Shown here one piece after another: positions 1 through 64,000 of a DNA stretch of 64,000 nucleotides; within the stretch, counting starts at the first letter, position 1; each line of letters starts with the position of its first letter. The DNA is from Roseovarius lutimaris (lineage in GTDB: Bacteria > Pseudomonadota > Alphaproteobacteria > Rhodobacterales > Rhodobacteraceae): positions 62,001 through 126,000 of the forward strand of contig NZ_FOVP01000011.1 of assembly GCF_900115165.1 (NCBI RefSeq), read 5' to 3'. Under the pieces are notes generated by a model that was not told the origin of the DNA, made no database searches, and worked only from the letters and a program-made list of their open reading frames with translations. The position numbers were made by a program, and so were the translations under genes.

Positions 1-622
1 GACGCTTGGCATGGTGTTCTCGATCATTCTCTGGATGCCCTCATGGGGCGGGATGATCAACGGCCTGATGACGCTCTCTGGCGCCTGGGACAAGCTGCGC
101 ACCGATCCGGTGATCCGGATGATGGTGATCTCGATCGGGTTCTACGGCATGTCGACCTTTGAAGGGCCGATGATGTCGATCCGGGCGGTCAACTCTCTGT
201 CGCATTACACCGACTGGACCATCGGGCACGTGCATTCCGGTGCTCTTGGCTGGAACGGGATGATCACCTTTGGCGCGCTCTACTTTCTTGTGCCGAAGCT
301 GTGGAACCGTGAACGGCTTTATTCGCTCAGCCTTGTCAGCTGGCATTTCTGGCTCGCGACGATCGGCATCATTCTCTACGCCGCCTCGATGTGGGTGACG
401 GGGATTATGGAAGGCCTGATGTGGCGCGAAGTCGATGCCAACGGTTTCCTTGTGAACTCGTTCGCGGACACTGTGGCGGCCAAGCTGCCGATGTATGTGG
501 TGCGCGGTCTGGGTGGGGTCATGTTCCTCTCGGGTGCGATTATCATGTGCTATAACCTCTGGATGACTGTGAAACGTTCGCCGGCCGTTGAGGCCACGAA
601 CTCCACAGTTCCGGCTGAATAA
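1..622 (+). CDS. ccoN: cbb3 cytochrome c oxidase subunit I, C-terminal part
   Basis: This is the C-terminal ~206 residues of the catalytic subunit, in frame from base 2; the gene starts left of the window. CcoN carries heme b and the heme b3-CuB site that reduces oxygen in the inner membrane. The segment [20 protein letters not shown] is typical of CcoN and is followed by several hydrophobic helices. The gene ends with TAA at 620-622, 14 bases before ccoO, and an AAGGAGG Shine-Dalgarno overlaps the stop region. The order N-O-Q-P confirms the identity. Its promoter lies outside the window. Confidence 0.95.
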
Positions 623-636
623 GGAGGGCCGGAAAG

Positions 637-1362
637 ATGGGAATTCTTGATAAACACGCAGTCCTGGAAAAGAACATCACGCTTTTGGCGGTGTTTGCCT
701 TCCTCGTGGTCACCGTCGGGGGGATCGTTCAGATCGCCCCGCTGTTCTGGCTCGAAAACACCATCGAGGATGTCGAGGGCATGCGCCCCTATTCCCCGCT
801 GGAGTTGACGGGTCGCGACATCTATGTGCGTGAAGGGTGTTATGTCTGTCACAGCCAGATGATCCGCCCGATGCGCGACGAGGTTGAGCGGTACGGCCAC
901 TATAGCCTTGCGGCGGAGTCGAAGTACGACCACCCGTTCCAGTGGGGGTCTAAACGCACCGGGCCGGATCTGGCCCGTGTGGGGGGGCGTTATTCGGACG
1001 AATGGCATGTCGATCACCTGCGTAACCCGCAATCGGTTGTGCCTGAATCGGTGATGCCGAAATACGGCTTTCTGGAAAACCGCATGATCGAACCCGAGCA
1101 TGTTGGAGATCTTTTGGCGACGCATGCGCTTGTCGGGGTGCCATATTCCGATGAGATGATCGAAAACGCCAAGGCCGACTTCAAGGTTCAGGTCGATCCG
1201 TTTGGCGATACCGACGGGTTGCTGGAACGCTATCCCAATGCGCAAGTCCGTAACTTTGACGGGCAGGCCGGGATTTCCGAGGCTGACGCGCTGATCGCTT
1301 ATCTGCAAATGCTGGGTACGCTGGTTGATTTCTCGACCTTCACGCCTGTGGCAAGCCGCTAG
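637..1362 (+). CDS. ccoO: cbb3 oxidase subunit II, monoheme cytochrome c
   Basis: CcoO is the membrane-anchored monoheme cytochrome c that passes electrons to CcoN. The 241-residue protein has one N-terminal membrane anchor (about residues 16-40) and one heme-binding motif, [13 protein letters not shown], near residue 66. The start ATG at 637 follows AAGGAGG with good spacing. The length is normal for the family. It lies between ccoN and ccoQ in the usual order and is presumably co-transcribed with them. Confidence 0.97.
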
Positions 1363-1377
1363 GAGAGGATGGACACA

Positions 1378-1572
1378 ATGGAAACCTATTCTCTGCTGCG
1401 TGAATTTGCCGATAGCTGGATGCTGCTGGCGTTGTTCGCTTTCTTTGTTGGCATGGTGGTCTGGGTGTTCCGCCCCGGTGCCACGAAGAAATACGAGAAC
1501 CCCTCGAACATCCCCTTCCGGCATGAAGACAAACCGGCATCCGACGGCGATGCCGACGCCAAGGAGGCGTGA
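1378..1572 (+). CDS. ccoQ: cbb3 oxidase small subunit CcoQ
   Basis: This is a 64-residue single-span membrane protein beginning [14 protein letters not shown], typical of CcoQ, which stabilises the cbb3 complex. A hydrophobic helix covers about residues 14-33, followed by a polar tail. An in-frame ATG at 1369 is only two bases from AGGAG. ATG 1378 has better spacing and gives the usual N-terminus, so I chose it. The stop lies just before the ccoP start. Confidence 0.92.
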
Positions 1573-1577
1573 GAAAC

Positions 1578-2441
1578 ATGGCAAAAAAACCCACAAAAAA
1601 GAAACCCGAGGTCGAAACAACCGGCCATGAATGGGACGGTATTCAGGAATATAACAACCCCCTGCCGCGGTGGTGGCTATGGACGTTATATGCCTGTATC
1701 GCCTGGGGCATTTGGTATGTGATCGCCTATCCGGCCTGGCCGATGATCGAGGGGGCCACATCCGGTTATAAGGGTTGGTCGACGCGGGCCAACATCGCGG
1801 TCGAACTGGCCGAAGCCGAGGCCGCCAATGCCGAGATCAACGCCAAGCTGGCCTCGGTCGAACTGGCCTCGGTTGCCGAAACCCCCGAGTTGCAGGCCTA
1901 TGCCACATCGGCGGGCGCGGCGGTGTTCAAGACCTGGTGCGCCCAGTGTCACGGGTCCGGCGCGGCGGGGGCCAAAGGCTATCCCAACCTGCTGGACAAT
2001 GATTGGCTTTGGGGCGGGGCGATTGAGGATATCCACACCACGATTTCTCATGGTATCCGCAACGAAGTTGACGACGATGCACGCTATTCGGAAATGCCCG
2101 CCTTTGGTGAGATTCTGGAGACCCCGCAGATTGATCAGGTTGCCAACTACGTGATGTCCCTGTCAGGCACGCCGCAGGACGCAAGTCTTGTCGCCGAAGG
2201 GGAGACGGTGTTCATGGACAACTGCGCGGCCTGTCACGGCGAGAATGCCCAAGGCGACATCTTTCAGGGGGCTCCGAACCTCGCGGATGCGATCTGGCTC
2301 TATGGCGGTGACTTTGCAACGATCAAGGAAACCGTCACCAATAGCCGCTATGGTGTGATGCCGCCGTGGAACACGCGCCTTTCCGAGGCCGAGGTGCGGG
2401 CGGTCGCGGTCTACGTCCATCAATTGGGCGGCGGCGAGTAA
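1578..2441 (+). CDS. ccoP: cbb3 oxidase subunit III, diheme cytochrome c
   Basis: CcoP is the diheme cytochrome c subunit that receives electrons from the bc1 complex through soluble cytochrome c. The 287-residue protein has an N-terminal membrane helix ([20 protein letters not shown]) and two cytochrome c domains with CAQCHG (about residue 121) and CAACHG (about residue 212). A GTG at 1569 is in frame but lies against the AAGGAGG at 1561-1567. ATG 1578 is correctly spaced and gives the lysine-rich MAKKPTKKK start. It is the last gene of ccoNOQP and is followed by hairpins. Confidence 0.96.
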
Positions 2442-2453
2442 GCCAAAAAGAAT

Positions 2454-2489
2454 ACCCCGGGCCGCGTGTTGGCGCAGGCGGCCCGGGGT
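2454..2489 (+). terminator. GC hairpin after ccoP
   Basis: A perfect 12-bp inverted repeat (2454-2465 pairs with 2478-2489, loop of 12) begins 12 bases after the ccoP stop. No T-run follows it. It could stabilise the 3' end of the mRNA or act as a first terminator ahead of the T-tailed hairpin at 2578. Confidence 0.6.
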
Positions 2490-2577
2490 CGGCATCGGTC
2501 TTTCCGTCCTGTTCGCGCGTTTCCTGGAAGGGCCGGTGCCATTAAACTGCTGAAAGATCGGTTGCTGTCAATCCTCG

Positions 2578-2600
2578 GGCCCCAATGCGGGGCCTTTTTT
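2578..2600 (+). terminator. intrinsic terminator downstream of ccoNOQP
   Basis: The stem GGCCCC (2578-2583) pairs with GGGGCC (2589-2594) around a 5-base loop and is followed directly by six T. This is a canonical rho-independent terminator on the plus strand. It separates ccoNOQP transcription from the LysR gene and ccoGHIS. Confidence 0.8.
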
Positions 2601-2688
2601 GTGCATGCTGCGCGAGGCGGCCCGAGAAGGCGGATGAGCGGCCCATCGCCCGTTGCGCCAAGGCCAGCGGTCGGCCCTTGCGCGGCCC

Positions 2689-2856
2689 TCAGTCACGACG
2701 GCGGGCATGAAGATGCGCCTCGATCTCGGCCCCCGAACGCGCGTCAAAACGTTCCGCAGGCGGCCAATGCGCGCGCCCTGCACGGTGATGGCGCGCCTCG
2801 CTGTGCGGGCCAAGACGGGTGGCAGTTCTGAAAGTATTTGCGAAGATGCTGAACAT
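2689..2856 (-). CDS. small basic hypothetical protein
   Basis: This is a 55-residue reading frame, MFSIFANTFRTATRLGP at the start and EAHLHARRRD at the end, rich in Arg and His. An AAAGGA Shine-Dalgarno sits about 8 bases before ATG 2856. It is divergent from the LysR gene, with a ~100-bp shared promoter region. I do not recognise a family. The good ribosome-binding site and position support a real gene. The GC-rich frame, and the fact that the opposite frames are also open, argue for caution. Confidence 0.45.
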   Translation of the reverse strand: MFSIFANTFRTATRLGPHSEARHHRAGRAHWPPAERFDARSGAEIEAHLHARRRD

Positions 2857-2955
2857 TGTGTCGTCCTTTCCGGTGCTGTGTTTCTGCGTTCAATATGGAC
2901 AATGCGGGCGTTTTGGGCGAGTCTGGAAAAAATCAGATATGTAAGGTAGTCTAAC

Positions 2956-3843
2956 ATGATTGATTGGCTTTCCCTGCCACCCCTGACCGCGTTGCGCGCG
3001 TTTTCGGCCCTGGCCGATACCGGCGCGACGGCGGCGGCGGGGGCGCGCCTGAACGTCAGCCATGCGGCGATAAGCCAGCAGGTCAAACAGCTTGAGACAC
3101 ATCTTGGTGTCGCTCTTGTCGATCGTTCGGGGCGCCACCTTGTGCTCACGGCAGAGGGGCAGCAGCTGGCCGATGCGCTTGGCCTTGGGTTTGGCGCAAT
3201 CGCGCGCGCGGTCGAGGCGCTGACCGGCGCGGATGCCGACCGCCCCTTGCAGGTGTCGACGACGCCGGGCTTTGCCGCGCAATGGCTGATGCCCTGCCTG
3301 AGTGCCTTTCGAGAGGCCCACCCGCAGATCGACATCATGATTGACGCCACGCCCAACGTAGTCACGCTGGAGCCGGGCGGCATTGACGTCGCCCTGCGCT
3401 ATGGCGCCGGTCATTGGCCGGGGCTTGAAGCAGAGTTGTTGTTTTGCTCACCGTTGGTGGCTGTCGCGGCCCCCAAACTGGTAGCGGGTATGCAGATCAC
3501 CAGCCCGGCCGATCTTGTGCGTCTGCCCTGGCTTCAGGAAACCGGAACCACTGAATCAAGCGATTGGTTGCGCCAACGCGGGGTGACCGAGGCGCGCGCC
3601 GCGGGGCTGGTACAGGTGCCGGTCAATCTCTTGCTGGACGGGCTTCGCAATGGTCAGGGGGTGGCCCTGACAGTCCGCGAATGGGTCAGGCAGGATATCG
3701 CGGCGGGTCGGCTTGTGCTTTTGTTTGAGGACCCGGACGAAAGCGGATACTATATTGTCACCCGTCCGGGCGTGTTGCGCGCGCCGGCCAAAGCCTTTGC
3801 AAGTTGGTTGAAAAAACAGGCAAAACTGGTCCAGACCTGTTAA
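2956..3843 (+). CDS. LysR-family transcriptional regulator (GcvA-like)
   Basis: This 295-residue LysR regulator has an N-terminal winged helix (residues 6-65, with RLNVSHAAISQQVKQLETHLG as recognition region) and a substrate-binding C-terminal domain. The opening PPLTALRAFSALADTGATAAAG resembles the GcvA subgroup. It stands between ccoNOQP and ccoGHIS, which are usually adjacent, and is divergent from a small open frame at 2689. Its ligand and targets cannot be read from the sequence. It may be an insertion unrelated to oxidase control. Confidence 0.9.
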   Translation: MIDWLSLPPLTALRAFSALADTGATAAAGARLNVSHAAISQQVKQLETHLGVALVDRSGRHLVLTAEGQQLADALGLGFGAIARAVEALTGADADRPLQVSTTPGFAAQWLMPCLSAFREAHPQIDIMIDATPNVVTLEPGGIDVALRYGAGHWPGLEAELLFCSPLVAVAAPKLVAGMQITSPADLVRLPWLQETGTTESSDWLRQRGVTEARAAGLVQVPVNLLLDGLRNGQGVALTVREWVRQDIAAGRLVLLFEDPDESGYYIVTRPGVLRAPAKAFASWLKKQAKLVQTC

Positions 3844-3866
3844 TTGATCGATTCTAGATTCAGAAT

Positions 3867-3880
3867 TTGATGCAGGTCAA
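3867..3880 (+). promoter_or_regulatory. FnrL-type anaerobox upstream of ccoG
   Basis: TTGATGCAGGTCAA matches the FNR/FnrL half-site arrangement TTGAT-N4-RTCAA. It is centred about 66 bases before the ccoG GTG start. FnrL is known to control cbb3 genes in Rhodobacter relatives. The placement suggests that ccoGHIS is induced at low oxygen from its own promoter, separately from ccoNOQP. Confidence 0.8.
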
Positions 3881-3939
3881 GGTTGCCTCGGGGCCGGCCT
3901 GCGAAAAGACTGGAAATATCCCTAAGTCGGAGTGAGCCC

Positions 3940-5376
3940 GTGGCCGATTCTCAGCCAGATGCCCCCCAATCCCTCTATGCCGCACACGAGCCCATTTTCC
4001 CTCGCAGGGTCAGTGGCAAGTTTCGCAATCTGAAATGGGCGATCCTGATCGTCACGCTTGGCATTTACTATGTCACGCCTTGGATTCGCTGGGATCGCGG
4101 GCCAAGCCTTCCGGATCAGGCGGTGCTGATTGATCTGGCAAGTCGGCGGTTCTTTTTCTTCTGGATCGAAATCTGGCCGCATGAGTTCTATTTCATCGCC
4201 GGCCTTCTGGTGATGGCTGGTCTGGGCCTGTTTCTGTTCACCTCGGCGCTTGGTCGGGTGTGGTGTGGCTATGCCTGTCCGCAAACGGTCTGGACCGATC
4301 TTTTCATTCTGGTCGAGCGCTGGATCGAGGGCGACCGCAACGCGCGCCTGCGCCTGCACCGGCAAAAGAAATGGGATCTGCGCAAGGTGCGCCTCAGGTT
4401 GACCAAATGGCTGAGCTGGCTGTTGATCGGCCTCGCCACCGGCGGGGCCTGGGTGTTCTATTTCACCGATGCGCCGACGCTTCTGGTCGATCTGTTCACC
4501 CTCAACGCACACCCGGTTGCCTATACGACCGTCGCCGTCCTGACGGCGACGACGTTTTTCTTCGGCGGTATCGCGCGTGAACAGATCTGTATCTATGCCT
4601 GCCCCTGGCCGCGTATTCAGGCCGCGATGCTGGACGAAGACAGCCTTGTCGTTGGCTATCGCGAGTGGCGGGGCGAGCCGCGCAAGCATTCGCAAGAGGT
4701 TGCGGATGGCGCGCCGCAGGGCGATTGCATCGACTGCATGGCCTGCGTGAATGTCTGCCCGGTGGGGATTGATATCCGCGATGGCCAACAGCTTGAATGT
4801 ATCACCTGCGCGCTTTGCATTGATGCCTGTGATGACATCATGGCCAAGATCGGCAAGCCGCGCGGCCTGATTGATTACATGGCACTGACCGATGAGGAAA
4901 ACGAACGCGCGGGCAAGCCACCCAAGCCGATCCTCAAGCATATCCTGCGCCCGCGCACGATCATGTATACGGCCCTTTGGGCGCTTGTCGGCTTTGGTCT
5001 GGTGTTTGCGTTGTTTATCCGCTCGGATATTGACATGACGGTGGCGCCGGTGCGCAACCCGACCTATGTAATGTTGTCGGATGGCTCGATCCGCAACACC
5101 TATGAGGTGCGCCTGCGCAACAAACACGGTGAGGATCGGCGCTTTAACCTGACGGTCAGTGGTGATCCCGCGATCCGCCTTGCGCTTGAGGGCACGCCCT
5201 ATTCGTCGGTGACGGTGCCTGCGGATTCGATGCGCTTGCAGCGGGTTTACCTCGTTGCCGCACCGGATGCCGAAGCCGCCAAGGTCGAGCGCAGCGAGGT
5301 GCGCCTGTGGATCGAGGACACGCTGAACGGTGATCGCGCCTATAAGGATACCGTTTTCAACGGAAGGGAAAACTGA
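3940..5376 (+). CDS. ccoG: cbb3 oxidase assembly ferredoxin-like protein CcoG
   Basis: CcoG (FixG/RdxA) is a membrane iron-sulfur protein linked to copper reduction and insertion during cbb3 assembly. The 478-residue protein has several membrane helices, CGYACPQTVWTD and CIYACPWPRI motifs, and two 4Fe-4S clusters (CIDCMACVNVCPVG and CITCALCIDACD). A C-terminal Ig-like periplasmic domain follows. The open frame extends upstream to a TTG at 3883. GTG 3940, preceded by CGGAG at 7 bases, gives VADSQPDAPQ and leaves the FnrL box in the promoter. The stop overlaps the ccoH ATG by one base. Confidence 0.95.
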   Translation: MADSQPDAPQSLYAAHEPIFPRRVSGKFRNLKWAILIVTLGIYYVTPWIRWDRGPSLPDQAVLIDLASRRFFFFWIEIWPHEFYFIAGLLVMAGLGLFLFTSALGRVWCGYACPQTVWTDLFILVERWIEGDRNARLRLHRQKKWDLRKVRLRLTKWLSWLLIGLATGGAWVFYFTDAPTLLVDLFTLNAHPVAYTTVAVLTATTFFFGGIAREQICIYACPWPRIQAAMLDEDSLVVGYREWRGEPRKHSQEVADGAPQGDCIDCMACVNVCPVGIDIRDGQQLECITCALCIDACDDIMAKIGKPRGLIDYMALTDEENERAGKPPKPILKHILRPRTIMYTALWALVGFGLVFALFIRSDIDMTVAPVRNPTYVMLSDGSIRNTYEVRLRNKHGEDRRFNLTVSGDPAIRLALEGTPYSSVTVPADSMRLQRVYLVAAPDAEAAKVERSEVRLWIEDTLNGDRAYKDTVFNGREN

Positions 5377-5831
5377 TGAGCGAGCGCAAGATAACCGGGC
5401 GGCAGGTGTTCCTTGGCTTTGCCGCCGCCTTTGGGGTGATCATCGGCGTCAATCTTGTGCTGGCCTATTCGGCGGTCACCACCTTTCCGGGGCTTGAGGT
5501 TAAAAATTCTTATGTCGCCAGCCAGGAATTCAACATTCGCAAAGCCGCGCAAGAGGGGCTTGGCTGGCATGTCGAGGCCGATCACGCCGATGGCCTGCTG
5601 TGGCTGCATATCACCGATGACGCGGGCAAGCCGGTTGAGGTAAATACGCTTGAGGCCACGGTTGGGCGCGCCACCCATGTGTTTGACGATCAAACCCCCG
5701 ATTTCCGCTTTGACGGCAAGGCCTATTTCGCGCCCGTCACCCTTGGGGAGGGCAATTGGAATATCCGTATGCAAGCCACATCCGGGGATGGCACGCTTTT
5801 TCAACAGCGCGTTGTCCTGCACAAGGAATAA
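5376..5831 (+). CDS. ccoH: cbb3 oxidase assembly protein CcoH
   Basis: CcoH (FixH) is a membrane-anchored assembly factor of cbb3 oxidase. The 151-residue protein has one N-terminal helix (about residues 9-32) and a periplasmic domain containing NSYVASQEFN, characteristic of FixH. Its ATG overlaps the ccoG stop by one base, which indicates translational coupling. It is followed by ccoI after six bases. Confidence 0.93.
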   Translation: MSERKITGRQVFLGFAAAFGVIIGVNLVLAYSAVTTFPGLEVKNSYVASQEFNIRKAAQEGLGWHVEADHADGLLWLHITDDAGKPVEVNTLEATVGRATHVFDDQTPDFRFDGKAYFAPVTLGEGNWNIRMQATSGDGTLFQQRVVLHKE

Positions 5832-5837
5832 CCGGCA

Positions 5838-8021
5838 ATGACCGTCCCCATGCGTCCGTCGCCTTCGGCCTGTCCGGCCTGTGCCGCCGCCCCGGCGGCC
5901 GAGGCATTGGCCGAACGGGCGTTGAAGCCCGCGCAAATTGCGCTGTCCTTGCCGACGATTCATTGCTCGGCCTGCATCTCCAAGATCGAGCGTGGGCTGA
6001 ACGCGCATCCCGGCGTGCGCGGGGCGCGGGTGAACCTGACGCTGAAACGCGCCAGCATTGATGCGGCGCCAGAGGTCAGCGCCGAAGAGTTGCGCACCCT
6101 GGTCGAGGGGCTTGGCTTTGAGGCACACGAGCTTGACGGGGCCTCGCTTGGCGCCACCGCGACGGGGCGCGCCGGACGTGATCTTTTGATGCGGCTGGCC
6201 GTGGCGGGTTTTGCCAGCATGAACGTGATGCTGCTTTCGGTTTCGGTCTGGTCGGGCGCCGAGGACGCCACGCGCGACATGTTCCACTGGATATCGGCGG
6301 CGATCACCCTTCCGGCGATTGCCTTTTCCGGTCAGCCGTTTTTCCGCAATGCCTGGGCGGCCCTGTCCAAGGGGCGGCTCAATATGGATGTGCCGATCAC
6401 TCTGGCGATTGTGCTGGCGATTTTCACCTCGCTCTGGGAAACGGTTCTGTCGGGCGAGCATGCCTATTTTGACGCGGCACTTGCACTGACGTTTTTCCTG
6501 TTGGCCGGGCGGTATCTTGATCACCGCACCCGCGCGATTGCCCGCTCTGCCGCCGAAGAGCTTACGGCGCTTGAGGTGCCCCGCGCCACCCGTCTGCGCG
6601 ACGGGGTCGAGGCGCAGGTGAACATTGCCGAATTGCGGCTTGGCGATCTGATCTTGGTGCGCCCCGGCGGGCGCATGCCGGTCGATGGCGAGATCGTTAC
6701 CGGCACCTCGGAAATCGACCGATCCTTGCTGACCGGTGAAACCCTGCCGGTGTTCGCAGGCGAGGGGCAGGCGGTGTCGGCGGGCGAGGTCAACCTGACC
6801 GGGCCGCTGACCATTCGCGCCACGGCGGTAGGGGCGGATACATCGCTTCACCGGATGGCCGATCTTGTGGCAATCGCTGAATCAGGGCGCTCGCGTTATA
6901 CCTCGCTGGCCGACAAGGCCGCCAAGCTTTATGCGCCCGGCGTGCATATCCTCTCGGCGCTTAGCTTTCTGGGCTGGTATCTTTACACATGGGACATGCG
7001 CACGGCGCTTAATATCGCGGCTGCGGTTCTGATCATCACCTGCCCCTGTGCGCTTGGGCTGGCGGTGCCGGCGGTGACGACAGCGGCCTCGGGGCGGCTG
7101 TTTAGACGGGGCATGCTGATCAAGCATGAAACCGCGCTTGAGCGGTTGGCGCAGGTCGATACCGTGGTGTTTGACAAGACCGGAACGCTGACCACCGGCA
7201 CGCCGCAGCTGACCAACCTTGCGGCACTGCCGCGCAGGGCGGTGGAATGCGCGCTTGCGCTTGCGCAGGGCTCGTCGCACCCGTTGGCCCGTGCGATCAC
7301 CACTGCGGCGCGCGACGGCGGATTTGCCGCCACTCAGCTAAGCGATGTAACCGAGGTGCCGGGCTATGGCACCCGCGGGCTCTGGAGCGGGCAAGAGGTG
7401 CGCCTTGGCCGCGCAAGCTGGACCGGGGCCACGCCGCTGGCCGACACGGCGAGTTTTCTCAAGGTCGGCGATCAGGCGCCGCTGGCCTTTATCTTTGCCG
7501 ACCGGTTGCGCCCCGGTGCCGCCGAGGCGGTCGAGGCGCTCAAATCCAGCGGCAAGACCGTGATCCTCATGTCAGGCGATACCACCCCGGCGGTCGAGGC
7601 CTTGGCGCTGCGCCTTGGCATTCCGCACTGGGTGGCAGAGGCCCTGCCGGCCGATAAATCGGCCCGCATTCAGGCGCTGAGCGGTGAGGGCGCGCATGTG
7701 CTGATGGTCGGGGACGGGCTTAACGATACGGCGGCGCTTGCGGCGGCGCATGTGTCGATCTCGCCCGCCAGCGCGCTTGATGCCGCGCGGGTCGCCAGCG
7801 ATATCGTGCTCTTGGGCAATGACCTAACACCGATTGCAGCGGCCTGTGATACGGCGCAATCGGCCACCCGGCGCATTCGCGAGAACTTTCGTATTGCCAC
7901 GATTTATAATATGATTGCCGTGCCCTTGGCCGTGGCCGGGCTTGCGACGCCGCTTATCGCGGCGCTGGCGATGTCGCTTAGCTCGATCACGGTTTCGCTG
8001 AACGCTTTGAGACTGAGGTAG
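5838..8021 (+). CDS. ccoI: copper-transporting P1B-type ATPase CcoI
   Basis: CcoI (FixI) is the P1B ATPase that supplies copper for the CuB centre of cbb3 oxidase. The 727-residue protein has an N-terminal CPAC segment and a heavy-metal domain with HCSACISKIE (about residues 46-56). It then has membrane helices, the TGE actuator motif (LLTGETLPV), the CPC copper site (TCPCALGLAVP), the phosphorylation motif DKTGTLTTG, the HP dipeptide (SHPLA) and GDGLND. All key ATPase residues are present. It continues the ccoGHIS operon. Confidence 0.96.
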   Translation: MTVPMRPSPSACPACAAAPAAEALAERALKPAQIALSLPTIHCSACISKIERGLNAHPGVRGARVNLTLKRASIDAAPEVSAEELRTLVEGLGFEAHELDGASLGATATGRAGRDLLMRLAVAGFASMNVMLLSVSVWSGAEDATRDMFHWISAAITLPAIAFSGQPFFRNAWAALSKGRLNMDVPITLAIVLAIFTSLWETVLSGEHAYFDAALALTFFLLAGRYLDHRTRAIARSAAEELTALEVPRATRLRDGVEAQVNIAELRLGDLILVRPGGRMPVDGEIVTGTSEIDRSLLTGETLPVFAGEGQAVSAGEVNLTGPLTIRATAVGADTSLHRMADLVAIAESGRSRYTSLADKAAKLYAPGVHILSALSFLGWYLYTWDMRTALNIAAAVLIITCPCALGLAVPAVTTAASGRLFRRGMLIKHETALERLAQVDTVVFDKTGTLTTGTPQLTNLAALPRRAVECALALAQGSSHPLARAITTAARDGGFAATQLSDVTEVPGYGTRGLWSGQEVRLGRASWTGATPLADTASFLKVGDQAPLAFIFADRLRPGAAEAVEALKSSGKTVILMSGDTTPAVEALALRLGIPHWVAEALPADKSARIQALSGEGAHVLMVGDGLNDTAALAAAHVSISPASALDAARVASDIVLLGNDLTPIAAACDTAQSATRRIRENFRIATIYNMIAVPLAVAGLATPLIAALAMSLSSITVSLNALRLR

Positions 8022-8026
8022 AGGCG

Positions 8027-8185
8027 ATGAATATCCTGACCTATCTGATCCCGATCTCTCTGATTCTTGGCGCCGTGGGGCTTGTCGCCTTTATCTACAC
8101 GGTCAAATCCAACCAATACGATGACCCCGAAGGCGACGCACGTCGCATCTTGAGCGACGACTACGACGACAAGCCGAAACAGTAG
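8027..8185 (+). CDS. ccoS: cbb3 oxidase maturation protein CcoS
   Basis: This is a 52-residue protein starting MNILTYLIPISLILGAVGL. It has one membrane helix and a short acidic tail with QYDDPEGDARRIL, the CcoS signature. CcoS is needed for cofactor insertion into the cbb3 catalytic subunit. GAGG precedes ATG 8027, and the gene begins five bases after the ccoI stop. It ends the ccoGHIS operon; no clear terminator follows before the convergent HPP gene. Confidence 0.93.
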   Translation: MNILTYLIPISLILGAVGLVAFIYTVKSNQYDDPEGDARRILSDDYDDKPKQ

Positions 8186-8279
8186 TGTAAATCCTGTGGC
8201 TTGTGCGGCGGGAATGCGGGGTGCGCTCAATAGGTGAACCCACCATTTTAATCCTTAGGACAAGATGGAGCGTTGTATG

Positions 8280-9428
8280 TTAGGCGCCGTTGCGCGCCGC
8301 GCTACGGGCGAGCGCGGCTATAAGATCTGTCCGAGTGACGATGCCGACGATTTTATTGTGCTCAAGGACGGGAACGGCATCGGTATCACCGTCGGCCATC
8401 ATGGGTAGCAAGGCCCCGATGGGTGTGTGCGTTGTGGCGCGGGGGCCGGCGACGTTCATGATGTCGCCGGCCTTCACCGGCTTCTCCCAGTCTCTATTCA
8501 GAAGGCGGCGGATCGCGGCCACATAGCCCCGACCAAGACGTAGTGCGTCGGCCCGGGCCTGGCTGATGAGGTGCATTTGGAAGATGACGCCCAGAAACGT
8601 CATGTCAGGCCCCACGACGGGCAGCGATGCGAAACGATGCTGCCGGAACAGATCCGCGATCTCGCCTAATCGGGTCACTGGACTTATCGTGACAAGGTTG
8701 GAGGACATGATGTCCTGCGCGGTCAGTGGGCCGGAGAAATGCGCGGCGGCTTGCAATTCTGCCGCGCCGATCAGCCGGGCCAGATCCTCGACGCCAAGGT
8801 TGAACGATTGGCTATACCGTTCGAGGATACCTGTCAGCTCTTCTTCCGAAAGTCCCAGGCGTTCGGTCGGATTGCGGTCTTCAGTTCCGTGCTTGCTTGT
8901 GTCATCGAACTGCCGGAATGGATAGCGCCGCCCCGTGAGACGGGCGTAGACGGCTGCGATAAGTACGAGGGCTGTTGTCCCGACAGCAATAGGCGTAAGG
9001 GCGAACCAAAATCCCAAATGTGCGATGGCATCCGGGGACATGGCGGCAGTCATGGCAACGGCCCCGGCGGGGGGGTGGACCGCGCGGCACAAAATGGTCA
9101 CGATGATCGTAATCCCAACCGCAAGCGCGATCCGCAAGGCAGGATCAGTTAAGAGCAGGCAAACGGCCACCCCCACGATGGCAGCAATGGTATTGCCGAC
9201 AATCGCCGACCAAGGCTGTGCCAGAGGGCTGTTCGGAACGGCGAACAGTAGAACAGACGACGCCCCGAAAGGGGCGACAAGGTAGAGGCCCAGCTCCAGA
9301 TCCACGTTTGGCGACAGCAGAAACAGGCCGGTCAACCCTAAACCGATTAGGGCGCCAATCCCCGCACGCATTGCCTCAAGGCTTGAAACGTGGGCAACGG
9401 CGGGGCCGAGTGATTTCAGGAAATGCAA
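8280..9428 (-). CDS. HPP family membrane protein with CBS domains
   Basis: The 382-residue protein has an N-terminal four-helix HPP domain (about residues 20-165), containing AVHPPAGAVAMTAA, the motif that names the family. Two C-terminal CBS domains follow (DIMSSNLVTISPVTRLGEIA and DIMNVAGPRATTHTP). HPP proteins are linked to nitrite or anion transport in some organisms. CBS pairs usually sense adenosine nucleotides. The start is TTG 9428 with AGAGG seven bases upstream; the next Met is 20 residues in. It stands alone, convergent with ccoS. Substrate unknown. Confidence 0.85.
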   Translation of the reverse strand: MHFLKSLGPAVAHVSSLEAMRAGIGALIGLGLTGLFLLSPNVDLELGLYLVAPFGASSVLLFAVPNSPLAQPWSAIVGNTIAAIVGVAVCLLLTDPALRIALAVGITIIVTILCRAVHPPAGAVAMTAAMSPDAIAHLGFWFALTPIAVGTTALVLIAAVYARLTGRRYPFRQFDDTSKHGTEDRNPTERLGLSEEELTGILERYSQSFNLGVEDLARLIGAAELQAAAHFSGPLTAQDIMSSNLVTISPVTRLGEIADLFRQHRFASLPVVGPDMTFLGVIFQMHLISQARADALRLGRGYVAAIRRLLNRDWEKPVKAGDIMNVAGPRATTHTPIGALLPMMADGDTDAVPVLEHNKIVGIVTRTDLIAALARSAARNGA

Positions 9429-9652
9429 TTTTGCGCCTCTGTGCTGGATGCGCGCTAAATTTCATCAGTGTGCAAAGTATTCAAGCGCCTTATTATGCGG
9501 CGAACACGGTTGTGATGATGAGGCTTGTCGCGATTACTGCCCTCGCGGAGGTTGCCATTCGCGGCGCCCTGACGAATTGGCGGCGTGGACGCCAAGGAAT
9601 CATTTGTAGCTTTGAGGATAGGCGACTGCCCTACTGCCATGCGCCCCGGATA

Positions 9653-11125
9653 TCAGCCCGGCCCGATCATGAAGCAGGTGATCTTTTTCGCCTGCAACCG
9701 GCGACAGGCCAGATCGGCGCTTTCGCGGGTCAATCCCATGAAATTCGCATCAAAGCCGGTGGGGCGTTTGATGACCTTGCGCAGCGACCCGTCCAGCGTG
9801 CTCATCTCGCTCAGGGCGGTCTTCAACAGGATCTGGCGCGCCTTGTACTGGCTGGGATAGCGGCCCACGTTGATGCCCCAGTGGCGCCCGCCAGAGGTTG
9901 AAACGCGCATGACCACTTCCTGAATTGGGTCACCGGAGGGCGCACTTGCCAGAACGACATTTTCTGGACGCGGTTCGGGGCGTACATCTGCGGTGACCCT
10001 GGGGGCGGCGGTGGCAACGCTGCCTGCGGGGATAACCTCTGCCTCGGTCTCGGCTTTGGCAACCTGCTGAGCGGCCAGAAGTGCGCGTTCGATATCGTCT
10101 TTGACGGCAACGGCCACCGGGGCTTCGGGGGCCGGGCGCGACTGTGGGCGCAGGCTCTTGCGCACGGCGGCGGCACTGGTAAGGCGAATGGTCTTGGCGG
10201 CCAGGGCCGGACGATCCTGCCCTTCGGCGATCATCACCGGGGCGCCGTTGCCGATCTTGCCCATATAAGGCGGGCGTGCGGGGCGGTTCACTGCAACCCG
10301 GCTGGGCGATTTGCGAAAGCCGAGGTCCAGAAGCTCGGCCACCTTGGCATTGCGCGAGGCGGTCGATTGCCCGCCAAAGACGGTGGCAATGATCCGTTCA
10401 CTGCCACGCTCGGCGCTTGCCACAAGGTTAAAGCCCGCCGCGCGGGTATAGCCGGTCTTGATCCCGTCCGCCCCGCGATAGCTTTTGAGCATGCGGCGGT
10501 TGGTATGATTGACCGAGCGCACCCCCGCATCGGCGGTGATGCGTGAGAACAGGTTGTAATATTGCGGATAGTCGTAAAACAGGCTGCGGCCCAGAACGGT
10601 CATGTCACGGGCAGTGGACAAATGCCCGCTTTCCGTAAGGCCATGGGCATTCTTGAAGGTGGTGCGGGTCATGCCAAGCGCCTTGGCGGTGCGGTTCATC
10701 CGGCGGGCAAATTGCGCCTCTGATCCCTCGATTGCCTCGCCAAGGGCAGTGGCCGCATCATTGGCCGACTTGACCGCCGCTGCACGCACGAGATAGCGAA
10801 GCGCGATTGTCTGACCGGCGCGCAGGCCAAGTTTGCTGGGCGGTTCACTTGCGGCATGGGCAGAAATGCGAACCTTGTCATCAAGGTCTATCTCGCCGTT
10901 CTGGACGGCCTCGAACACAATATAAAGCGTCATCATCTTGGTAAGAGAGGCCGGGTGAAGCCGGGCATCGGCGTTACGCGAATGAAGAACCTTGCCGCTG
11001 CGTGCATCCATCACCATTGCCGCATAGGGCGCCGCCACGGCGCTTAGCGGTACAACGACCAGCATCCAGATGGTTGCCAACACCAACAGACCCCAAAGGA
11101 CCGGCTGCTTGCCCCGTGTTTTCAT
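9653..11125 (-). CDS. D-alanyl-D-alanine carboxypeptidase with SPOR domain
   Basis: This is a penicillin-binding protein 5/6-type carboxypeptidase (peptidase family S11) that trims peptidoglycan pentapeptides in the periplasm. The 490-residue protein has a signal peptide (about residues 1-31), the SxxK nucleophile motif SLTK, the SAN motif and KTGY. It then has a proline/alanine-rich linker and a C-terminal SPOR-like region (about 410-490), suggesting recruitment to septal glycan. All catalytic motifs are intact. It is monocistronic. Confidence 0.92.
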   Translation of the reverse strand: MKTRGKQPVLWGLLVLATIWMLVVVPLSAVAAPYAAMVMDARSGKVLHSRNADARLHPASLTKMMTLYIVFEAVQNGEIDLDDKVRISAHAASEPPSKLGLRAGQTIALRYLVRAAAVKSANDAATALGEAIEGSEAQFARRMNRTAKALGMTRTTFKNAHGLTESGHLSTARDMTVLGRSLFYDYPQYYNLFSRITADAGVRSVNHTNRRMLKSYRGADGIKTGYTRAAGFNLVASAERGSERIIATVFGGQSTASRNAKVAELLDLGFRKSPSRVAVNRPARPPYMGKIGNGAPVMIAEGQDRPALAAKTIRLTSAAAVRKSLRPQSRPAPEAPVAVAVKDDIERALLAAQQVAKAETEAEVIPAGSVATAAPRVTADVRPEPRPENVVLASAPSGDPIQEVVMRVSTSGGRHWGINVGRYPSQYKARQILLKTALSEMSTLDGSLRKVIKRPTGFDANFMGLTRESADLACRRLQAKKITCFMIGPG

Positions 11126-11331
11126 AGAACTGCTCTTTTCTGCCTCGCGCCGCCGATTTTTCGACTGGCCTTTATTTATGCGCTCAAGACTAGCACAGCT
11201 CTCTTTTCATTTAAAGCCTTCATTTATAATAGGTTTTTCGGCCTCCATCGGCGGGTGTGGGGCAATATGTTGTGGTAAACAAAGACCTATCCCCAAGATG
11301 ATCGCTGCGCGCTTTTCCACTTGGGGCAATC

Positions 11332-11361
11332 AAAAAAGGCCCGGGGCGTGAAACCCGGGCC
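11332..11361 (-). terminator. intrinsic terminator of the pyrimidine/ABC operon
   Basis: Read on the minus strand, GGCCCGGG (11361-11354) pairs with CCCGGGCC (11345-11338), followed by six T (11337-11332). It lies 22 bases after the substrate-binding protein stop and closes the long minus-strand run that starts at 18012. Confidence 0.85.
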
Positions 11362-11383
11362 AATTTTCGTGCTATCGCGCGTG

Positions 11384-12376
11384 CTATTTCAACGCGGCGT
11401 CGGAAATGACATGCGTCCAGGCCCCATCGCCGGGGTGTTTGCTGATCACCGGATCAGAGCCACCCGACAACAGCGATTGCACCGTGCGCTCGAAATCGGC
11501 CGGATCAAGCGCGCCGTTGCTGCCTGCGGTCAGCTTGGCCACCTCACCCATCATGCGGATCTGATGTTTTTCGGTCTGTGCGCCGGTGGCATCGTTATCA
11601 AGCACGATCATCGCCGCCTCTTCGGGGTTTTGCTCGGCCCATTTCCAGCCCTTCATCGAGGCCCGCACGAACCGCGCCAGTTTATCAACTTCGGCCGGAT
11701 CGTCCAACTTCTCCTCAAGAACATAAAGCCCGTCTTCCAATGTGGCGACGCCCTGATCCTCGTATTTGAAGGTGATCAACTGATCTTCGGTGATCCCGGC
11801 ATCCAGCACCTGCCCATATTCATTATAGGTCATGGTCGAAATGCAATCGGCCTGTTTCTGCAGGAGCGGATCAACATTGAACCCCTGCTTGAGAACGGTG
11901 ACACCATCCGCGCCGCCGGTTGTCGGGATGCCAAGCTGGCTCATCCATGACAGGAACGGAAACTCATTGCCAAAGAACCACACGCCCAAAGTGCGCCCGG
12001 GAAAATCCGCAGGCCCGGTCACGCCGGTTTCCTTGAGGCAAACCAACATCATGCCCGAGGATTTGAACGGCTGCGCGATATTGACCAGCGGCAGGCCCTT
12101 TTCACGCGCCGAGAGGGCGGCGGGCATCCATTCCACCGTGACATCGGCACCGCCACCGGCAATCACCTGTGTCGGGGCGATGTCCGGGCCGCCCGGCTTG
12201 ATCGTGACGTTCAGATCCTCGTCGCCATAAAACCCCTTATCCTGGGCCACGTAATAGCCTGCAAACTGGGCCTGGGTGACCCATTTGAGTTGCAGCGTCA
12301 GATCGTCCGCCGCCTGCGCCATGCCCGCAACGCTGGTCAGCGCCGCAAGGCCAAGGCTTGTCAAAAACGTTTTCAT
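11384..12376 (-). CDS. ABC transporter substrate-binding protein (NMT1/ThiY-like)
   Basis: This is a periplasmic binding protein of the NMT1/SsuA-like group, 330 residues, with a signal peptide ending near AQA-ADD. The opening LTLQLKWVTQAQFAGYYVAQDKGFY is typical of pyrimidine-precursor (HMP) binders. It forms an importer with the two permeases and ATPase upstream. The context of dihydropyrimidinase and ureidopropionase-type genes suggests the ligand is a pyrimidine, hydantoin or ureido compound, but the sequence does not settle this. Confidence 0.88.
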   Translation of the reverse strand: MKTFLTSLGLAALTSVAGMAQAADDLTLQLKWVTQAQFAGYYVAQDKGFYGDEDLNVTIKPGGPDIAPTQVIAGGGADVTVEWMPAALSAREKGLPLVNIAQPFKSSGMMLVCLKETGVTGPADFPGRTLGVWFFGNEFPFLSWMSQLGIPTTGGADGVTVLKQGFNVDPLLQKQADCISTMTYNEYGQVLDAGITEDQLITFKYEDQGVATLEDGLYVLEEKLDDPAEVDKLARFVRASMKGWKWAEQNPEEAAMIVLDNDATGAQTEKHQIRMMGEVAKLTAGSNGALDPADFERTVQSLLSGGSDPVISKHPGDGAWTHVISDAALK

Positions 12377-12404
12377 CGGTCGTCTCCCTTTTTAGATGTC
12401 GGCC

Positions 12405-13250
12405 TTATGTCCGGCCTCTTTGTGACGGGTGCCAGAAGGTCACCGCCTTTTCAATCAGCGCCATGGCGCCGTAAAACCCCGAGCCGACAATCGCCGCGAC
12501 AACGATTTCCGCCCAGACAAGATCAAGCGCGAGCTGGCCCACCGAGGTTGAAATACGAAATCCCATGCCCTTGATGGGTGAGCCAAAAAACTCTGCCACA
12601 ATCGCGCCGATCAAAGCCAGCGTCGTGGCGATCTTCAGCCCGTTAAAGACAAACGGCATCGCGGCCGGCAGGCGCAGTTTCAACAGGGTTTTCCAATAGC
12701 CCGCCGCATAGGTGCGCATCAGATCGCGCTGCATCGCATCGGTGTCCTGCAAACCCTGCACGGTATTCACCAGCATCGGGAAGAACACCATCACGACAAC
12801 CACTGCGGCCTTGGATTGCCAGTCAAAGCCGAACCACATCACAAGGATCGGTGCCATGCCGATGATCGGCAAGGCGGCCACGAAGTTGCCGACCGGCAAC
12901 AACCCGCGTTGCAGGAACGGAAAGCGATCAATCGCAACCGCGATCAGAAACGCTGCGCCACAGCCGATGATAAACCCCGAAAGCGCACCTTTCAGGGCGG
13001 TCTGCACGAAATCCTGCCACAGGATATCGGTGGATTTGGCAAAGGTCGCCGCAATCGCCGTGGGCGGGGGCAACAGGATCGGCGAGATATCAAGCCCACG
13101 TACCAGACTTTCCCAGATCGTGATCAGGGTCAGGCCAAAGATCAAGGGCACCAAAAGAGAGGTCAGCCTTGTCTTGGGGCGGTGCGACAGGCGCGAATTG
13201 ATCCGCCAGCCGAGTGCCCAGACCGTTGCTCCGAGGATCAACCAGCCCAT
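12405..13250 (-). CDS. ABC transporter permease
   Basis: This is a 281-residue inner-membrane permease of the binding-protein-dependent type (SsuC/TauC family) with about six helices. An EAA-like loop is seen around AGYWKTLLKLRLPAAMPFVF. ATG 13250 overlaps the TAA of the preceding permease gene by one base (TAATG), indicating coupling. The open frame extends further upstream but runs inside the other permease gene, so I did not use it. It probably pairs with the second permease as a heterodimer. Confidence 0.9.
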   Translation of the reverse strand: MGWLILGATVWALGWRINSRLSHRPKTRLTSLLVPLIFGLTLITIWESLVRGLDISPILLPPPTAIAATFAKSTDILWQDFVQTALKGALSGFIIGCGAAFLIAVAIDRFPFLQRGLLPVGNFVAALPIIGMAPILVMWFGFDWQSKAAVVVVMVFFPMLVNTVQGLQDTDAMQRDLMRTYAAGYWKTLLKLRLPAAMPFVFNGLKIATTLALIGAIVAEFFGSPIKGMGFRISTSVGQLALDLVWAEIVVAAIVGSGFYGAMALIEKAVTFWHPSQRGRT

Positions 13251-14125
13251 TACGCCATCCCCATCCGCTTGAGGGTGACCCGCTGGATAAGCCCGATGAT
13301 CCCCACAAGGGCCGCCGCAAGCGTGGCCGCCATGATCAGCGCGCTCCAGATTTGGATGGTCTGGCCATAATAGCTTCCGGCAAGCAGACGCGCGCCAAGC
13401 CCCGCCACGGCGCCGGTCGGCAACTCGCCGACAATGGCGCCGACAAGGCTTGCGGCCATGCCAACCTTGAGCGAGGTAAAGAGATAAGGCATCGAAGAGG
13501 GCAGACGCAGCCGCCAAAAGGTCTGTGAGGCACTCGCATTCCATGTGCGCATCTGGTCAAGCTGCATCGCGCCCGGGCTGCGCAGGCCTTTGACCATGCC
13601 CACGACCACGGGAAAGAACGACAGATACATCGAGATCATCGCCTTGGGAAGAAGCCCCGAAATGCCCACCGCATTGAGCACCACGATGATCATCGGAGCA
13701 ATCGCCAGAATGGGAATGGTCTGGCTGGCGATCACCCAGGGCATCACACTCATATCCATGGTGCGATTGTAAACAATCCCAATCGCAAGCGCGACACCAA
13801 GTGCGGTGCCCAGCAGGAACCCAAGCGCCGTTGCGCTGAAGGTGATCCAGCTGTGATAAAACAGCGACCGCTTGGAAAACCCGCGCCCGGCCAGGACCAT
13901 CTTGCCGGTGGTCTTCCAGATTTCAGCGGCCACCTGATGCGGGGCCGGTAACTTGGGCTTGTCCTGCGTCCATGTCTGGACCACAAGCGCGCCAAACCCA
14001 AGCTCTTGGCCTGCCCGCGCAGCCTGATCCCGCGCCCAGGGTGCATTGAGCGCAATCGCCGCCCCATACCAGAGCACGAAGAGCGTCGCCACGACGGTAA
14101 GAATGGGAACAAGGTTGCGCATCAT
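13250..14125 (-). CDS. ABC transporter permease
   Basis: This is the second permease of the importer, 291 residues, with multiple membrane helices. Its EAA-type loop reads NASASQTFWRLRLPSSMPYLF, parallel to the partner permease. Two consecutive ATGs (14125 and 14122) follow AGGGG; either may be used. A longer frame to 14179 has no ribosome-binding site and crosses a repeat element. About 200 bases with an inverted repeat pair separate it from the ATPase gene. Confidence 0.88.
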   Translation of the reverse strand: MMRNLVPILTVVATLFVLWYGAAIALNAPWARDQAARAGQELGFGALVVQTWTQDKPKLPAPHQVAAEIWKTTGKMVLAGRGFSKRSLFYHSWITFSATALGFLLGTALGVALAIGIVYNRTMDMSVMPWVIASQTIPILAIAPMIIVVLNAVGISGLLPKAMISMYLSFFPVVVGMVKGLRSPGAMQLDQMRTWNASASQTFWRLRLPSSMPYLFTSLKVGMAASLVGAIVGELPTGAVAGLGARLLAGSYYGQTIQIWSALIMAATLAAALVGIIGLIQRVTLKRMGMA

Positions 14126-14135
14126 GTCGCCCCTG

Positions 14136-14213
14136 CTTTCATCTTTCCATAAATACTCACAAGACCCACCATACCGCATGCACAGAGTTTGAGTATTTTT
14201 AGAAAGATGAAAG
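14136..14213. repeat. inverted pair of a 23-bp dispersed repeat
   Basis: Two copies of a 23-bp element (core CTTTCATCTTTC, ending ATACTC) lie head to head at 14136-14158 and 14191-14213, with two mismatches between them, and could form a hairpin with a 32-base loop. Further copies are at 45304-45326 and 51192-51214. The pair lies between the ABC ATPase and permease genes, so it may modulate expression of the downstream permeases or the mRNA stability. Confidence 0.7.
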
Positions 14214-14323
14214 TATTTGGTGTTTCACTTCTATTGCGGAACAGGCTGGAGAGCCGATGACCGTGAAAGATGAAAGTCCCTCTCCCCGTCATACGGGAGA
14301 GGGCGTTCGCCACGGATGGGGGC

Positions 14324-15109
14324 CTACGCGTCATCGCCATGCCCCGCTCTCAGGCCCTCGCGGACGCGATGGGCGATCTCTAGGAACTCGGGTGTGTCGC
14401 GGATGTCCAGCGGTCGGTCCCGCGGCAGCGGGCTGTCAATGATGTCGGCGATCCGACCGGGGCGCGGCGACATCACGACGATCTTGGTACTGAGATAGAC
14501 CGCTTCGGGGATCGAGTGGGTGACAAAACAGATGGTCTTTTGGGTCCGTTTCCACAGATCCAGAAGCTGTTCATTCAAATGGTCGCGCACGATTTCATCA
14601 AGCGCGCCAAAGGGTTCGTCCATCAACAACAGATCGGCGTCAAAGGCCAGGGCGCGCGCGATGCTGGCGCGCTGTTGCATGCCGCCCGACAACTGCCATG
14701 GGAATTTCTTTTCAAAGCCGGACAGTTCCACCAGTTCCAACACGGCCTTCACGCGGGCATCCTGATCGGATTTTGCGTATCCCATGATTTCGAGCGGCAG
14801 GCGGATATTGCCGCCAATCGTGCGCCAGGGATAAAGCCCTGCCGCCTGAAACACATAGCCATAGGCGCGGGCTTTACGGGCGTCTTCGGGGCTGACGCCA
14901 TTTACGGTGATCTGCCCAGCGGTTGGATGTTCCAGGTCGGCCATGACCCGCAGAAACGTTGTCTTGCCACAACCCGAGGGGCCGATAAAGCTAACGAAAT
15001 CGCCCTGTTCGACGTTCAGGCTGACGTCTTTCAACGCATGCACCGGCCCGTCATTGGTTTGAAATGTCAGCGACAGGTCCGTTGCGCTGATCACCGTGTC
15101 TTTCGTCAA
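14324..15109 (-). CDS. ABC transporter ATP-binding protein
   Basis: This is the 261-residue ATPase subunit of the importer, of the nitrate/sulfonate/taurine type. Walker A is GPSGCGKTT (about residues 43-51), the signature is LSGGMQQRASIARAL, Walker B is LLLMDEPFGALD and the switch histidine is in VTHSIPEAV. All catalytic motifs are intact. The gene follows dihydropyrimidinase by about 90 bases on the same strand. Confidence 0.93.
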   Translation of the reverse strand: MTKDTVISATDLSLTFQTNDGPVHALKDVSLNVEQGDFVSFIGPSGCGKTTFLRVMADLEHPTAGQITVNGVSPEDARKARAYGYVFQAAGLYPWRTIGGNIRLPLEIMGYAKSDQDARVKAVLELVELSGFEKKFPWQLSGGMQQRASIARALAFDADLLLMDEPFGALDEIVRDHLNEQLLDLWKRTQKTICFVTHSIPEAVYLSTKIVVMSPRPGRIADIIDSPLPRDRPLDIRDTPEFLEIAHRVREGLRAGHGDDA

Positions 15110-15202
15110 ACTTCATCCCCCGCTTGCCCGGCTCTATTGCGCCGTTCTGGCCTGTCTTTGTCAAGGTGCGACTCCGGCCAGTGAGGCTGAGGTCGTTGTT
15201 TC

Positions 15203-16666
15203 TCAGATACCTGCCGGAATATTCAGCGGATCGCGTTGGATCATCTTGGGCGCGTTCAACGCCTTCCATTTGCTGAGCGCCTGATGCGCGGAAGGGAACG
15301 CCGGGCGGGGTACAAACCGCCCGCGGCCGGGTTGCGGTTGCGAGTTTTGGCCCCAGGCCCAGATCACCTCGCCGCGGCTCAGGGTAAAGCGGCTTTGCGC
15401 CCTGACTTCAAAGCCCTCGAAGACGTTGTAATCGAGGATCGAGTGGTGGTTCGCCGGGCTGATTGTTTTGGAGATCTTGGGGTCCCAGACCACAATATCG
15501 GCATCGGCGCCTTCGACAATCGCGCCTTTCTTGGGGTAGATATTCAGGATCTTGGCGACATTCGTGCTTGTCGCCGCAACGAATTCATTCGGGGTCAGGC
15601 GGCCGGTTTCCACCCCTTGGGTCCAGAGCATGGCAAGCCGCTCTTCAACACCGTTTGACCCGTTGGGGATGATCCGGAAATCATCGCGCCCGGCGCGTTT
15701 CTGCGCGGTGGAAAAGGCGGCGTGATCGGTCGCCACGACCTGCAAAGACCCGGATTGCAACCCGGCCCAGAGGCTATCCTGATGATCCTTTGAGCGGAAG
15801 GGGGGCGACATCACGCGGCGCGCGGCGTGGTCCCAATCCTTGTTGAAATACTCGGATTCGTCCAGCGTCAGGAACTGGATGAGCGGCTCGCCATAGACCC
15901 GCATGCCCTTTTGACGCGCCCGCCGGATCGCCTCATGCGCCTGTTCACAGCTAACATGCACAATGTAGAGCGGCACCCCCGCCGCATCGGCGATACAGAT
16001 GGCGCGGTTGGCGGCCTCGCCTTCAAATTCGGGCGGGCGGGAATAGGCGTGCGCCTCGGGCCCGGTCATGCCTTGGTCAAAGTATTTCTGCTGCATTTCG
16101 GCGACCAGATCACCGTTTTCGGCATGCACCATCGGTAGCGCACCCAACTCGGCACAGCGCTTGAAGCTGGCGAACATCTCATCATCTTCGATCATCAGCG
16201 CGCCCTTGTAGGCCATGAAATGCTTGAACGAGTTGACGCCCATCTTGACCGCATCTTCCATCTCGGAAAACACAGTCTCATTCCAGCCGGTGATCGCCAT
16301 GTGATAGCCGATATCGCTACAAATCTGCGGCGCGGATTTGCGGTGCCATTCGTTGATCGCGTTCTTGATGCTGCCATCGGCACCGGGCAGGCAGAAATCG
16401 ACCAGCATCGTAGTGCCGCCACAGGCCGCCGCCCATGTGCCGGTTTCAAATGTTTCGGCGGCGGTGGTGCCCATGAAGGGCATCTCAAGATGGGTATGCG
16501 GATCAATCCCACCAGGGATGACATAGGCCCCCTCGGCGTCGATATATTCGTCGCCCTTGAGGTCCTCACCGATCTGTTTGATCGTCTCATCCTCGATCAG
16601 AACATCGGCCTTCCACGTGCGATCCGCCGTGCAGACAGTGCCGTTTTTGATGACTTTGGTGGTCAT
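15203..16666 (-). CDS. hydA: dihydropyrimidinase (D-hydantoinase)
   Basis: This cyclic amidohydrolase opens 5,6-dihydrouracil or dihydrothymine to the N-carbamoyl beta-amino acid, the second step of reductive pyrimidine degradation. The 487-residue protein has the metal-binding HTH of GGIDPHTHLEMPF (about residue 57) and the lysine expected to be carbamylated in FKHFMAYKGALM. Later metal ligands lie in IVHVS and ATDHAAFS. Length and motifs match the family. It sits between the amidase gene and the ABC importer. Confidence 0.95.
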   Translation of the reverse strand: MTTKVIKNGTVCTADRTWKADVLIEDETIKQIGEDLKGDEYIDAEGAYVIPGGIDPHTHLEMPFMGTTAAETFETGTWAAACGGTTMLVDFCLPGADGSIKNAINEWHRKSAPQICSDIGYHMAITGWNETVFSEMEDAVKMGVNSFKHFMAYKGALMIEDDEMFASFKRCAELGALPMVHAENGDLVAEMQQKYFDQGMTGPEAHAYSRPPEFEGEAANRAICIADAAGVPLYIVHVSCEQAHEAIRRARQKGMRVYGEPLIQFLTLDESEYFNKDWDHAARRVMSPPFRSKDHQDSLWAGLQSGSLQVVATDHAAFSTAQKRAGRDDFRIIPNGSNGVEERLAMLWTQGVETGRLTPNEFVAATSTNVAKILNIYPKKGAIVEGADADIVVWDPKISKTISPANHHSILDYNVFEGFEVRAQSRFTLSRGEVIWAWGQNSQPQPGRGRFVPRPAFPSAHQALSKWKALNAPKMIQRDPLNIPAGI

Positions 16667-16728
16667 GTCACATCTCCGTTTTCATTTCTTGCGTCTGCAT
16701 TTCTTCTGGCTGGAAATATCCCGGGGGA

Positions 16729-16760
16729 GTCGCGCTTGCGCGACGGGGGCAGCGCCCCCG
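16729..16760. repeat. double-hairpin REP-like element
   Basis: Two adjacent perfect stems lie between the amidase stop and the dihydropyrimidinase start. GTCGCGC pairs with GCGCGAC (16729-16744), and CGGGGGC pairs with GCCCCCG (16744-16760). A CCCGGGGG tract and GGAAATATCC flank them. From memory, similar GC-rich repeats are frequent between roseobacter genes. It may attenuate or stabilise the operon mRNA. Confidence 0.6.
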
Positions 16761-16761
16761 A

Positions 16762-18012
16762 TTACTCCACAATCTCCGCTGTTTCGATCACCGCATGCAT
16801 CAAAACATCCGTCCCCGCCGCGGCCCATTCCTTCGAAATCTCCTCGGCCTCGTTATGCGATAGACCGTCCACACAGGGGCACATCACCATCGCCGTGGGG
16901 GCGACGCGGTTGATCCAGCAGGCATCATGCCCCGCGCCCGAAATCAGATCGCGGTGCGAATAGCCCAGCCGTTCGGCGGCATTGCGCACGGCCCCAACAC
17001 AGCCCTCGTCAAAGGCCACCGGATCGAACCCGCCGGTCTTTTCAAAGGCGATGCTTAGCCCCATCTGGCCGCAGATATCCGAGGCCCCCATACGCAGCTT
17101 GTTTTCCATATCCTCGATCACCGCCTTGTCGGGCGAGCGGAAATCGACGGTGAACACCGCCTTGCCGGGGATCACGTTGCGCGAATTGGGGTAGATGTCG
17201 ATATGTCCCGCCGCGCCCACCGCATCGGGGGCGTGGGACAGGGCAATCTGCTCGACCAGTTCCAGCACCCGCGCCATGCCGAGCCCTGCGTTTTTGCGCA
17301 TCGGCATCGGGGTCGATCCAGTGTGTGAATCCTTGCCCTCGATCGTGACCTGGGTCCAGCTTAGCCCCTGACCATGGGTGACAACGCCGATATCCTTGCC
17401 TTCGGCCTCCAGAATGGGGCCCTGTTCGATATGCAGCTCAAACAGCGCATGCATCTTGCGCTCGCCGACCGGCTCATCCCCGCGCCAGCCGATCCGGTCA
17501 AGCTCATCGCCAAAGCGGGTGCCATCGGCATCGGTGCGGTCCTCGGCCCACTCCTGGGCGTGGACCCCGGCAAATACCCCCGAGGACAGCATCGCCGGGG
17601 CAAAGCGCGTGCCTTCTTCGTTGGTCCAGTTGGTGACAACGATGGGGTGTTTGGTCTTGATGCCAAGGTCATTCATCGTGCGGATGATCTCAAGGCCGCC
17701 GAGCACCCCCAGAACGCCATCATATTTGCCGCCGGTGGGTTGGGTATCAAGGTGAGAGCCGACATAGACCGGCAGGGCGTCAGGGTCGGTTCCCTCGCGG
17801 CGGGCAAACATGTTGCCCATCGTATCGAGCCCCATGGCAAGGCCTGCGTCCTCGCACCAGGATTGGAACAACCGGCGCCCTTCGGCGTCTTCGTCGGTCA
17901 GCGTCTGGCGGTTGTTGCCGCCCGCCACACCGGGGCCGATCTTGGCCATTTCCATCAGGCTGTCCCAAAGGCGGTCTGCGTTGATCTTGAGGTTCTCGCC
18001 GGGGGCTGCCAT
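16762..18012 (-). CDS. M20-type N-carbamoyl-beta-alanine amidohydrolase
   Basis: This Zn-dependent amidase (AmaB/HyuC/beta-ureidopropionase type) would hydrolyse N-carbamoyl-beta-alanine to beta-alanine, CO2 and ammonia, the third step of the reductive route. The 416-residue protein shows the M20 metal ligands: GSHLDTQPTGGKYDG (about residue 87), NEEGTRF, ELHIEQGP and GAGHDA near the end. ATG 18012 with AGGAG seven bases upstream is preferred over an upstream start that would run into the RutR operators. A carbamoyl amino-acid hydrolase of other specificity is possible, but the context favours the pyrimidine route. Confidence 0.9.
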   Translation of the reverse strand: MAAPGENLKINADRLWDSLMEMAKIGPGVAGGNNRQTLTDEDAEGRRLFQSWCEDAGLAMGLDTMGNMFARREGTDPDALPVYVGSHLDTQPTGGKYDGVLGVLGGLEIIRTMNDLGIKTKHPIVVTNWTNEEGTRFAPAMLSSGVFAGVHAQEWAEDRTDADGTRFGDELDRIGWRGDEPVGERKMHALFELHIEQGPILEAEGKDIGVVTHGQGLSWTQVTIEGKDSHTGSTPMPMRKNAGLGMARVLELVEQIALSHAPDAVGAAGHIDIYPNSRNVIPGKAVFTVDFRSPDKAVIEDMENKLRMGASDICGQMGLSIAFEKTGGFDPVAFDEGCVGAVRNAAERLGYSHRDLISGAGHDACWINRVAPTAMVMCPCVDGLSHNEAEEISKEWAAAGTDVLMHAVIETAEIVE

Positions 18013-18074
18013 TTGAAATCTCCTGAGTGTCGGGGCATGCGGCCGATGAGCGGCCTCTTGCAATCGGGCTTTTT

Positions 18075-18090
18075 CTGACCGTATGGTCAA
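18075..18090. promoter_or_regulatory. RutR-like operator, imperfect
   Basis: CTGACCGTATGGTCAA matches the E. coli RutR consensus TTGACCA-N2-TGGTCAA at 12 of 14 defined positions. Its centre is 33 bp (about three helical turns) from the perfect site at 18108. Both lie in the divergent promoter region between the amidase operon and the TetR genes. Confidence 0.7.
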
Positions 18091-18107
18091 GAAAAGAGCA
18101 TCATAGG

Positions 18108-18123
18108 TTGACCAACTGGTCAA
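18108..18123. promoter_or_regulatory. RutR operator, perfect match
   Basis: TTGACCAACTGGTCAA is a perfect 7+2+7 inverted repeat and matches the published RutR consensus at all 14 defined positions. It lies 24 bases before the first TetR gene start and about 96 bases before the amidase start. That position suits control of both divergent transcripts by a RutR-type regulator that responds to pyrimidines. Confidence 0.85.
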
Positions 18124-18146
18124 GATTTTTCTGAAAGCGATGTGCG

Positions 18147-18794
18147 ATGACCGCCTCTTCCCGCCCGCTCAGCCGCAAGGATATCCGCCGCGAGAATGAA
18201 AGGCTTATTCTTGATGCAGCGGAAAAAGTCTTTGCCGAGGCAGGGTTTGGCGGGGCCACGATGCAGTTGATTGCCGATATGGCAGGGCTGCCCAAGGCCA
18301 ATCTGCACTATTATTTCCCAACCAAGGAATCGCTCTATCGGCAGGTGGTTCAAGCAATTTTTCAGGACTGGCTCAAGGCGGCGGATATCTTTGATGACGC
18401 GCCCGGCCCGGTTGAGGGAATCGGTGCCTATATCGACGCCAAGATGGAAATCAGTCGCCGACATCCGGCGGGCTCAAAGGTTTGGGCCTCCGAGGTGATG
18501 CACCGTGCGCCGGTTATTCAGGACTATCTTGAAACAACCCTCGTCGAGTGGACGGAGGGGCGCATGTCGGTGATCCGCCGCTGGATCGCCGAGGGCAAGA
18601 TGGACGAGATCGACCCGCGCCATCTTTTGTACATGCTCTGGGCCACGACCCAGCATTACGCCGATTTCGGCCATCAGATCGAGACCCTGAACGGCGGGCA
18701 ACCCCTGTCCGACGCGCAATGGGTGGCGGCAAAGGGGGCGGTCAAGCGCATTATCCTAAAGGGGATCGGCGCACAGCCTTCCCCCGCCGCGTGA
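18147..18794 (+). CDS. TetR-family regulator, RutR-like paralogue 1
   Basis: The 215-residue TetR protein has an N-terminal helix-turn-helix (about residues 17-63, ending GLPKANLHYYFPTKESLY). Its C-terminal domain resembles RutR, with ISRRHPAGSKVWASEVMHRAP and LLYMLWATTQHYADF. In RutR these regions hold the pyrimidine-binding pocket. It is divergent from the amidase operon with two RutR-type boxes between them, and is followed by a second RutR-like gene. It is less close to E. coli RutR than its neighbour, so its ligand may differ. Confidence 0.88.
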   Translation: MTASSRPLSRKDIRRENERLILDAAEKVFAEAGFGGATMQLIADMAGLPKANLHYYFPTKESLYRQVVQAIFQDWLKAADIFDDAPGPVEGIGAYIDAKMEISRRHPAGSKVWASEVMHRAPVIQDYLETTLVEWTEGRMSVIRRWIAEGKMDEIDPRHLLYMLWATTQHYADFGHQIETLNGGQPLSDAQWVAAKGAVKRIILKGIGAQPSPAA

Positions 18795-18832
18795 AATAGC
18801 CCATGTTGAACAGGACCTTGCCGGAGAACCCG

Positions 18833-19450
18833 ATGAACGAGCCCCGCGCGATCCGAAAACCAAGCCGCATTCAAAAGCGCAATCGCAAGCTTATTCTCGA
18901 TGCCGCGCTGGAGGTGTTTTCGACATATGGCTATCGCGGGGCGACGCTGGATCAGATCGCGGCTGAGGCGGGGTTGAGCAAGCCCAATATCCTCTATTAT
19001 TTCACCGGCAAGGAAGACATACACATCAGGCTTTTGAACGGGCTGATGGATACCTGGCTGGCGCCCATGCGCGAAATTGACCCCGAGGGCGACCCGCTGG
19101 AAGAAATCCTGCGCTATGTGCATCGAAAGCTTGAGATGAGCCGAGAGTTCCCTCGCGAAAGCCGCCTGTTTGCCAACGAGATCCTTCAGGGCGCGCCGCG
19201 CATCGGGCCGCATCTGGAGTCGGGACTGAAACCGCTGGTGGATGAAACCGCAGCCCTGTTCGAACGTTGGATGGCAGCAGGCCAGCTGGCGCAAATGGAT
19301 GCGCGGCACCTGATATTCTCGATCTGGGCCACAACACAGCATTACGCGGATTTTGATGCGCAGGTGCAGGTGCTGATGCGGGGCCAGTCGATACACGAAG
19401 GTGCGGATGCGTATCTTGATACGCTCTATCGCAAGCTGTTGATGGTCTGA
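18833..19450 (+). CDS. rutR: RutR-type transcriptional regulator (paralogue 2)
   Basis: The 205-residue TetR protein is close to E. coli RutR, the uracil/thymine-responsive repressor. Shared features include LSKPNILYYFTGKEDI in the helix-turn-helix, DTWLAPM, KLEMSREFPRESRLFANEILQGAP, and HLIFSIWATTQHYADFDAQV in the ligand domain. ATG 18833 follows CCGGAG at six bases. An earlier ATG at 18803 has no ribosome-binding site. The gene lies 38 bases after the first TetR gene and is presumably co-transcribed. It is the best candidate for binding the TTGACCA-N2-TGGTCAA sites. Confidence 0.88.
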   Translation: MNEPRAIRKPSRIQKRNRKLILDAALEVFSTYGYRGATLDQIAAEAGLSKPNILYYFTGKEDIHIRLLNGLMDTWLAPMREIDPEGDPLEEILRYVHRKLEMSREFPRESRLFANEILQGAPRIGPHLESGLKPLVDETAALFERWMAAGQLAQMDARHLIFSIWATTQHYADFDAQVQVLMRGQSIHEGADAYLDTLYRKLLMV

Positions 19451-19719
19451 GGTTGTGCCTTCCTTCGGTTCATTCAGTCCAGAATGGCAATAGGCCCAAA
19501 AAACCACAGCTGTACAGAAAGGTTTCTGCGTTCTGTTTACATTGGTGTCAGGGTCATGATTTGACTGGGTTTGCTTCGCTGTCAGCAAAGTAAAGCAATT
19601 AAAATCTCGCATCCAAAGCGACAAAGAATCCGCGTTAATGCGGGCGCAGGGTGCTTTATATTATGCTTGGTCCGACTTGCGTAAACGCAAGCCAGCGAAC
19701 CGGCAATCGGGAGGTCGCA

Positions 19720-21681
19720 ATGAGCAAGTTGCACATAATGTTCTGGGGGTTTGTTGGCCTGTTTTCTGTTTTTGGGCATGCAGGCTGGGCCAATCCGACC
19801 TCGGAGGTCGTGATAGAGTTCCTGAAAGGCGAAGGGATTCAGGTGTCGTCAGGCGCGGCGGCTGGATACGTGCCTGACAGGGTGTGCGCTGAATGCCATG
19901 CAGACAAGGCCGAAAGTTTTGCCGAGATGGGCATGGCCCGCAGTATGTACCGGCCTGCCAAAGACAAGATCATCGAAGATCTCGATGCGATGCCCTATTA
20001 TCACGAACCCAGTCAACGTCATTACACCATGGAATGGCGCGGCGATGAAATGTGGTTTCAACGCTATGGCAAAACCGCCGATGGCACCAAGATCGACGAG
20101 TTTAGCGTCAAGGTCGACTGGATCATGGGCTCGGGCAATCATGTGCGGGTTTACCTGTACCAGACTGCGGACGGAGCATTGTTTCAACTGCCCCTCGGTT
20201 GGTACACGCAAACCGGCAAATGGGCGATGGCACCTGGCTATGAGAGTGCAAATCATGATGGCGTGTTGCGCGACATTCACCAACGATGCATTGGCTGTCA
20301 CAATGCGTTCGGGGAATTGAGTGAAAGGTCGGGCATGAAGGGGCATATTGGCCTCTATCCGCAAGACCTGCCGGAAGGTATCGGATGCCAACGCTGCCAC
20401 GGGCCCGGCTCGGAGCATGTGTATCGCGCCTATAGCGGCGAAGGCGAGATGGAAGACCTGCGCTCTGCGATCGTGAACCCGGGCAAGCTGCCGCGTGAGC
20501 GGCTCTACAGCATTTGCTATGGCTGCCATATGCAATCCAATGTGGCGGTCAATGCGCAACTTCGCCTGGGGCGCGACCATTACTCGTTCCGCCCGGGCGA
20601 GGACTTGCGGGACTTCATCATGCAGCTTGACATCAAGGAAGCTGAGCAATCCAGAGAAGAACGCTTTGAGATCAACCATCACCCCTACAGGCTTGAGCAA
20701 AGCACCTGTTTTATCCAAAGCAAGGGTGAACTGGGCTGTCTGAGCTGTCATGATCCGCATGTAAAAATCAAACCCGAACAGCGCGCCGCACATTACCGCA
20801 AGGCGTGCCTGAGCTGTCATGAGCTTGACGACGATGGCCTGCCCGCGATCGAAGAAACCGAGGCCACGCACCCGCAGATCGCAGCGACCGATGATTGCAC
20901 GACCTGCCATATGCCCGAACGGCGCACCGAAGATGTTGTCGAAGTCTGGATGACCGACCACCGGATCGTGCGCCACATCGAGCCTGAGGTAGAGCGCATG
21001 CGCGAGATCGAAAGTGTCGATCCGGTGGTCGAGCGCGTCTTTCTTCAGAATCCCAATTCGGGTGTGCCAAAGGCCGAGGCGTCGATGCTGCAACTCATGG
21101 CGATCCTCGACTATTCGAAAAACAAAATGGATTTCGCGGTGAGGGATCTGGAAAAGCTGTTGGGCCAGACACAGACACCGCATTTCGAGCCATGGCTGAC
21201 CTTGATCGAGGCCTACATTACCAACAGGAACTATGCCAAGGCCAGACAGATCGCCGCGGCCACCCTCAAGCGGGCGCCGGACAACCCAAAGGTAATCAAT
21301 GCGGTTGCCGTGTCGCTTTATGCAACCGGGGAAAAGGCGCAGGCCATTGAAATTCTGAAAAAAGCCGCCAAAGAGATGCCCGATCTGGTCTTTTTCCGCC
21401 TGACCCTGGCCAAGTTTCTGGCCGCTGAGGGTAAGCTTGACGAGGCGCTGCACTATGCCGAGAGCGTTGTGGATCAACGTCCGAACCAATGGCAGGCCTG
21501 GGCTCTGATTGCCAATCTGGCACAAGCCAAGAACGATAACGAACGCGCGCTTGAGGCTTATCTGAGAACTCTTGAAATCAGGCCCGTGTCACCCGCCATT
21601 CGTAAAAAGACGGTGTCTTTACTCCAGGCCGAAGGGCGCCAGGACGACGCGGCGCGCCACCAGTCCCGGCTCAAGCCGTAA
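19720..21681 (+). CDS. seven-heme cytochrome c with TPR domain
   Basis: This 653-residue secreted protein has a signal peptide (cleavage probably after AGWA). Seven CxxCH motifs follow: CAECH, CIGCH, CQRCH, CYGCH, CLSCH, CLSCH and CTTCH, spread over residues 45-400. The C-terminal ~220 residues contain several TPR repeats (for example KARQIAAATLKRAPDNPKVINA). It resembles the cytochrome c554/NrfA-related multiheme proteins that carry TPRs, whose function is unknown. GGGAGG seven bases before ATG 19720 sets the start; a longer frame begins at 19651 without such a site. It is convergent with preA. A periplasmic electron-transfer or protein-interaction role is likely, but no partner is evident. 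Confidence 0.85.
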   Translation: MSKLHIMFWGFVGLFSVFGHAGWANPTSEVVIEFLKGEGIQVSSGAAAGYVPDRVCAECHADKAESFAEMGMARSMYRPAKDKIIEDLDAMPYYHEPSQRHYTMEWRGDEMWFQRYGKTADGTKIDEFSVKVDWIMGSGNHVRVYLYQTADGALFQLPLGWYTQTGKWAMAPGYESANHDGVLRDIHQRCIGCHNAFGELSERSGMKGHIGLYPQDLPEGIGCQRCHGPGSEHVYRAYSGEGEMEDLRSAIVNPGKLPRERLYSICYGCHMQSNVAVNAQLRLGRDHYSFRPGEDLRDFIMQLDIKEAEQSREERFEINHHPYRLEQSTCFIQSKGELGCLSCHDPHVKIKPEQRAAHYRKACLSCHELDDDGLPAIEETEATHPQIAATDDCTTCHMPERRTEDVVEVWMTDHRIVRHIEPEVERMREIESVDPVVERVFLQNPNSGVPKAEASMLQLMAILDYSKNKMDFAVRDLEKLLGQTQTPHFEPWLTLIEAYITNRNYAKARQIAAATLKRAPDNPKVINAVAVSLYATGEKAQAIEILKKAAKEMPDLVFFRLTLAKFLAAEGKLDEALHYAESVVDQRPNQWQAWALIANLAQAKNDNERALEAYLRTLEIRPVSPAIRKKTVSLLQAEGRQDDAARHQSRLKP

Positions 21682-21709
21682 AGCGAATCCAACGAGGTTT
21701 ACGCCCGGA

Positions 21710-23014
21710 TCATTCAGCAGCGCATTTTCCCGGGTTGTTGGGGTGGGTTGTCCAGTTGGCATACTCCGCTTGCACCACCTTGCCGGTGCGCGGATCAATT
21801 TCGCCCGCTGGCATCTGCTCCATCGTGATGCAGCCCTCGACCGGGCAGACATTGACGCAAAGATTGCAGGCGACGCATTCGTCATCCTTGACGGTGAATA
21901 CGCGATCCTCTGACATGGCGATGGCCTGATGCGAGGTGTCCTCGCAGGCGGCATAACAACGCCCGCATTTGATGCAATCGGCCTGATTGATCTTGGCCTT
22001 GGCCACGTAATTGAGGTTCAGATCCTGCCAGTTCACCACATTCGGCACGGCCCGCCCGACCAGTTGATCGACCGAAGCGAATCCTTTTTCGTCCATATAT
22101 TGCGACAGGCCCGAGATCATTTCCTGCACCACCTTGAAGCCATAGGTCATGGCCGCCGTGCAGACCTGCACATTGCCCGCGCCAAGCGCCATGAATTCGG
22201 CCGCGTCGCGCCAGGTGGTCACCCCGCCGATACCACTGATCGGCAGGCCCGCCGTTGCCGGGTCGCGGGCAATTTCGGCCACCATATTCAACGCGATCGG
22301 TTTCACCGCCGGCCCGCAATAGCCGCCATGCGCGCCCTGGCCATCAATCGTGGGCTCGGGCGAAAACAGATCGAGATCGACCGAGGTGATCGAGTTGATG
22401 GTGTTGATCAGGGATACCGCATCGGCGCCGCCCTCTTTGGCGGCCTGTGCCGGTTTGCGGATATCGGTGATGTTCGGCGTCAGCTTGACGATCACCGGCA
22501 GGTCGCTGTGTTTCTTGCACCAATGCGCCACTTGCCCGACATATTCAGGCACCTGACCCACGGCGCTTCCCATGCCGCGTTCGCTCATCCCGTGCGGGCA
22601 GCCAAAGTTAAGCTCGACTCCGTCGCAGCCGGTATCTTCGACCCGGTGCAGGATGTCTTTCCACGCGTCCTCATTCACCGGCACCATCAGCGAGGCAATA
22701 AGCGCGCGGTCGGGCCAGTCGCGCTTGACCCGCTTCATCTCTTCAAGGTTCACCTCAAGCGGCCGGTCGGTGATCAGCTCGATATTGTTGAGCCCCAGCA
22801 ACCGCCGATCCGCGCCCCAGATCGCGCCATAGCGCGGGCCATTGACGTTGACCACCGGCGGCCCGGCCTCGCCCAGTGTTTTCCAGACAACCCCGCCCCA
22901 TCCCGCCTCGAATGCGCGGCGGACGTTGTATTCCTTGTCCGTCGGCGGCGCAGAGGCAAGCCAGAACGGATTGGGGGATTTGATGCCGATAAAAGTGCTT
23001 GTCAGATCAGCCAT
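21710..23014 (-). CDS. preA: NAD-dependent dihydropyrimidine dehydrogenase, PreA subunit
   Basis: PreA is the FMN and 4Fe-4S subunit that reduces uracil and thymine to dihydropyrimidines, the first step of the reductive route. The 434-residue protein has a dihydroorotate-dehydrogenase-like barrel with ELNFGCPHGMSERGMG (about residue 145), KLTPNITDI and SLINTINSITSVDLD. A C-terminal ferredoxin domain holds CIKCGRCYAACEDT and CVACNLCVNVCPVEGC. It starts three bases after preT ends and is clearly co-transcribed with it. Confidence 0.95.
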   Translation of the reverse strand: MADLTSTFIGIKSPNPFWLASAPPTDKEYNVRRAFEAGWGGVVWKTLGEAGPPVVNVNGPRYGAIWGADRRLLGLNNIELITDRPLEVNLEEMKRVKRDWPDRALIASLMVPVNEDAWKDILHRVEDTGCDGVELNFGCPHGMSERGMGSAVGQVPEYVGQVAHWCKKHSDLPVIVKLTPNITDIRKPAQAAKEGGADAVSLINTINSITSVDLDLFSPEPTIDGQGAHGGYCGPAVKPIALNMVAEIARDPATAGLPISGIGGVTTWRDAAEFMALGAGNVQVCTAAMTYGFKVVQEMISGLSQYMDEKGFASVDQLVGRAVPNVVNWQDLNLNYVAKAKINQADCIKCGRCYAACEDTSHQAIAMSEDRVFTVKDDECVACNLCVNVCPVEGCITMEQMPAGEIDPRTGKVVQAEYANWTTHPNNPGKCAAE

Positions 23015-23017
23015 GGT

Positions 23018-24346
23018 TTAGCCCTCCGCCGTCAGTGTTGCGTGAATATCCATCGCGGCATCGCGGCCCTCGGCCACCGCCGTAACGGTCAGATCGTCGC
23101 CGCCGACCGCACAATCGCCCCCGGCCCAGACGTGTTTCATCGACGTGCGGCCCGCGCCGGTCACGGCGATCTTGCGCCCGTCGAGATCGGGCAGGTCGCC
23201 ACAGTCAAGCGATTGACCGATGGCCTTGAACACCTGATCGGCGGCAAGGCGAAAGGTCTGGCCGGTGGCGGTCAGCGCGTCATCGGTATATTCAAATTCA
23301 ACCTCGCGGACCGCGCCGTTGCCATGCACCGCAATCGGGCTGGCATTGGTGATGATCCGCACGCCCTTCGAGGCGGCGAGATCCTGTTCAAAGCGGCTGG
23401 CGTTCATCCGCTCGCGACCCCGGCGGTAGACAAGCGTGACGTTGAGCGCACCCAAAAGCCGGGCCTGCACGGCGGCATCAACGGCCGTCATGCCGCCGCC
23501 GATCACCACCACGTCGCGCCCGATGGGCAGGGCGGCAAGATCATCTGCCTGGCGCAGATCGGCGATGAAATCAACCGCATCGCGCAGCCCCTGTTTGTCT
23601 TCGCCCTCAAGCCCAAGGGCATTCACCCCACCAAGACCGATGCCAAGAAACACGGCATCATGTGCATCGCGCAGATCACCAAGTGACAGGTCGCGGCCCA
23701 GCCGTTTGCCAGTCTGCAAGGTGATTCCGCCAATCTGCAAAAGCCATTCGACCTCGCGGGCGGCAAAATCTTCGATGGTTTTATAGGCGGCAATGCCAAA
23801 TTCGTTCAGGCCACCGGCCTTGGCGCGCCCGTCATAAAGCACCACGTCATGGCCGTGCATCGCCAGACGGTGGGCACAGGCAAGACCGGCAGGGCCAGCC
23901 CCCACAACCGCAACCGATTTTCCGGTGGGCGCGGCGCGCGTGAATGGATGTGTGCCGGCGGCCATCAGCGTGTCCGTGGCATAGCGTTGCAGGCGTCCGA
24001 TCAGCACCGGTTTGCCCTCGGCCGTCTCGCGCACACAGGCCTGTTCACAGAGCGTTTCGGTCGGGCAGACGCGGGCGCACATGCCGCCAAGGATGTTCTG
24101 ATCCAGAATCGTCTGCGCGGCGGCCTCGGGCGTGCCGGTGGCGATCTGGCGGATGAAAAGCGGGATGTCGATATCGGTGGGACAGGCGGTGATACAGGGC
24201 GCATCGTGACAGAAATAACAACGGTCCGCAGCCACAAGCGCCTCGTGGTCTTCAAGCACGGGATGCAGGTCGGTGAAATTATCGGCAAGCTCTGCGGGAT
24301 CAAGCCGACCGGCAAGGATGCCGGAGGTCAACGCTGTGTCACTCAT
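23018..24346 (-). CDS. preT: dihydropyrimidine dehydrogenase, PreT subunit
   Basis: PreT is the NAD(P)H- and FAD-binding partner of PreA. The 442-residue protein begins with a GltD-like iron-sulfur domain (CYFCHDAPCITACP, GGMCARVCPTETLCEQACV). A FAD motif VVGAGPAGLACAHRL (about residue 145) and an NAD motif VVVIGGGMTAVDAAVQA follow. ATG 24346 follows GGAG at six bases; an in-frame ATG at 24358 is less well placed. Its promoter region contains a 22-bp palindrome that resembles the RutR box. Confidence 0.94.
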   Translation of the reverse strand: MSDTALTSGILAGRLDPAELADNFTDLHPVLEDHEALVAADRCYFCHDAPCITACPTDIDIPLFIRQIATGTPEAAAQTILDQNILGGMCARVCPTETLCEQACVRETAEGKPVLIGRLQRYATDTLMAAGTHPFTRAAPTGKSVAVVGAGPAGLACAHRLAMHGHDVVLYDGRAKAGGLNEFGIAAYKTIEDFAAREVEWLLQIGGITLQTGKRLGRDLSLGDLRDAHDAVFLGIGLGGVNALGLEGEDKQGLRDAVDFIADLRQADDLAALPIGRDVVVIGGGMTAVDAAVQARLLGALNVTLVYRRGRERMNASRFEQDLAASKGVRIITNASPIAVHGNGAVREVEFEYTDDALTATGQTFRLAADQVFKAIGQSLDCGDLPDLDGRKIAVTGAGRTSMKHVWAGGDCAVGGDDLTVTAVAEGRDAAMDIHATLTAEG

Positions 24347-24394
24347 GGCGGTCTCCATAGATTGGATGGCTGACCTCAGTATTCCACGATTTAA

Positions 24395-24416
24395 AATTTT
24401 ATCAATTGGTAAAATT
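24395..24416. promoter_or_regulatory. 22-bp palindromic operator upstream of preTA
   Basis: This AT-rich palindrome has 7-bp outer arms (AATTTTA and TAAAATT), a core ATCAATTGGT and one mismatched pair. It lies 49 bases before the preT start. Its middle, 24398-24413, matches the RutR consensus at 11 of 14 defined positions. The core ATCAATTGGT also occurs upstream of the neighbouring GntR gene. It could therefore bind RutR or the GntR protein. Confidence 0.65.
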
Positions 24417-24555
24417 TAAATTTACGGTAAAATCAGATCGAAGACCCGCTACATGACGGTTTTTTAATCGGGCAGGGGCGTAGGGGGGGCTTGTCCGACC
24501 TTGCGGTCAGCCGCGCGAGGCCCGCACGCAAGGGCGGGAAGAGCCGTTCGCCGAA

Positions 24556-25323
24556 TTAGCGCATTTGTTCGTGCTCAAAACGTTGGCGCGCAATGCTTTC
24601 GTTGCGATCTGCCTTTTGCTGATCGGCTAGCGCCTTTTCGACATAGTTGAGATGCGCATTGACCGCCTCATGCGCGGCATCCGGGTCCCGCGCCTGAATG
24701 GCGCTGTTGATGGCGCGGTGCTGATCCAGAAGCGCGCCGCGTGTGGTGCGCTGCTTGAACATCACCTGGCGGTTATAAAACACGCCCTCGCGCAACAGCT
24801 GGAACATCGAGCGCATCATATGCAGCATCACGACGTTATGGCTGGCCTCGATAATCGCCATGTGAAATTCCGCGTCAAGGCGGGCCTCATCCGCCGGATT
24901 GGTCTTTTTATGGGCGGCTTCCATCTTGTCCATCACTGTCTGGATCACCTGAAGATCGGTGTCAGAGGCAAACCGCGCCGCACGACAGGCGGCAATCCCC
25001 TCAAGGTCGCGACGAAAGGCGATAAAGTCAAAAACCGCCTCGTCGTGATTGGCAAAAAGCCGGATCAGCGCCTCTGAAAACGCACTGCCAAGCACGTCTG
25101 CCACATAAATGCCGGCCCCGGCGCGGGTGGTCAAAAGGCCCTTGTCCTGCAACTCTGCCACCGCCTCGCGCAGCGAGGGGCGCGACACGCCAAGTTTCTC
25201 GGCCAAATCACGTTCGGCCGGCAGGCGCTCGCCGGGCCGCAGGATGCCTTGCAGGATAAGTTTTTCGATTTGCCGGGTGACAGCGGTCGAAAGCTTTTCC
25301 GGTGTGACTTTCTGAAATGGCAT
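24556..25323 (-). CDS. GntR-family regulator with FCD domain
   Basis: The 255-residue protein has an N-terminal GntR winged helix (about residues 8-75, with RLPAERDLAEKLGVSRPSLREAVAELQDKGLL). An FCD ligand domain of the FadR/PdhR type follows. The start is ATG 25323; a TTG at 25341 is also in frame. The gene lies 209 bases upstream of preT on the same strand, and its own promoter carries the same ATCAATTGGT core seen before preT. It may control preTA or a carboxylate-related pathway; the ligand is unknown. Confidence 0.9.
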   Translation of the reverse strand: MPFQKVTPEKLSTAVTRQIEKLILQGILRPGERLPAERDLAEKLGVSRPSLREAVAELQDKGLLTTRAGAGIYVADVLGSAFSEALIRLFANHDEAVFDFIAFRRDLEGIAACRAARFASDTDLQVIQTVMDKMEAAHKKTNPADEARLDAEFHMAIIEASHNVVMLHMMRSMFQLLREGVFYNRQVMFKQRTTRGALLDQHRAINSAIQARDPDAAHEAVNAHLNYVEKALADQQKADRNESIARQRFEHEQMR

Positions 25324-25333
25324 ATGCGCGACC

Positions 25334-25349
25334 TTGATCAATTGGTCAG
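25334..25349. promoter_or_regulatory. RutR-like box upstream of the GntR gene
   Basis: TTGATCAATTGGTCAG matches the RutR consensus at 12 of 14 defined positions and lies 11 bases before the GntR start codon. A further half-site, TATGACC, follows. The site could serve RutR or autoregulation by GntR, since it shares its core with the preT operator. Confidence 0.6.
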
Positions 25350-25387
25350 ATCATATGACCGCGCCGCCGTTACGGCAAGCCTGTCCT

Positions 25388-25762
25388 TTAATCTTGTGGT
25401 TCACTCATCTGCCACTTGCCCGCTTGCCCTGGCAAAAACGCCTCGACCGCCGCCGTGGCAATGACAAGGGTTTCACCGCTGCAGGGGTCGGTGACATTCT
25501 GCCCGCCACTGACCGCGCGCACTTGGGCGCGGCCACGCGGCAGGCCCTTGGTCAGGGCCTCTGTGTCAAGCTTGTCGGGCTCTTGCACGCCCACGGTCAC
25601 GGCCACGCGCATTTCGGTATGCGCAATCTCGGTGTTAAGAAAAATCGGCAAGGTCGAGTGGCGGATCGCATCCTCGATCGCGCGGGTGGCGGCCTTTTGG
25701 TAATCCATCCCGTGCAGGTCATTGCCCATGCCCATCTCGATGATGAATCGTTGATCATCCAT
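25388..25762 (-). CDS. Lin0512-family protein, copy 2
   Basis: This 124-residue protein of the Lin0512 family (conserved, function unknown) has RFIIEMGMGNDLHGMDYQKAATRAIEDAIRHSTLP, the family signature. ATG 25762 with GGAGAAGG upstream overlaps the stop of the preceding copy by eight bases, showing tight coupling. The two copies lie next to cobO. Members of this family are small alpha/beta proteins that I know only as hypothetical. Confidence 0.8.
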   Translation of the reverse strand: MDDQRFIIEMGMGNDLHGMDYQKAATRAIEDAIRHSTLPIFLNTEIAHTEMRVAVTVGVQEPDKLDTEALTKGLPRGRAQVRAVSGGQNVTDPCSGETLVIATAAVEAFLPGQAGKWQMSEPQD

Positions 25763-26105
25763 GTGCCTTCTCCATATCGAACGAGACCGAAATTGCGGCA
25801 TTGGCAATCACCGTCGGCTTGCCTGTGGGGCGCGCAATATCAAGCCCGCCATGGCCCACCGTGACGGTGATCTGACCATAGGGAAACACCTCGCTCAGGG
25901 TGCTGATATCCACCTGATCGGGCTGTTGCACAGCGATCTCGACATCGACGATCATCGCCTCTTTGGGAAAGCCGAACAGCTCTGCCATGTTGATCGAATT
26001 ATGCCACAGAGCATCCTGAACGGCCCGCTTGGCAGCCTGAGTATAATCCTGACGGCGCAGAGAGGTCCCCATGCCAAATTCAGTCAAAACGCGGGTTTTC
26101 GGCAT
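25755..26105 (-). CDS. Lin0512-family protein, copy 1
   Basis: This 116-residue paralogue of the next gene has TEFGMGTSLRRQDYTQAAKRAVQDALWHNSIN in place of the matching segment. It starts three bases after the cobO stop, so the order cobO - Lin0512 - Lin0512 looks like one operon. The tandem pair suggests a heteromeric complex. No function is known; the link with the corrinoid adenosyltransferase is by position only. Confidence 0.8.
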   Translation of the reverse strand: MPKTRVLTEFGMGTSLRRQDYTQAAKRAVQDALWHNSINMAELFGFPKEAMIVDVEIAVQQPDQVDISTLSEVFPYGQITVTVGHGGLDIARPTGKPTVIANAAISVSFDMEKAHG

Positions 26106-26108
26106 GCG

Positions 26109-26717
26109 TTAAAACTCCACCCCGATCTGCGCCTTGACCCCCGAGCGGAAGGGATGCTTGATCAGCTCCATTTCGGTGACAAGATCGGCGATCTCGATCA
26201 GTTCGTCCTTGGCGTTGCGCCCGGTCAAGACGACATGGGTCATATGCGGCTTTTCCTCGACCAGGAATTCGACCACCTCGTTGATATCAAGGTAGTCATA
26301 GCGCAGGGCGATGTTGATCTCGTCCAGAAGCACCATCTTGTTGGCCTCGTCGCGGATCAGCTCCTTGGCCTTTTCCCAGGCGGCCTTGGCCATCTCGATA
26401 TCACGGTCGCGGTCCTGGGTTTCCCAGGTAAAGCCTTCGCCCATGGTGTGAAACGCGCAGATGTCCTGAAACTTGTCGAGGATCATGTCGCGCTCGCCGG
26501 TGCTCATGCCGCCCTTGATGAACTGAACTACGGCGCATTGCATGCCATGCGCGATACAGCGGAAAATCATCCCGAAGGCGGCCGAGCTCTTGCCCTTGCC
26601 CTTGCCGGTATGCACGATGATCAGACCCTTTTCGTCGGTCTTGGTGGCCATGATCTTGTCGCGGGCGGCCTTTTTCTTGGCCATCTTCATCGCGTGGCGG
26701 TCACTGTCGGCGGTCAT
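26109..26717 (-). CDS. cobO: cob(I)yrinic acid a,c-diamide adenosyltransferase
   Basis: CobO (CobA/BtuR family) attaches the adenosyl group of ATP to the reduced corrinoid cobalt. The 202-residue protein has the P-loop VHTGKGKGKSSAAFG (about residue 36) and the family segments VVQFIKGGMSTGERD, FTWETQDRDRD, LLDEINIALRYDYLD and VVLTGRNAKDELIEIADLVTEM. The length is typical. It heads an operon with two Lin0512 genes and follows lrgB on the same strand. Confidence 0.95.
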   Translation of the reverse strand: MTADSDRHAMKMAKKKAARDKIMATKTDEKGLIIVHTGKGKGKSSAAFGMIFRCIAHGMQCAVVQFIKGGMSTGERDMILDKFQDICAFHTMGEGFTWETQDRDRDIEMAKAAWEKAKELIRDEANKMVLLDEINIALRYDYLDINEVVEFLVEEKPHMTHVVLTGRNAKDELIEIADLVTEMELIKHPFRSGVKAQIGVEF

Positions 26718-26735
26718 GGCTCGGCTCCTTGGATG

Positions 26736-27452
26736 TTAGAGGAATAGGGACAACACATAAGGCGCAATCAGGGCGGTTAGCAAGGCATTCAAACCCATGC
26801 CGATGCCGGCAAAGGCGCCTGCGGTTTCATTGACCTGAAAGGCCCGCGCGGTGCCGATGCCATGCGCGCTTACCCCCACCGCAAAGCCGCGCGCGCGCCA
26901 GTCGCGAATGCGCAGCGCGTTCATCAGCGGCGTCACGATCACCGCGCCGAGAATCCCGGTCAGGATCACCAGGGCGGCGGTCAGCGTGGGCAGGCCGCCA
27001 ATTTGCTCGGAGATACCAATCGCCACCGGTGCGGTGGTGGATTTCGGCGCAAGCGAGGCCAGCTCTGCGCCCTCGACCCCAAGCGCCTGCGCGATCCAGA
27101 GCGCCGAGGCGATGGCCGTGACCGAGCCCACCACAAGCGCGCCCAGCATCGGCACAAGCGCGCGGCGCACATGGTGAAGGTTGCTGTAAAGCGGGCCGGC
27201 AAGCGCCACGGTGGCCGGGCCAAGCAGGAAATGCACGAATTGCGCGCCCTCGAAATAGGTCTGATAGGGGGTGCTTGTGGTCCAGAGGATGCCCGCCAAA
27301 ATCACCATCGCCACCAGCACCGGATTGACCAGTGGGTTGCCATGGCTGGCGCGAAAGGCCGCATCGCCGATGACATAGGCGACCAGCGTGGCGGTGAGCC
27401 ACAACAGTGGCTCTTCGCTGAGGTAAGACCAGATATCGGGCAGCGTTGTCAT
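26736..27452 (-). CDS. lrgB: LrgB/CidB-family membrane protein
   Basis: The 238-residue protein has many membrane helices. Motifs shared with LrgB (YohK) include GPATVALAGPLY, PKSTTAPVAIGISEQIGG and AHGIGTARAFQ near the C-terminus. LrgAB pairs are linked to murein hydrolase export, or to transport of pyruvate, glycolate or other small acids. It overlaps the lrgA stop by four bases (ATGA), so the two are coupled. Here the pair lies between cobO and cobN, with no obvious functional link to cobalamin. Confidence 0.9.
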   Translation of the reverse strand: MTTLPDIWSYLSEEPLLWLTATLVAYVIGDAAFRASHGNPLVNPVLVAMVILAGILWTTSTPYQTYFEGAQFVHFLLGPATVALAGPLYSNLHHVRRALVPMLGALVVGSVTAIASALWIAQALGVEGAELASLAPKSTTAPVAIGISEQIGGLPTLTAALVILTGILGAVIVTPLMNALRIRDWRARGFAVGVSAHGIGTARAFQVNETAGAFAGIGMGLNALLTALIAPYVLSLFL

Positions 27453-27808
27453 GTGCGGTCCTCGCGCGACCCGGTGAGCCGGGCCAGGCCGACAAAGGTA
27501 AGCGCGCCCGCCGCAAGCGCCAGTGCGGTACTCAGCACAAGCGCGGCCATCATCGCGGCGCCACTCTGGCCCAGGGCCTCGACATGGCTGATCACGCCGA
27601 CCCCGGCGGGCACGAACAACAGCGACAAATGCGCCAGCAGGCCCTTGGTGGTGTCAAGCATGCGCTTGGCAAGTTTTGGCAGGCTCATGAAGCCCGCCAG
27701 TAACAGCGCCATGCCGATCACCGGGCCAGGCACCGGCAGCGACAATGCGCGCGACACCACCTCGCCGACAAGCTGAAAGGCAAGGAGGAGGGCGAGGTTG
27801 AGAACCAT
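27449..27808 (-). CDS. lrgA: LrgA/CidA-family membrane protein
   Basis: The 119-residue protein has four predicted helices and the CidA/LrgA motifs PVPGPVIGMALLL and LSLLFVPAGVGVI. It is the partner of the overlapping lrgB. ATG 27808 gives the normal family length; a longer frame to 27886 adds an unlikely polar N-terminus. The two-gene unit appears to have its own promoter in the short gap before the divergent lipoprotein gene. Confidence 0.88.
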   Translation of the reverse strand: MVLNLALLLAFQLVGEVVSRALSLPVPGPVIGMALLLAGFMSLPKLAKRMLDTTKGLLAHLSLLFVPAGVGVISHVEALGQSGAAMMAALVLSTALALAAGALTFVGLARLTGSREDRT

Positions 27809-27932
27809 GAGCGGGCTTTCCTGTCCGGGGTGTTGCGTCACAGCATAGGGCGCGCGGGGTGGGGATGAAAAGCGCCGATCTTTCAAGGACAGGCTAAGGC
27901 CCTGTTAACCATTGTGACCGCAGTCTTGGTCT

Positions 27933-28316
27933 ATGCGATTGCTCTGCGGGATATTTCTGCCGCTTCTGGCGGCCTGCAACACGCCCGGTCATGAATTCCG
28001 CGGCGTTGATCCGGTGCGTGTGAGCATCGGCAAAAGCACCTTTGATGTGCGGGTGGATGGGACTTATGCCCAGGCGATCCGGCTCAACCCCGAATGGGCG
28101 CCCCGGTTCGAGGCGGTTGCGCCACGCGGGGCGATGGCGATGCAAAAGGTCAGCGGCTGCAAGATGGTACGGCTTTGGGGCGATCAGGCGGTGATGCTGG
28201 CGCGGCTCGACTGCGGGGCGGGCGTGCCGCCTTTGCCGCCGACGCTCGCCTATGACTGCGAGCTTGAGCATATCCATGGCGGCTATGCCGATCTGATCTG
28301 TCTGCCGCGCCTTTAA
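27933..28316 (+). CDS. small putative lipoprotein
   Basis: The 127-residue protein has a signal peptide and a lipobox LAAC with Cys15, so it should be a lipid-anchored periplasmic protein. The mature part has several Cys residues and a conserved-looking DVRVDGTYAQAIRLNP segment. I do not recognise a family. It is divergent from lrgA, and its stop overlaps the stop of the convergent GFA gene by four bases. Confidence 0.75.
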   Translation: MRLLCGIFLPLLAACNTPGHEFRGVDPVRVSIGKSTFDVRVDGTYAQAIRLNPEWAPRFEAVAPRGAMAMQKVSGCKMVRLWGDQAVMLARLDCGAGVPPLPPTLAYDCELEHIHGGYADLICLPRL

Positions 28317-28681
28317 GGCGGGTCAAGCCGCCAGGGCAGGTGTTCGTCCGTGTGATAATGCCCTGACGGGGTGATCGCGTCGGGGTGGTCTAGCAAGGCG
28401 GCATGAAAATGCATTTCATCGGGAAAGCGGTCGCTGGCATAGGCGAGTGAACTGCCGCAGGTCGCACAGAAATACCGCCGGTTGCCGGGGGAAGATTCAA
28501 AGCAGGTGGGGGCCGCGCCAATCCAGCTCCATTGCCCGTTGGGGTGCCCGACAAATGTGACAACGGCGGCCCCCGCGCCCCGGCGGCAACTGTCGCAATA
28601 GCAATGACCGGCCCAGTTGTGTGGACCCAGCAATTCGAACGTGACCGATTTGCAGAGACAGTGGCCTTTGATCGGTGTCAT
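28313..28681 (-). CDS. GFA-family (glutathione-dependent formaldehyde-activating-like) protein
   Basis: The 122-residue zinc-binding protein has the GFA cysteine pattern GHCLCKSVTF, HCYCDSCRRGAGA and FCATCGSSL. The family name comes from Gfa of Paracoccus, but most members have unknown substrates. ATG 28681 follows AGAGGAG. Directly upstream, in what would be its leader, lies a long stem with a G-rich loop. A frame extending to 28732 crosses that stem and is not favoured. Confidence 0.85.
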   Translation of the reverse strand: MTPIKGHCLCKSVTFELLGPHNWAGHCYCDSCRRGAGAAVVTFVGHPNGQWSWIGAAPTCFESSPGNRRYFCATCGSSLAYASDRFPDEMHFHAALLDHPDAITPSGHYHTDEHLPWRLDPP

Positions 28682-28700
28682 GTTGTCGGCTCCTCTCGAT

Positions 28701-28753
28701 CCGCCCCCTTGGCGGGACGCCCACCCACCCACCCCGTCCCGCCAAGGGGGCGG
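28701..28753 (-). other. 19-bp stem with G-quadruplex-type loop
   Basis: A perfect 19-bp inverted repeat (28701-28719 with 28735-28753) encloses a 15-base loop. On the minus strand the loop reads GGGTGGGTGGGTGGG, four G-triplets separated by single T, a classic very stable quadruplex motif. It lies 19 bases upstream of the GFA start codon, on the sense strand of that gene, and downstream of cobN. The 182 bases between it and cobN show nothing else convincing. Confidence 0.8.
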
Positions 28754-28936
28754 GTCATGGTGATGCTGGTCGCGCGATCATATCCGGGATGGGCGGTTTT
28801 GTCCGCTATATGAAAGCCAAGCGCGGCAAAAGTCGCGTGGTTTTCGACCAGTTCTATCCGGGTCTCCGGTGTGACGTCGGTGCGCCCCAGACCTCGCGGG
28901 TTTGAGCCATTGCCCTAAGCGCCGCGACACCGCCTG

Positions 28937-31900
28937 TCAGGGCGGGGGAGCACCCCGGCGTGCCGCCTCGATCCGCGCGCGTGCCGAGTTTGAGCGTGGC
29001 GCCCAAAGCCCGCGGTCAATCGCCTCGGCCAGCCGTTCAGCCATTTCGTGCAGGGCAGGGGCGTTGTGCTCAGCGATGAACGCGCGGGTGTCATCATCTT
29101 CCAGAAAGGCCGCCTCGACCAGATCGAAATGATGGCCGCGCACCGCGCCGGTGGTGGCGGCAAAGGCAAAGAGGTAATCCACCGTCGCCGCCATCTCGAA
29201 GGCCCCTTTGTATCCGTGGCGCTTGACGCCCTCGATCCATTTCGGGTTGACCACCCGGCTTCGAACGACGCGGCCGATTTCATCCTCTAGGGTGCGGATC
29301 ACCGGGCGTTCGGGGCGCGAATGATCATTGTGATAGATCGGGCGGTCCTGCCCTTGCAGGGTGCTGACTGCCGCTGCCGCGCCGCCTTCGAACTGGTAAT
29401 AATCGTCGCTATCAAGGATGTCGTGTTCGCGGTTGTCCTGATTTTGCACGATGGCTTCGGTCTGGCGCAGGCGGGTTTCAAACCCCTCTCGATCCCGGCG
29501 GCCCTCGTCGGCGCTGCCATAGGCATAGCTGCCCCATTCCAGATAGGCTTCGGCCAGGTCGGATTTGTCGGACCAGAGCCGTTCGTCGATCATCGCCTGA
29601 AGGCCGGCACCATAGGCCCCCGGTTTTGCACCGTAAACCCGCGCCTGCGGGCCCTCGACGCGCGCCCGCGCCGCCGCCGGATTGAGGTCATCGGGTTCGT
29701 CGAGCACCATGACCGCGCGCGCGGCCGAATCCACAAGCGCGATAAGCTGCGGAAAGGCGTCGCGGAAAAAGCCGGAAATCCGCAGGGTGACATCGACACG
29801 CGGGCGCCCCAAGACCCCTTGGGGCAGAACTTCAAACCCGGTGACCCGCCGATTGGCGGCATCCCACTTCGGTTTCACCCCCATCAGGGCAAGCGCCTGC
29901 GCGATATCATCGCCGCCAGTGCGCATATTGGCCGTGCCCCAGGCCGTCAAAAGCAGGCTGCGCGGCCAGTCGCCATGGGTCTGAAGGTGCTTTTCAATCA
30001 GCAGGTTTGCCGACTTCCACCCCAGGGCCCAGGCGGTTGGCGTCGGGATGGCGCGACTGTCGACAGAAAAGAAATTACGCCCGGTCGGAAGGACATCCAG
30101 ACGTCCCCGCGTGGGCGCGCCGGATGGCGCCGGGGCGACGAACTGCCCTGAAAGGGCGGTGAGAAGGCCCGCCCCTTCCATCGGTCCACAGGCGCGCAGG
30201 GTGGGGCGGACATGGGCCTCGGCATGCGCCAGAACCGCGCGGCTTGCCGCCCCTAGCGCGGGCGTCGCGCCCTCCAGAAGCTGCGAGGCCAGCTCTTCCA
30301 GCCGCTCGACCGTGTCGCCATTGCTGCGCCATGCGCCGGGCGCGGCATCCGCCAGAACCTGTGGCTTTACCCCGGTCCAGGGCGCGGCCATGTCGCAATC
30401 GAGCGGGTCAAACCCGAGGTCAAGATCCTGTGCCAATGCGCGCATGATCGAGGCGTCGCCCCCCGCCGCCTGATCGCGTGGCACCCTGAGCAGCGCCTGC
30501 AACAGATCGCGTTCCTGTCGCCCGGTCGGCGATTGGCCAAAGATATGCAGCCCGTCGCGAATTTGCGCCTCCTTCAGCTCGCAAAGATAGGCGTCAAGCT
30601 TGGCCAGGTCACTATCCTCATCCGCCCCTTGCATCCCGACATCCTTGTCGAGACCAGTGGCCGAACTCAGGCTCAGGATTTCGCGGCGCAGATGCGCAAT
30701 CCGGCGCGGATCAACGCCTGCGGCTTCGTAGTATTCATCGACAAGCGCCTCAAGATCGCGCAATGGCCCATAGGTCTCAGCGCGGGTCAGAGGCGGGGTC
30801 AGGTGGTCAATGATCACCGCCTGCGCGCGCCTTTTGGCCTGTGTGCCCTCGCCGGGATCGTTGACAATGAAGGGATAGACATGCGGCATCGGCCCAAGCA
30901 CCGCCTCGGGCCAGCACTCTTGACCAAGGGCCACCGCCTTGCCCGGCAGCCATTCAAGATTGCCGTGTTTGCCCATATGCACGATGGCATTGGCGCGAAA
31001 CTGATGGCGCAGCCAGAAATAGAACGCCAGATAGTTGTGCGGCGGCACCAGATCGGGCGAATGGTAGGTATCTGTCGGGTCAATATTATAGCCGCGCGCC
31101 GGTTGCAGGCCGACGACGACATTGCCGAATTCCAGCACCGAGAGGCTGAAATGCCCGCAGTCCAGCTCGCCGGGGGTATAGAACGGATCGGCCGCGGGCC
31201 TGCCCCAACGTGCATCAATCGCTTCGCGCAACTTCCAAGGCAATTGACCATAATCTATCTGATATTCGGCCATCGACAGGGTCACACCGCCTTGCCGCAC
31301 GGCCCGGTCGGTCAACCAGTTGGTCGGCCCCGCCATCACCGCCTGCATCAGGGCATCGCTGTCCGCCGGGGCATCGGTGACCCGATACCCGGCCTCGGCC
31401 AAAAGGGAGAGCGCATGTACCGTTGCGGCAGGCGTATCAAGGCCCACGCCATTGGCAAGCCGCCCGTCCTTGTTGGGATAATTGGCAAGGATAAGCGCGA
31501 CCCGGCGCTCGGGCGCAGGCGTTTGACGCAGGCGCGCCCAGTTGCGCGCGAGCTCGGCCACGAATTCCACCCGGTCGCCTTGCGCGCGATAGGTGGCGAT
31601 GGGGCATTCGGTGGCCTCGTCAAAGAACGCCTCGCCCTTGAAGCTTATGGCGCGGCTCAGGACACGACCGTCAACCTCGGGCAGGGCGACGTTCATGGCG
31701 ATATCGCGCCCCGACAGACCACTTAACCCCTCGGCCCAGGCCTCTTCGCTCGACCCGGCAAGTACCACCTGAAACACCGGCGCAGCATTGGCGGCGGGCA
31801 TGGCGAGCGGGTTCACCGGGCTGTCATCGCCCGCATGCGGCGAGCCGACAGCGAAGGAGGTGCAATTGAGGATCACGGACGGCGGGGCCTCGGTGAAAAG

Positions 31901-32653
31901 ATACTCAAGCGTGGCGGTCGAGACCGGATCTTTCAGGGAGGCCACGAAAATCGGTAGCGGATTGAGACCCGCCCGCAACAGCGATTTGACCAGCCGGTTG
32001 ATCGGGTTAAGCCCCGCCCCCTGCACCAGGGCGCGGTAAAAGATGAGCGGCACGACAGGTTGGTCTTCGCCCCAGCTGGCGCGCGCCGCGTCAAGGCCAG
32101 CGACACCCGAGCCGGGCCAATAGACCCCCGCGCGCAAGAGCGGGCTTGCAGCGGCGGGTTTCTCGCAGTGCTCGATCATCGCCCTGGCATACCCCAGAAA
32201 ATTCGCCGAATTTTCTGGGCCGCCCTCAACCAGATAGGCCCAGAGGGCATCATAATCCTCGTCAGCCACCGTCGAGAGATCGCGCAGATCGGCGTCGGGT
32301 TTGTCGTCGCCGGGCAAAAGCGCCAGCGGCACGCCCGCCTCGTGACAGCGCGCGGCAAACTGTTCGGCGCCATACTTCCAATAGCCGGTGCCGCCCAGCA
32401 CCCGCGCGATCACCAGCCGTGATTTTGTGGCACAGTTGTCCAGATGCAGATCGACTGACATCGGGTGTTGCAGATGGGTAAGATTGGCCAGCCGCAAACT
32501 CGGCGCGCCGGTCATCTCCGCGCGCGCGGCGCTCAGCGCCGCAAGCTCGGTATCGGCGGCCGAGATGAACACGACATCGGCCGGGCTCTGGCCCAGATCG
32601 ACCGGCTCCTTGCCGTCATCAATGGCTCCGGGGGTGGCGGCAAGAAGGTGCAT
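28937..32653 (-). CDS. cobN: cobaltochelatase subunit CobN
   Basis: CobN is the large subunit of the aerobic-pathway cobaltochelatase, which with CobS and CobT inserts cobalt into hydrogenobyrinic acid a,c-diamide using ATP. The 1238-residue length is normal. Typical stretches are HMGKHGNLEWLPGK, YPFIVNDPGEGTQAKRRAQA, WGTANMRTGGDDIAQAL and RVDVTLRISGFFRDAFPQLI. The start ATG 32653 gives MHLLAATPGA; an extension to 32704 would have no ribosome-binding site. CobS and CobT are not in this window. Confidence 0.96.
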   Translation of the reverse strand: MHLLAATPGAIDDGKEPVDLGQSPADVVFISAADTELAALSAARAEMTGAPSLRLANLTHLQHPMSVDLHLDNCATKSRLVIARVLGGTGYWKYGAEQFAARCHEAGVPLALLPGDDKPDADLRDLSTVADEDYDALWAYLVEGGPENSANFLGYARAMIEHCEKPAAASPLLRAGVYWPGSGVAGLDAARASWGEDQPVVPLIFYRALVQGAGLNPINRLVKSLLRAGLNPLPIFVASLKDPVSTATLEYLFTEAPPSVILNCTSFAVGSPHAGDDSPVNPLAMPAANAAPVFQVVLAGSSEEAWAEGLSGLSGRDIAMNVALPEVDGRVLSRAISFKGEAFFDEATECPIATYRAQGDRVEFVAELARNWARLRQTPAPERRVALILANYPNKDGRLANGVGLDTPAATVHALSLLAEAGYRVTDAPADSDALMQAVMAGPTNWLTDRAVRQGGVTLSMAEYQIDYGQLPWKLREAIDARWGRPAADPFYTPGELDCGHFSLSVLEFGNVVVGLQPARGYNIDPTDTYHSPDLVPPHNYLAFYFWLRHQFRANAIVHMGKHGNLEWLPGKAVALGQECWPEAVLGPMPHVYPFIVNDPGEGTQAKRRAQAVIIDHLTPPLTRAETYGPLRDLEALVDEYYEAAGVDPRRIAHLRREILSLSSATGLDKDVGMQGADEDSDLAKLDAYLCELKEAQIRDGLHIFGQSPTGRQERDLLQALLRVPRDQAAGGDASIMRALAQDLDLGFDPLDCDMAAPWTGVKPQVLADAAPGAWRSNGDTVERLEELASQLLEGATPALGAASRAVLAHAEAHVRPTLRACGPMEGAGLLTALSGQFVAPAPSGAPTRGRLDVLPTGRNFFSVDSRAIPTPTAWALGWKSANLLIEKHLQTHGDWPRSLLLTAWGTANMRTGGDDIAQALALMGVKPKWDAANRRVTGFEVLPQGVLGRPRVDVTLRISGFFRDAFPQLIALVDSAARAVMVLDEPDDLNPAAARARVEGPQARVYGAKPGAYGAGLQAMIDERLWSDKSDLAEAYLEWGSYAYGSADEGRRDREGFETRLRQTEAIVQNQDNREHDILDSDDYYQFEGGAAAAVSTLQGQDRPIYHNDHSRPERPVIRTLEDEIGRVVRSRVVNPKWIEGVKRHGYKGAFEMAATVDYLFAFAATTGAVRGHHFDLVEAAFLEDDDTRAFIAEHNAPALHEMAERLAEAIDRGLWAPRSNSARARIEAARRGAPPP

Positions 32654-32745
32654 CAGGCGGTTCCAGCTTGAATGAGGGGGCAGATTGCGGCAATAGCAGT
32701 GCAACGGCTGCGACTGGTGTAGCCTCTGGCCGAAAGGGCAAGATC

Positions 32746-32913
32746 ATGGAAAAGAACAAAGCGCTTGGCGCCGCGAAAAAAGGCAACAGAACCCCCCGCC
32801 ACAAAGAACATAACGCGCCCGGTGGTCCGAAAAACCCCTTTGGCAATCGCCAGACCAAGGAAGAGTTGATCGCCAAGCTTAAAGAGCAGGCCGAGAAGAA
32901 CAAATCCGACTAG
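32746..32913 (+). CDS. small highly charged hypothetical protein
   Basis: The 55-residue lysine-rich protein begins MEKNKALGAAKKGNRTPRHK and ends with a charged helix KEELIAKLKEQAEKNKSD. AAAGGG precedes ATG 32746. It is divergent from cobN with a 92-base shared promoter region, and convergent with the acetyltransferase gene. It looks like a conserved small roseobacter protein, perhaps nucleic-acid-binding because of its charge. No family is recognised. Confidence 0.65.
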   Translation: MEKNKALGAAKKGNRTPRHKEHNAPGGPKNPFGNRQTKEELIAKLKEQAEKNKSD

Positions 32914-32915
32914 GT

Positions 32916-33365
32916 TCATAGGGTCTTTTCCATGAAGATTGACGAAGGCGCCTCGGGATAGGCGCCAAACGGGCCGCGCATCACATAGCCGTGGCGCGCA
33001 TAAAGCCTGTGCGCGGCGTGCAGGACGTTGCCGGTTTCAAGCCGCAAGACCGGCAAGCCCTCTGCGCGCGCCTCGTCTTCGATCTGGCGCAGGATCGCGT
33101 CGGCCACGCCCTTGCCGCGCGCGGCTTCATCCACGAACATGGATTTCACCTCGCCGTAGCCCTCGCTGAGGGCGAGCGCGCCGGTGCCGACAATCTTGCC
33201 GTCAATCCGTGCGGCAAAGAATCGGATGTCGTCGGCGCAAAGCGCGTCGATATCGAGGAAAAAGTTATCCTCGGGCGGGAAAAGCGATTGCATCAACCCA
33301 TGGCTGGCGCGCAAGAGCGCGCTTGCCTCGGGGGCTTTCGGGCTGGTCGGCGCAACGATGATCAT
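32916..33365 (-). CDS. GNAT-family N-acetyltransferase
   Basis: The 149-residue GNAT protein has the acetyl-CoA-binding pattern VKSMFVDEAARGKGVADAIL (about residues 72-91) and LRLETGNVLHAAHRLYARHGY. Its ATG overlaps the cobW stop (ATGA), so it is translated with cobW. The substrate is unknown. The coupling to cobW may be incidental. Confidence 0.88.
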   Translation of the reverse strand: MIIVAPTSPKAPEASALLRASHGLMQSLFPPEDNFFLDIDALCADDIRFFAARIDGKIVGTGALALSEGYGEVKSMFVDEAARGKGVADAILRQIEDEARAEGLPVLRLETGNVLHAAHRLYARHGYVMRGPFGAYPEAPSSIFMEKTL

Positions 33366-34438
33366 GCGCTTAGCGCGGTTTCGATCGCCGCACGGTCAAG
33401 CCCGGCCTGCCCGATCACCACAAGCCGGGTTTCACGCGCCCGGCTACCGAAGGGCTGATCGAAATAGGTGTCGACGCGCGGCCCGACCGCCTGAAGCGAA
33501 AGGCGCATCGGCTTGCCGGTGACGGCGGCGAACCCCTTGAGACGCAGAATATCATGGGCGCGGATCACATCGGCCACCTGAGCCGCAAAACCGGCGGCAT
33601 CGGTGATTTCGGGGCGGGTGACGACAAAGCTTTCAAAGGCCTCGTGGTCATGATCATGGTGGTGGTCATGATCGTCGTCATCGTGGTCATCCCCGCGATC
33701 GTGATCGTGATGATGATGGTGAAGCTCGTGGCGGCTTTCCATATCGCCCTCCGAACCGATGCCCTGGCCCAACAGCACATCAATCGGCAAGGCACCCATG
33801 GTCGAACTGACCACCTGTACGCCGTCGCGGCTTTCGCCGCGCAGACGGGACACGAGGGCGGTCATTTCATCCGCATCCAGCAGGTCGGATTTGTTGACCA
33901 CGATCATATCGGCACAGGCCATCTGATCCTCGAACAACTCGGACAGCGGCGTTTCATGGTCAAGGTTTTCGTCCAGCTTGCGCTGTGCATCGACGGCGGC
34001 CACGTCATGCGCAAAGCGGCCCTCGCTGACGGCCTTGCCATCGACCACGGTCACCACGCCATCAACGGTGACACGGGTCGAGATTTCCGGCCAGTTGAAG
34101 GCCCGCACAAGCGGTTGCGGAAGCGCCAGACCCGAGGTTTCGATCACGATATGATCGGGCGCATTTTCGCGATCCAGCAGCTTTTGCAGGGTCGGGATGA
34201 AATCCTCGGCGACGGTGCAGCAAATACAGCCATTGCTCAGTTCCATCACGTCATCCTCGGCACAGCCCTCGATGCCACAGCCCTTGAGAATATCGCCATC
34301 AACCCCGAGATCGCCGAATTCGTTGATGATAAGGGCGATGCGCCGACCGCCTGCATTTTCCAGCATATGGCGGATCAGCGTGGTCTTGCCGGCACCCAGA
34401 AAGCCGGTCACGACGGTGGCGGGGATTTTTGCGGACAT
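33362..34438 (-). CDS. cobW: CobW-family GTP-binding metallochaperone
   Basis: CobW is a G3E-family GTPase thought to deliver cobalt for cobalamin synthesis. The 358-residue protein has Walker A GFLGAGKTT, the metal-site motif SNGCICCTVAED, the nucleotide-recognition VNKSDLLD and a histidine/aspartate-rich loop near residue 230 (HHHHHDHDRGDD and neighbours). A CobW C-terminal domain follows. ATG 34438 has AAGGAG nine bases upstream. It neighbours cobN and the cbtAB cobalt transporter genes, which favours cobalt over zinc. Confidence 0.94.
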   Translation of the reverse strand: MSAKIPATVVTGFLGAGKTTLIRHMLENAGGRRIALIINEFGDLGVDGDILKGCGIEGCAEDDVMELSNGCICCTVAEDFIPTLQKLLDRENAPDHIVIETSGLALPQPLVRAFNWPEISTRVTVDGVVTVVDGKAVSEGRFAHDVAAVDAQRKLDENLDHETPLSELFEDQMACADMIVVNKSDLLDADEMTALVSRLRGESRDGVQVVSSTMGALPIDVLLGQGIGSEGDMESRHELHHHHHDHDRGDDHDDDDHDHHHDHDHEAFESFVVTRPEITDAAGFAAQVADVIRAHDILRLKGFAAVTGKPMRLSLQAVGPRVDTYFDQPFGSRARETRLVVIGQAGLDRAAIETALSA

Positions 34439-34510
34439 GGTCAAAAGCTCCTTGAAAGACTTGCGTTGGGGCGGTCAACCGGCCTAATCCCCAACCAAAG
34501 GGGATCGGCG

Positions 34511-34840
34511 ATGATGCACCGGATTGTGGTTTGTTCTACATGTGATGGCACGGATGGCAAAAGCTTTGCTGCGGGTTTGCGCGTGGCGATGGCCGAACGC
34601 GCCATGGCCTTCGAGGTGCAGGACCACGAGTGCATGTCAAACTGCTCTCGCCCTTTGAGTGTGGCGTTCTCGGCGCCGGGCAAGGCGACATATCTTTTCG
34701 GCGATATCGACCCGGTCCGCGATCTGGCCGACACATTGGCCTTTGCGGCGCTGTATGCGGGTTCGGCCGATGGCTGGATCGAGGATGCGCGCGCCGCCGG
34801 GCAATTGCGCCATTGCCTTGTCGGGCGTGTGCCGGCCTGA
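34511..34840 (+). CDS. DUF1636 small metal-binding-like protein
   Basis: The 109-residue protein begins MMHRIVVCSTCDGTDG and contains CMSNCSRPLSVAFSAPGKATYLFGDIDP. This matches the DUF1636 family, whose paired cysteines suggest a metal or iron-sulfur site. It lies on the plus strand, divergent from cobW and convergent with the His-rich gene, within the cobalt/cobalamin cluster. The start may be ATG 34511 or 34514; GGGG lies just upstream. Its function is unknown, and cobalt handling is an inference from position. Confidence 0.8.
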   Translation: MMHRIVVCSTCDGTDGKSFAAGLRVAMAERAMAFEVQDHECMSNCSRPLSVAFSAPGKATYLFGDIDPVRDLADTLAFAALYAGSADGWIEDARAAGQLRHCLVGRVPA

Positions 34841-34844
34841 GGCG

Positions 34845-35342
34845 TCATTCGATTACCAGTTCGGCAGTGGCCTCGATCGGGGTGCCGTGATCGGCAAGTT
34901 GGCTATGGTCATTGGCATTCAGGGTCACGCGGATATCGTGACGGCCCGAGGGCAGCGCATCAAGTTGAAACCACGGCCCATAGGTGCGCGCGATCTTTAC
35001 GCCATTGAGGTAGATATGCGCATGGCCCTGGCCGGGCACATGCGGGCCGTTCACCGCCTCTGGGGCAAAGGTGAAATTGGTGATCTCGATATGCAGGTTG
35101 CGGCTTTGCGGGCCGTCGGGATGCAGGGCCAGGCTGATCTGTGGCGCAGGGCCGGTTACATCGGTCAGCTTGCCATGATCCGGCCCGGTGGCGCTGTGAT
35201 CATGGGCGGCGTGATCATGCACCGCGCCGGGGGCCGCGTGGTCATGTCCGGCAAGCTCGGCCCCGGTGGTGGCGGCCAGAAGAAAGCCGAAACCGACGCC
35301 GAAAAACAGCCCGATCAGCAGAAAGGCAAAGGGTTTTGGCAT
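34845..35342 (-). CDS. His-rich membrane-anchored periplasmic protein
   Basis: The 165-residue protein has an N-terminal hydrophobic anchor (residues 5-28). A histidine/aspartate-rich stretch follows (HDHAAPGAVHDHAAHDHS and on to GPDHG), then a beta-rich domain with VPGQGHAHIYLNGVKIARTYG. AAGGAGA precedes ATG 35342. It follows cbtA on the same strand behind the cobalamin riboswitch, so it may bind cobalt in the periplasm and feed the CbtAB transporter. The family is not recognised. Confidence 0.8.
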   Translation of the reverse strand: MPKPFAFLLIGLFFGVGFGFLLAATTGAELAGHDHAAPGAVHDHAAHDHSATGPDHGKLTDVTGPAPQISLALHPDGPQSRNLHIEITNFTFAPEAVNGPHVPGQGHAHIYLNGVKIARTYGPWFQLDALPSGRHDIRVTLNANDHSQLADHGTPIEATAELVIE

Positions 35343-35396
35343 GGCGGCTCTCCTTTTTTGAGACCCCCGGCGATTGCCCGCCGGGGACTTGGTGTA

Positions 35397-36077
35397 TCAG
35401 GCCTCGGTGCTTTCGCGGGCCCAGAAATACCCCGCCAGCGTGCCCAAAAGCGCCCATGCCGCAAGGCCGACGCCAAGCGCGCGGGTGGCAAAGAGGGTCG
35501 CCAGTTCCGGCGGGACTGGGCCTGCAAAGCTCTCGGGATGCGGGGCGCCGATCACATGCGGCGCCAGCAACAGGGCGACCGCCGCCGCGATCAGCACCGG
35601 CGCGCGGCCAAAGGCGATCAGCGCAAGCGCCAGTGCCGTGGCAATCACTGTGCCCCACCACCAGATCTGACGGGCGGTGATATCGGTATAGGCGCCGCCG
35701 GGCACTTCTGGCGGAAGCGATATCGCGGGCGCGAAATGCAGGGCTACAAAACCCGCCACGCCCCAGATCAGCCCGCTGCGCGCCGTGATTGTCGCCCCGC
35801 GCTCTGCCGCAAGCCCCATGCAGGCGACAAGGACAAGGCCATAGCCCACATAAATCAGCGCAGAGAACAACAGGCTCAGCCCGTCGCGCATCGCATCGAA
35901 CCCCGGCAATTCGGGGCTGGCACTTACCGCGCCGCCGCCGAAATGCACAAGCGTGCCCGCCTCATAAAGCTCGGCATGCAAAAGCACCGGCTGAATGAAC
36001 ACAATCTGCAACAGGGCGGCTATCAGCCCTGTGCAGAAGCCAGCGAACAACGCGCTGGTCACAATTTTGGAAAACAT
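35397..36077 (-). CDS. cbtA: cobalt transporter subunit CbtA
   Basis: CbtA is a predicted cobalt transporter membrane subunit, known from genomic association with B12 riboswitches. The 226-residue protein has about six helices. Family features are the opening FSKIVTSALFAGFCTGLIAALLQ, and conserved histidines in LVHFGG, VALHFAPAISLPPEVPG and HVIGAPH. It begins three bases after cbtB ends and lies downstream of a cobalamin riboswitch. Confidence 0.92.
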   Translation of the reverse strand: MFSKIVTSALFAGFCTGLIAALLQIVFIQPVLLHAELYEAGTLVHFGGGAVSASPELPGFDAMRDGLSLLFSALIYVGYGLVLVACMGLAAERGATITARSGLIWGVAGFVALHFAPAISLPPEVPGGAYTDITARQIWWWGTVIATALALALIAFGRAPVLIAAAVALLLAPHVIGAPHPESFAGPVPPELATLFATRALGVGLAAWALLGTLAGYFWARESTEA

Positions 36078-36080
36078 GGC

Positions 36081-36245
36081 TTAGTGGCAGGGAAAGCCGG
36101 TCGCGTGGCGCACATCATGCGCCGCGTCATGCAGGGCAGAGGCCTGGACATGGCCTGCGATCGTGACAATGCCGAGCCCGAGGACCATGGCGGCCACGAA
36201 GGGCAGAACGGTGGATTTGGCGGCGGTTTGAACCAGTGCAGTCAT
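36081..36245 (-). CDS. cbtB: cobalt transporter subunit CbtB
   Basis: The 54-residue protein has one membrane helix (FVAAMVLGLGIVTIAGHVQA) and a C-terminal histidine motif HDVRHATGFPCH, the signature of CbtB, a partner of CbtA. AAAGGAG precedes ATG 36245. The riboswitch ends about 45 bases upstream, so cbtB is the first gene under its control. Confidence 0.92.
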   Translation of the reverse strand: MTALVQTAAKSTVLPFVAAMVLGLGIVTIAGHVQASALHDAAHDVRHATGFPCH

Positions 36246-36290
36246 AGCGGTATCTCCTTTACACCTCTCACCCGAGGCGGGATTGACAAA

Positions 36291-36490
36291 CGCAGGGCTG
36301 GTCTCCTGGCTCGCGGGTCGTCGCCTTACTGCCGCCTTCCCGGGCCTTGCGACCCAGTGGCATATGGCAGGGGCTCACCGCTTACAGTCGCGGGGGCGGC
36401 TGAAGACTAGGTGCCCTGTATGGGTCCACCATCACTTCATTCCCAATTCATCCCCCGGCGCTTTGCACCTTCAGCGGGGAACCTTGCCCA
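36291..36490 (-). promoter_or_regulatory. cobalamin riboswitch upstream of cbtBA
   Basis: On the minus strand this leader shows the conserved order of an adenosylcobalamin riboswitch. It has GGTTCCCCGC at the 5' end (near 36483), CGACTGTAAGCGGTGAGCC (near 36390-36372), the B12 box GCCACTGG (36361-36354), GGCCCGGGAAGG, and GACCCGCGAGCCAGGAGACC at the 3' end. A P1 pairing GGGC/GCCC closes it. It should repress cbtB, cbtA and the His-rich gene when cobalamin is plentiful. Confidence 0.93.
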
Positions 36491-36589
36491 ACTGGTATGA
36501 AGCCCGGCGCGAGATGCGTCAAGGTTGATTCCGACCGCTTGCCGTCTTTCCGCGTCATGCTTTTCGGCGGGGTGTTGCCGGGATTTGCG

Positions 36590-36633
36590 CAATATCATGT
36601 GGATAACTCGCGCTCGCGCCCAATATGATGTGG
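36590..36633 (+). promoter_or_regulatory. tandem 13-bp repeats and DnaA box before smc
   Basis: Two 13-bp direct repeats with one difference (CAATATCATGTGG at 36590-36602 and CAATATGATGTGG at 36621-36633) are spaced 31 bp apart, about three helical turns. A perfect DnaA box in minus orientation (TGTGGATAA, 36598-36606) overlaps the first. A TTGACA -35-like element at 36641 follows; a convincing -10 is not evident. This 93-base stretch is probably the smc promoter region. Confidence 0.55.
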
Positions 36634-36725
36634 TTGATCGTTGACAGGGGCCGTGTGGCTTGGTCACACTCGTGAGTTAATGGAATCACCGGCCCGATGG
36701 CCCCCAACCCCAACCCGAGGCACAC

Positions 36726-39700
36726 GTGCAGTTCTCGAAACTCAGATTGACCGGCTTCAAGAGCTTTGTTGATCCGACCGACCTGATCATTGCCCATGGG
36801 CTGACCGGGGTGGTGGGGCCGAATGGCTGTGGCAAGTCCAACCTGCTTGAGGCGCTGCGGTGGGTGATGGGCGAAAACCGCCCTACCGCGATGCGCGGCG
36901 ACGGGATGGAGGATGTAATCTTTGCCGGCGCGTCCACCCGCCCGGCGCGCAATTTCGCCGAGGTGGTGATCCAGCTTGATAACTCTGACCGGCTTGCGCC
37001 TGCGGGGTTCAACGAGTCAGATAACCTTGAGATCGTGCGCCGCATCACCCGCGATGTCGGCAGCGCCTATAAGGTGAATTCCAAGGATGTGCGGGCGCGC
37101 GATGTGCAGATGCTATTTGCCGATGCCTCGACCGGGGCGCATTCGCCCGCCCTTGTGCGGCAAGGCCAGATCTCCGAGCTGATCAACGCCAAGCCGAAAT
37201 CGCGGCGTCGCATTCTGGAAGAGGCGGCCGGCATTTCCGGCCTCTATCAGCGCCGCCACGAGGCGGAACTGAAACTGCGCGCGGCGGAAACAAACCTGAC
37301 CCGCGTCGACGATGTGGTCGAACAGCTTGCGGCGCAACTGGCGCAACTGGCGCGTCAGGCGCGGCAGGCGGCGCGCTATCGCCAGATCGGCGAGGAATTG
37401 CGCCAATCCGAGGGGCTGCTGCTTTATCGGCGCTGGAAAGAGGCCGATCTTGCCCGCGCCCGCGCCGAGGATGACCTGCGCGAGCGTACCACCGAGGCGG
37501 CGCGCGCCGAAAAAGCCGCTCGCGAGGCGGTCAAGGCCCGAGGGCTGGCCGATGATGCCCTGCCGGCCCTGCGCGAGGAAGAGGCGATTGCGGCGGCGAT
37601 CCTGCAACGCCTCACCGTGCAGCGCGACACCCTGACCGAGCAAGAGGCCAACGCCCGCGAGCGCATTGAGACGCTTGAGCGGCGCATCGAGCAGCTTGCC
37701 CGCGATATCGAGCGTGAAACCGGTCTCAACCGCGATGCCGGTGAAACCATCGAACGGCTTGATTGGGAGGCGCGCGAGCTTGCCAAAGGCGCCGAGGGCC
37801 ACGAGGCGCGCCTTGAAGAGGTGCAGACCGCGGCGCGCGAGGCGGCGCAAATCTTGCAGGAGCGTGAAGGCGATCTGAGCCAGATGACCGAGGATATGGC
37901 CCGCCTGTCCGCCCGCCACCAATCGGCGCAGCGCCTGCTTGACGACAGCCGCAAGACCCTTGCAAAAAGCGAGGCCGAGGCCGAGCGCGCGCGTGTCGCG
38001 CAGGCCGGATCAAACGCCGCACTTGAGAAAGCCCGCGCCGATCACGAGGCCGCGACCATTGCCGAAGCCACCGCCGTGGCCGCCGCCGAGGCCGCCGAGG
38101 CAGCCCTTGTCGCCGCCGATGAAGCCCGCGCCGAGGCGCAATCGCGCGAGGCCGAGGCCCGTGCGCAGCGCTCCGAGGCCGAAGGCGAGGTAAACGCCCT
38201 GCGCGCCGAGGTTTCGGCGCTGGCCAAGCTGGTACAGCGCGACACCGCCGAGGGCGGTCAGATCATGGACCGGCTTCAGGTGCAGCAGGGCTTTGAAAAG
38301 GCGCTTGGCGCGGCTCTGGCGGACGATCTGCGCGCCCCCGAGGTCGAGGCCGACGGGCCTTCGGGCTGGGCGGTTTTGCCGGGCTATGACGCTCCGCAAA
38401 CCCTGCCTGCGGGCGTGACGGCGCTGACCAATCACGTCTCGGTGCCCGAGGTTCTGGTGCGGCGCATGGGCCAGATCGGTCTTGTTGATCCCGACGATGG
38501 CCCGCGTTTGCAAGCCCTGCTGCAACCCGGTCAGCGGCTGGTAAGCGTCGAGGGCGATCTTTGGCGGTGGGATGGCTATCGGGCCTGGGCCGAGGATGCG
38601 CCAAGTGCTGCGGCGCTGCGCCTGCAACAGCTCAACCGTCTGGAGGAGCTAAAGCAACAGCTTGAACATGCCGCCGCGCGCGCCGATGGCGCGATGCAGG
38701 CCCATGAGGCGCTGCGCGATCAGCTTTCCCGCCGCACCGAAGAGGATCGAAGTGCCCGCGATGCGCGCCGCGCCGCCGATGTTGCCGTGAACGAGGCCAA
38801 CCGCGCGCTAAGCCGGGCCGAGGCCGATCGCAACCTTGCCGAATCGCGGCTTGAATCGCTTGGTCTTGCCGTGACCCGCCACGAAGAAGAGGCGATGTCG
38901 GCGCGCCGCGATCTGACCGAGGCCGAGAAGGGTCTTGCCGCGCTTGGCGATCTGGATGCGGCGCGCGCCGATCTTGAGGATATCAAGCTTACGGTCGAGG
39001 CGGCGCGCATGACCATGATGGCCAAACGCTCGGCGCAGGATGAATTGCGCCGCGACGGCGAGCGCCGCACCCGTCGCAGCCAGGAAATCACCAAGGAAAT
39101 CAGCGGCTGGCGCCATCGCCTTGAAACCGCCGAAAAGCGCGGTGCAGAGTTGGCCGAGCGCAAGGCTGCCTCCGAGGCCGAACTGGCCGATGCCAGTGCC
39201 GCGCCTGAAATCCTGGCCGCCAAACGCTCGGAACTGGGCGAAGAGATCAACCGCAGCGATGCCCGTCGCGCCGCCGCTGCCGATGCGCTGTCCACGGCCG
39301 AGGGCGCCGCGCGTCAGGCCGCGCTGGACGAGCGCGAGGCAGAGCGCCTGGCGTCCGAGGCCCGCGAGGCCCGCGCCCGTGCCGAGGCCCGCACCGATGC
39401 CGCGCGCGAAACCCTGTCTTTGTCCGCCGAGCGCATTCAGGACGCGCAAGACATCACCCCCGAGGCCTTGCTTGAAAGCCTTGGGGCCGATCCCGATGCG
39501 ATGCCCGCCTCGGACGCGATCGAGGCCGATGTGAATCGTCTCAAGCGACAGCGCGACGCGCTTGGCGCGGTCAATCTGCGCGCCGAGGAAGACGCGCAGG
39601 AGGTGCAGGTCGAGCATGACGAGTTGATCCGCGAAAAGACCGATCTTGAAGAGGCGATCAAGACCCTGCGCAACGGGATTTCCAGCCTGAATCGCGAGGG

Positions 39701-40181
39701 TCGCGAGCGGCTTTTGACCGCCTTCGAGCAGGTAAATTCAAACTTTACCCTGTTGTTCCGCCATCTCTTTGGCGGCGGCGAGGCCAATCTTGTGCTGGTC
39801 GAAAGCGACGACCCGCTTGAGGCCGGGCTTGAGATCATGTGCCAGCCGCCGGGTAAGAAGCTTTCGACGCTCAGCCTGTTGTCGGGCGGCGAACAGACGC
39901 TGACCGCGCTTGCGCTTATCTTTGCGGTGTTTCTGGCCAATCCTGCGCCGATCTGTGTGCTCGACGAGGTCGACGCGCCGCTGGACGATGCCAATGTCAC
40001 CCGGTTCTGTGACCTCCTGGACGAGATGTGCCGCCGCACCGAAACGCGATTCCTGATCATCACCCACCACGCCGTCACCATGAGCCGCATGGACCGCCTG
40101 TTTGGCGTGACGATGGCCGAGCAGGGGGTAAGCCAACTGGTTTCGGTTGACCTCAAGAAGGCCGAGCAACTGGTGGCATAA
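36726..40181 (+). CDS. smc: chromosome segregation ATPase SMC
   Basis: SMC is the condensin-like ATPase that organises and segregates the chromosome. The 1151-residue protein has the N-terminal Walker A GPNGCGKSN (about residues 32-40) and long coiled coils (about 170-510 and 650-950). A hinge region lies around GWAVLPGYDAPQTLPAGV. The C-terminal signature LSGGEQTLTALAL is followed by Walker B ICVLDEVDAPLDD. All ATPase motifs are intact. Its promoter region has a DnaA box and direct repeats. It is convergent with rpmE. No scpA or scpB genes are adjacent. Confidence 0.96.
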   Translation: MQFSKLRLTGFKSFVDPTDLIIAHGLTGVVGPNGCGKSNLLEALRWVMGENRPTAMRGDGMEDVIFAGASTRPARNFAEVVIQLDNSDRLAPAGFNESDNLEIVRRITRDVGSAYKVNSKDVRARDVQMLFADASTGAHSPALVRQGQISELINAKPKSRRRILEEAAGISGLYQRRHEAELKLRAAETNLTRVDDVVEQLAAQLAQLARQARQAARYRQIGEELRQSEGLLLYRRWKEADLARARAEDDLRERTTEAARAEKAAREAVKARGLADDALPALREEEAIAAAILQRLTVQRDTLTEQEANARERIETLERRIEQLARDIERETGLNRDAGETIERLDWEARELAKGAEGHEARLEEVQTAAREAAQILQEREGDLSQMTEDMARLSARHQSAQRLLDDSRKTLAKSEAEAERARVAQAGSNAALEKARADHEAATIAEATAVAAAEAAEAALVAADEARAEAQSREAEARAQRSEAEGEVNALRAEVSALAKLVQRDTAEGGQIMDRLQVQQGFEKALGAALADDLRAPEVEADGPSGWAVLPGYDAPQTLPAGVTALTNHVSVPEVLVRRMGQIGLVDPDDGPRLQALLQPGQRLVSVEGDLWRWDGYRAWAEDAPSAAALRLQQLNRLEELKQQLEHAAARADGAMQAHEALRDQLSRRTEEDRSARDARRAADVAVNEANRALSRAEADRNLAESRLESLGLAVTRHEEEAMSARRDLTEAEKGLAALGDLDAARADLEDIKLTVEAARMTMMAKRSAQDELRRDGERRTRRSQEITKEISGWRHRLETAEKRGAELAERKAASEAELADASAAPEILAAKRSELGEEINRSDARRAAAADALSTAEGAARQAALDEREAERLASEAREARARAEARTDAARETLSLSAERIQDAQDITPEALLESLGADPDAMPASDAIEADVNRLKRQRDALGAVNLRAEEDAQEVQVEHDELIREKTDLEEAIKTLRNGISSLNREGRERLLTAFEQVNSNFTLLFRHLFGGGEANLVLVESDDPLEAGLEIMCQPPGKKLSTLSLLSGGEQTLTALALIFAVFLANPAPICVLDEVDAPLDDANVTRFCDLLDEMCRRTETRFLIITHHAVTMSRMDRLFGVTMAEQGVSQLVSVDLKKAEQLVA

Positions 40182-40203
40182 GCCGCTTTATACAGATCAG
40201 GGA

Positions 40204-40237
40204 AACGAAAAACGCCGCCCCGAAGGACGGCGTTTCT
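40204..40237. terminator. bidirectional terminator between smc and rpmE
   Basis: AAACGCCG (40210-40217) pairs with CGGCGTTT (40228-40235), with T-rich tails on both strands (TTTTTCGTTT on the minus side, TTTCTTTG on the plus side). It serves the convergent ends of smc and rpmE. Confidence 0.85.
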
Positions 40238-40261
40238 TTGTGGAATGCTGCGGTTGGGTGA

Positions 40262-40483
40262 TCAGAAACCCAGACCGGCATATTTGTTCTTGAACTTCGA
40301 AACGCGGCCACCGGCATCCATCAGACGCGAGCTTCCGCCCGTCCAGGCGGGGTGAACCGTCGGGTCGATATCCAGCGAAAGCGTGTCGCCTTCCTTGCCA
40401 TAGGTCGAGCGCATCGGAACGATCGTGCCGTCGGTCATCTTGACGTCGATCAGGTGATAATCGGGGTGAATGTCTTTTCTCAT
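40262..40483 (-). CDS. rpmE: 50S ribosomal protein L31
   Basis: The 73-residue ribosomal protein bL31 begins [20 protein letters not shown] and contains [13 protein letters not shown]. It lacks the CxxC zinc motifs, as in other alphaproteobacterial L31 proteins. It follows rplS by 11 bases and is the last gene of the rpsP-rimM-trmD-rplS-rpmE run. Confidence 0.97.
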
Positions 40484-40494
40484 CGGAGACGTCC

Positions 40495-40878
40495 TTACGC
40501 TGAAGCGCCCGAGAGGGGCTTGTAGTTGGCGTTTTCCACGATGCGGGCCGATTTGCCGCGACGCGAGCGCAGGTAATACAGCTTGGCGCGCCGCACGCGG
40601 CCACGACGCACGACGTCGATGCTGTCGATATTGGTCGAGAACAGCGGGAACATACGTTCCACGCCTTCACCAAAGGAAATCTTGCGGACGGTGAACGACC
40701 CGGCAATGCCTTTGCCGTTGTTGCGGCTGATGCACACGCCTTCAAAGTTCTGAACGCGAGTGCGGGTGCCTTCGGTCACCTTGTAACCGACGCGGATCGT
40801 GTCGCCGGCTCTGAAATCGGGAATGGTTTTCCCGAGCGAGGCGATTTGTTCCGCCTCCAACTGAGCGATAATATCCAT
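40495..40878 (-). CDS. rplS: 50S ribosomal protein L19
   Basis: The 127-residue bL19, at the 30S/50S interface, begins [22 protein letters not shown]. Typical motifs are [35 protein letters not shown] and [21 protein letters not shown] 40878 follows AGGAGAG; an extension to 40914 is not needed. It starts about 300 bases after trmD and ends just before rpmE. Confidence 0.97.
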
Positions 40879-41177
40879 CGCTTCTCTCCTAATTTGCTTG
40901 CGGTTATTCCGCAAAGGTGTGTTGCGTCCCGATAGCTCTTGGTCTTCTTCCGGGTCCGCAGATGCGCCCGCCAGAGATCAGGTCGTCATTATTTTATGCC
41001 GTCTGTGGTGCTCTTCCCGACATGGCCCGCGGTGGGGTGAAGAAACCCCGGCATGCCATATGCAGAATTCAAAAACGCCACATACCCCCGAGTCGGAAAA
41101 CCGACCGGGAACAGGCGGTGTTTATGGGCAAAGCGGCAACGACGCAAGGCGTTTTGTTGGCGCGTCTTTGGTCGGGA
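40879..41177. other. 299-base gap between trmD and rplS
   Basis: This spacer interrupts an otherwise tight operon and is the leader of rplS. A short perfect hairpin, GTCGG-AAAA-CCGAC, is near 41092. I see no open frame with a ribosome-binding site and no known L19 leader motif. It may carry a separate rplS-rpmE promoter. Confidence 0.4.
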
Positions 41178-41978
41178 CTATTTGGCCCGTTGCGCCGCTT
41201 GATGAGCGTCCCACAGATCGGGGCGGCGCTCTGCGGTGATCTTTTCGGACATTTCGCGTCGCCATTTGGCCACCTTTGCGTGATCGCCGGAGGTAAGGAT
41301 TGCCGGGATCTCGCGACCCATCCATTCGGCGGGGCGGGTATATTGCGGATGCTCCAGAAGACCGTTTGAATGGCTTTCCTCTAGCGCGCTTTCGGCATTG
41401 CCCAAAACGCCGGGCAAAAGACGCACGGTGGCGTCAATCAGCGCCTGCGCGGCAATCTCGCCGCCGGTCATGACAAAATCGCCAAGCGAGACCTCTTGAA
41501 TGCCGTAATGTTCGATCACGCGCTCGTCCAGCCCCTCGAACCGGCCACAGATCAGGGTCGCGCCGGGCGCCTCTGACAAGGTTTGCGCCATCGTCTGATC
41601 AAGCCGCTTGCCGCGCGGGCTCAGATAGATCAGCGGCCAGCCAGAGGGTGTGCCGGTCTGGGCCTGCTCTATCGCGCGGCCCATCACGTCGGCGCGCAGC
41701 ACCATGCCCGCGCCGCCGCCCGCTGGCGTGTCATCGACGTTGCGGTGTTTGCCCTCGCCAAACTGGCGCAGGTCGATGGTTTCCAGGGCCCAGAGCCCGT
41801 CTTGCAGGGCGCGCCCGGTCAGGCTCTCACCCAAAATTCCGGGAAATGCCTGTGGCAGCAGGGTGATCACCTTGGCGGTCCAGGCGCCCGCGAGGCGGGG
41901 CGTGGGGGTGATCAGCTCGCGGGGCTGGGCGGTGGCGCTGATGGATTTGCGACCATGGGATCTGGGCGTGTTTGTCAT
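41178..41978 (-). CDS. trmD: tRNA (guanine-37-N1)-methyltransferase TrmD
   Basis: TrmD methylates G37 of tRNAs using SAM, which prevents frameshifting. The 266-residue protein has the knot-fold motifs TPAGGGAGMVLRADV, IYLSPRGKRLDQ, LICGRFEGLDERV, VSLGDFVMTGGEIAA and HPQYTRP. The N-terminal ~30 residues are an extension before AWTAKVITLLPQAFPG. It follows rimM after 68 bases in the usual rpsP-rimM-trmD-rplS order. Confidence 0.97.
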   Translation of the reverse strand: MTNTPRSHGRKSISATAQPRELITPTPRLAGAWTAKVITLLPQAFPGILGESLTGRALQDGLWALETIDLRQFGEGKHRNVDDTPAGGGAGMVLRADVMGRAIEQAQTGTPSGWPLIYLSPRGKRLDQTMAQTLSEAPGATLICGRFEGLDERVIEHYGIQEVSLGDFVMTGGEIAAQALIDATVRLLPGVLGNAESALEESHSNGLLEHPQYTRPAEWMGREIPAILTSGDHAKVAKWRREMSEKITAERRPDLWDAHQAAQRAK

Positions 41979-42046
41979 AGGTCTGGGCCTTAACCTCCGG
42001 CTTGGTAGGCCGCCAAGAAAAATCGGCGAAATTTCTTATGCGGGCG

Positions 42047-42556
42047 TCAAAAAAGACCATCCGGCGGATCGGCGATGATCCGACCGGCGGCCAGATCGAC
42101 CGTTGGCACCGCTAGCAGGGTAAAGGGCAACAAGACCGTGGCGCTTGTCCCCGGTGCCTGGACCTCAAGAATATCCGAGGCGCCGTGGTTGAGCACGGTC
42201 TTGACCTGACCCAAATGCGCGCCGCCGGTGTCATAAACCTCAAGCCCGATCAGGTCGGCGTGATAATATTCATCGTCGGGCAGATGCGGAAGCTGATCCC
42301 GCTCGGCATAAAGCCGGGTGCCGCGCAGCGCATCGGCGGCCTCTTTGCTGTTTACCCCGGTCAGGCGCGCGCTGAACCCGTTCTTGAGCTGGCCGGTCAG
42401 GGTGATCTCAAACGATCTCTGGCCGTCTTCGGACGTCAGCGGGCTGTAGTCGGCGATATCCTCGGGGGTGGCGGTAAAGCTTTTAAGGCGCACCTCGCCC
42501 TGGACACCAAAGGCGCCGCCAAGGGCGCCGACACAGATGCGGTTTTCGTCACTCAT
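42047..42556 (-). CDS. rimM: 16S rRNA processing protein RimM
   Basis: RimM is a 30S maturation factor that binds S19. The 169-residue protein begins [27 protein letters not shown] and has a PRC-barrel C-terminal half ([34 protein letters not shown]). ATG 42556, with GGGAG eight bases upstream, overlaps the stop of the small membrane protein gene by four bases. Confidence 0.96.
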
Positions 42557-42699
42557 TGGCGGATCTCCCGGCAAAGCCCATCCTGCGTTATGCCCTCAGC
42601 GGCCGCGCAGCGTTGGTTGTGCTGATAGCGTTCAAATACGATTCCGGCCACAAAAACCAAACCCATAAGGACAAGCGTGCGGATCGGACGGAAAATCAT
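42553..42699 (-). CDS. 48-residue membrane protein between bluB and rimM
   Basis: The frame begins [20 protein letters not shown], giving one membrane helix, then a short soluble tail with two Cys residues (NQRCAAAEG and DGLCREIRQ). It begins directly after the bluB stop and its TGA overlaps the rimM ATG. This tight packing on both sides strongly suggests that it is translated. No family is recognised. Confidence 0.7.
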
Positions 42700-43329
42700 C
42701 TAGCGGGTCTCGATAATCAGGTCGCTCTGGCGGGCTTCCCAGCCGACAAGCTCAAGCTCTGGTGTGTCATTGTCGGTTTCGGGCCAGCCGACGCAGAGAT
42801 AGGCCACCAACGACCACTCCTCGGGCACGGCCAGATCGCGCCCAAGCTGTGCGGGATCAAGGATCGACACCCAGCCCACGCCAAGCCCGCGCGCGCGGGC
42901 CGCAAGCCAGAAATGGGTGATTGCGCCGACCACGGAATAGCGCCGGGTTTCGGGCATCGTGCCCGCCCCAAGGCCCGCGCCTTTGGCGGTGCTGTCGTCG
43001 CAATAAACGGCAAGCTGTACCGGGGCCTCTTGCATCCCCGAGAGTTTCAAGCCGCTGTAAAGGCTGGCTTTCTCGCCGCTATAGCCGTCAAGTGCGCGTT
43101 GATTGGCCGCTCTGAAATTGGCAAGGGCGGCGGCGCGCGCAGTGTCGCTTGCCAGCCGGATCACGCGCCATGGCTCGGACAGGCCGACCGAGGGGGCAAG
43201 CTGAAAGGTGGCGAGGCACTCTTGCAAGAGGGCCTCGTCCACCGGATCACGTCGGAAGCGGCGCACATCGCGCCGCCACCGCATGAGATCAAGCAGGTCA
43301 TTCTGGAAGTCTTGGGAAAAGCCTGACAT
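42700..43329 (-). CDS. bluB: 5,6-dimethylbenzimidazole synthase BluB
   Basis: BluB breaks down reduced FMN with oxygen to make 5,6-dimethylbenzimidazole, the lower ligand of cobalamin. The 209-residue nitroreductase-fold protein shares with characterised BluB RWRRDVRRF, APSVGLSEPWRVIRL, YSGEKASLYSGLKLSGMQEAPVQLAV, and WLAARARGLGVGWVSILD. These features distinguish it from generic nitroreductases. It lies 18 bases after rpsP and before rimM, away from the cob cluster at 26-36 kb. Confidence 0.93.
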   Translation of the reverse strand: MSGFSQDFQNDLLDLMRWRRDVRRFRRDPVDEALLQECLATFQLAPSVGLSEPWRVIRLASDTARAAALANFRAANQRALDGYSGEKASLYSGLKLSGMQEAPVQLAVYCDDSTAKGAGLGAGTMPETRRYSVVGAITHFWLAARARGLGVGWVSILDPAQLGRDLAVPEEWSLVAYLCVGWPETDNDTPELELVGWEARQSDLIIETR

Positions 43330-43347
43330 TCCAGCGATCTACCTGTC

Positions 43348-43749
43348 TTACTCTTCTGCGCCAGCCTCTGCGGCCGGCTCTTCTGCGGGGGCAGCAGCAG
43401 CTTCAGCGGCGGCGGCCGCCTTGGCGGCTTTCTCTTCCGCGCGATCCTGGGCCTTCTTGCCGGGTGTGCCTTTTTTCAGGTTGGCACGCTCGGTTTTCGG
43501 CACAACACCGGCAGCTTCAAGCATGCGGCTGATGCGATCGGTGGGCTGGGCGCCCTTGGAAATCCAGTGCTGAACGCGCTCGACGTCCATTTTGACGCGC
43601 TCTTCGCTGTCTTTGGGCAGAAGCGGGTTATAGGTGCCCAGTTTCTCGATGAAACGGCCATCGCGCGGCATGCGGCTGTCGGCCGCTACGATGCGATAGA
43701 AGGGGCGCTTTTTGCTGCCGCCACGGGCAAGACGAATTTTCATAGCCAT
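43348..43749 (-). CDS. rpsP: 30S ribosomal protein S16
   Basis: The 133-residue bS16 begins [40 protein letters not shown]. The conserved core takes about 80 residues. The remaining ~50 form an alanine/glutamate-rich tail, as seen in several alphaproteobacteria. AGGAG lies nine bases before ATG 43749. It starts the rpsP-bluB-rimM-trmD run. Confidence 0.97.
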
Positions 43750-43797
43750 TTGATGTTCTCCTTTGAATGGCGTGGATCAGGGGGCGTTTGTGCCACC

Positions 43798-44094
43798 TTA
43801 GGATTGGTGTTGTTGATGGTGTCGGATCACTTCAGCGATGATGAAGTTGAGAAACTTTTTGGCAAATTCAGGGTCAAGATCGGCCTGATGCGCCAGGTCT
43901 TCGAGCCGCGCGATCTGGGCCGCTTCGCGGGCAAGATCGGACGGGGGAAGGTCGTGTTCGGCCTTGAGACGGCCAACCGCCTGAGTGTGCTTGAAGCGCT
44001 CGCCAAGGGTATAGACAAGGATCGCGTCAAGCCGGTCAATCGACTCGCGGTGCTCTTTCAAAAGCGCGGCGGCGCGGGTGCTTTGATCAGTCAA
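43798..44094 (-). CDS. chorismate mutase, AroQ type
   Basis: The 98-residue all-helical AroQ-type chorismate mutase would convert chorismate to prephenate for Phe and Tyr synthesis. It has LLKEHRESIDRLDAILVYTLGERFKHTQAVGRLKAEHDLPPSD and a C-terminal EFAKKFLNFIIAEVIRHH helix. No ATG is available; TTG 44094, with GGGA just upstream, overlaps the end of the preceding acetyltransferase gene by eight bases. Single-domain mutases often sit before rpsP in this family. Confidence 0.9.
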   Translation of the reverse strand: MTDQSTRAAALLKEHRESIDRLDAILVYTLGERFKHTQAVGRLKAEHDLPPSDLAREAAQIARLEDLAHQADLDPEFAKKFLNFIIAEVIRHHQQHQS

Positions 44095-44692
44095 GGGGCA
44101 TCCCTTTCGGTTTGAAAAGCGGGTCGCAGTAATGGTTGATCTCAAGCTCGATCCCGTCGGCGATCTGGCCGGATTTGAGGCGCTCGGGCGAGGGGTGGCG
44201 ATAGACGGCATCGTTGCCGTCAATGGTCGTCGCATCCTTGTCTTTGATGGCGCCAAGGCGTTCGGCAAGGCGGATGCTGTCAAGGTTCTTGGGGTCGATA
44301 TAACTGACCGCGCCGTCCCAGCCCTGTTGAGTATAGAAATAGCGACGCGCGGCATGGGTGGCCTCAAGTGCATAGCCATGACCGGCCTTGTCGGGCCAGA
44401 TGATCCAGGCGATCTCGCGTTCAGGCCAGGCGGCGGGAAACCAGCCGCCGGCCATGCCAAGGGTGGTCTCACTGATCTTGTCGTGGATCATCCACATGCC
44501 AAACCCGCGGACCTGCCAGTGGCCGATCTCGGCGGCATAAAGCATCCAGGCCTCGTATTTGTTGAGCGGCCCGCCCATGAAGCGCGAGCGATAGGAGCTG
44601 AACGTGGCCTTGAAGTCGGGATAATCCTCGGGGGTGGGCCCGCGCAGCACAAGGCGGCGCGTTTCGATGGTGGGGATGCTGGTCAGGCTCAT
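44087..44692 (-). CDS. GNAT-family N-acetyltransferase (RimJ/RimL-like)
   Basis: The 201-residue protein resembles RimJ/RimL-type acetyltransferases, with IETRRLVLRGPTPEDYPDF at the N-terminus. An AWIIWPDKAGHGYALEATHAARRYFY acetyl-CoA segment and DPKNLDSIRLAERLGA follow. Its ATG overlaps the stop of the preceding acetyltransferase (ATGA) and its end overlaps the chorismate mutase start. The two acetyltransferases look like a tandem duplication. Substrate unknown. Confidence 0.9.
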   Translation of the reverse strand: MSLTSIPTIETRRLVLRGPTPEDYPDFKATFSSYRSRFMGGPLNKYEAWMLYAAEIGHWQVRGFGMWMIHDKISETTLGMAGGWFPAAWPEREIAWIIWPDKAGHGYALEATHAARRYFYTQQGWDGAVSYIDPKNLDSIRLAERLGAIKDKDATTIDGNDAVYRHPSPERLKSGQIADGIELEINHYCDPLFKPKGMPLD

Positions 44693-45258
44693 GCGTAGGC
44701 CTCGACCGAGCCGTCATCATCTGCGTCGTCCTCAAACAGGTCGCCCGGGCCGGGGTGGCGATACAAAAGATCGTGGCCCATGTGGACGTTTTCATATTCG
44801 CGCTCGAACCACGCGCCAAGCCGTTCGGCAAGTGCGATGGAGCGGGTATTGCCCGGCACGATATTCGAGGTGAGCGTGGTAAAGCCAAGATCCTGATAGG
44901 CATAACGGCGCGCACGCGCGGCCGCCTCTTGGGCGATGCCTTTGCCCTCGAAGCCATCAAATACGACCCAGCCAAGCTCTGGCTCGGGCCAGCCTTCGGG
45001 GTTCCAGATGCCGGAAATGCCAGCGGTTTCGCCACTGTCTTTCATCTCGATGCTGAAATAGCCGTAGCCGTGGATATGCCAATGCCCGACGTTCAGCGCA
45101 AACCAGCGCCAGGCCTCGCCGCGATTGGGCGCGGCGCCAAAGCCGCTCGCGCGGTTTTGGTCGAGCAGGAACGCAATCATCGGCTCGATATCGCGCGGCT
45201 CGGGGCCACGCAAGATAAGGCGTTCGGTTTCGAGAATGGGGGCTTGGGTCAGGCTCAT
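44689..45258 (-). CDS. GNAT-family N-acetyltransferase (RimJ/RimL-like)
   Basis: This 189-residue paralogue of the following gene has LETERLILRGPEPRDIEPM, LGWVVFDGFEGKGIAQEAAARARRYAYQ and PGNTRSIALAERLGAWFERE. ATG 45258 follows AAGGGGG at seven bases; an in-frame start at 45282 is less well placed. It ends in an acidic tail (FEDDADDDGSVEAYA). It lies 74 bases after ffh, with a dispersed repeat in the gap. Confidence 0.9.
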   Translation of the reverse strand: MSLTQAPILETERLILRGPEPRDIEPMIAFLLDQNRASGFGAAPNRGEAWRWFALNVGHWHIHGYGYFSIEMKDSGETAGISGIWNPEGWPEPELGWVVFDGFEGKGIAQEAAARARRYAYQDLGFTTLTSNIVPGNTRSIALAERLGAWFEREYENVHMGHDLLYRHPGPGDLFEDDADDDGSVEAYA

Positions 45259-45303
45259 TGCTGTGCCCCCTTCAAGCGCCATGCCGTTGGCCGCGTCGGA
45301 TTC

Positions 45304-45326
45304 GAGTATTTGAGGAAAGATGAAAG
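45304..45326. repeat. copy of the 23-bp dispersed repeat
   Basis: This copy has the same GAGTATTT...AAAGATGAAAG pattern as the elements at 14136-14213 and 51192-51214. It lies seven bases beyond the ffh stop, between ffh and the acetyltransferase gene. Confidence 0.65.
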
Positions 45327-45332
45327 CATGGG

Positions 45333-46838
45333 TTATTTCTTTTTCCCAAAGCCTGACAGGCCGGGGGGCAGACCCATGCCACCGCCCATGCCGCCGAGGC
45401 CGCCCAAACCACCGGGCAGCTTGCCACCCATGGCGCGCGCCGCCTCTTCCATCGCCTTGGGGTCGTTCATGTCGGGCATGCCGCCGCCCGCCCCCTTGCC
45501 GCCAAACATGCCTTTCATGGCCTGTTTGAGCATGCCACCCTTGCCCATCTTCTTCATCATGTCAGCCATCTGGCGATGCATCTTGAGAAGCTTGTTGAGC
45601 TCGGACACCTCAAGCCCGGCCCCCGCCGCGATCCGTTTTTTGCGACTGGCCTGAAGCAGGGCGGGATTGGCGCGCTCTTTCCTGGTCATGGATTGGACAA
45701 GCGCGATCTGGCGGGTGATGATCTTGTCGTCAAATCCGGCGTCCTGGACCTGTTTGGCCATTTTGCCCATGCCGGGCATCATCCCCATCACGCCTTCCAT
45801 GCCGCCCATTTTCTGCATCTGTTCAAGCTGCATCCTGAGGTCGTTCATGTTGAACTGACCCTTCTGAAAGCGCTTCATCATCCGCTCGGCCTGTTCAGCC
45901 TCGATGGTGGCCTGGGCCTTTTCCACAAGGCTTACGATGTCGCCCATGCCAAGGATGCGCCCGGCGATGCGCTCTGGCTCAAACGTCTCAAGCGCGTCAA
46001 GCTTTTCGCCAAGGCCGACAAAGCGGATCGGCTTGCCGGTTACGGCGCGCATTGAGAGCGCCGCACCGCCACGCCCGTCGCCATCCATCCGGGTCAGGAT
46101 CACGCCGGTCACGCCGATCTTGTCGTCAAATTCCGTCGCCACGTTGACCGCGTCCTGACCGGTGAGACCATCGACCACCAGCAGGGTTTCGCGTGGCTTG
46201 GCCACGTCGCGCACGGCGGCGGCCTGGGCGATCAGGTCGGTGTCGATATGCAATCGGCCGGCGGTGTCGAGGATATAGACGTCATAGCCGCCCATCGCGG
46301 CCTGGGTCTTGGCGCGTTTGGCGATCGTCACCGGGTCTTCGCCCTTGACGATCGGCAGGGTATCGACCCCGATCTGGGTGCCGAGAATTTGCAGCTGTTC
46401 CATCGCCGCCGGGCGGTTCACGTCAAGCGAGGCCATCAGCACGCGCTTGCCCTCGCGCTCTTTCAGGCGCTTGGCAAGCTTGGCGGTGGTGGTGGTCTTG
46501 CCCGAACCTTGCAGGCCGACCATCAGGATCGGGGCAGGCGGGTTGTCGATGCGCAGCGCGCCGGGATCATCCGACCCGCGCAGCGTGTCGATCAGTGCGT
46601 CATGCACGATCTTGACGACCTGCTGGCCAGGGGTGATGGATTTGGTAACCGCCTGACCGGTGGCCTTTTGCTGAATCGCCTTGACGAAATCGCGCGCCAC
46701 GGGCAGCGATACATCGGCCTCAAGCAGGGCGACACGCACCTCACGCAGGGCGGTTTTGACATCCTCTTCGGACAAGGCCCCTTGTTTTGTCAGCCGGTCA
46801 AAGACACCGGAGAGGCGTTCGGACAGATTTTCAAACAT
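45333..46838 (-). CDS. ffh: signal recognition particle protein Ffh
   Basis: Ffh is the SRP GTPase that, with 4.5S RNA, targets membrane proteins co-translationally. The 501-residue protein starts MFENLSERLSGVFDRLT. It has GLQGSGKTTTTAKLA (about residue 107), DTAGRLHID, LTRMDGDGRGGAALS and GLGEKLDALETFEPERIAGRILGMGD. A methionine-rich M domain with a Gly/Met tail ends the protein. GGAG precedes ATG 46838. The open frame upstream to 47015 has no ribosome-binding site. It heads the run leading to rpsP. Confidence 0.97.
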   Translation of the reverse strand: MFENLSERLSGVFDRLTKQGALSEEDVKTALREVRVALLEADVSLPVARDFVKAIQQKATGQAVTKSITPGQQVVKIVHDALIDTLRGSDDPGALRIDNPPAPILMVGLQGSGKTTTTAKLAKRLKEREGKRVLMASLDVNRPAAMEQLQILGTQIGVDTLPIVKGEDPVTIAKRAKTQAAMGGYDVYILDTAGRLHIDTDLIAQAAAVRDVAKPRETLLVVDGLTGQDAVNVATEFDDKIGVTGVILTRMDGDGRGGAALSMRAVTGKPIRFVGLGEKLDALETFEPERIAGRILGMGDIVSLVEKAQATIEAEQAERMMKRFQKGQFNMNDLRMQLEQMQKMGGMEGVMGMMPGMGKMAKQVQDAGFDDKIITRQIALVQSMTRKERANPALLQASRKKRIAAGAGLEVSELNKLLKMHRQMADMMKKMGKGGMLKQAMKGMFGGKGAGGGMPDMNDPKAMEEAARAMGGKLPGGLGGLGGMGGGMGLPPGLSGFGKKK

Positions 46839-46993
46839 CTCAAGCGCTCCTTTGAGCCGTTGATCATTAGCCCCAAAATAGGCAGGGACGGTGCAAATGC
46901 CAATCTCCCCCGTGGGCGCAACGCGCTGACGGGGGGCGATCCCTGCACAATGGCAAAGGGACCGGAAGCGTTGAACTTCCGGAGGTTGGGGGG

Positions 46994-47022
46994 CGTTTAC
47001 GCGCGCGCGCCTCATGAGTCAA
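46994..47022 (-). promoter_or_regulatory. candidate housekeeping promoter for ffh
   Basis: On the minus strand TTGACT (47022-47017) is separated by 17 bases from TAAACG (46999-46994). The -35 fits the alphaproteobacterial CTTGAC pattern; the -10 is weak. The spacer is an alternating CG run. It lies about 155 bases before the ffh start. Confidence 0.35.
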
Positions 47023-47046
47023 GCCTTGGCGCCGCCGCGCCACGCC

Positions 47047-47199
47047 TTAGCGGGGCGGCAAAAGAAAGCCCTCAAGAATCCGATATATCTGGTCCGCCTC
47101 GAATGTATCGTGTGGATCAAGAGCCTGTGCGCTGCTGGCCCCTGAGGCAAGCATCAGGATCAAAAGGGCCTGCGCGAGTATGGACAATGGATTTGGCAT
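47047..47199 (-). CDS. 50-residue putative secreted peptide
   Basis: The frame begins MPNPLSILAQALLILMLASG and continues ASSAQALDPHDTFEADQ, giving a clear signal peptide with a likely cleavage site after AQA. The mature peptide would have only ~25 residues. No good Shine-Dalgarno is visible before ATG 47199. It may be a small secreted peptide, or a remnant of a longer gene. The rest of the 540-base gap between ffh and the LysR gene holds only the candidate ffh promoter and a CCCCG/CGGGG hairpin near 47330. Confidence 0.4.
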   Translation of the reverse strand: MPNPLSILAQALLILMLASGASSAQALDPHDTFEADQIYRILEGFLLPPR

Positions 47200-47377
47200 A
47201 TGCAGTGTCCGATCAATGATCTGTCCATTTTATCCCTCAAAGGCGATGGCGCATTGCGTCAGATCAATCGGCCGGATTTCGTTTTGCCGTTGCAGGATGG
47301 GGGTGTGCGCTTTACCAAGATATGAACCCCCGATCGTTTTTCCGGGGAGTGATGTGAATTAACGCACAGAGAGAACA

Positions 47378-48259
47378 ATGGAACATTGGGATGAAGTGCG
47401 CACCGCCTATAACGTCGCGCGCATAGGTACGGTCAGCGGCGCTGCGGACGTATTGGGCGTGCATCATGCCACGGTGATCCGCCATATTGACGCGCTGGAG
47501 GAACGGCTTGGCGTCAAGCTCTTTCAGCGCCACGCGCGCGGCTACACGCCAACCGAAGCGGGCAGCGACCTGTTGCGTGTGGCGCAGGCCACCGCTGATC
47601 AGTTCAGCCAGCTGGCCGGGCGGATCAAAGGGCGCGGCAACGAGGTGTCCGGCGAATTGGTGGTTACCTCCATCGGCGGGCTAAGTCATCTTCTGGTGCC
47701 GGTGCTGGCGGATTTTCAGGAGGATTTTCCGGGGCTGACCGTGCGCTATCTGACCGGGGACCGCCTGTTCCGGCTGGAATATGGCGAGGCGCATGTGGCG
47801 GTGCGCGCGGGCTCTGTTCCCGATCAGCCCGACAATGTGGTGCAACCGTTCTTTCGTCAGGAATTCACGCTTTATGCCAGCGAAAGCTATGTGGCGCGCC
47901 ATGGCCTGCCCAAGACTGAGGGCGATTTTATCAGCCACCGCTTTATCGGCGTCGATGATCCCAAAACCCGCGCGCCCTTTGCCCGCTGGATGCAAGACAA
48001 CGTCCCCGCCGACAACATCATCTTTCGCAGCGGTGACGTGCATGCGCAGCGCCGCGCGATCCAAAGCGGGGCGGGTATCGGCTTTACCTCGGTGCTTCAG
48101 GCCGCCGAGGTCGAGGGACTGGTGCAGGTGATGCCGCCCAAACCCGAATGGGTCGCACCGCTGTGGTTGGTGACACATATGGATCTGCACCGCACCACCA
48201 AGGTTCAGGCGTTTCTGGCCTTTCTCAAGGATCGCTCCAAGGCATGGCAGCCCGAATGA
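47378..48259 (+). CDS. LysR-family transcriptional regulator
   Basis: The 293-residue LysR regulator has an N-terminal winged helix (residues 3-62, VSGAADVLGVHHATVIRHIDALEERLGVKLF) and a substrate-binding domain. Its stop overlaps the start of the EamA transporter gene (ATGA), so the two form a unit in which the regulator may control export. The ligand is unknown. Confidence 0.9.
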   Translation: MEHWDEVRTAYNVARIGTVSGAADVLGVHHATVIRHIDALEERLGVKLFQRHARGYTPTEAGSDLLRVAQATADQFSQLAGRIKGRGNEVSGELVVTSIGGLSHLLVPVLADFQEDFPGLTVRYLTGDRLFRLEYGEAHVAVRAGSVPDQPDNVVQPFFRQEFTLYASESYVARHGLPKTEGDFISHRFIGVDDPKTRAPFARWMQDNVPADNIIFRSGDVHAQRRAIQSGAGIGFTSVLQAAEVEGLVQVMPPKPEWVAPLWLVTHMDLHRTTKVQAFLAFLKDRSKAWQPE

Positions 48260-49149
48260 ACGAAGCGGCGCGCGGGCATCTTGCGATGCTGGCGTTTTCG
48301 GCGCTTGTGGCAGGGTCGTTTGCGCTTGGGTCAATGGCGGCGGGTCATATTGCGCCGGCCGCTCTGAATGCGCCGCGCTTTGTGATTGCGGCGATGATCG
48401 TGGGGGGCGGCGCGGCCCTGACCACCGGCATCCCGCGCGCGACATGGCGTGCGCCCTGGCGGTATCTGCTTCTGGGCGGGGCGATGGGGCTTTATTTCGT
48501 GCTGATGTTCGAGGGGCTGAAAACCGCGCCGCCGGTCTCTGCGGCGGCGGTGTTTACCCTGACGCCGGTGATGGCGGGGCTGGCGGGCTATGTCATGCTG
48601 CGCCAGATCACCACGCCGCGCATGGCGCTTGCGCTTGGCATCGGCGCATTTGGCGCGCTTTGGGTGATCTTTCGCGCCGACCTTGGCGCCTTGTTTGCCT
48701 TTGAGGTCGGGCGCGGCGAGGTCATTTATTTCTGGGGCTGCGCGGCGCATGCGATCTATACGCCGCTGGTGCGTCTGCTCAATCGCGGCGAGCGCCCGGT
48801 GGTGTTTTCCTTTGGCACGATGCTGGCGGCGGCGGGTCTGATCACGCTCGCGGGCTGGTCCGATATTGCGGCAACGGATTGGGGCGCTTTGCCGGGCATC
48901 GTGTGGGTCACGCTGATCTATACGGCGGTGTTTGCCACCGCGCTGACCTTTGTGTTGCTGCAATATGCCAGCCTGCACCTGCCAAGCGCCAAGGTGATGG
49001 CCTATACCTATCTCACGCCAAGCTGGGTGATCTGCTGGCAGGTGGCGCTTGGCCATCCGGTGCCGGGCGGTCTTGTGCTTGCGGGGGTCGGATTGACCGT
49101 TGTGGCGCTTTTCCTGTTGCTCAAGGACGAAGCTGCCGCCTTCAGATAA
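48256..49149 (+). CDS. EamA/DMT-family transporter
   Basis: The 297-residue protein has ten predicted helices in two EamA repeats (for example GLKTAPPVSAAAVFTLTPVMAGL and YASLHLPSAKVMAYTYLTPSW). DMT proteins export metabolites such as amino acids. The start is ATG 48256, overlapping the LysR stop; ATG 48244 is an alternative. Its end overlaps the convergent glycosyltransferase by eight bases. Confidence 0.9.
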   Translation: MNEAARGHLAMLAFSALVAGSFALGSMAAGHIAPAALNAPRFVIAAMIVGGGAALTTGIPRATWRAPWRYLLLGGAMGLYFVLMFEGLKTAPPVSAAAVFTLTPVMAGLAGYVMLRQITTPRMALALGIGAFGALWVIFRADLGALFAFEVGRGEVIYFWGCAAHAIYTPLVRLLNRGERPVVFSFGTMLAAAGLITLAGWSDIAATDWGALPGIVWVTLIYTAVFATALTFVLLQYASLHLPSAKVMAYTYLTPSWVICWQVALGHPVPGGLVLAGVGLTVVALFLLLKDEAAAFR

Positions 49150-50125
49150 ATCCGGCCTCTCTCAGGTCCAGCCGCAATTGGCGCAATTCAGGCGGCAGCG
49201 CGCTTTCACGCTCATTCGGGGCGGGGGCCGTTTTCAACTGCGCGAGTGCGGCGGTGGTCCAGAGGTCGGCCTTGGCAAAGCTGGTGATCTGGCGCGCGAT
49301 GGCGTCGAACACCGGCTGGCGCGTGCGGCGCTGGATAAGGCCGACGCGGGTGCCGAGCGGCATCACGAAAGGCGCCATGTGAAAGGCCGAGCCATCCGGG
49401 CCGACAATCTCATGCGCGGCCATGTAGCGTTGGCATTGCACCGCGATCGTGTGGCGTTCGGGGTGAAAGACCGTAAACCCTGCCGCCGACAGCCAGCGTT
49501 CGATCTGTTGCTCATGGGGCACCTGCTGGGCAGGATTTTTGAGCCGACGGCGCGAGATATAGAGCTTTTCCGGCCCCTCGGGCGCAATCGCGGCGCAAAG
49601 ATGCCGCCGCACATAGGCGCGAAACTCTGGTGTGCCAGGCGTCCAGTGCATATGCCCCATGCCCTGGCTGGGGATCACCAATTCGTCGACCTGCACCGGC
49701 TCTGTCGCAAGATGCACGGGCAGGCCCTGCCCGAGGATGTCGAGAAGCGGGCCAAGGCGGCGCCGGATCACCGCCGCGATGTCGCGGCCATGCATCGGGA
49801 TGATGGTGATCCCGTCAAACTGCCCTCCGGCATGATCAAGCGCCCAAAGGCGGCTTATGCATTCCAGAAGGAAATGACCGAAATGATGCCGTCCGACCCC
49901 GGCATATAGCCAGCGACCGGGCAGGCGCGCGACCGGCCCGCAGGGTGCGTCAGGATCTGGCGTAAATCGGCCGCCCGACAACAGGGTGCGTGCCTGCGCC
50001 ACCGGCTTACCCTCTGATGTCACGACACCGCAGGCATGCCTTTTGTCCGCCGCCATCGGCACAACAATCGCGCCGCTGACCCTGTCGATCCGGGCCTCGG
50101 GGAGATTCTTGGCGTCAGGTATCAT
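49142..50125 (-). CDS. glycosyltransferase family 61-like protein
   Basis: The 327-residue protein resembles the GT61/DUF563 group, with GRHHFGHFLLECISRLWAL in the first half. EKLYISRRRL and IVGPDGSAFHMAPFVMPLGTRVGLI occur in the second half. Members often act in surface polysaccharide synthesis. Its start at ATG 50125 overlaps the ArsR gene end by 11 bases, so it is co-translated with that regulator. Acceptor and donor sugars are unknown. Confidence 0.8.
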   Translation of the reverse strand: MIPDAKNLPEARIDRVSGAIVVPMAADKRHACGVVTSEGKPVAQARTLLSGGRFTPDPDAPCGPVARLPGRWLYAGVGRHHFGHFLLECISRLWALDHAGGQFDGITIIPMHGRDIAAVIRRRLGPLLDILGQGLPVHLATEPVQVDELVIPSQGMGHMHWTPGTPEFRAYVRRHLCAAIAPEGPEKLYISRRRLKNPAQQVPHEQQIERWLSAAGFTVFHPERHTIAVQCQRYMAAHEIVGPDGSAFHMAPFVMPLGTRVGLIQRRTRQPVFDAIARQITSFAKADLWTTAALAQLKTAPAPNERESALPPELRQLRLDLREAGFI

Positions 50126-50450
50126 CGGGCAACTCTGTGCGCAGGAACCTTTCAAAAGCGTCAAGATGGATCGCCTCGAACTGGCCAAACCCCTGCATCC
50201 AGATGCTGGCATCACGAAGCGCGTCCGGTTCCAGCTTGCACCACTTCACCCGCCCGCGCCGTTCCTGGCTTATAAGGCCTGCGCGGCTCAGGATGTTGAG
50301 GTGCTTGGAAATCGCCGCAAGGCTCATCTCGAAGGGTTGGGCGACATCGGTCACGGCCATGTCATCCTCAAGCAGCATCGACAGGATCGCGCGGCGGGTC
50401 GGGTCGCCAAGGGCCGCAAAAACGGTATCAAGTGCTTGGGATTTGCTCAT
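50115..50450 (-). CDS. ArsR-family transcriptional regulator
   Basis: The 111-residue winged-helix protein has FAALGDPTRRAILSMLLEDDMAVTDVAQPFEMSLAAISKHLNILSRAGLISQERRGRVKWCKLEP. It resembles the ArsR subgroup with no obvious metal-binding cysteine pair, so it may not be a metal sensor. ATG 50450 is used; the frame continues upstream without a clear ribosome-binding site. It overlaps and precedes the glycosyltransferase gene. It is divergent from the universal stress protein gene. Confidence 0.88.
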   Translation of the reverse strand: MSKSQALDTVFAALGDPTRRAILSMLLEDDMAVTDVAQPFEMSLAAISKHLNILSRAGLISQERRGRVKWCKLEPDALRDASIWMQGFGQFEAIHLDAFERFLRTELPDDT

Positions 50451-50638
50451 GATCTTGTTAAGCCTAACCGGATGCACGGCGTCAACGCCTATGCGGGGCC
50501 CGTGCATCGGTCGGGCGGGCGGAGTGTGTCTTTTCCGGCTCATTTGGCCGCAAATACCGGTTGATCTGTGACAAAGCCAAGCAACAGGCGCCGGTCTAGG
50601 CTCGCGACGCAACAACAGGAAACGCGAAAGGAAATATA

Positions 50639-51052
50639 ATGTTTTCAACAATCATGGTTCCCGTCGATCTGGTTCACAAGGATACGCTGGCCAAGGCACT
50701 GGACGCTGCGGGCGATATGGCCAAGCGGTACGGCGCAATGATCAAGGTGGTAAGCGTGGGCGGGGAAATGCCAAGCGAGCTTGGCCATAATGCGGATGAG
50801 TTTACCGAAACCGTGACCGGTTTTGCCCAGGGCCTGCGCGACAAATACGGGGTCGAGGTTGAGGCCGAGACGATCATTAGCCACGACCCCGAGGTTGAAA
50901 CCACCTCTGCGCTGATGAAGGCGATCGACCGCACCGGCGCCGACCTTGTGATCATGGCAAGCCATGTGCCGGGTGTCCTCGAACATATCTTCAGTTCGCA
51001 CGGCGGCTATATCGCACAGCATGCCAAGGTTTCCGTCTTTATCGTTCGCTGA
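50639..51052 (+). CDS. universal stress protein family (UspA-like)
   Basis: The 137-residue UspA-fold protein begins MFSTIMVPVDLVHKDTLAKAL and ends with ADLVIMASHVPGVLEHIFSSHGGYIAQHAKVSVFIVR. The G-x2-G-x9-G(S/T) ATP-binding pattern is not fully kept, so nucleotide binding is uncertain. AAAGGAAAT precedes ATG 50639. A GCGCGCC/GGCGCGC inverted repeat follows (51061-51102). The protein probably acts in stress adaptation. Confidence 0.9.
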   Translation: MFSTIMVPVDLVHKDTLAKALDAAGDMAKRYGAMIKVVSVGGEMPSELGHNADEFTETVTGFAQGLRDKYGVEVEAETIISHDPEVETTSALMKAIDRTGADLVIMASHVPGVLEHIFSSHGGYIAQHAKVSVFIVR

Positions 51053-51191
51053 AGACCTCTGCGCGCCGGGTCGGTTCAGGTGACCCTCCGGGTCGGCGCG
51101 CCAAAGCTCTGGCAAAGCTCAACCACTTGGTTGAATATGGCCAAAGCGCGCGAAAGCCACGAAAGAGGGCCTGCGGCGGAATCGCACGCGC

Positions 51192-51214
51192 CTTTCATCT
51201 TTCTAAAAATACTC
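51192..51214. repeat. copy of the 23-bp dispersed repeat
   Basis: This is an exact reverse complement of the copy at 14191-14213. It lies in the 265-base gap between the stress protein gene and atpI, about 50 bases before the candidate atp promoter. The rest of that gap shows only the GC inverted repeat near 51061-51102. Confidence 0.7.
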
Positions 51215-51260
51215 AAGAAAACAAAATGTTACATCGTTTTTCTGCGCTGCCGCCTGGCGC

Positions 51261-51289
51261 TTGACTTGAGGGCTGGTGCCGCATAGCAA
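51261..51289 (+). promoter_or_regulatory. candidate promoter of the F0 atp operon
   Basis: CGCTTGACT provides TTGACT at 51261-51266, followed after 17 bases by TAGCAA at 51284-51289. The -35 fits the alphaproteobacterial housekeeping pattern; the -10 is imperfect. It ends 28 bases before the atpI start. Confidence 0.45.
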
Positions 51290-51317
51290 AGGCGCAACAG
51301 ACTTGAGGGGCAATGGC

Positions 51318-51680
51318 GTGACAGATCCCGATCAGGCAGAGCGACTTGCGCAGCTTGAGGCGAGGATCAACCGGCTCAAGGCCAAGGACGCGCCAAAGCC
51401 TCATCAGGAGGAGCATTATTCTCAGGCAAATCTCGCCTGGCGGATGGTGATCGAACTTGTTGCCGGTCTGCTGATCGGTTTTGGCATAGGGTACGGGCTT
51501 GATGTCCTGTTCGGGACGCTCCCGGTTTTCCTTGTGCTGTTTACCCTGCTGGGGCTGGCGGCCGGCATCAAGACGATGATGCGAAGCGCGGCCGAGTTGC
51601 AGCAAAAGAACACGGCCGACACGGTCAACGGCAATGCGCCCGAAAAGGGTGCGAATGAGAGGGCAAAAAATGGCGACTGA
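51318..51680 (+). CDS. atpI: ATP synthase protein I
   Basis: AtpI is a small membrane protein that helps assemble the c-ring. The 120-residue protein has a charged N-terminus and two helices ([24 protein letters not shown] and [17 protein letters not shown]). GTG 51318, with GAGGGG seven bases upstream, gives [18 protein letters not shown] longer frame from 51276 has no ribosome-binding site. Its end overlaps the atpB start by 11 bases. Confidence 0.92.
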
Positions 51681-52452
51681 AACGCATGGTGCCGATCAAG
51701 GCGGTCTGGTTTTTCACCCGATGGATCAGTTCATCGTCAAACCCCTGTTCGGCGACGGGCCGGTTGGCCTTTTCACCCTGACCAATGTGACCCTTTGGAT
51801 GGCGCTGACCGTGCTGGCGATCTTTGCGTTGCTGGTTATGGGCACCTCCGGGCGCGCCACAATCCCGAGCCGGGTTCAGTCGATTGCCGAGTTGGCCTAT
51901 GACTTCATTCGTAAAATGGTCGAGGATGTGGCCGGCAAGGATGCACTGGTGTTCTTTCCGTACATCATGACGCTGTTCCTGTTCATTCTCTTTGCCAACT
52001 TCCTCGGCCTTCTGCCGATGGCCTTTACGACCACAAGCCATATCGCGGTGACGGCTGTGATGGCGGTGATGGTGTTCCTCACCGTGACCATCGTGGGCTT
52101 CGTCAAGCACGGCTTTGGCTTTCTCGGCCTCTTCTGGGTAAGCTCGGCACCTTTGGCGCTACGCCCGGTGCTGGCGTTGATCGAGGTGATTTCCTACTTT
52201 GTGCGCCCGGTCAGCCACTCCATTCGTCTTGCAGGCAATATGATGGCCGGTCACGCCGTGGTGAAAGTCTTCGCGGCCTTCGCGCCGATGATCCTGATTT
52301 CGACCGGTATCGGCCTTGCGGTCACGCCGTTGTCGATCCTTGCGATCTCGACGATCTATGCGCTTGAGGTGCTGGTGGCCTTCATTCAGGCCTATGTCTT
52401 TACAATCCTGACCTGTGTCTACCTCAAGGATGCGCTGCATCCGAGCCACTAG
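51670..52452 (+). CDS. atpB: ATP synthase F0 subunit a
   Basis: Subunit a forms the proton half-channels of the F0 motor. The 260-residue protein has five to six helices and the essential arginine in [19 protein letters not shown] (about residue 192). [18 protein letters not shown] is also characteristic. ATG 51670 follows GAGAGGG within the end of atpI. The F1 genes are absent here, as is usual for the split atp operons of alphaproteobacteria. Confidence 0.97.
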
Positions 52453-52457
52453 GCGGC

Positions 52458-52472
52458 GTGGGTTTCACCCAC
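52458..52472 (+). repeat. small hairpin between atpB and atpE
   Basis: GTGGGT (52458-52463) pairs with ACCCAC (52467-52472) around TTC, just after the atpB stop. It lies in a 102-base gap before atpE, which is needed in many copies per complex. It may protect or separate the atpE message. Confidence 0.5.
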
Positions 52473-52554
52473 CCTACGAACAACCTGACGACGGCGGGTT
52501 CGCCTGCCTCACGACCGACTGATCAATGCCAATTCCAACTTAAGGAGAAATCAC

Positions 52555-52791
52555 ATGGAAGGCGATATCGTACAAATGGGTGCCTACATCGGCGCAGGCC
52601 TCGCATGCACAGGCATGGGTGGTGCAGCTCTTGGTGTGGGTCACGTGGCCGGCAACTTCCTCTCGGGCGCTCTGCGTAACCCTTCGGCCGCTGCTGGCCA
52701 GACCGCGACGCTGTTCATCGGTATCGCATTTGCCGAAGCTCTGGGGATCTTCTCGTTCCTCGTCGCGCTTCTGCTGATGTTCGCTGTCTAA
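52555..52791 (+). CDS. atpE: ATP synthase F0 subunit c
   Basis: The 78-residue proteolipid has two helices joined by the polar loop [11 protein letters not shown]. The proton-carrying glutamate is in [16 protein letters not shown] (about residue 61). Glycine-rich helix 1 ([21 protein letters not shown]) fits a c-ring. AAGGAG seven bases before ATG 52555 is a strong ribosome-binding site, which suits the high copy number. Confidence 0.97.
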
Positions 52792-52878
52792 GACTCTCGG
52801 GTAGCTGATCCTTTCGACCGGGGGGCGGCGCATTGTCGCCGCCGCCCGGTGCACGGAACTTTCCCTTAGGAGAACGAC

Positions 52879-53412
52879 ATGGCAAGCGAAACGCATAACG
52901 CCGCTGACGCCGCCGCATCCGCGCCGGGGCTGCCGCAGCTGAATTTCGATCACTTCGGCAACCAGATTTTCTGGCTTCTGGTCACGCTGGTCGTGATCTA
53001 TTTTGTCCTGTCGCGCATTGCGCTGCCGCGGATTGCGGCTGTGCTGGCAGAGCGTCAAGGCACGATCACCAATGACCTTGCTGCCGCCGAAGACCTCAAG
53101 GCCAAAGCGGTCGAGGCCGAAGAGGCCTATAACAAGGCTCTGGCCGATGCCCGTGGCGAGGCACAGACCATCGTCAATCAAGCCAAGGCCGAGATCAAAG
53201 CCGATCTCGACAAGGCGATTGCCAAGGCCGACGCAGAAATTGCGGCGAAGACGGCCGAGGGCGAAAAGAAGATCGCTGAAATCCGCGCCAACGCTCTGGA
53301 AAGCGTCAAAGAGGTTGCCAACGACACCACCGGTGAAATCGTTGCTGCTCTTGGGGGCAAGGCCGACAAGCGCACCGTAACTGCGGCTGTGACCGCCCGG
53401 ATGAAAGGGTAA
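52879..53412 (+). CDS. atpF': ATP synthase F0 subunit b'
   Basis: This 177-residue b-type stator subunit has one membrane helix ([23 protein letters not shown]) and a long alanine/lysine/glutamate-rich coiled coil. It is the b' form typical of photosynthetic bacteria and their relatives, which pairs with b to make the peripheral stalk. TTAGGAG precedes the start. It lies five bases before atpF. Confidence 0.94.
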
Positions 53413-53416
53413 TCGC

Positions 53417-53977
53417 ATGCGGAAAATTCTAGCCACCCTGGCCGCCGCCACACTCGCCAGCCCTGCGCTGGCGGCATCGGGGCCGTTCGTTTCGCTGGCC
53501 AATACCAACTTTGTCGTTCTGATCTCGTTCCTGATCTTTGTCGGCGCGCTTGTGTACCTCAAGGTGCCGGGCTTGCTTGGCAAAAAACTTGATGAACGCG
53601 CCGAGGGTATCCAAGCCGAGCTTGATGAGGCTCGTTCGCTGCGTGAAGAGGCCCAGACCCTTCTGGCCAACTATGAGCGCAAGCAAAAAGAAGTTCAGGA
53701 TCAGGCCGACCGTATTGTCGCCCATGCCAAGGAAGAAGCGGCTGTGGCCGCCGAAGACGCCAAGGCAGACCTGAAAGACTCGATCGCGCGTCGGCTTCAG
53801 TCGGCCGAAGATCAGATCGGCTCTGCCGAGGCGCGCGCCGTCCGCGAGGTGCGTGATCAGGCGGTCGCCATCGCCATCGCGGCGGCCAAGGATGTCATCG
53901 CCAAGCAGATGTCTGCCGCTGAGGGCAACAAACTGATCGAAGACTCGATTTCCGAGGTCGACGCCAAGCTGCATTAA
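53417..53977 (+). CDS. atpF: ATP synthase F0 subunit b
   Basis: The 186-residue stator subunit has an N-terminal signal-like segment (MRKILATLAAATLASPALAA) and one membrane helix (FVVLISFLIFVGALVYLKVPGLLG). A long coiled coil (KKLDERAEGIQAELDEARSL and on) follows. It is the last gene of the F0 operon and is followed by a strong terminator. Confidence 0.96.
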   Translation: MRKILATLAAATLASPALAASGPFVSLANTNFVVLISFLIFVGALVYLKVPGLLGKKLDERAEGIQAELDEARSLREEAQTLLANYERKQKEVQDQADRIVAHAKEEAAVAAEDAKADLKDSIARRLQSAEDQIGSAEARAVREVRDQAVAIAIAAAKDVIAKQMSAAEGNKLIEDSISEVDAKLH

Positions 53978-53999
53978 GCGCGGCACTATGCGAGTATCA

Positions 54000-54029
54000 A
54001 AGCCCGGACCGGCAACGGCCCGGGCTTTT
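54000..54029 (+). terminator. terminator of the F0 atp operon
   Basis: AAGCCCGG (54000-54007) pairs with CCGGGCTT (54020-54027), followed by a T-run. It lies 22 bases after the atpF stop and isolates atp from sdh transcription. Confidence 0.85.
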
Positions 54030-54055
54030 GCGTTTCAATGGCAAGGGCTCGGGTT

Positions 54056-54195
54056 TTGTGATCACAAGTGGGGTCGCGCGGGCACAGGTGCCTGTCGTGC
54101 TCTGCCGATGCCCTGGCGTGAAAAGGGCCGGGTTGAGTCGGGTCGTTGATACATTGAGCGGCATTATGTGATCACGCGATAATTTACGTGATCAC
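54056..54195. promoter_or_regulatory. three GTGATCAC palindromes upstream of sdhC
   Basis: GTGATCAC occurs at 54058-54065 (within the 12-bp palindrome TTGTGATCACAA), 54168-54175 and 54188-54195. The last two are 20 bp apart centre to centre, on one helix face; the first is 110 bp further away. They lie 145-285 bases before the sdhC start and look like operators of an unidentified dimeric regulator. Nothing else is evident in the rest of this 360-base gap. Confidence 0.55.
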
Positions 54196-54339
54196 AAAGC
54201 GTCGAAATTTGCGACCATTGGCCCCATTCCGCGATTTTCTGGCTGGCAACAGGTGACATCGGCGCTAAAACATTTCACAAAGGCACAGCCCGCGCCGACG
54301 CTTGCGCCGCGCCGCCCGTACGCATGAAGGAGATCATCC

Positions 54340-54723
54340 ATGGCTGACACCAAACCGGTTGAACGCCCGCTTTCCCCGCATCTGCAAGTTTACCGCCCAC
54401 AACTTACCTCGATCACGTCGATCCTGACCCGGATCACCGGCAATGGTCTTATCGTGGCGGTGCTGTTGATGGTGTGGTGGCTTTTGGCGGCCTCGACGTC
54501 CGATGCGTATTTCGCGGTTGCGGATGCGGTTGTCACCTCGTGGTTCGGCGATCTGATCTTCACGCTCTCGCTCTGGGCGATCTGGTATCACTATCTCGCC
54601 GGTCTGCGGCATCTCTATTTCGATGCGGGCAAGGGCATGGATATCCCCACGGCGGAAAAGCTCGGCTGGGGTCTGATCGTCGGGTCGGTTGTTCTGACCC
54701 TTATCACCCTGTTGTTGGTCTGA
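54340..54723 (+). CDS. sdhC: succinate dehydrogenase cytochrome b556 subunit
   Basis: This 127-residue membrane anchor of complex II has three helices. It has the SdhC opening RPLSPHLQVYRPQLTSITSILTRITG and a heme-ligand histidine in WYHYLAGLRHLYFDAGKG. AAGGAG precedes ATG 54340. It is the first gene of sdhCDA-(methyltransferase)-sdhB. Confidence 0.96.
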   Translation: MADTKPVERPLSPHLQVYRPQLTSITSILTRITGNGLIVAVLLMVWWLLAASTSDAYFAVADAVVTSWFGDLIFTLSLWAIWYHYLAGLRHLYFDAGKGMDIPTAEKLGWGLIVGSVVLTLITLLLV

Positions 54724-54733
54724 GGAGGCTGCC

Positions 54734-55105
54734 ATGCGTTATCTGACCGCCCGTAAACGTGCCGAAGGCAAAGGTGCCTCGGGAACCGGAACCGAACATT
54801 TCTGGCATATGAAGGTTAGCGGTGTGGGCCTTGCCCTGATTGTTCCTATATATCTTTTTGTATTTGGTCGTGCCCTTGGCGGAAGCCGCCAAGAGGTGAT
54901 TGACACATTCGCCCATCCGTTCGTGGCCATTCTGACCGGGCTTGTCCTGTTCGTCGGCCTGCGTCATTTCCAGAATGGCGCGCAGACGATGATTGAAGAT
55001 TATAGCAAGGGCACCACGCGACGGGCCCTGATCATTGCTGTAACCGCACTGTGTTACGGGCTGACCGCAACCGGGCTTTTTGCCCTTGCCAAGATCGCGC
55101 TTTGA
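54734..55105 (+). CDS. sdhD: succinate dehydrogenase membrane anchor subunit
   Basis: The 123-residue protein has three helices and the [23 protein letters not shown] start of the alphaproteobacterial Sdh[17 protein letters not shown] holds quinone/heme-site residues. TGAGGAGG precedes ATG 54734. It is followed by sdhA after ten bases. Confidence 0.95.
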
Positions 55106-55115
55106 GGAATTGACC

Positions 55116-56921
55116 ATGGCCGCTTACGAATACGAGACACATGATTATGACGTCGTTGTCGTGGGGGCCGGGGGTGCCGGCCTGCGCGCGACCCTCGGGA
55201 TGGCCGAACAGGGCCTGCGCACCGCCTGTGTGACCAAGGTGTTCCCGACCCGCAGCCACACCGTGGCCGCACAGGGCGGCATCGCCGCGAGCCTTGGCAA
55301 CATGGGCCCCGACAGCTGGCAGTGGCATATGTATGACACGGTCAAGGGCTCTGACTGGCTGGGTGATACCGACGCGATGGAATATCTCGCTCGCGAAGCG
55401 CCCAAGGCGGTTTACGAGCTTGAACATTACGGCGTGCCGTTCTCGCGCACCGAACAGGGCAAGATCTATCAGCGCCCGTTTGGCGGCCACACCACCGAAT
55501 TCGGCGAAGGCCCCCCGGTGCAGCGCACCTGCGCCGCCGCTGACCGCACCGGCCACGCCATTCTGCACACGCTTTATGGTCAAAGCCTCAAGAACAACGC
55601 GGAATTCTATATCGAGTATTTCGCGATTGACCTGATTATGTCTGAGGATGGCGCTTGTACCGGCGTTGTCTGCTGGAAGCTGGACGATGGCACGATCCAT
55701 GTGTTCAACGCCAAGACCGTCGTGCTTGCGACCGGCGGCTATGGCCGCGCCTACTTTAGCGCCACATCGGCGCATACCTGTACCGGTGACGGTGGCGGTA
55801 TGGTGGCGCGGGCGGGCCTTCCGCTTCAGGATATGGAATTCGTGCAATTTCATCCGACAGGCATTTTCGGCGCCGGCTGCCTTATCACCGAGGGCGCGCG
55901 CGGCGAGGGCGGCTATCTTACCAACTCCGAGGGCGAGCGTTTCATGGAGCGTTATGCGCCCAACTATAAAGACCTTGCCCCGCGCGACTATGTTAGCCGT
56001 TGCATGACCATGGAAATCCGCGAAGGCCGGGGGGTCGGCGCCGATGGCGATCATATCCACCTCAACCTGAGCCACCTTCCGCCCGAGGCGCTCAAGCTGC
56101 GCCTGCCGGGGATTTCGGAAAGCGCGCGCATCTTTGCCGGGGTTGATGTCAACAAGGAACCGATCCCGGTTCTGCCGACGGTGCATTACAACATGGGCGG
56201 CATTCCGACCAACTATTGGGGCGAGGTTCTGAACCCGTCCAAGGAAGACCCGACCGCCATCGTGCCCGGCCTGATGGCCGTGGGCGAGGCGGGCTGTGCC
56301 TCGGTGCATGGCGCCAACCGGCTTGGCTCGAACAGCCTTATTGACCTTGTGGTCTTTGGTCGTGCCGCCGCCATTCGAGCCGGCAAGGTTGTTGATCCTG
56401 ACTCCGCCGTGCCCGCAACCAATACTGCGCAGGTCGACAAGGCGCTTGATCGCTTTGACACCCTGCGCCATGCCAAGGGCAACGTGCCAACCGCCGATCT
56501 GCGCCTTGAGATGCAGAAAACCATGCAGGCCGATGCCGCCGTATTCCGCACCTCGAAAACCCTCGCCGAGGGTGTTGAAAAGATGCAGGCCGTGGCCGCC
56601 AAGATGGGTGATATTCAGGTCACCGACCGAAGCCTCGTGTGGAACAGCGACCTGATGGAAACGCTTGAGTTGACCAACCTCATGCCCAACGCGCTTGCCA
56701 CGATCAACGGCGCTGAGGCCCGTAAGGAAAGCCGTGGCGCCCACGCGCATGAAGATTTCAGCACGCGGGATGACAAGAAATGGCGGGTCCACACCATCGC
56801 CCATGTCGATGGGGCAAAGGTTGACCTCAACTATCGCCCGATTGTCACCGATCCCCTCACCACCGAGGCCGAGGGCGGTATCTCTCTCAAGACCATTGCG
56901 CCGAAAGAACGGACGTTCTGA
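55116..56921 (+). CDS. sdhA: succinate dehydrogenase flavoprotein subunit
   Basis: SdhA oxidises succinate to fumarate with covalently bound FAD. The 601-residue protein starts [20 protein letters not shown] and has the flavinylation segment [16 protein letters not shown]. The active-site region is [25 protein letters not shown], and [14 protein letters not shown] follows. ATG 55116 has GAGGAATTGACC upstream. Its TGA overlaps the ATG of the following methyltransferase gene. Confidence 0.97.
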
Positions 56922-57673
56922 TGGCAAAACCGCATCAAGACCGGGGTTCGGCGATGCCGGGCACCGATGAGTGGCTCCGCGCAAGCGGGCCACATTATCT
57001 TGATGTGATTGAACGGCTGCAACGCTTGCTTGATCCGGACTGGTATCTTGAAATCGGCACCGGGCGCGGCAATTCCCTTGCGCGCGGCACCGGCAAGGCG
57101 ATCTGTGTCGATCCTGATTTCCGCGTGAAACAGGATGTCATCGGACACCGCGCCGAGTTGCATTTCTATCGCCAGACCAGTGATGATTTCTTTGCCAGCG
57201 GCGCGGTCAAGAGGCTGACCGACCGGATTGATCTGACCTTTATCGACGGGATGCACCTGTTTGAGAATGTCCTGCGCGATTTTATCAACACCGAAAAGCT
57301 CTGTCACCGCGACAGCGTTGTGTTGCTGCATGATCTGGTGCCATTCTCGGCCCCTGCCGCCACGCGTGAGTGGGATCCGGAGGTAACCAAAGGCTGGTCC
57401 GGGGATGTCTGGAAAATGATCCTGATCTTGCGGACGTATCGGCCCGATCTCGATTTCACCGTGCTGGACCCCCGCCCAAGCGGCTTGGGGTTGGTGTCGG
57501 GGCTTGACCCTGAGAACCGCGTCCTTGACGAGGCGTTTGACGAGATCGTTACCGCCTATCGTGACCTGACAATCGAAGACTACGGCCTGACCGCGTTTCG
57601 CGAGATGGCAAGAATGACGCCGGTGATGGATGTGCTGGTCGGCGATGCAATCGCTGAGGGTGCAGCGCGATGA
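56921..57673 (+). CDS. class I SAM-dependent methyltransferase-like protein
   Basis: The 250-residue protein has a Rossmann-type methyltransferase motif WYLEIGTGRGNSLARG (about residues 41-56), then KAICVDPDFR, LTFIDGMHLFENVLRDF and VVLLHDLVPFS. It fits the Methyltransf_24-like group. Its ATG overlaps the sdhA stop (ATGA), so it is translationally coupled to sdhA, and sdhB follows 78 bases later. The substrate is unknown. Insertion inside the sdh operon is uncommon. Confidence 0.85.
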   Translation: MAKPHQDRGSAMPGTDEWLRASGPHYLDVIERLQRLLDPDWYLEIGTGRGNSLARGTGKAICVDPDFRVKQDVIGHRAELHFYRQTSDDFFASGAVKRLTDRIDLTFIDGMHLFENVLRDFINTEKLCHRDSVVLLHDLVPFSAPAATREWDPEVTKGWSGDVWKMILILRTYRPDLDFTVLDPRPSGLGLVSGLDPENRVLDEAFDEIVTAYRDLTIEDYGLTAFREMARMTPVMDVLVGDAIAEGAAR

Positions 57674-57750
57674 AATGGGCAAATTCAGCCCTGACATGTA
57701 TGGCCCAAAACAGCCCGACCTCGCTGGCTGGCTGAGAAGGAGTAGACGAG

Positions 57751-58530
57751 ATGGTTCAATTCAGACTTCCGAAAAACTCGCGCATGGTGACGGGCAAGAC
57801 ATGGCCCAAGCCCGAGGGTGCCACAAACCTGCGCAAGTTCCAGATTTACCGCTGGACGCCGGATGACGGCAAAAACCCCAGCGTCGACACTTATTTCGTC
57901 GATATGGATACCTGCGGGCCGATGATTTTGGACGCGCTGATCAAGATCAAGAACGAGATTGACCCGACGCTGACCTTCCGCCGCTCCTGCCGCGAGGGGA
58001 TCTGCGGGTCTTGTGCGATGAACATCGACGGTATCAACACGCTGGCCTGTATTTACGGCATGGATGAGATCAAGGGCGATGTGAAAATCTATCCGCTGCC
58101 GCATATGCCAGTGGTGCGTGACCTGATCCCGGATCTGACGCATTTCTATGCGCAGCACGCCAGCATCATGCCCTGGCTTGAAACCAAGACCAACCGACCC
58201 GCAAAAGAATGGCGGCAGTCGATCGAGGATCGCGAAAAGCTTGACGGGCTTTATGAATGCGTGATGTGCGCTTCCTGCTCGACGTCCTGCCCAAGCTATT
58301 GGTGGAATGGCGATAAATATCTCGGACCGGCCGCCTTGCTGCATGCCTATCGCTGGATCATCGACAGCCGCGACGAGGCCACGGGCGAGCGTCTCGACGA
58401 GCTTGAGGATCCTTTCAAACTCTATCGCTGTCATACCATCATGAACTGTACCAAGACGTGCCCCAAGGGCCTTAACCCGGCCAAGGCAATCGCGGAAATC
58501 AAGAAGATGATGGTCGAACGCGCAGTGTGA
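57751..58530 (+). CDS. sdhB: succinate dehydrogenase iron-sulfur subunit
   Basis: SdhB carries electrons from FAD to ubiquinone through 2Fe-2S, 4Fe-4S and 3Fe-4S clusters. The 259-residue protein has [35 protein letters not shown] and [25 protein letters not shown] precedes ATG 57751. It ends the operon and is followed by a hairpin. Confidence 0.97.
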
Positions 58531-58556
58531 TTTACCCGCCATGATGCGTTATTGAT

Positions 58557-58586
58557 GGGCCTCGGGGGATACCTCGGGGCCCTTTG
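58557..58586 (+). terminator. terminator after sdhB
   Basis: GGGCCTCGGGG pairs with CCTCGGGGCCC (one mismatch and one G-U pair) around GATA, followed by TTT. It starts 26 bases after the sdhB stop. Confidence 0.7.
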
Positions 58587-58682
58587 CCTTGCGCCTGGCG
58601 CATAGCGAGAGTGCAAGAGTGGTGGTTTAATGCCGCAACGCAGCATCTTATGTTCGGTTCAGATAGAAATGGAGAACATACC

Positions 58683-58844
58683 ATGGCGAACCGAGCAGAA
58701 GAGATTAAATACGAACCTGTCAAACCGGCTGCGGCCTTGCCCGATTGGGTAACGGCCTATTTCACGGCCTCCGAGCCCGCCAATCAGGTTGAGCCGCCGC
58801 ATCAAAGCGCGCTGGAACAGATGTACGCCTATTACGAGGCCTAG
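58683..58844 (+). CDS. 53-residue conserved-looking hypothetical protein
   Basis: The protein begins MANRAEEIKYEPVKPAAALPD and ends ALEQMYAYYEA, with a tryptophan/aromatic middle (WVTAYFTASEP). GGAG sits eight bases before ATG 58683, and a strong terminator follows, so it looks like a complete monocistronic gene. It resembles small roseobacter proteins of unknown role. Confidence 0.7.
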   Translation: MANRAEEIKYEPVKPAAALPDWVTAYFTASEPANQVEPPHQSALEQMYAYYEA

Positions 58845-58877
58845 GGCCACCCCCCTAGAACCTGTCACGCAAATGTG

Positions 58878-58904
58878 CCCCCTGCCCGATGTGGCGGGGG
58901 TTTT
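58878..58904 (+). terminator. intrinsic terminator
   Basis: CCCCCTGCC (58878-58886) pairs with GGCGGGGG (58893-58900, one bulged T) and is followed by TTTT. It closes the small gene at 58683. Confidence 0.8.
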
Positions 58905-58953
58905 CATTTCTGGCGTACTGCGGGATGCTCTGGCGCAAAGAAGGAAAAAGATC

Positions 58954-59532
58954 ATGCCGCTGTTGCCAAGCCTGCCCGAGCCCGCCCATTTGAGCGACCT
59001 TTACATGCTGTTCCCTGAGAATGTGCGCCCGCTGATGGAATATACCGATGGTCTGCTTCGGGGGGATGGCGCGTTAAGTGTGGGCGAGCGGGAATTGATT
59101 GCCACTTATGTGTCGGCGCTCAATGCCTGTACCTTTTGCGCAGGCGCGCATCGGGCCTATGCCGAGGTGTTCGGCATCGCCCCGGCGTTGATCGACGCCC
59201 TGATCGAGGATTTTGACCGCGCGCCCGTGGATGAAAAATTGCGCCCGGTTCTGGCCTATGTTGCCAAGCTCAATACTTTGCCAAGCAAACTGGTAACGCG
59301 GGACGCGCAGGCGGTCTATGATGCCGGCTGGAGCGAGGCGGCGCTTTACGAGGCGGTGCAGGTCTGTGCCCTGTTCAACATGATGAATCGGATCATCGAG
59401 GGCACCGGGATCAATTTTGACTATGCCACCGCGCCCGGTGGGCATCACGCTCGCGGCACCCGCCCCGAAGATCAGACCCGGACCTATGGGAAATTCGGCG
59501 ACATGATCGAGGCGGCGGCAAAGGAGCGATAG
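58954..59532 (+). CDS. AhpD-like carboxymuconolactone decarboxylase-family protein
   Basis: The 192-residue peroxidase-related protein has the AhpD-type redox motif ELIATYVSALNACTFCAGAHRAYAEV, with CxxC and the downstream His. A second CMD-like segment is VYDAGWSEAALYEAVQVCALFNMMNRI. It probably acts in peroxide or alkylhydroperoxide defence. AAGGA precedes ATG 58954. It is followed closely by a small membrane protein and a DUF1989 gene on the same strand. Confidence 0.88.
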   Translation: MPLLPSLPEPAHLSDLYMLFPENVRPLMEYTDGLLRGDGALSVGERELIATYVSALNACTFCAGAHRAYAEVFGIAPALIDALIEDFDRAPVDEKLRPVLAYVAKLNTLPSKLVTRDAQAVYDAGWSEAALYEAVQVCALFNMMNRIIEGTGINFDYATAPGGHHARGTRPEDQTRTYGKFGDMIEAAAKER

Positions 59533-59535
59533 GGA

Positions 59536-59742
59536 ATGATTGTCGTTGTCGGTCTGATCATAGCCTTTGTGCTGGTTTTGATCCTGTCGAACCGGCGCAC
59601 GCGGGCTTGCCGGTGGCGGGCCGACAGGCGGCAGGATCGCGAGGGTGAGTCGTGCTTCAACTGCATGACCTGCGGCGCGCAGGTCTTTACATCGACCGGA
59701 AAACCGCCTTTGGATTGCGTGGCCAACACGCCGAAATCCTGA
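59536..59742 (+). CDS. small membrane protein with zinc-ribbon-like tail
   Basis: The 68-residue protein has an N-terminal helix (MIVVVGLIIAFVLVLILSN), a basic stretch and a cysteine pattern SCFNCMTCGAQVF plus a later Cys, resembling a zinc ribbon. It begins three bases after the AhpD-like gene and ends ten bases before the DUF1989 gene, so it lies within an operon. No family is known to me. Confidence 0.75.
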   Translation: MIVVVGLIIAFVLVLILSNRRTRACRWRADRRQDREGESCFNCMTCGAQVFTSTGKPPLDCVANTPKS

Positions 59743-59752
59743 GAGGCCCGAG

Positions 59753-60595
59753 ATGACCCAACCCGCCGATGCCGATGCCCGCCGCGCCCTGCGCCCGGTG
59801 ATCTGTTATCCCAATGACACGCTTCCCCGGCCCGACATGGCGCTTTACGCAGCCGCGCGCGCAGGGGCCAGCAAGGTGTCAGAGGTGCTGATTCCTGCGC
59901 GCGAGGCGGCGTGTTTTCGTGCCGATGCCGGGCAGTTTTTCCGCATCACCAGCGTCGAGGGCCCGCAGGTGGGCGATCTTAACCTGTGGAACGCGCGCGA
60001 CCTTTCAGAGCGGTTCTATTCCGGAAAATCCCGCGCCTTGCACGGCACGCATCTCACCTTGGGCGAGAGGATGTGGTCAAGTTTCCCCTATCTGCGCCCG
60101 ATGGCGACGATTGTGGGCGATACGCTTGACTGGTACGGGATCGACGAATTTGGCGGTTCGGTGCATGATGTGATCGGCACGCGCTGTGATCCCTATACCG
60201 GCAATCTTCTGGTGGGAACGCAGTATCACCATTGCTGTCATTCCAATCTGATCCGCGCGCTGGCCGATGAAACCGGCCTTGCCTTGGCCGAGGCCGAGCG
60301 TCATGTACATGACGTTCTCAACGTGTTCATGTGTACCGGGTTCACCCGCGACACCGGCCAGTATTTCATGAAGGCCAGCCCGGTGCGCCCCGGCGATTAC
60401 CTCGAATTTTTTGCCGAAATCGACATTCTTGGCGCGCTAAGTGCCTGTCCAGGGGGTGATTGCTCGTCCGAGCATTCGAGCGATAGCGCGGCGTGCTATC
60501 CGATGCTGGTCGAGGTCTTCGCGCCGGACCCCGCCGCGCTTGCGGGCTGGCACAGCCCGCTGGTGAATGGCTATGATCAAAGCCACGGTCGCTAG
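59753..60595 (+). CDS. DUF1989 / urea carboxylase-associated family protein
   Basis: The 280-residue protein of the DUF1989 family has QFFRITSVEGPQVGDLNLWNARDLSERF, SSFPYLRPMATIVGDT, CDPYTGNLL and YHHCCHSNL, the conserved stretches. Related proteins accompany urea carboxylase, and others occur with amine or purine catabolism. No urea carboxylase is present here, so the role is open. It is last in the three-gene run starting at 58954. Confidence 0.85.
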   Translation: MTQPADADARRALRPVICYPNDTLPRPDMALYAAARAGASKVSEVLIPAREAACFRADAGQFFRITSVEGPQVGDLNLWNARDLSERFYSGKSRALHGTHLTLGERMWSSFPYLRPMATIVGDTLDWYGIDEFGGSVHDVIGTRCDPYTGNLLVGTQYHHCCHSNLIRALADETGLALAEAERHVHDVLNVFMCTGFTRDTGQYFMKASPVRPGDYLEFFAEIDILGALSACPGGDCSSEHSSDSAACYPMLVEVFAPDPAALAGWHSPLVNGYDQSHGR

Positions 60596-60601
60596 ATGAA
60601 A

Positions 60602-60634
60602 AAAACGCCCCCGAAAGATATCCGGGGGCGTTTT
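60602..60634. terminator. bidirectional terminator between DUF1989 gene and clpB
   Basis: AAAACGCCCCCG (60602-60613) pairs with CGGGGGCGTTTT (60623-60634), a 12-bp stem with U-tracts on both strands. It serves both convergent genes. Confidence 0.9.
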
Positions 60635-60638
60635 GAGG

Positions 60639-63257
60639 TTAATGAACCACGGCATCCTGTGGTGGTTCCTGCCGGGTTGTGCCGACACGATCCCCGATGA
60701 TTAGCCCCTCCGCGCCGGCAGAGACCGGCACGGTGCTGCCATCCAGAATATCCCCGGCCAAAAGCGACTCTGCCAGAGGATCCTGTAGGGCGCGCTGGAT
60801 CACCCGTTTCAGGGGGCGCGCGCCAAACACCGGATCATAGCCCTCATCGGCCAGCCATTTGCGGGCGTCGGCATCCACATCCAGCGTGATCTTGCGCCCA
60901 GCCAGACGTTTCATCAAAAGACCAAGCTGAATATCGACAATCGCCCCCATGTCGCCCCGGCTGAGGCGGTCAAAGATGATCGTCTCATCCAGACGGTTGA
61001 GGAATTCAGGCCGGAAATGCGCCCGCACCGCATCCATCACGTCGCGCTTGGCGTCGCTTGCATCAGCGCCTTCGGGCAGTTGGCTAAGTGCCTGCGCCCC
61101 AAGGTTCGAGGTCAAGATGATCAGCGTTTGCTTGAAGTCCACGCGATGCCCCTGACCATCGGTCAAAACGCCATCGTCAAGCACCTGGAGCAGCACGTTG
61201 AACACATCCGCATGGGCCTTTTCGACCTCGTCAAACAGGATCACCTGATAGGGGCGGCGGCGCACGGCCTCGGTCAGGACCCCGCCTTCGTCATAGCCGA
61301 CATAGCCCGGAGGCGCACCGATCAGACGCGAGACCGAGTGTTTCTCCATGAATTCCGACATGTCGATCCGCACCATGGCGTTGTCATCGTCAAAGAGATA
61401 TTCGGCCACCGCCTTGGTCAACTCGGTTTTCCCCACGCCGGTTGGCCCAAGGAAGAGGAACGACCCGAGCGGGCGGTTCTCGTCGTTAAGACCCGCGCGC
61501 GCCCGGCGCACGGCATTGGCCACGGCCTTGACCGCAAGGTTCTGGCCGATCACCCGCTTGTGCAGGTTCTCTTCCATCCCAAGCAGTTTTTCGCGGTCAC
61601 CCTCAAGCATCTTCGAGGTCGGGATGCCGGTCCAGCGTTCCACCACCTGCGCGATCTGCTCGGGGCGCACGGCCTCTTCGACCATGACGCCTTTGTCCTC
61701 GGCCTTTTCGGCCTCGGCCAGCTTTTTCTCAAGCCCCGGAATGACGCCATAGGACAGCTCGCCGGCCTTGGCCAAATTGCCTTCGCGTTTGGCATGGTCA
61801 AGCTCGTTGCGGGCACGATCAAGCTGTTCCTTGAGGTCGCGCGCCCCGGCAAGCACGTCACGTTCTGCCTGCCATTGCGCGGTCATCTCGGAAGACCGTT
61901 CCTGCAACTCGGCCAGCTCTTTTTCCAGCTTTTCGAGCCGATCCTTGCTTGCCGCGTCGTCTTCCTTCTTGAGTGCCTCTGCCTCGATCTGCTTTTGCAG
62001 GATATCGCGGTCAAGCGTGTCGAGTTCCTCGGGTTTGCTATCCACTTCCATGCGCAGACGGCTTGCGGCCTCGTCCATAAGGTCGATCGCCTTGTCGGGC
62101 AAAAACCGGTCGGTGATATAGCGATGGCTCAGCGTCGCAGCCGTTACCAGCGCCGAATCCGAGATCCGAACACCGTGGTGCACCTCGTATTTTTCCTTGA
62201 TGCCGCGCAGGATCGAAATCGTGTCCTCGACTGTTGGTTCCTCAACCACAAGCGGTTGGAACCGGCGGGCAAGGGCTGCGTCTTTTTCAACGTGCTTGCG
62301 GTATTCATCAAGCGTGGTTGCGCCGATGCAATGCAATTCGCCGCGCGCAAGTGCCGGTTTGATCAGGTTGGCAGCATCCATCGCGCCATCGCCCTTGCCG
62401 GCCCCGATCAGGGTGTGCATTTCGTCGATGAACAGGATGATTTCACCGGCGGCCGATGTCACCTCGTTAAGGACGGCCTTAAGCCGCTCTTCAAACTCGC
62501 CGCGATATTTCGCGCCCGCGATAAGCGCGCCCATGTCGAGCGACAACAGCTTTTTGTTGCGCAGGCTTTCGGGCACGTCGCCATTGATAATGCGCAGCGC
62601 GAGGCCCTCGGCAATCGCGGTTTTACCCACGCCCGGCTCACCGATAAGGACCGGGTTGTTCTTGGTGCGGCGGCTCAAAACCTGCATGGCGCGGCGGATT
62701 TCATCATCGCGGCCAATGATCGGGTCGATCTTGCCCTCTTCGGCGGCCTTAGTGAGGTCGCGCGCGTATTTCTCAAGCGCCTCATAGGTATCCTCGGCGC
62801 TCGCGCTATCGGCGGTGCGGCCCTTGCGGATATCGTTGATCGCCTCGTTGAGTTTCTGCGCCGATACGGCGCCGGCCTCAAGCGCGTCCTTGGCGGGGGA
62901 TTTGACCAGCGCAAGCGCGGTCAGGATGCGTTCCACCGGCACAAAGCTGTCACCGGCCTTTTCGGCCAGCTTTTCAGCCTCGGCCAGAACCTTGCCGGTT
63001 TGTTGATCCATATAGGTCTGGCCCGTATCGCCCGACACCTGCGGGATTTTCCCGATCGCCAGATCAAGCGCCTGCACCACGCGCTCGGGCGCGCCACCGG
63101 CCCGGCGGATCAGGTTGCTGGCAAGTCCCTCGGGGTCGTCCATCAAGGCCTTCAGGATATGTTCGGGGGCTAGTTTCTGATGGCTTTCGCGCATCGCAAT
63201 CGTCTGTGCGGCCTGAATAAAACCACGTGACCGTTCCGTGAACTTGTTGAAGTCCAT
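60639..63257 (-). CDS. clpB: ATP-dependent disaggregase ClpB
   Basis: ClpB is the Hsp100 disaggregase that rescues aggregated proteins with DnaK. The 872-residue protein has an N-domain beginning [18 protein letters not shown], and NBD1 with [14 protein letters not shown] coiled-coil M domain (about 400-520) and NBD2 with [13 protein letters not shown] follow. AAGGAGAAG precedes ATG 63257. A heat-shock-type promoter candidate lies upstream at 63336-63366. Confidence 0.97.
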
Positions 63258-63335
63258 GGGGCTTCTCCTTTTGTTGCAAGCGTTATCCCGGTTGCGCACC
63301 CAACATTAGGCATACGCGTTCGGGAACCTCATGAT

Positions 63336-63366
63336 CGAGATGGGTTTTGCGCCCCATCGGTTCAAG
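63336..63366 (-). promoter_or_regulatory. candidate sigma-32 (RpoH) promoter of clpB
   Basis: On the minus strand CTTGAA (63366-63361) is followed after 16 bases by CCCATCTCG (63344-63336). This resembles the RpoH pattern CTTGAAA...CCCCAT. It lies about 80 bases before the clpB start, as expected for a heat-shock gene. Confidence 0.55.
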
Positions 63367-63474
63367 CCCAAGGCTCACGGATTTGCGCGCGCCACGCGAT
63401 GATATACATCAAACGGGCACATTTTTGTGACCTCCCCTTGGCGCAAGGGCCTGGAATCCCAATCTTAATAAAAG

Positions 63475-63483
63475 TTATCCACA
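63475..63483 (+). promoter_or_regulatory. perfect DnaA box
   Basis: TTATCCACA is the consensus DnaA 9-mer. It lies 34 bases before the hypothetical gene at 63517, in the divergent region with clpB. A single box may be regulatory or chance. Confidence 0.5.
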
Positions 63484-63516
63484 GGGCAGATGGCCCGGAG
63501 CACAAGGATGCAGGCA

Positions 63517-63816
63517 ATGGAAATCCGGAAACTAACAATGGACGAAATCAGATATAACCCCGAGCGTGGCGCCTTTGAGGCGCAGGTGCGTATCCGGCAG
63601 GGCGATGATTGGTTCAGCTATCCGGCGCAGATCTGTGCGCCGCTTCATGCCGATTATGGATGGGTGATGCGCGGGCTGGTGGCCGATGCCGAGGCCGCAC
63701 ACCGTGGTAAGCGGGCGGGTCTGCGGCTTCGCCTTGCGGCAGGAAACGCGGCCTCTGCGGCACGGGCCAGCACCATGTTGCAGGTGCAGCGTATGTTGCG
63801 CAACATCGCAGCCTGA
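63517..63816 (+). CDS. hypothetical protein
   Basis: The 99-residue protein begins MEIRKLTMDEIRYNPERGAF and ends in an alanine-rich helix with basic residues (STMLQVQRMLRNIAA). AAGGA sits eight bases before ATG 63517; earlier in-frame ATGs at 63490 and 63508 lack such a site. It is divergent from clpB. I recognise no domain. It could be a small orphan protein typical of the clade. Confidence 0.65.
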   Translation: MEIRKLTMDEIRYNPERGAFEAQVRIRQGDDWFSYPAQICAPLHADYGWVMRGLVADAEAAHRGKRAGLRLRLAAGNAASAARASTMLQVQRMLRNIAA

Positions 63817-64000
63817 GATTTTAGGCAAACAACCGCCGATTGAGCGCCAGATCAGGCGCGGCCCTGCCGATGGGAGAGTTGCGCGCAGTTTCACCGTCGT
63901 CGGCAGTTGGTTTTGCTCTAAACCTGTGCCCGTCAGTGGAAAGTATTACGGGTGCGTGGATGGATATTACAAAGGTCAGGCTGCACGATCTGAAAAGCGA
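63817..64000 (+). other. right edge, possible gene start at 63960
   Basis: The last 184 bases hold no complete gene. An ATG at 63960 opens a frame (MDITKVRLHDLKS) that runs off the edge, without a clear ribosome-binding site. It may be the beginning of a gene outside the window. Confidence 0.25.

Follow-up and report, generated by a model that had tools for sequence, protein, structure and literature searches.

KOPS, Chi and similar polar octamers have an orientation that is fixed to replication. From what is generally known of them, they differ from the element described here in being short sequences and not structures, in having far more copies, and in carrying their G-rich strand on the other replication strand. 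A G-quadruplex has also been studied in Paracoccus denitrificans, which belongs to the same order as the organism of the present work, Roseovarius lutimaris. That quadruplex, GGGAGCGGGACGGGGGCCGGG, lies 150 nt upstream of nasT, was studied as a lone G-tract, and alters expression when stabilised by a ligand (PMC5123632); it is intergenic, like the element, and the accessible text of that report does not describe it as held in a stem (PMC5123632). The nearest in working principle is the pilE G-quadruplex of Neisseria gonorrhoeae, a chromosomal quadruplex for which orientation matters and which is tied to transcription through it (PMC3547852). It is found at one locus, has a role in recombination, and is presented in the accessible text with no mention of a long stem (PMC3547852), whereas the element has many copies, each in a stem, and is replication-polar across a family. 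The TMECO, a G/C-rich intrastrand triplex motif of E. coli, is likewise a G-rich structured intergenic repeat (PMC4666352). As far as the accessible part of the source goes, its stems are more conserved than its loops, and it has neither a strand bias nor a specific distance to genes (PMC4666352); the element is the reverse in all three respects and does not have the TMECO features. REP palindromes are also intergenic and numerous in a genome, and are described in the accessible text as having stems of 6-13 bp (GTAG) or 8-9 bp (CGTC), a terminal tag and mostly short loops (PMC3733652), in contrast to the stem of about 15-22 bp, free in sequence, and the 15-nt quadruplex loop of the element. 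No report of such elements was found in the open-access literature that was searched, which is weak evidence for the literature as a whole, and the pairing of G-quadruplex with Rhodobacteraceae led to work that, by its title, concerns carotenoids.

The window, a stretch of 64,000 nucleotides, holds at 28701-28753 a perfect 19-bp stem that encloses a (GGGT)3GGG loop on the minus strand (Table 1). This is the longest of the five perfect hairpins listed for the window (arm of at least 11, loop of at most 30). A rescan confirmed the exact arms and the loop that had been described from the letters alone, and the 19-base gap between stem and GFA start codon given in that sequence-only reading is correct. 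The loop is a G-quadruplex motif, with four G-runs of at least three and short loops between them; a control with the reversed motif was uninformative, as the motif is its own mirror image. Given that the stem and the quadruplex use different bases, the two can form together. In a folding model with quadruplex energies (RNA model), 18 of the 19 stem pairs are retained and the energy goes from -45.4 to -82.7 kcal/mol, the quadruplex gain of about 37 kcal/mol being a model figure that should not be taken at face value. The quadruplex may also form in cells. Among five orthologous copies at this locus, five stem pairs have changed on both sides, in an alignment whose outermost columns are less sure owing to the short row of genome G014. 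In the loop, G-runs 1, 3 and 4 are intact in all five, run 2 is broken in G014, and spacers 1 and 2 are variable; in G024, one arm and most of the loop have apparently been deleted. Two further observations were made: each arm may fold on itself, giving a three-hairpin form, and a perfect 13-bp palindrome with a 1-base loop lies inside cobN at 32193-32219.

Table 1. Features at the element locus (window coordinates)
Feature	Position	Strand	Remarks
Small gene, C-rich strand	27933..28316	+	Lipoprotein-like by reading of the protein; no Pfam match
GFA gene	28313..28681	-	PF04828, E 1.1e-18; start codon 19 bases from the stem
3' arm of stem, G-rich strand	28701..28719	-	19 bp, perfect
Loop (GGGT)3GGG, quadruplex motif	28720..28734	-	CCCACCCACCCACCC on the plus strand
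5' arm of stem, G-rich strand	28735..28753	-	Exact complement of 28701..28719
GNAT-like gene remnant (C-terminal part)	28702..28890	-	tblastn 76% over residues 21-83 of the G001 protein
cobN	28937..32653	-	PF02514; next full gene upstream, G-rich strand

In the 4.28-Mb genome from which the window (contig C37) was taken, (GGGT)3GGG occurs four times, always in the loop of a long stem and with four different stems, which speaks against a chance occurrence; two further copies have a C spacer. In the genus (60 genomes), the core is present, with no more than one mismatch, at 76 places in 29 genomes, and 50 of these places, from 15 genomes, have four intact G-runs. All 50 intact places, which include orthologous copies, have a stem of -26.8 kcal/mol or better, versus only one of the 26 places with a broken run (RNA parameters, loop held open), and for this single exception a second genome holds an intact version whose stem is almost identical. 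The loop pattern missed some copies (e.g., that of G039), and the association of intact loop with strong stem holds for the places listed. These strong stems bear out the proposal that the hairpin is a dedicated structure. Named genomes were also scanned: 119 loci hold 125 intact sites, and a stem of -24 kcal/mol or better is present at 121 of these, with a search pattern that itself required the inner pairs.

When 37 copies are aligned, all 19 pairs covary, with changes on both sides. The covariation score is 0.890 versus 0.194 for shuffled alignments, and 91.3% of the cells are paired, a share that drops to 53.0% on shuffling and to 39-48% on sliding. None of the 12 G in the four runs varies among these copies, which were collected by that same motif. 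Because the copy sets derive from the loop pattern, directly or through a model made from it, G-run conservation cannot be read from them. In 1.2 Mb that had been sampled to measure skew, there are 33 hairpins with loops of 10-20 nt versus 7 after block shuffling, and six of the 33 have four intact G-runs. Seven of the hairpins have a 15-nt loop, six of them of the element type (five intact, one with a single break), and the element-type hairpins are all from genome G129, with none in the 0.4 Mb of G003. In 68 regions upstream of betA, a copy is present in four (three intact, one with a broken run); the regions are the best 70 of 107 matches less two in which no betA start was found, one of these being G141, which has a copy listed by the covariance model. 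The sequence-only reading had held that copies with a variable loop would point to a random repeat, and the relatives show the opposite, namely copies that keep the loop and change the stem. The window hairpin is one copy of an apparently undescribed family of Rhodobacteraceae DNA elements. Computation shows the family, its covariation and its kept loop and, as discussed below, which strand folds, where the element lies relative to genes and, by the proxy of GC skew, its polarity.

Of 198 family genomes, 47 have a match to the covariance model (E <=0.001), with 1 to at least 28 matches per genome; 28 candidates were scored per genome under stricter filters, so that the copy numbers are lower bounds. 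In a sample of 289 genomes across the class, with 19 candidates scored per genome, the element appears only in the window's own genome (E <=1e-4). Among the 80 of 119 loci that are listed for the named-genome scan, most are from Rhodobacteraceae and some carry only a broad name, and there are single matches titled Streptomyces, Wenjunlia, Myxococcales and Synergistaceae, that of Streptomyces having no strong stem. A scan by pattern alone, without scripted stem scoring, counted 474 places in G096 and 348 in G077. Two observations were made alongside: a stretch around CTTCCGTGGTGGGTGGGAGTGGGGGGTGAGTGGAAGGATG is conserved across genera (G000:C31:70687, G129:C1:355563, G155:C13:38195) and may be part of an RNA gene, and in the window's assembly at least about 90 consecutive G run from about position 29120 of G000:C38, perhaps as an assembly artefact.

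The previously described kinds that were compared do not account for the element: REPs, TMECO, intrinsic terminators and the Rfam families each fail on a tested feature. With the covariance models of Rfam 15 run over 18 loci (E <=5), eight matches were obtained, all below the gathering score and none over the element. The possibility of a REP- or MITE-type mobile palindrome, to which the sequence-only reading had alluded with its mobile mini-element, was weighed in the same way. REPs, too, lie near stop codons, and the element has many copies in some genomes, is intergenic and is placed near stop codons. Nonetheless, its stems differ widely: 97 of the 171 pooled stems are left as distinct after removal of similar ones, and the copies of one genome do not share a stem as REPs do, the six copies of the window's genome having six stems, some partly similar. 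Around the stem base of 220 copies, GTAG was counted 8 times, CTAC 0, CGTC 20 and GACG 38; these are raw counts over two 20-base stretches that include the outer stem, taken with no shuffled control, and no REP tag is judged by eye to be enriched. The position between betB and betA is, moreover, shared by 13 loci with different stems. The exception is genome G129, where six copies share a stem, and where a longer intergenic repeat carries the element, given that the two comparable copies (L150 and L170) are alike over about 270 bases, with mismatches, and have the same polarity. This repeat speaks for mobility, but the mobile mini-element as a whole is not supported, and a mobile palindrome is a very improbable explanation of the family.

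The six G129 copies with nearly the same stem are at C1 72424, 442132 and 684235, C7 935224, and C9 81266 and 210278. A motif near AGTATTTnGGnCAAGAAGAAG was seen to recur after elements on the C-rich strand (L074, L082, L086, L112, L114 and others), was also noted upstream of betA at L370 and L428 and at L150 and L170, and forms inverted pairs of its own; it is absent from the window at up to two mismatches. Turnover of the element is high, with an intact listed copy in 15 of the 60 genus genomes, a model match in 47 of the 198 family genomes and a copy in 4 of the 68 betA upstream regions, and its function is therefore dispensable or replaceable.

The stem alone folds on both strands, and the mismatches that it contains were used to discriminate between them. 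A first count on the 37 aligned copies gave, for the G-rich strand versus its mirror image, G.T 20 versus A.C 7, G.A 29 versus C.T 7, and G.G 9 versus C.C 4. The same count was made on 81 of the 97 distinct stems, the 16 with fewer than 12 Watson-Crick pairs in ungapped register having been dropped and the closing pair and stem ends excluded. It gave G.T 46 versus A.C 4, G.A 31 versus C.T 7, and G.G 21 versus C.C 1, a total of 98 mismatches tolerated by the G-rich strand versus 12 of the mirror kinds; only T.T, with 4 versus 0 for A.A, shows the opposite trend. Mutation bias is a poor account of this pattern, as the three kinds of change at C are all favoured at once. Given that the bias favours the kinds of mismatch that the G-rich strand tolerates, this is most likely the strand that selection keeps folded. 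G.G, G.T and G.A are tolerated in DNA, and the pattern fits DNA mismatch stability, although by itself it does not tell DNA from RNA. In a subfamily (e.g., L082, L085, L099, L101), the outer stem was observed to read ATCGCC...GGCGAT, with tandem GA/GA mismatches in the middle of the stem on the G-rich strand.

The position relative to genes was obtained for 220 copies with unique context and a stem of -24 kcal/mol or better, including one poly-G core and a handful of copies that do not come from the family, with a simple gene caller that missed GFA in the window. A gene on the C-rich strand precedes 170 of these copies, with 94 lying between two co-directional C-rich-strand genes and 76 between convergent genes. 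A further 26 lie between two G-rich-strand genes and six between divergent genes (one of these called inside a gene), and the remaining 18 lie within called genes or at the ends of contigs. The window copy in fact sits between two G-rich-strand genes; it was counted as convergent because the caller missed GFA. Where a C-strand gene precedes the copy, the stem, taken as 19 bp, starts -5 to 20 bases from the stop codon in 118 of 176 cases, versus 17 of 102 for the G-strand genes on the other side. Some positions recur across genera: besides the betB-element-betA arrangement, where the 13 loci fall in one cluster, the element lies between mccB and mccA at five loci and before an agmatinase gene at seven (gene names by reading of the proteins).

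The closeness to the stop codon, and the fact that both strands can fold, could be explained if the element were a hairpin with a C-rich loop at the 3' end of the mRNA of the upstream C-rich-strand gene, acting as stabiliser or terminator. An intrinsic terminator was rejected, given that no T-tract follows the stem on either strand: TTTT is present in the 3' flank of 12 of 220 copies on the C strand and 15 of 220 on the G strand, versus 41 of 1100 random 23-mers, so that ordinary intrinsic termination is not the route. A scan for terminator-like sites gave none at 28250-29000, with loops of 3-8 only, a range that is blind to this hairpin. For the co-directional copies, the next start codon is at most 60 bases away in 30 of 94, for which reason the element is probably not a strong terminator in the direction of the genes; transcription of the C strand probably has to pass it. 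The mismatch bias, moreover, is the reverse of what an RNA of the C strand would need, and the polarity described below persists without a preceding C-strand gene (16 of 17 copies). An mRNA 3'-end hairpin is, taken together, quite unlikely.

The direction of replication was approximated by the local GC skew. It was used in preference to dnaA, which was dropped as origin marker, because dnaA of G129 lies inside a stretch of uniform skew. Enough sequence (6 kb or more) was at hand for 150 copies, the flank of the other 70 of the 220 being too short; the skew of the C-rich strand is positive in 136 of the 150 and negative in 14. With an absolute skew above 0.03, the ratio is 118 versus 2, with the G-rich strand as the template of leading-strand synthesis. 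Removal of similar stems leaves 81 versus 8 in all and 73 versus 0 with a clear skew; the genus set alone gives 48 versus 2 and the scan of 119 loci 107 versus 14. Base composition alone would favour the opposite orientation for a G-rich motif. Of the 17 copies between two G-rich-strand genes, 16 keep the polarity, which means that it is not a by-product of gene direction. The window copy is neutral on this point, since its local skew is near zero (-0.002 over 8 kb, +0.016 over 64 kb).

In two genomes rich in copies, the orientation of the model matches listed is uniform along each contig. Among the model matches listed for G129, 17 on C1 and C7 are on the minus strand and nine on C8, C9 and C10 on the plus strand. 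In 20-kb samples, the first 1.4 Mb or so of C1 and the part of C7 past roughly 0.3 Mb have mostly positive skew, and C8, C9 and C10 have negative skew; a few stretches are near zero or reversed. By contig skew, the G-rich strand is the leading-strand template for all 26 listed matches, of which that at C7 250692 lies at a change of skew sign. Clustering near the terminus or the origin was considered and is not claimed: among the places that the pattern scan lists for G129, no intact copy lies on C1 beyond 1.08 Mb, in an assembly of unordered contigs. In G155, the listed matches are five on the plus strand of C40, three on the minus strand of C11 and four on the minus strand of C4. With GC skew as proxy, the element is replication-polar.

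A mechanism that may underlie these features, and the favoured one, is a one-way barrier against traffic that runs against the replication fork, which is put forward as possible and with tentative confidence. The G-rich strand, which by GC skew is the template of leading-strand synthesis, would fold into a long stem topped by a three-layer quadruplex. Forks and RNA polymerases going from origin to terminus would pass, and machines going against the fork would be slowed or stopped. For transcription against the fork, the G-rich strand would be both the transcript and the non-template strand, and in a back-running fork the replicative helicase would run on it. The blocking is proposed as one-way because only machines moving against the fork would produce a G-rich transcript, free the G-rich strand from its partner or have a helicase travelling along it. 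Placed behind the stop codons of leading-strand genes, the element would keep head-on antisense transcription out of those genes. Such a barrier would explain why the G-rich strand is the one that folds, why it is the leading-strand template, why the element lies behind stop codons and why C-strand transcription apparently passes freely. Against it stand the high turnover of the element and the approximately 26 copies with both neighbours on the G-rich strand, where the sense transcript would be hindered.

The polarity could also result from survival alone. Long hairpins on the lagging-strand template are prone to deletion, this strand being often single-stranded; if the element had a local role at the 3' end of genes, such as a template-strand pause for the upstream gene, copies with their G-rich strand on the lagging-strand template would be lost and those with it on the leading-strand template would be left. 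Polarity and the place behind stop codons would both be accounted for, and the partly deleted appearance of the window locus in G024 is in agreement with this. Given that the stem alone forms on both strands, such a filter would have to act through the quadruplex, and it would have to be strong to give the bias of 73 versus 0. A block on the template strand would, in addition, hurt the downstream gene where its start is as close as it is in 30 of the 94 co-directional copies. Filtering by survival is nearly as good an account as the one-way barrier, and is considered doubtful. An explanation that is unlikely, and more so than this filter, is that the element serves as a structural landmark for a protein that organises or repairs the chromosome, in the manner of KOPS or Chi. 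Polarity and the scatter over several contigs would be expected of a landmark, but the G-rich strand is, as generally known, opposite to the KOPS and Chi strand of E. coli, and placement at gene ends would be unneeded. To return to the one-way barrier, its broader form, which is a tentative but real possibility, is that the genome is marked by a shape and not by a sequence. In many members of the family, any stem with a quadruplex cap, in one orientation to the fork and mostly at gene ends, may serve as a one-way valve between replication and transcription, both sense and head-on.

At the window locus, the order on the minus strand is cobN, GNAT-like remnant, element and GFA, facing the small gene of the plus strand. 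In G001, the GNAT-like frame extends through the element (with a weak PF00583 match), and 33-34 bases separate the stop codon of the small gene from the loop centre; in the window, small gene and element have GFA between them. In both G001 and G010, the element is directly behind the small gene, and no GFA was found at the locus. A late insertion of GFA between the small gene and the element was considered and dropped, given that GFA is near the small gene in eight of the 29 other genus loci examined; for the same reason, its loss in G001 and G010 is more likely.

These arrangements bear on the proposal that stem and quadruplex form a switch in the GFA leader. The short distance to the GFA start is in its favour, and G039 (element intact) and G014 (one G-run broken) have the element in front of GFA as well, which keeps the idea of a link with GFA alive. 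Given that two relatives keep the element without GFA, however, a dedicated GFA switch is unlikely. Stem and loop, using different bases, have no need to compete, and most of the 220 copies are outside leaders. The leader switch suggested by the sequence-only reading is not supported, and the chance that it explains the element appears slight; the roadblock after cobN that was proposed with it is possible.

Whether bacteria use quadruplexes or only tolerate them is an open question, and this family bears on it: the stem has been replaced repeatedly in evolution, without loss of the G-runs, of the ability of the G-rich strand to fold or of the orientation relative to the fork. The copies, including versions with a broken loop and partly deleted ones, are natural sites for measuring quadruplex folding, fork passage and head-on transcription. 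If the reading as a barrier is true, this abundant family of marine bacteria would have in the element a general means of countering head-on conflicts.
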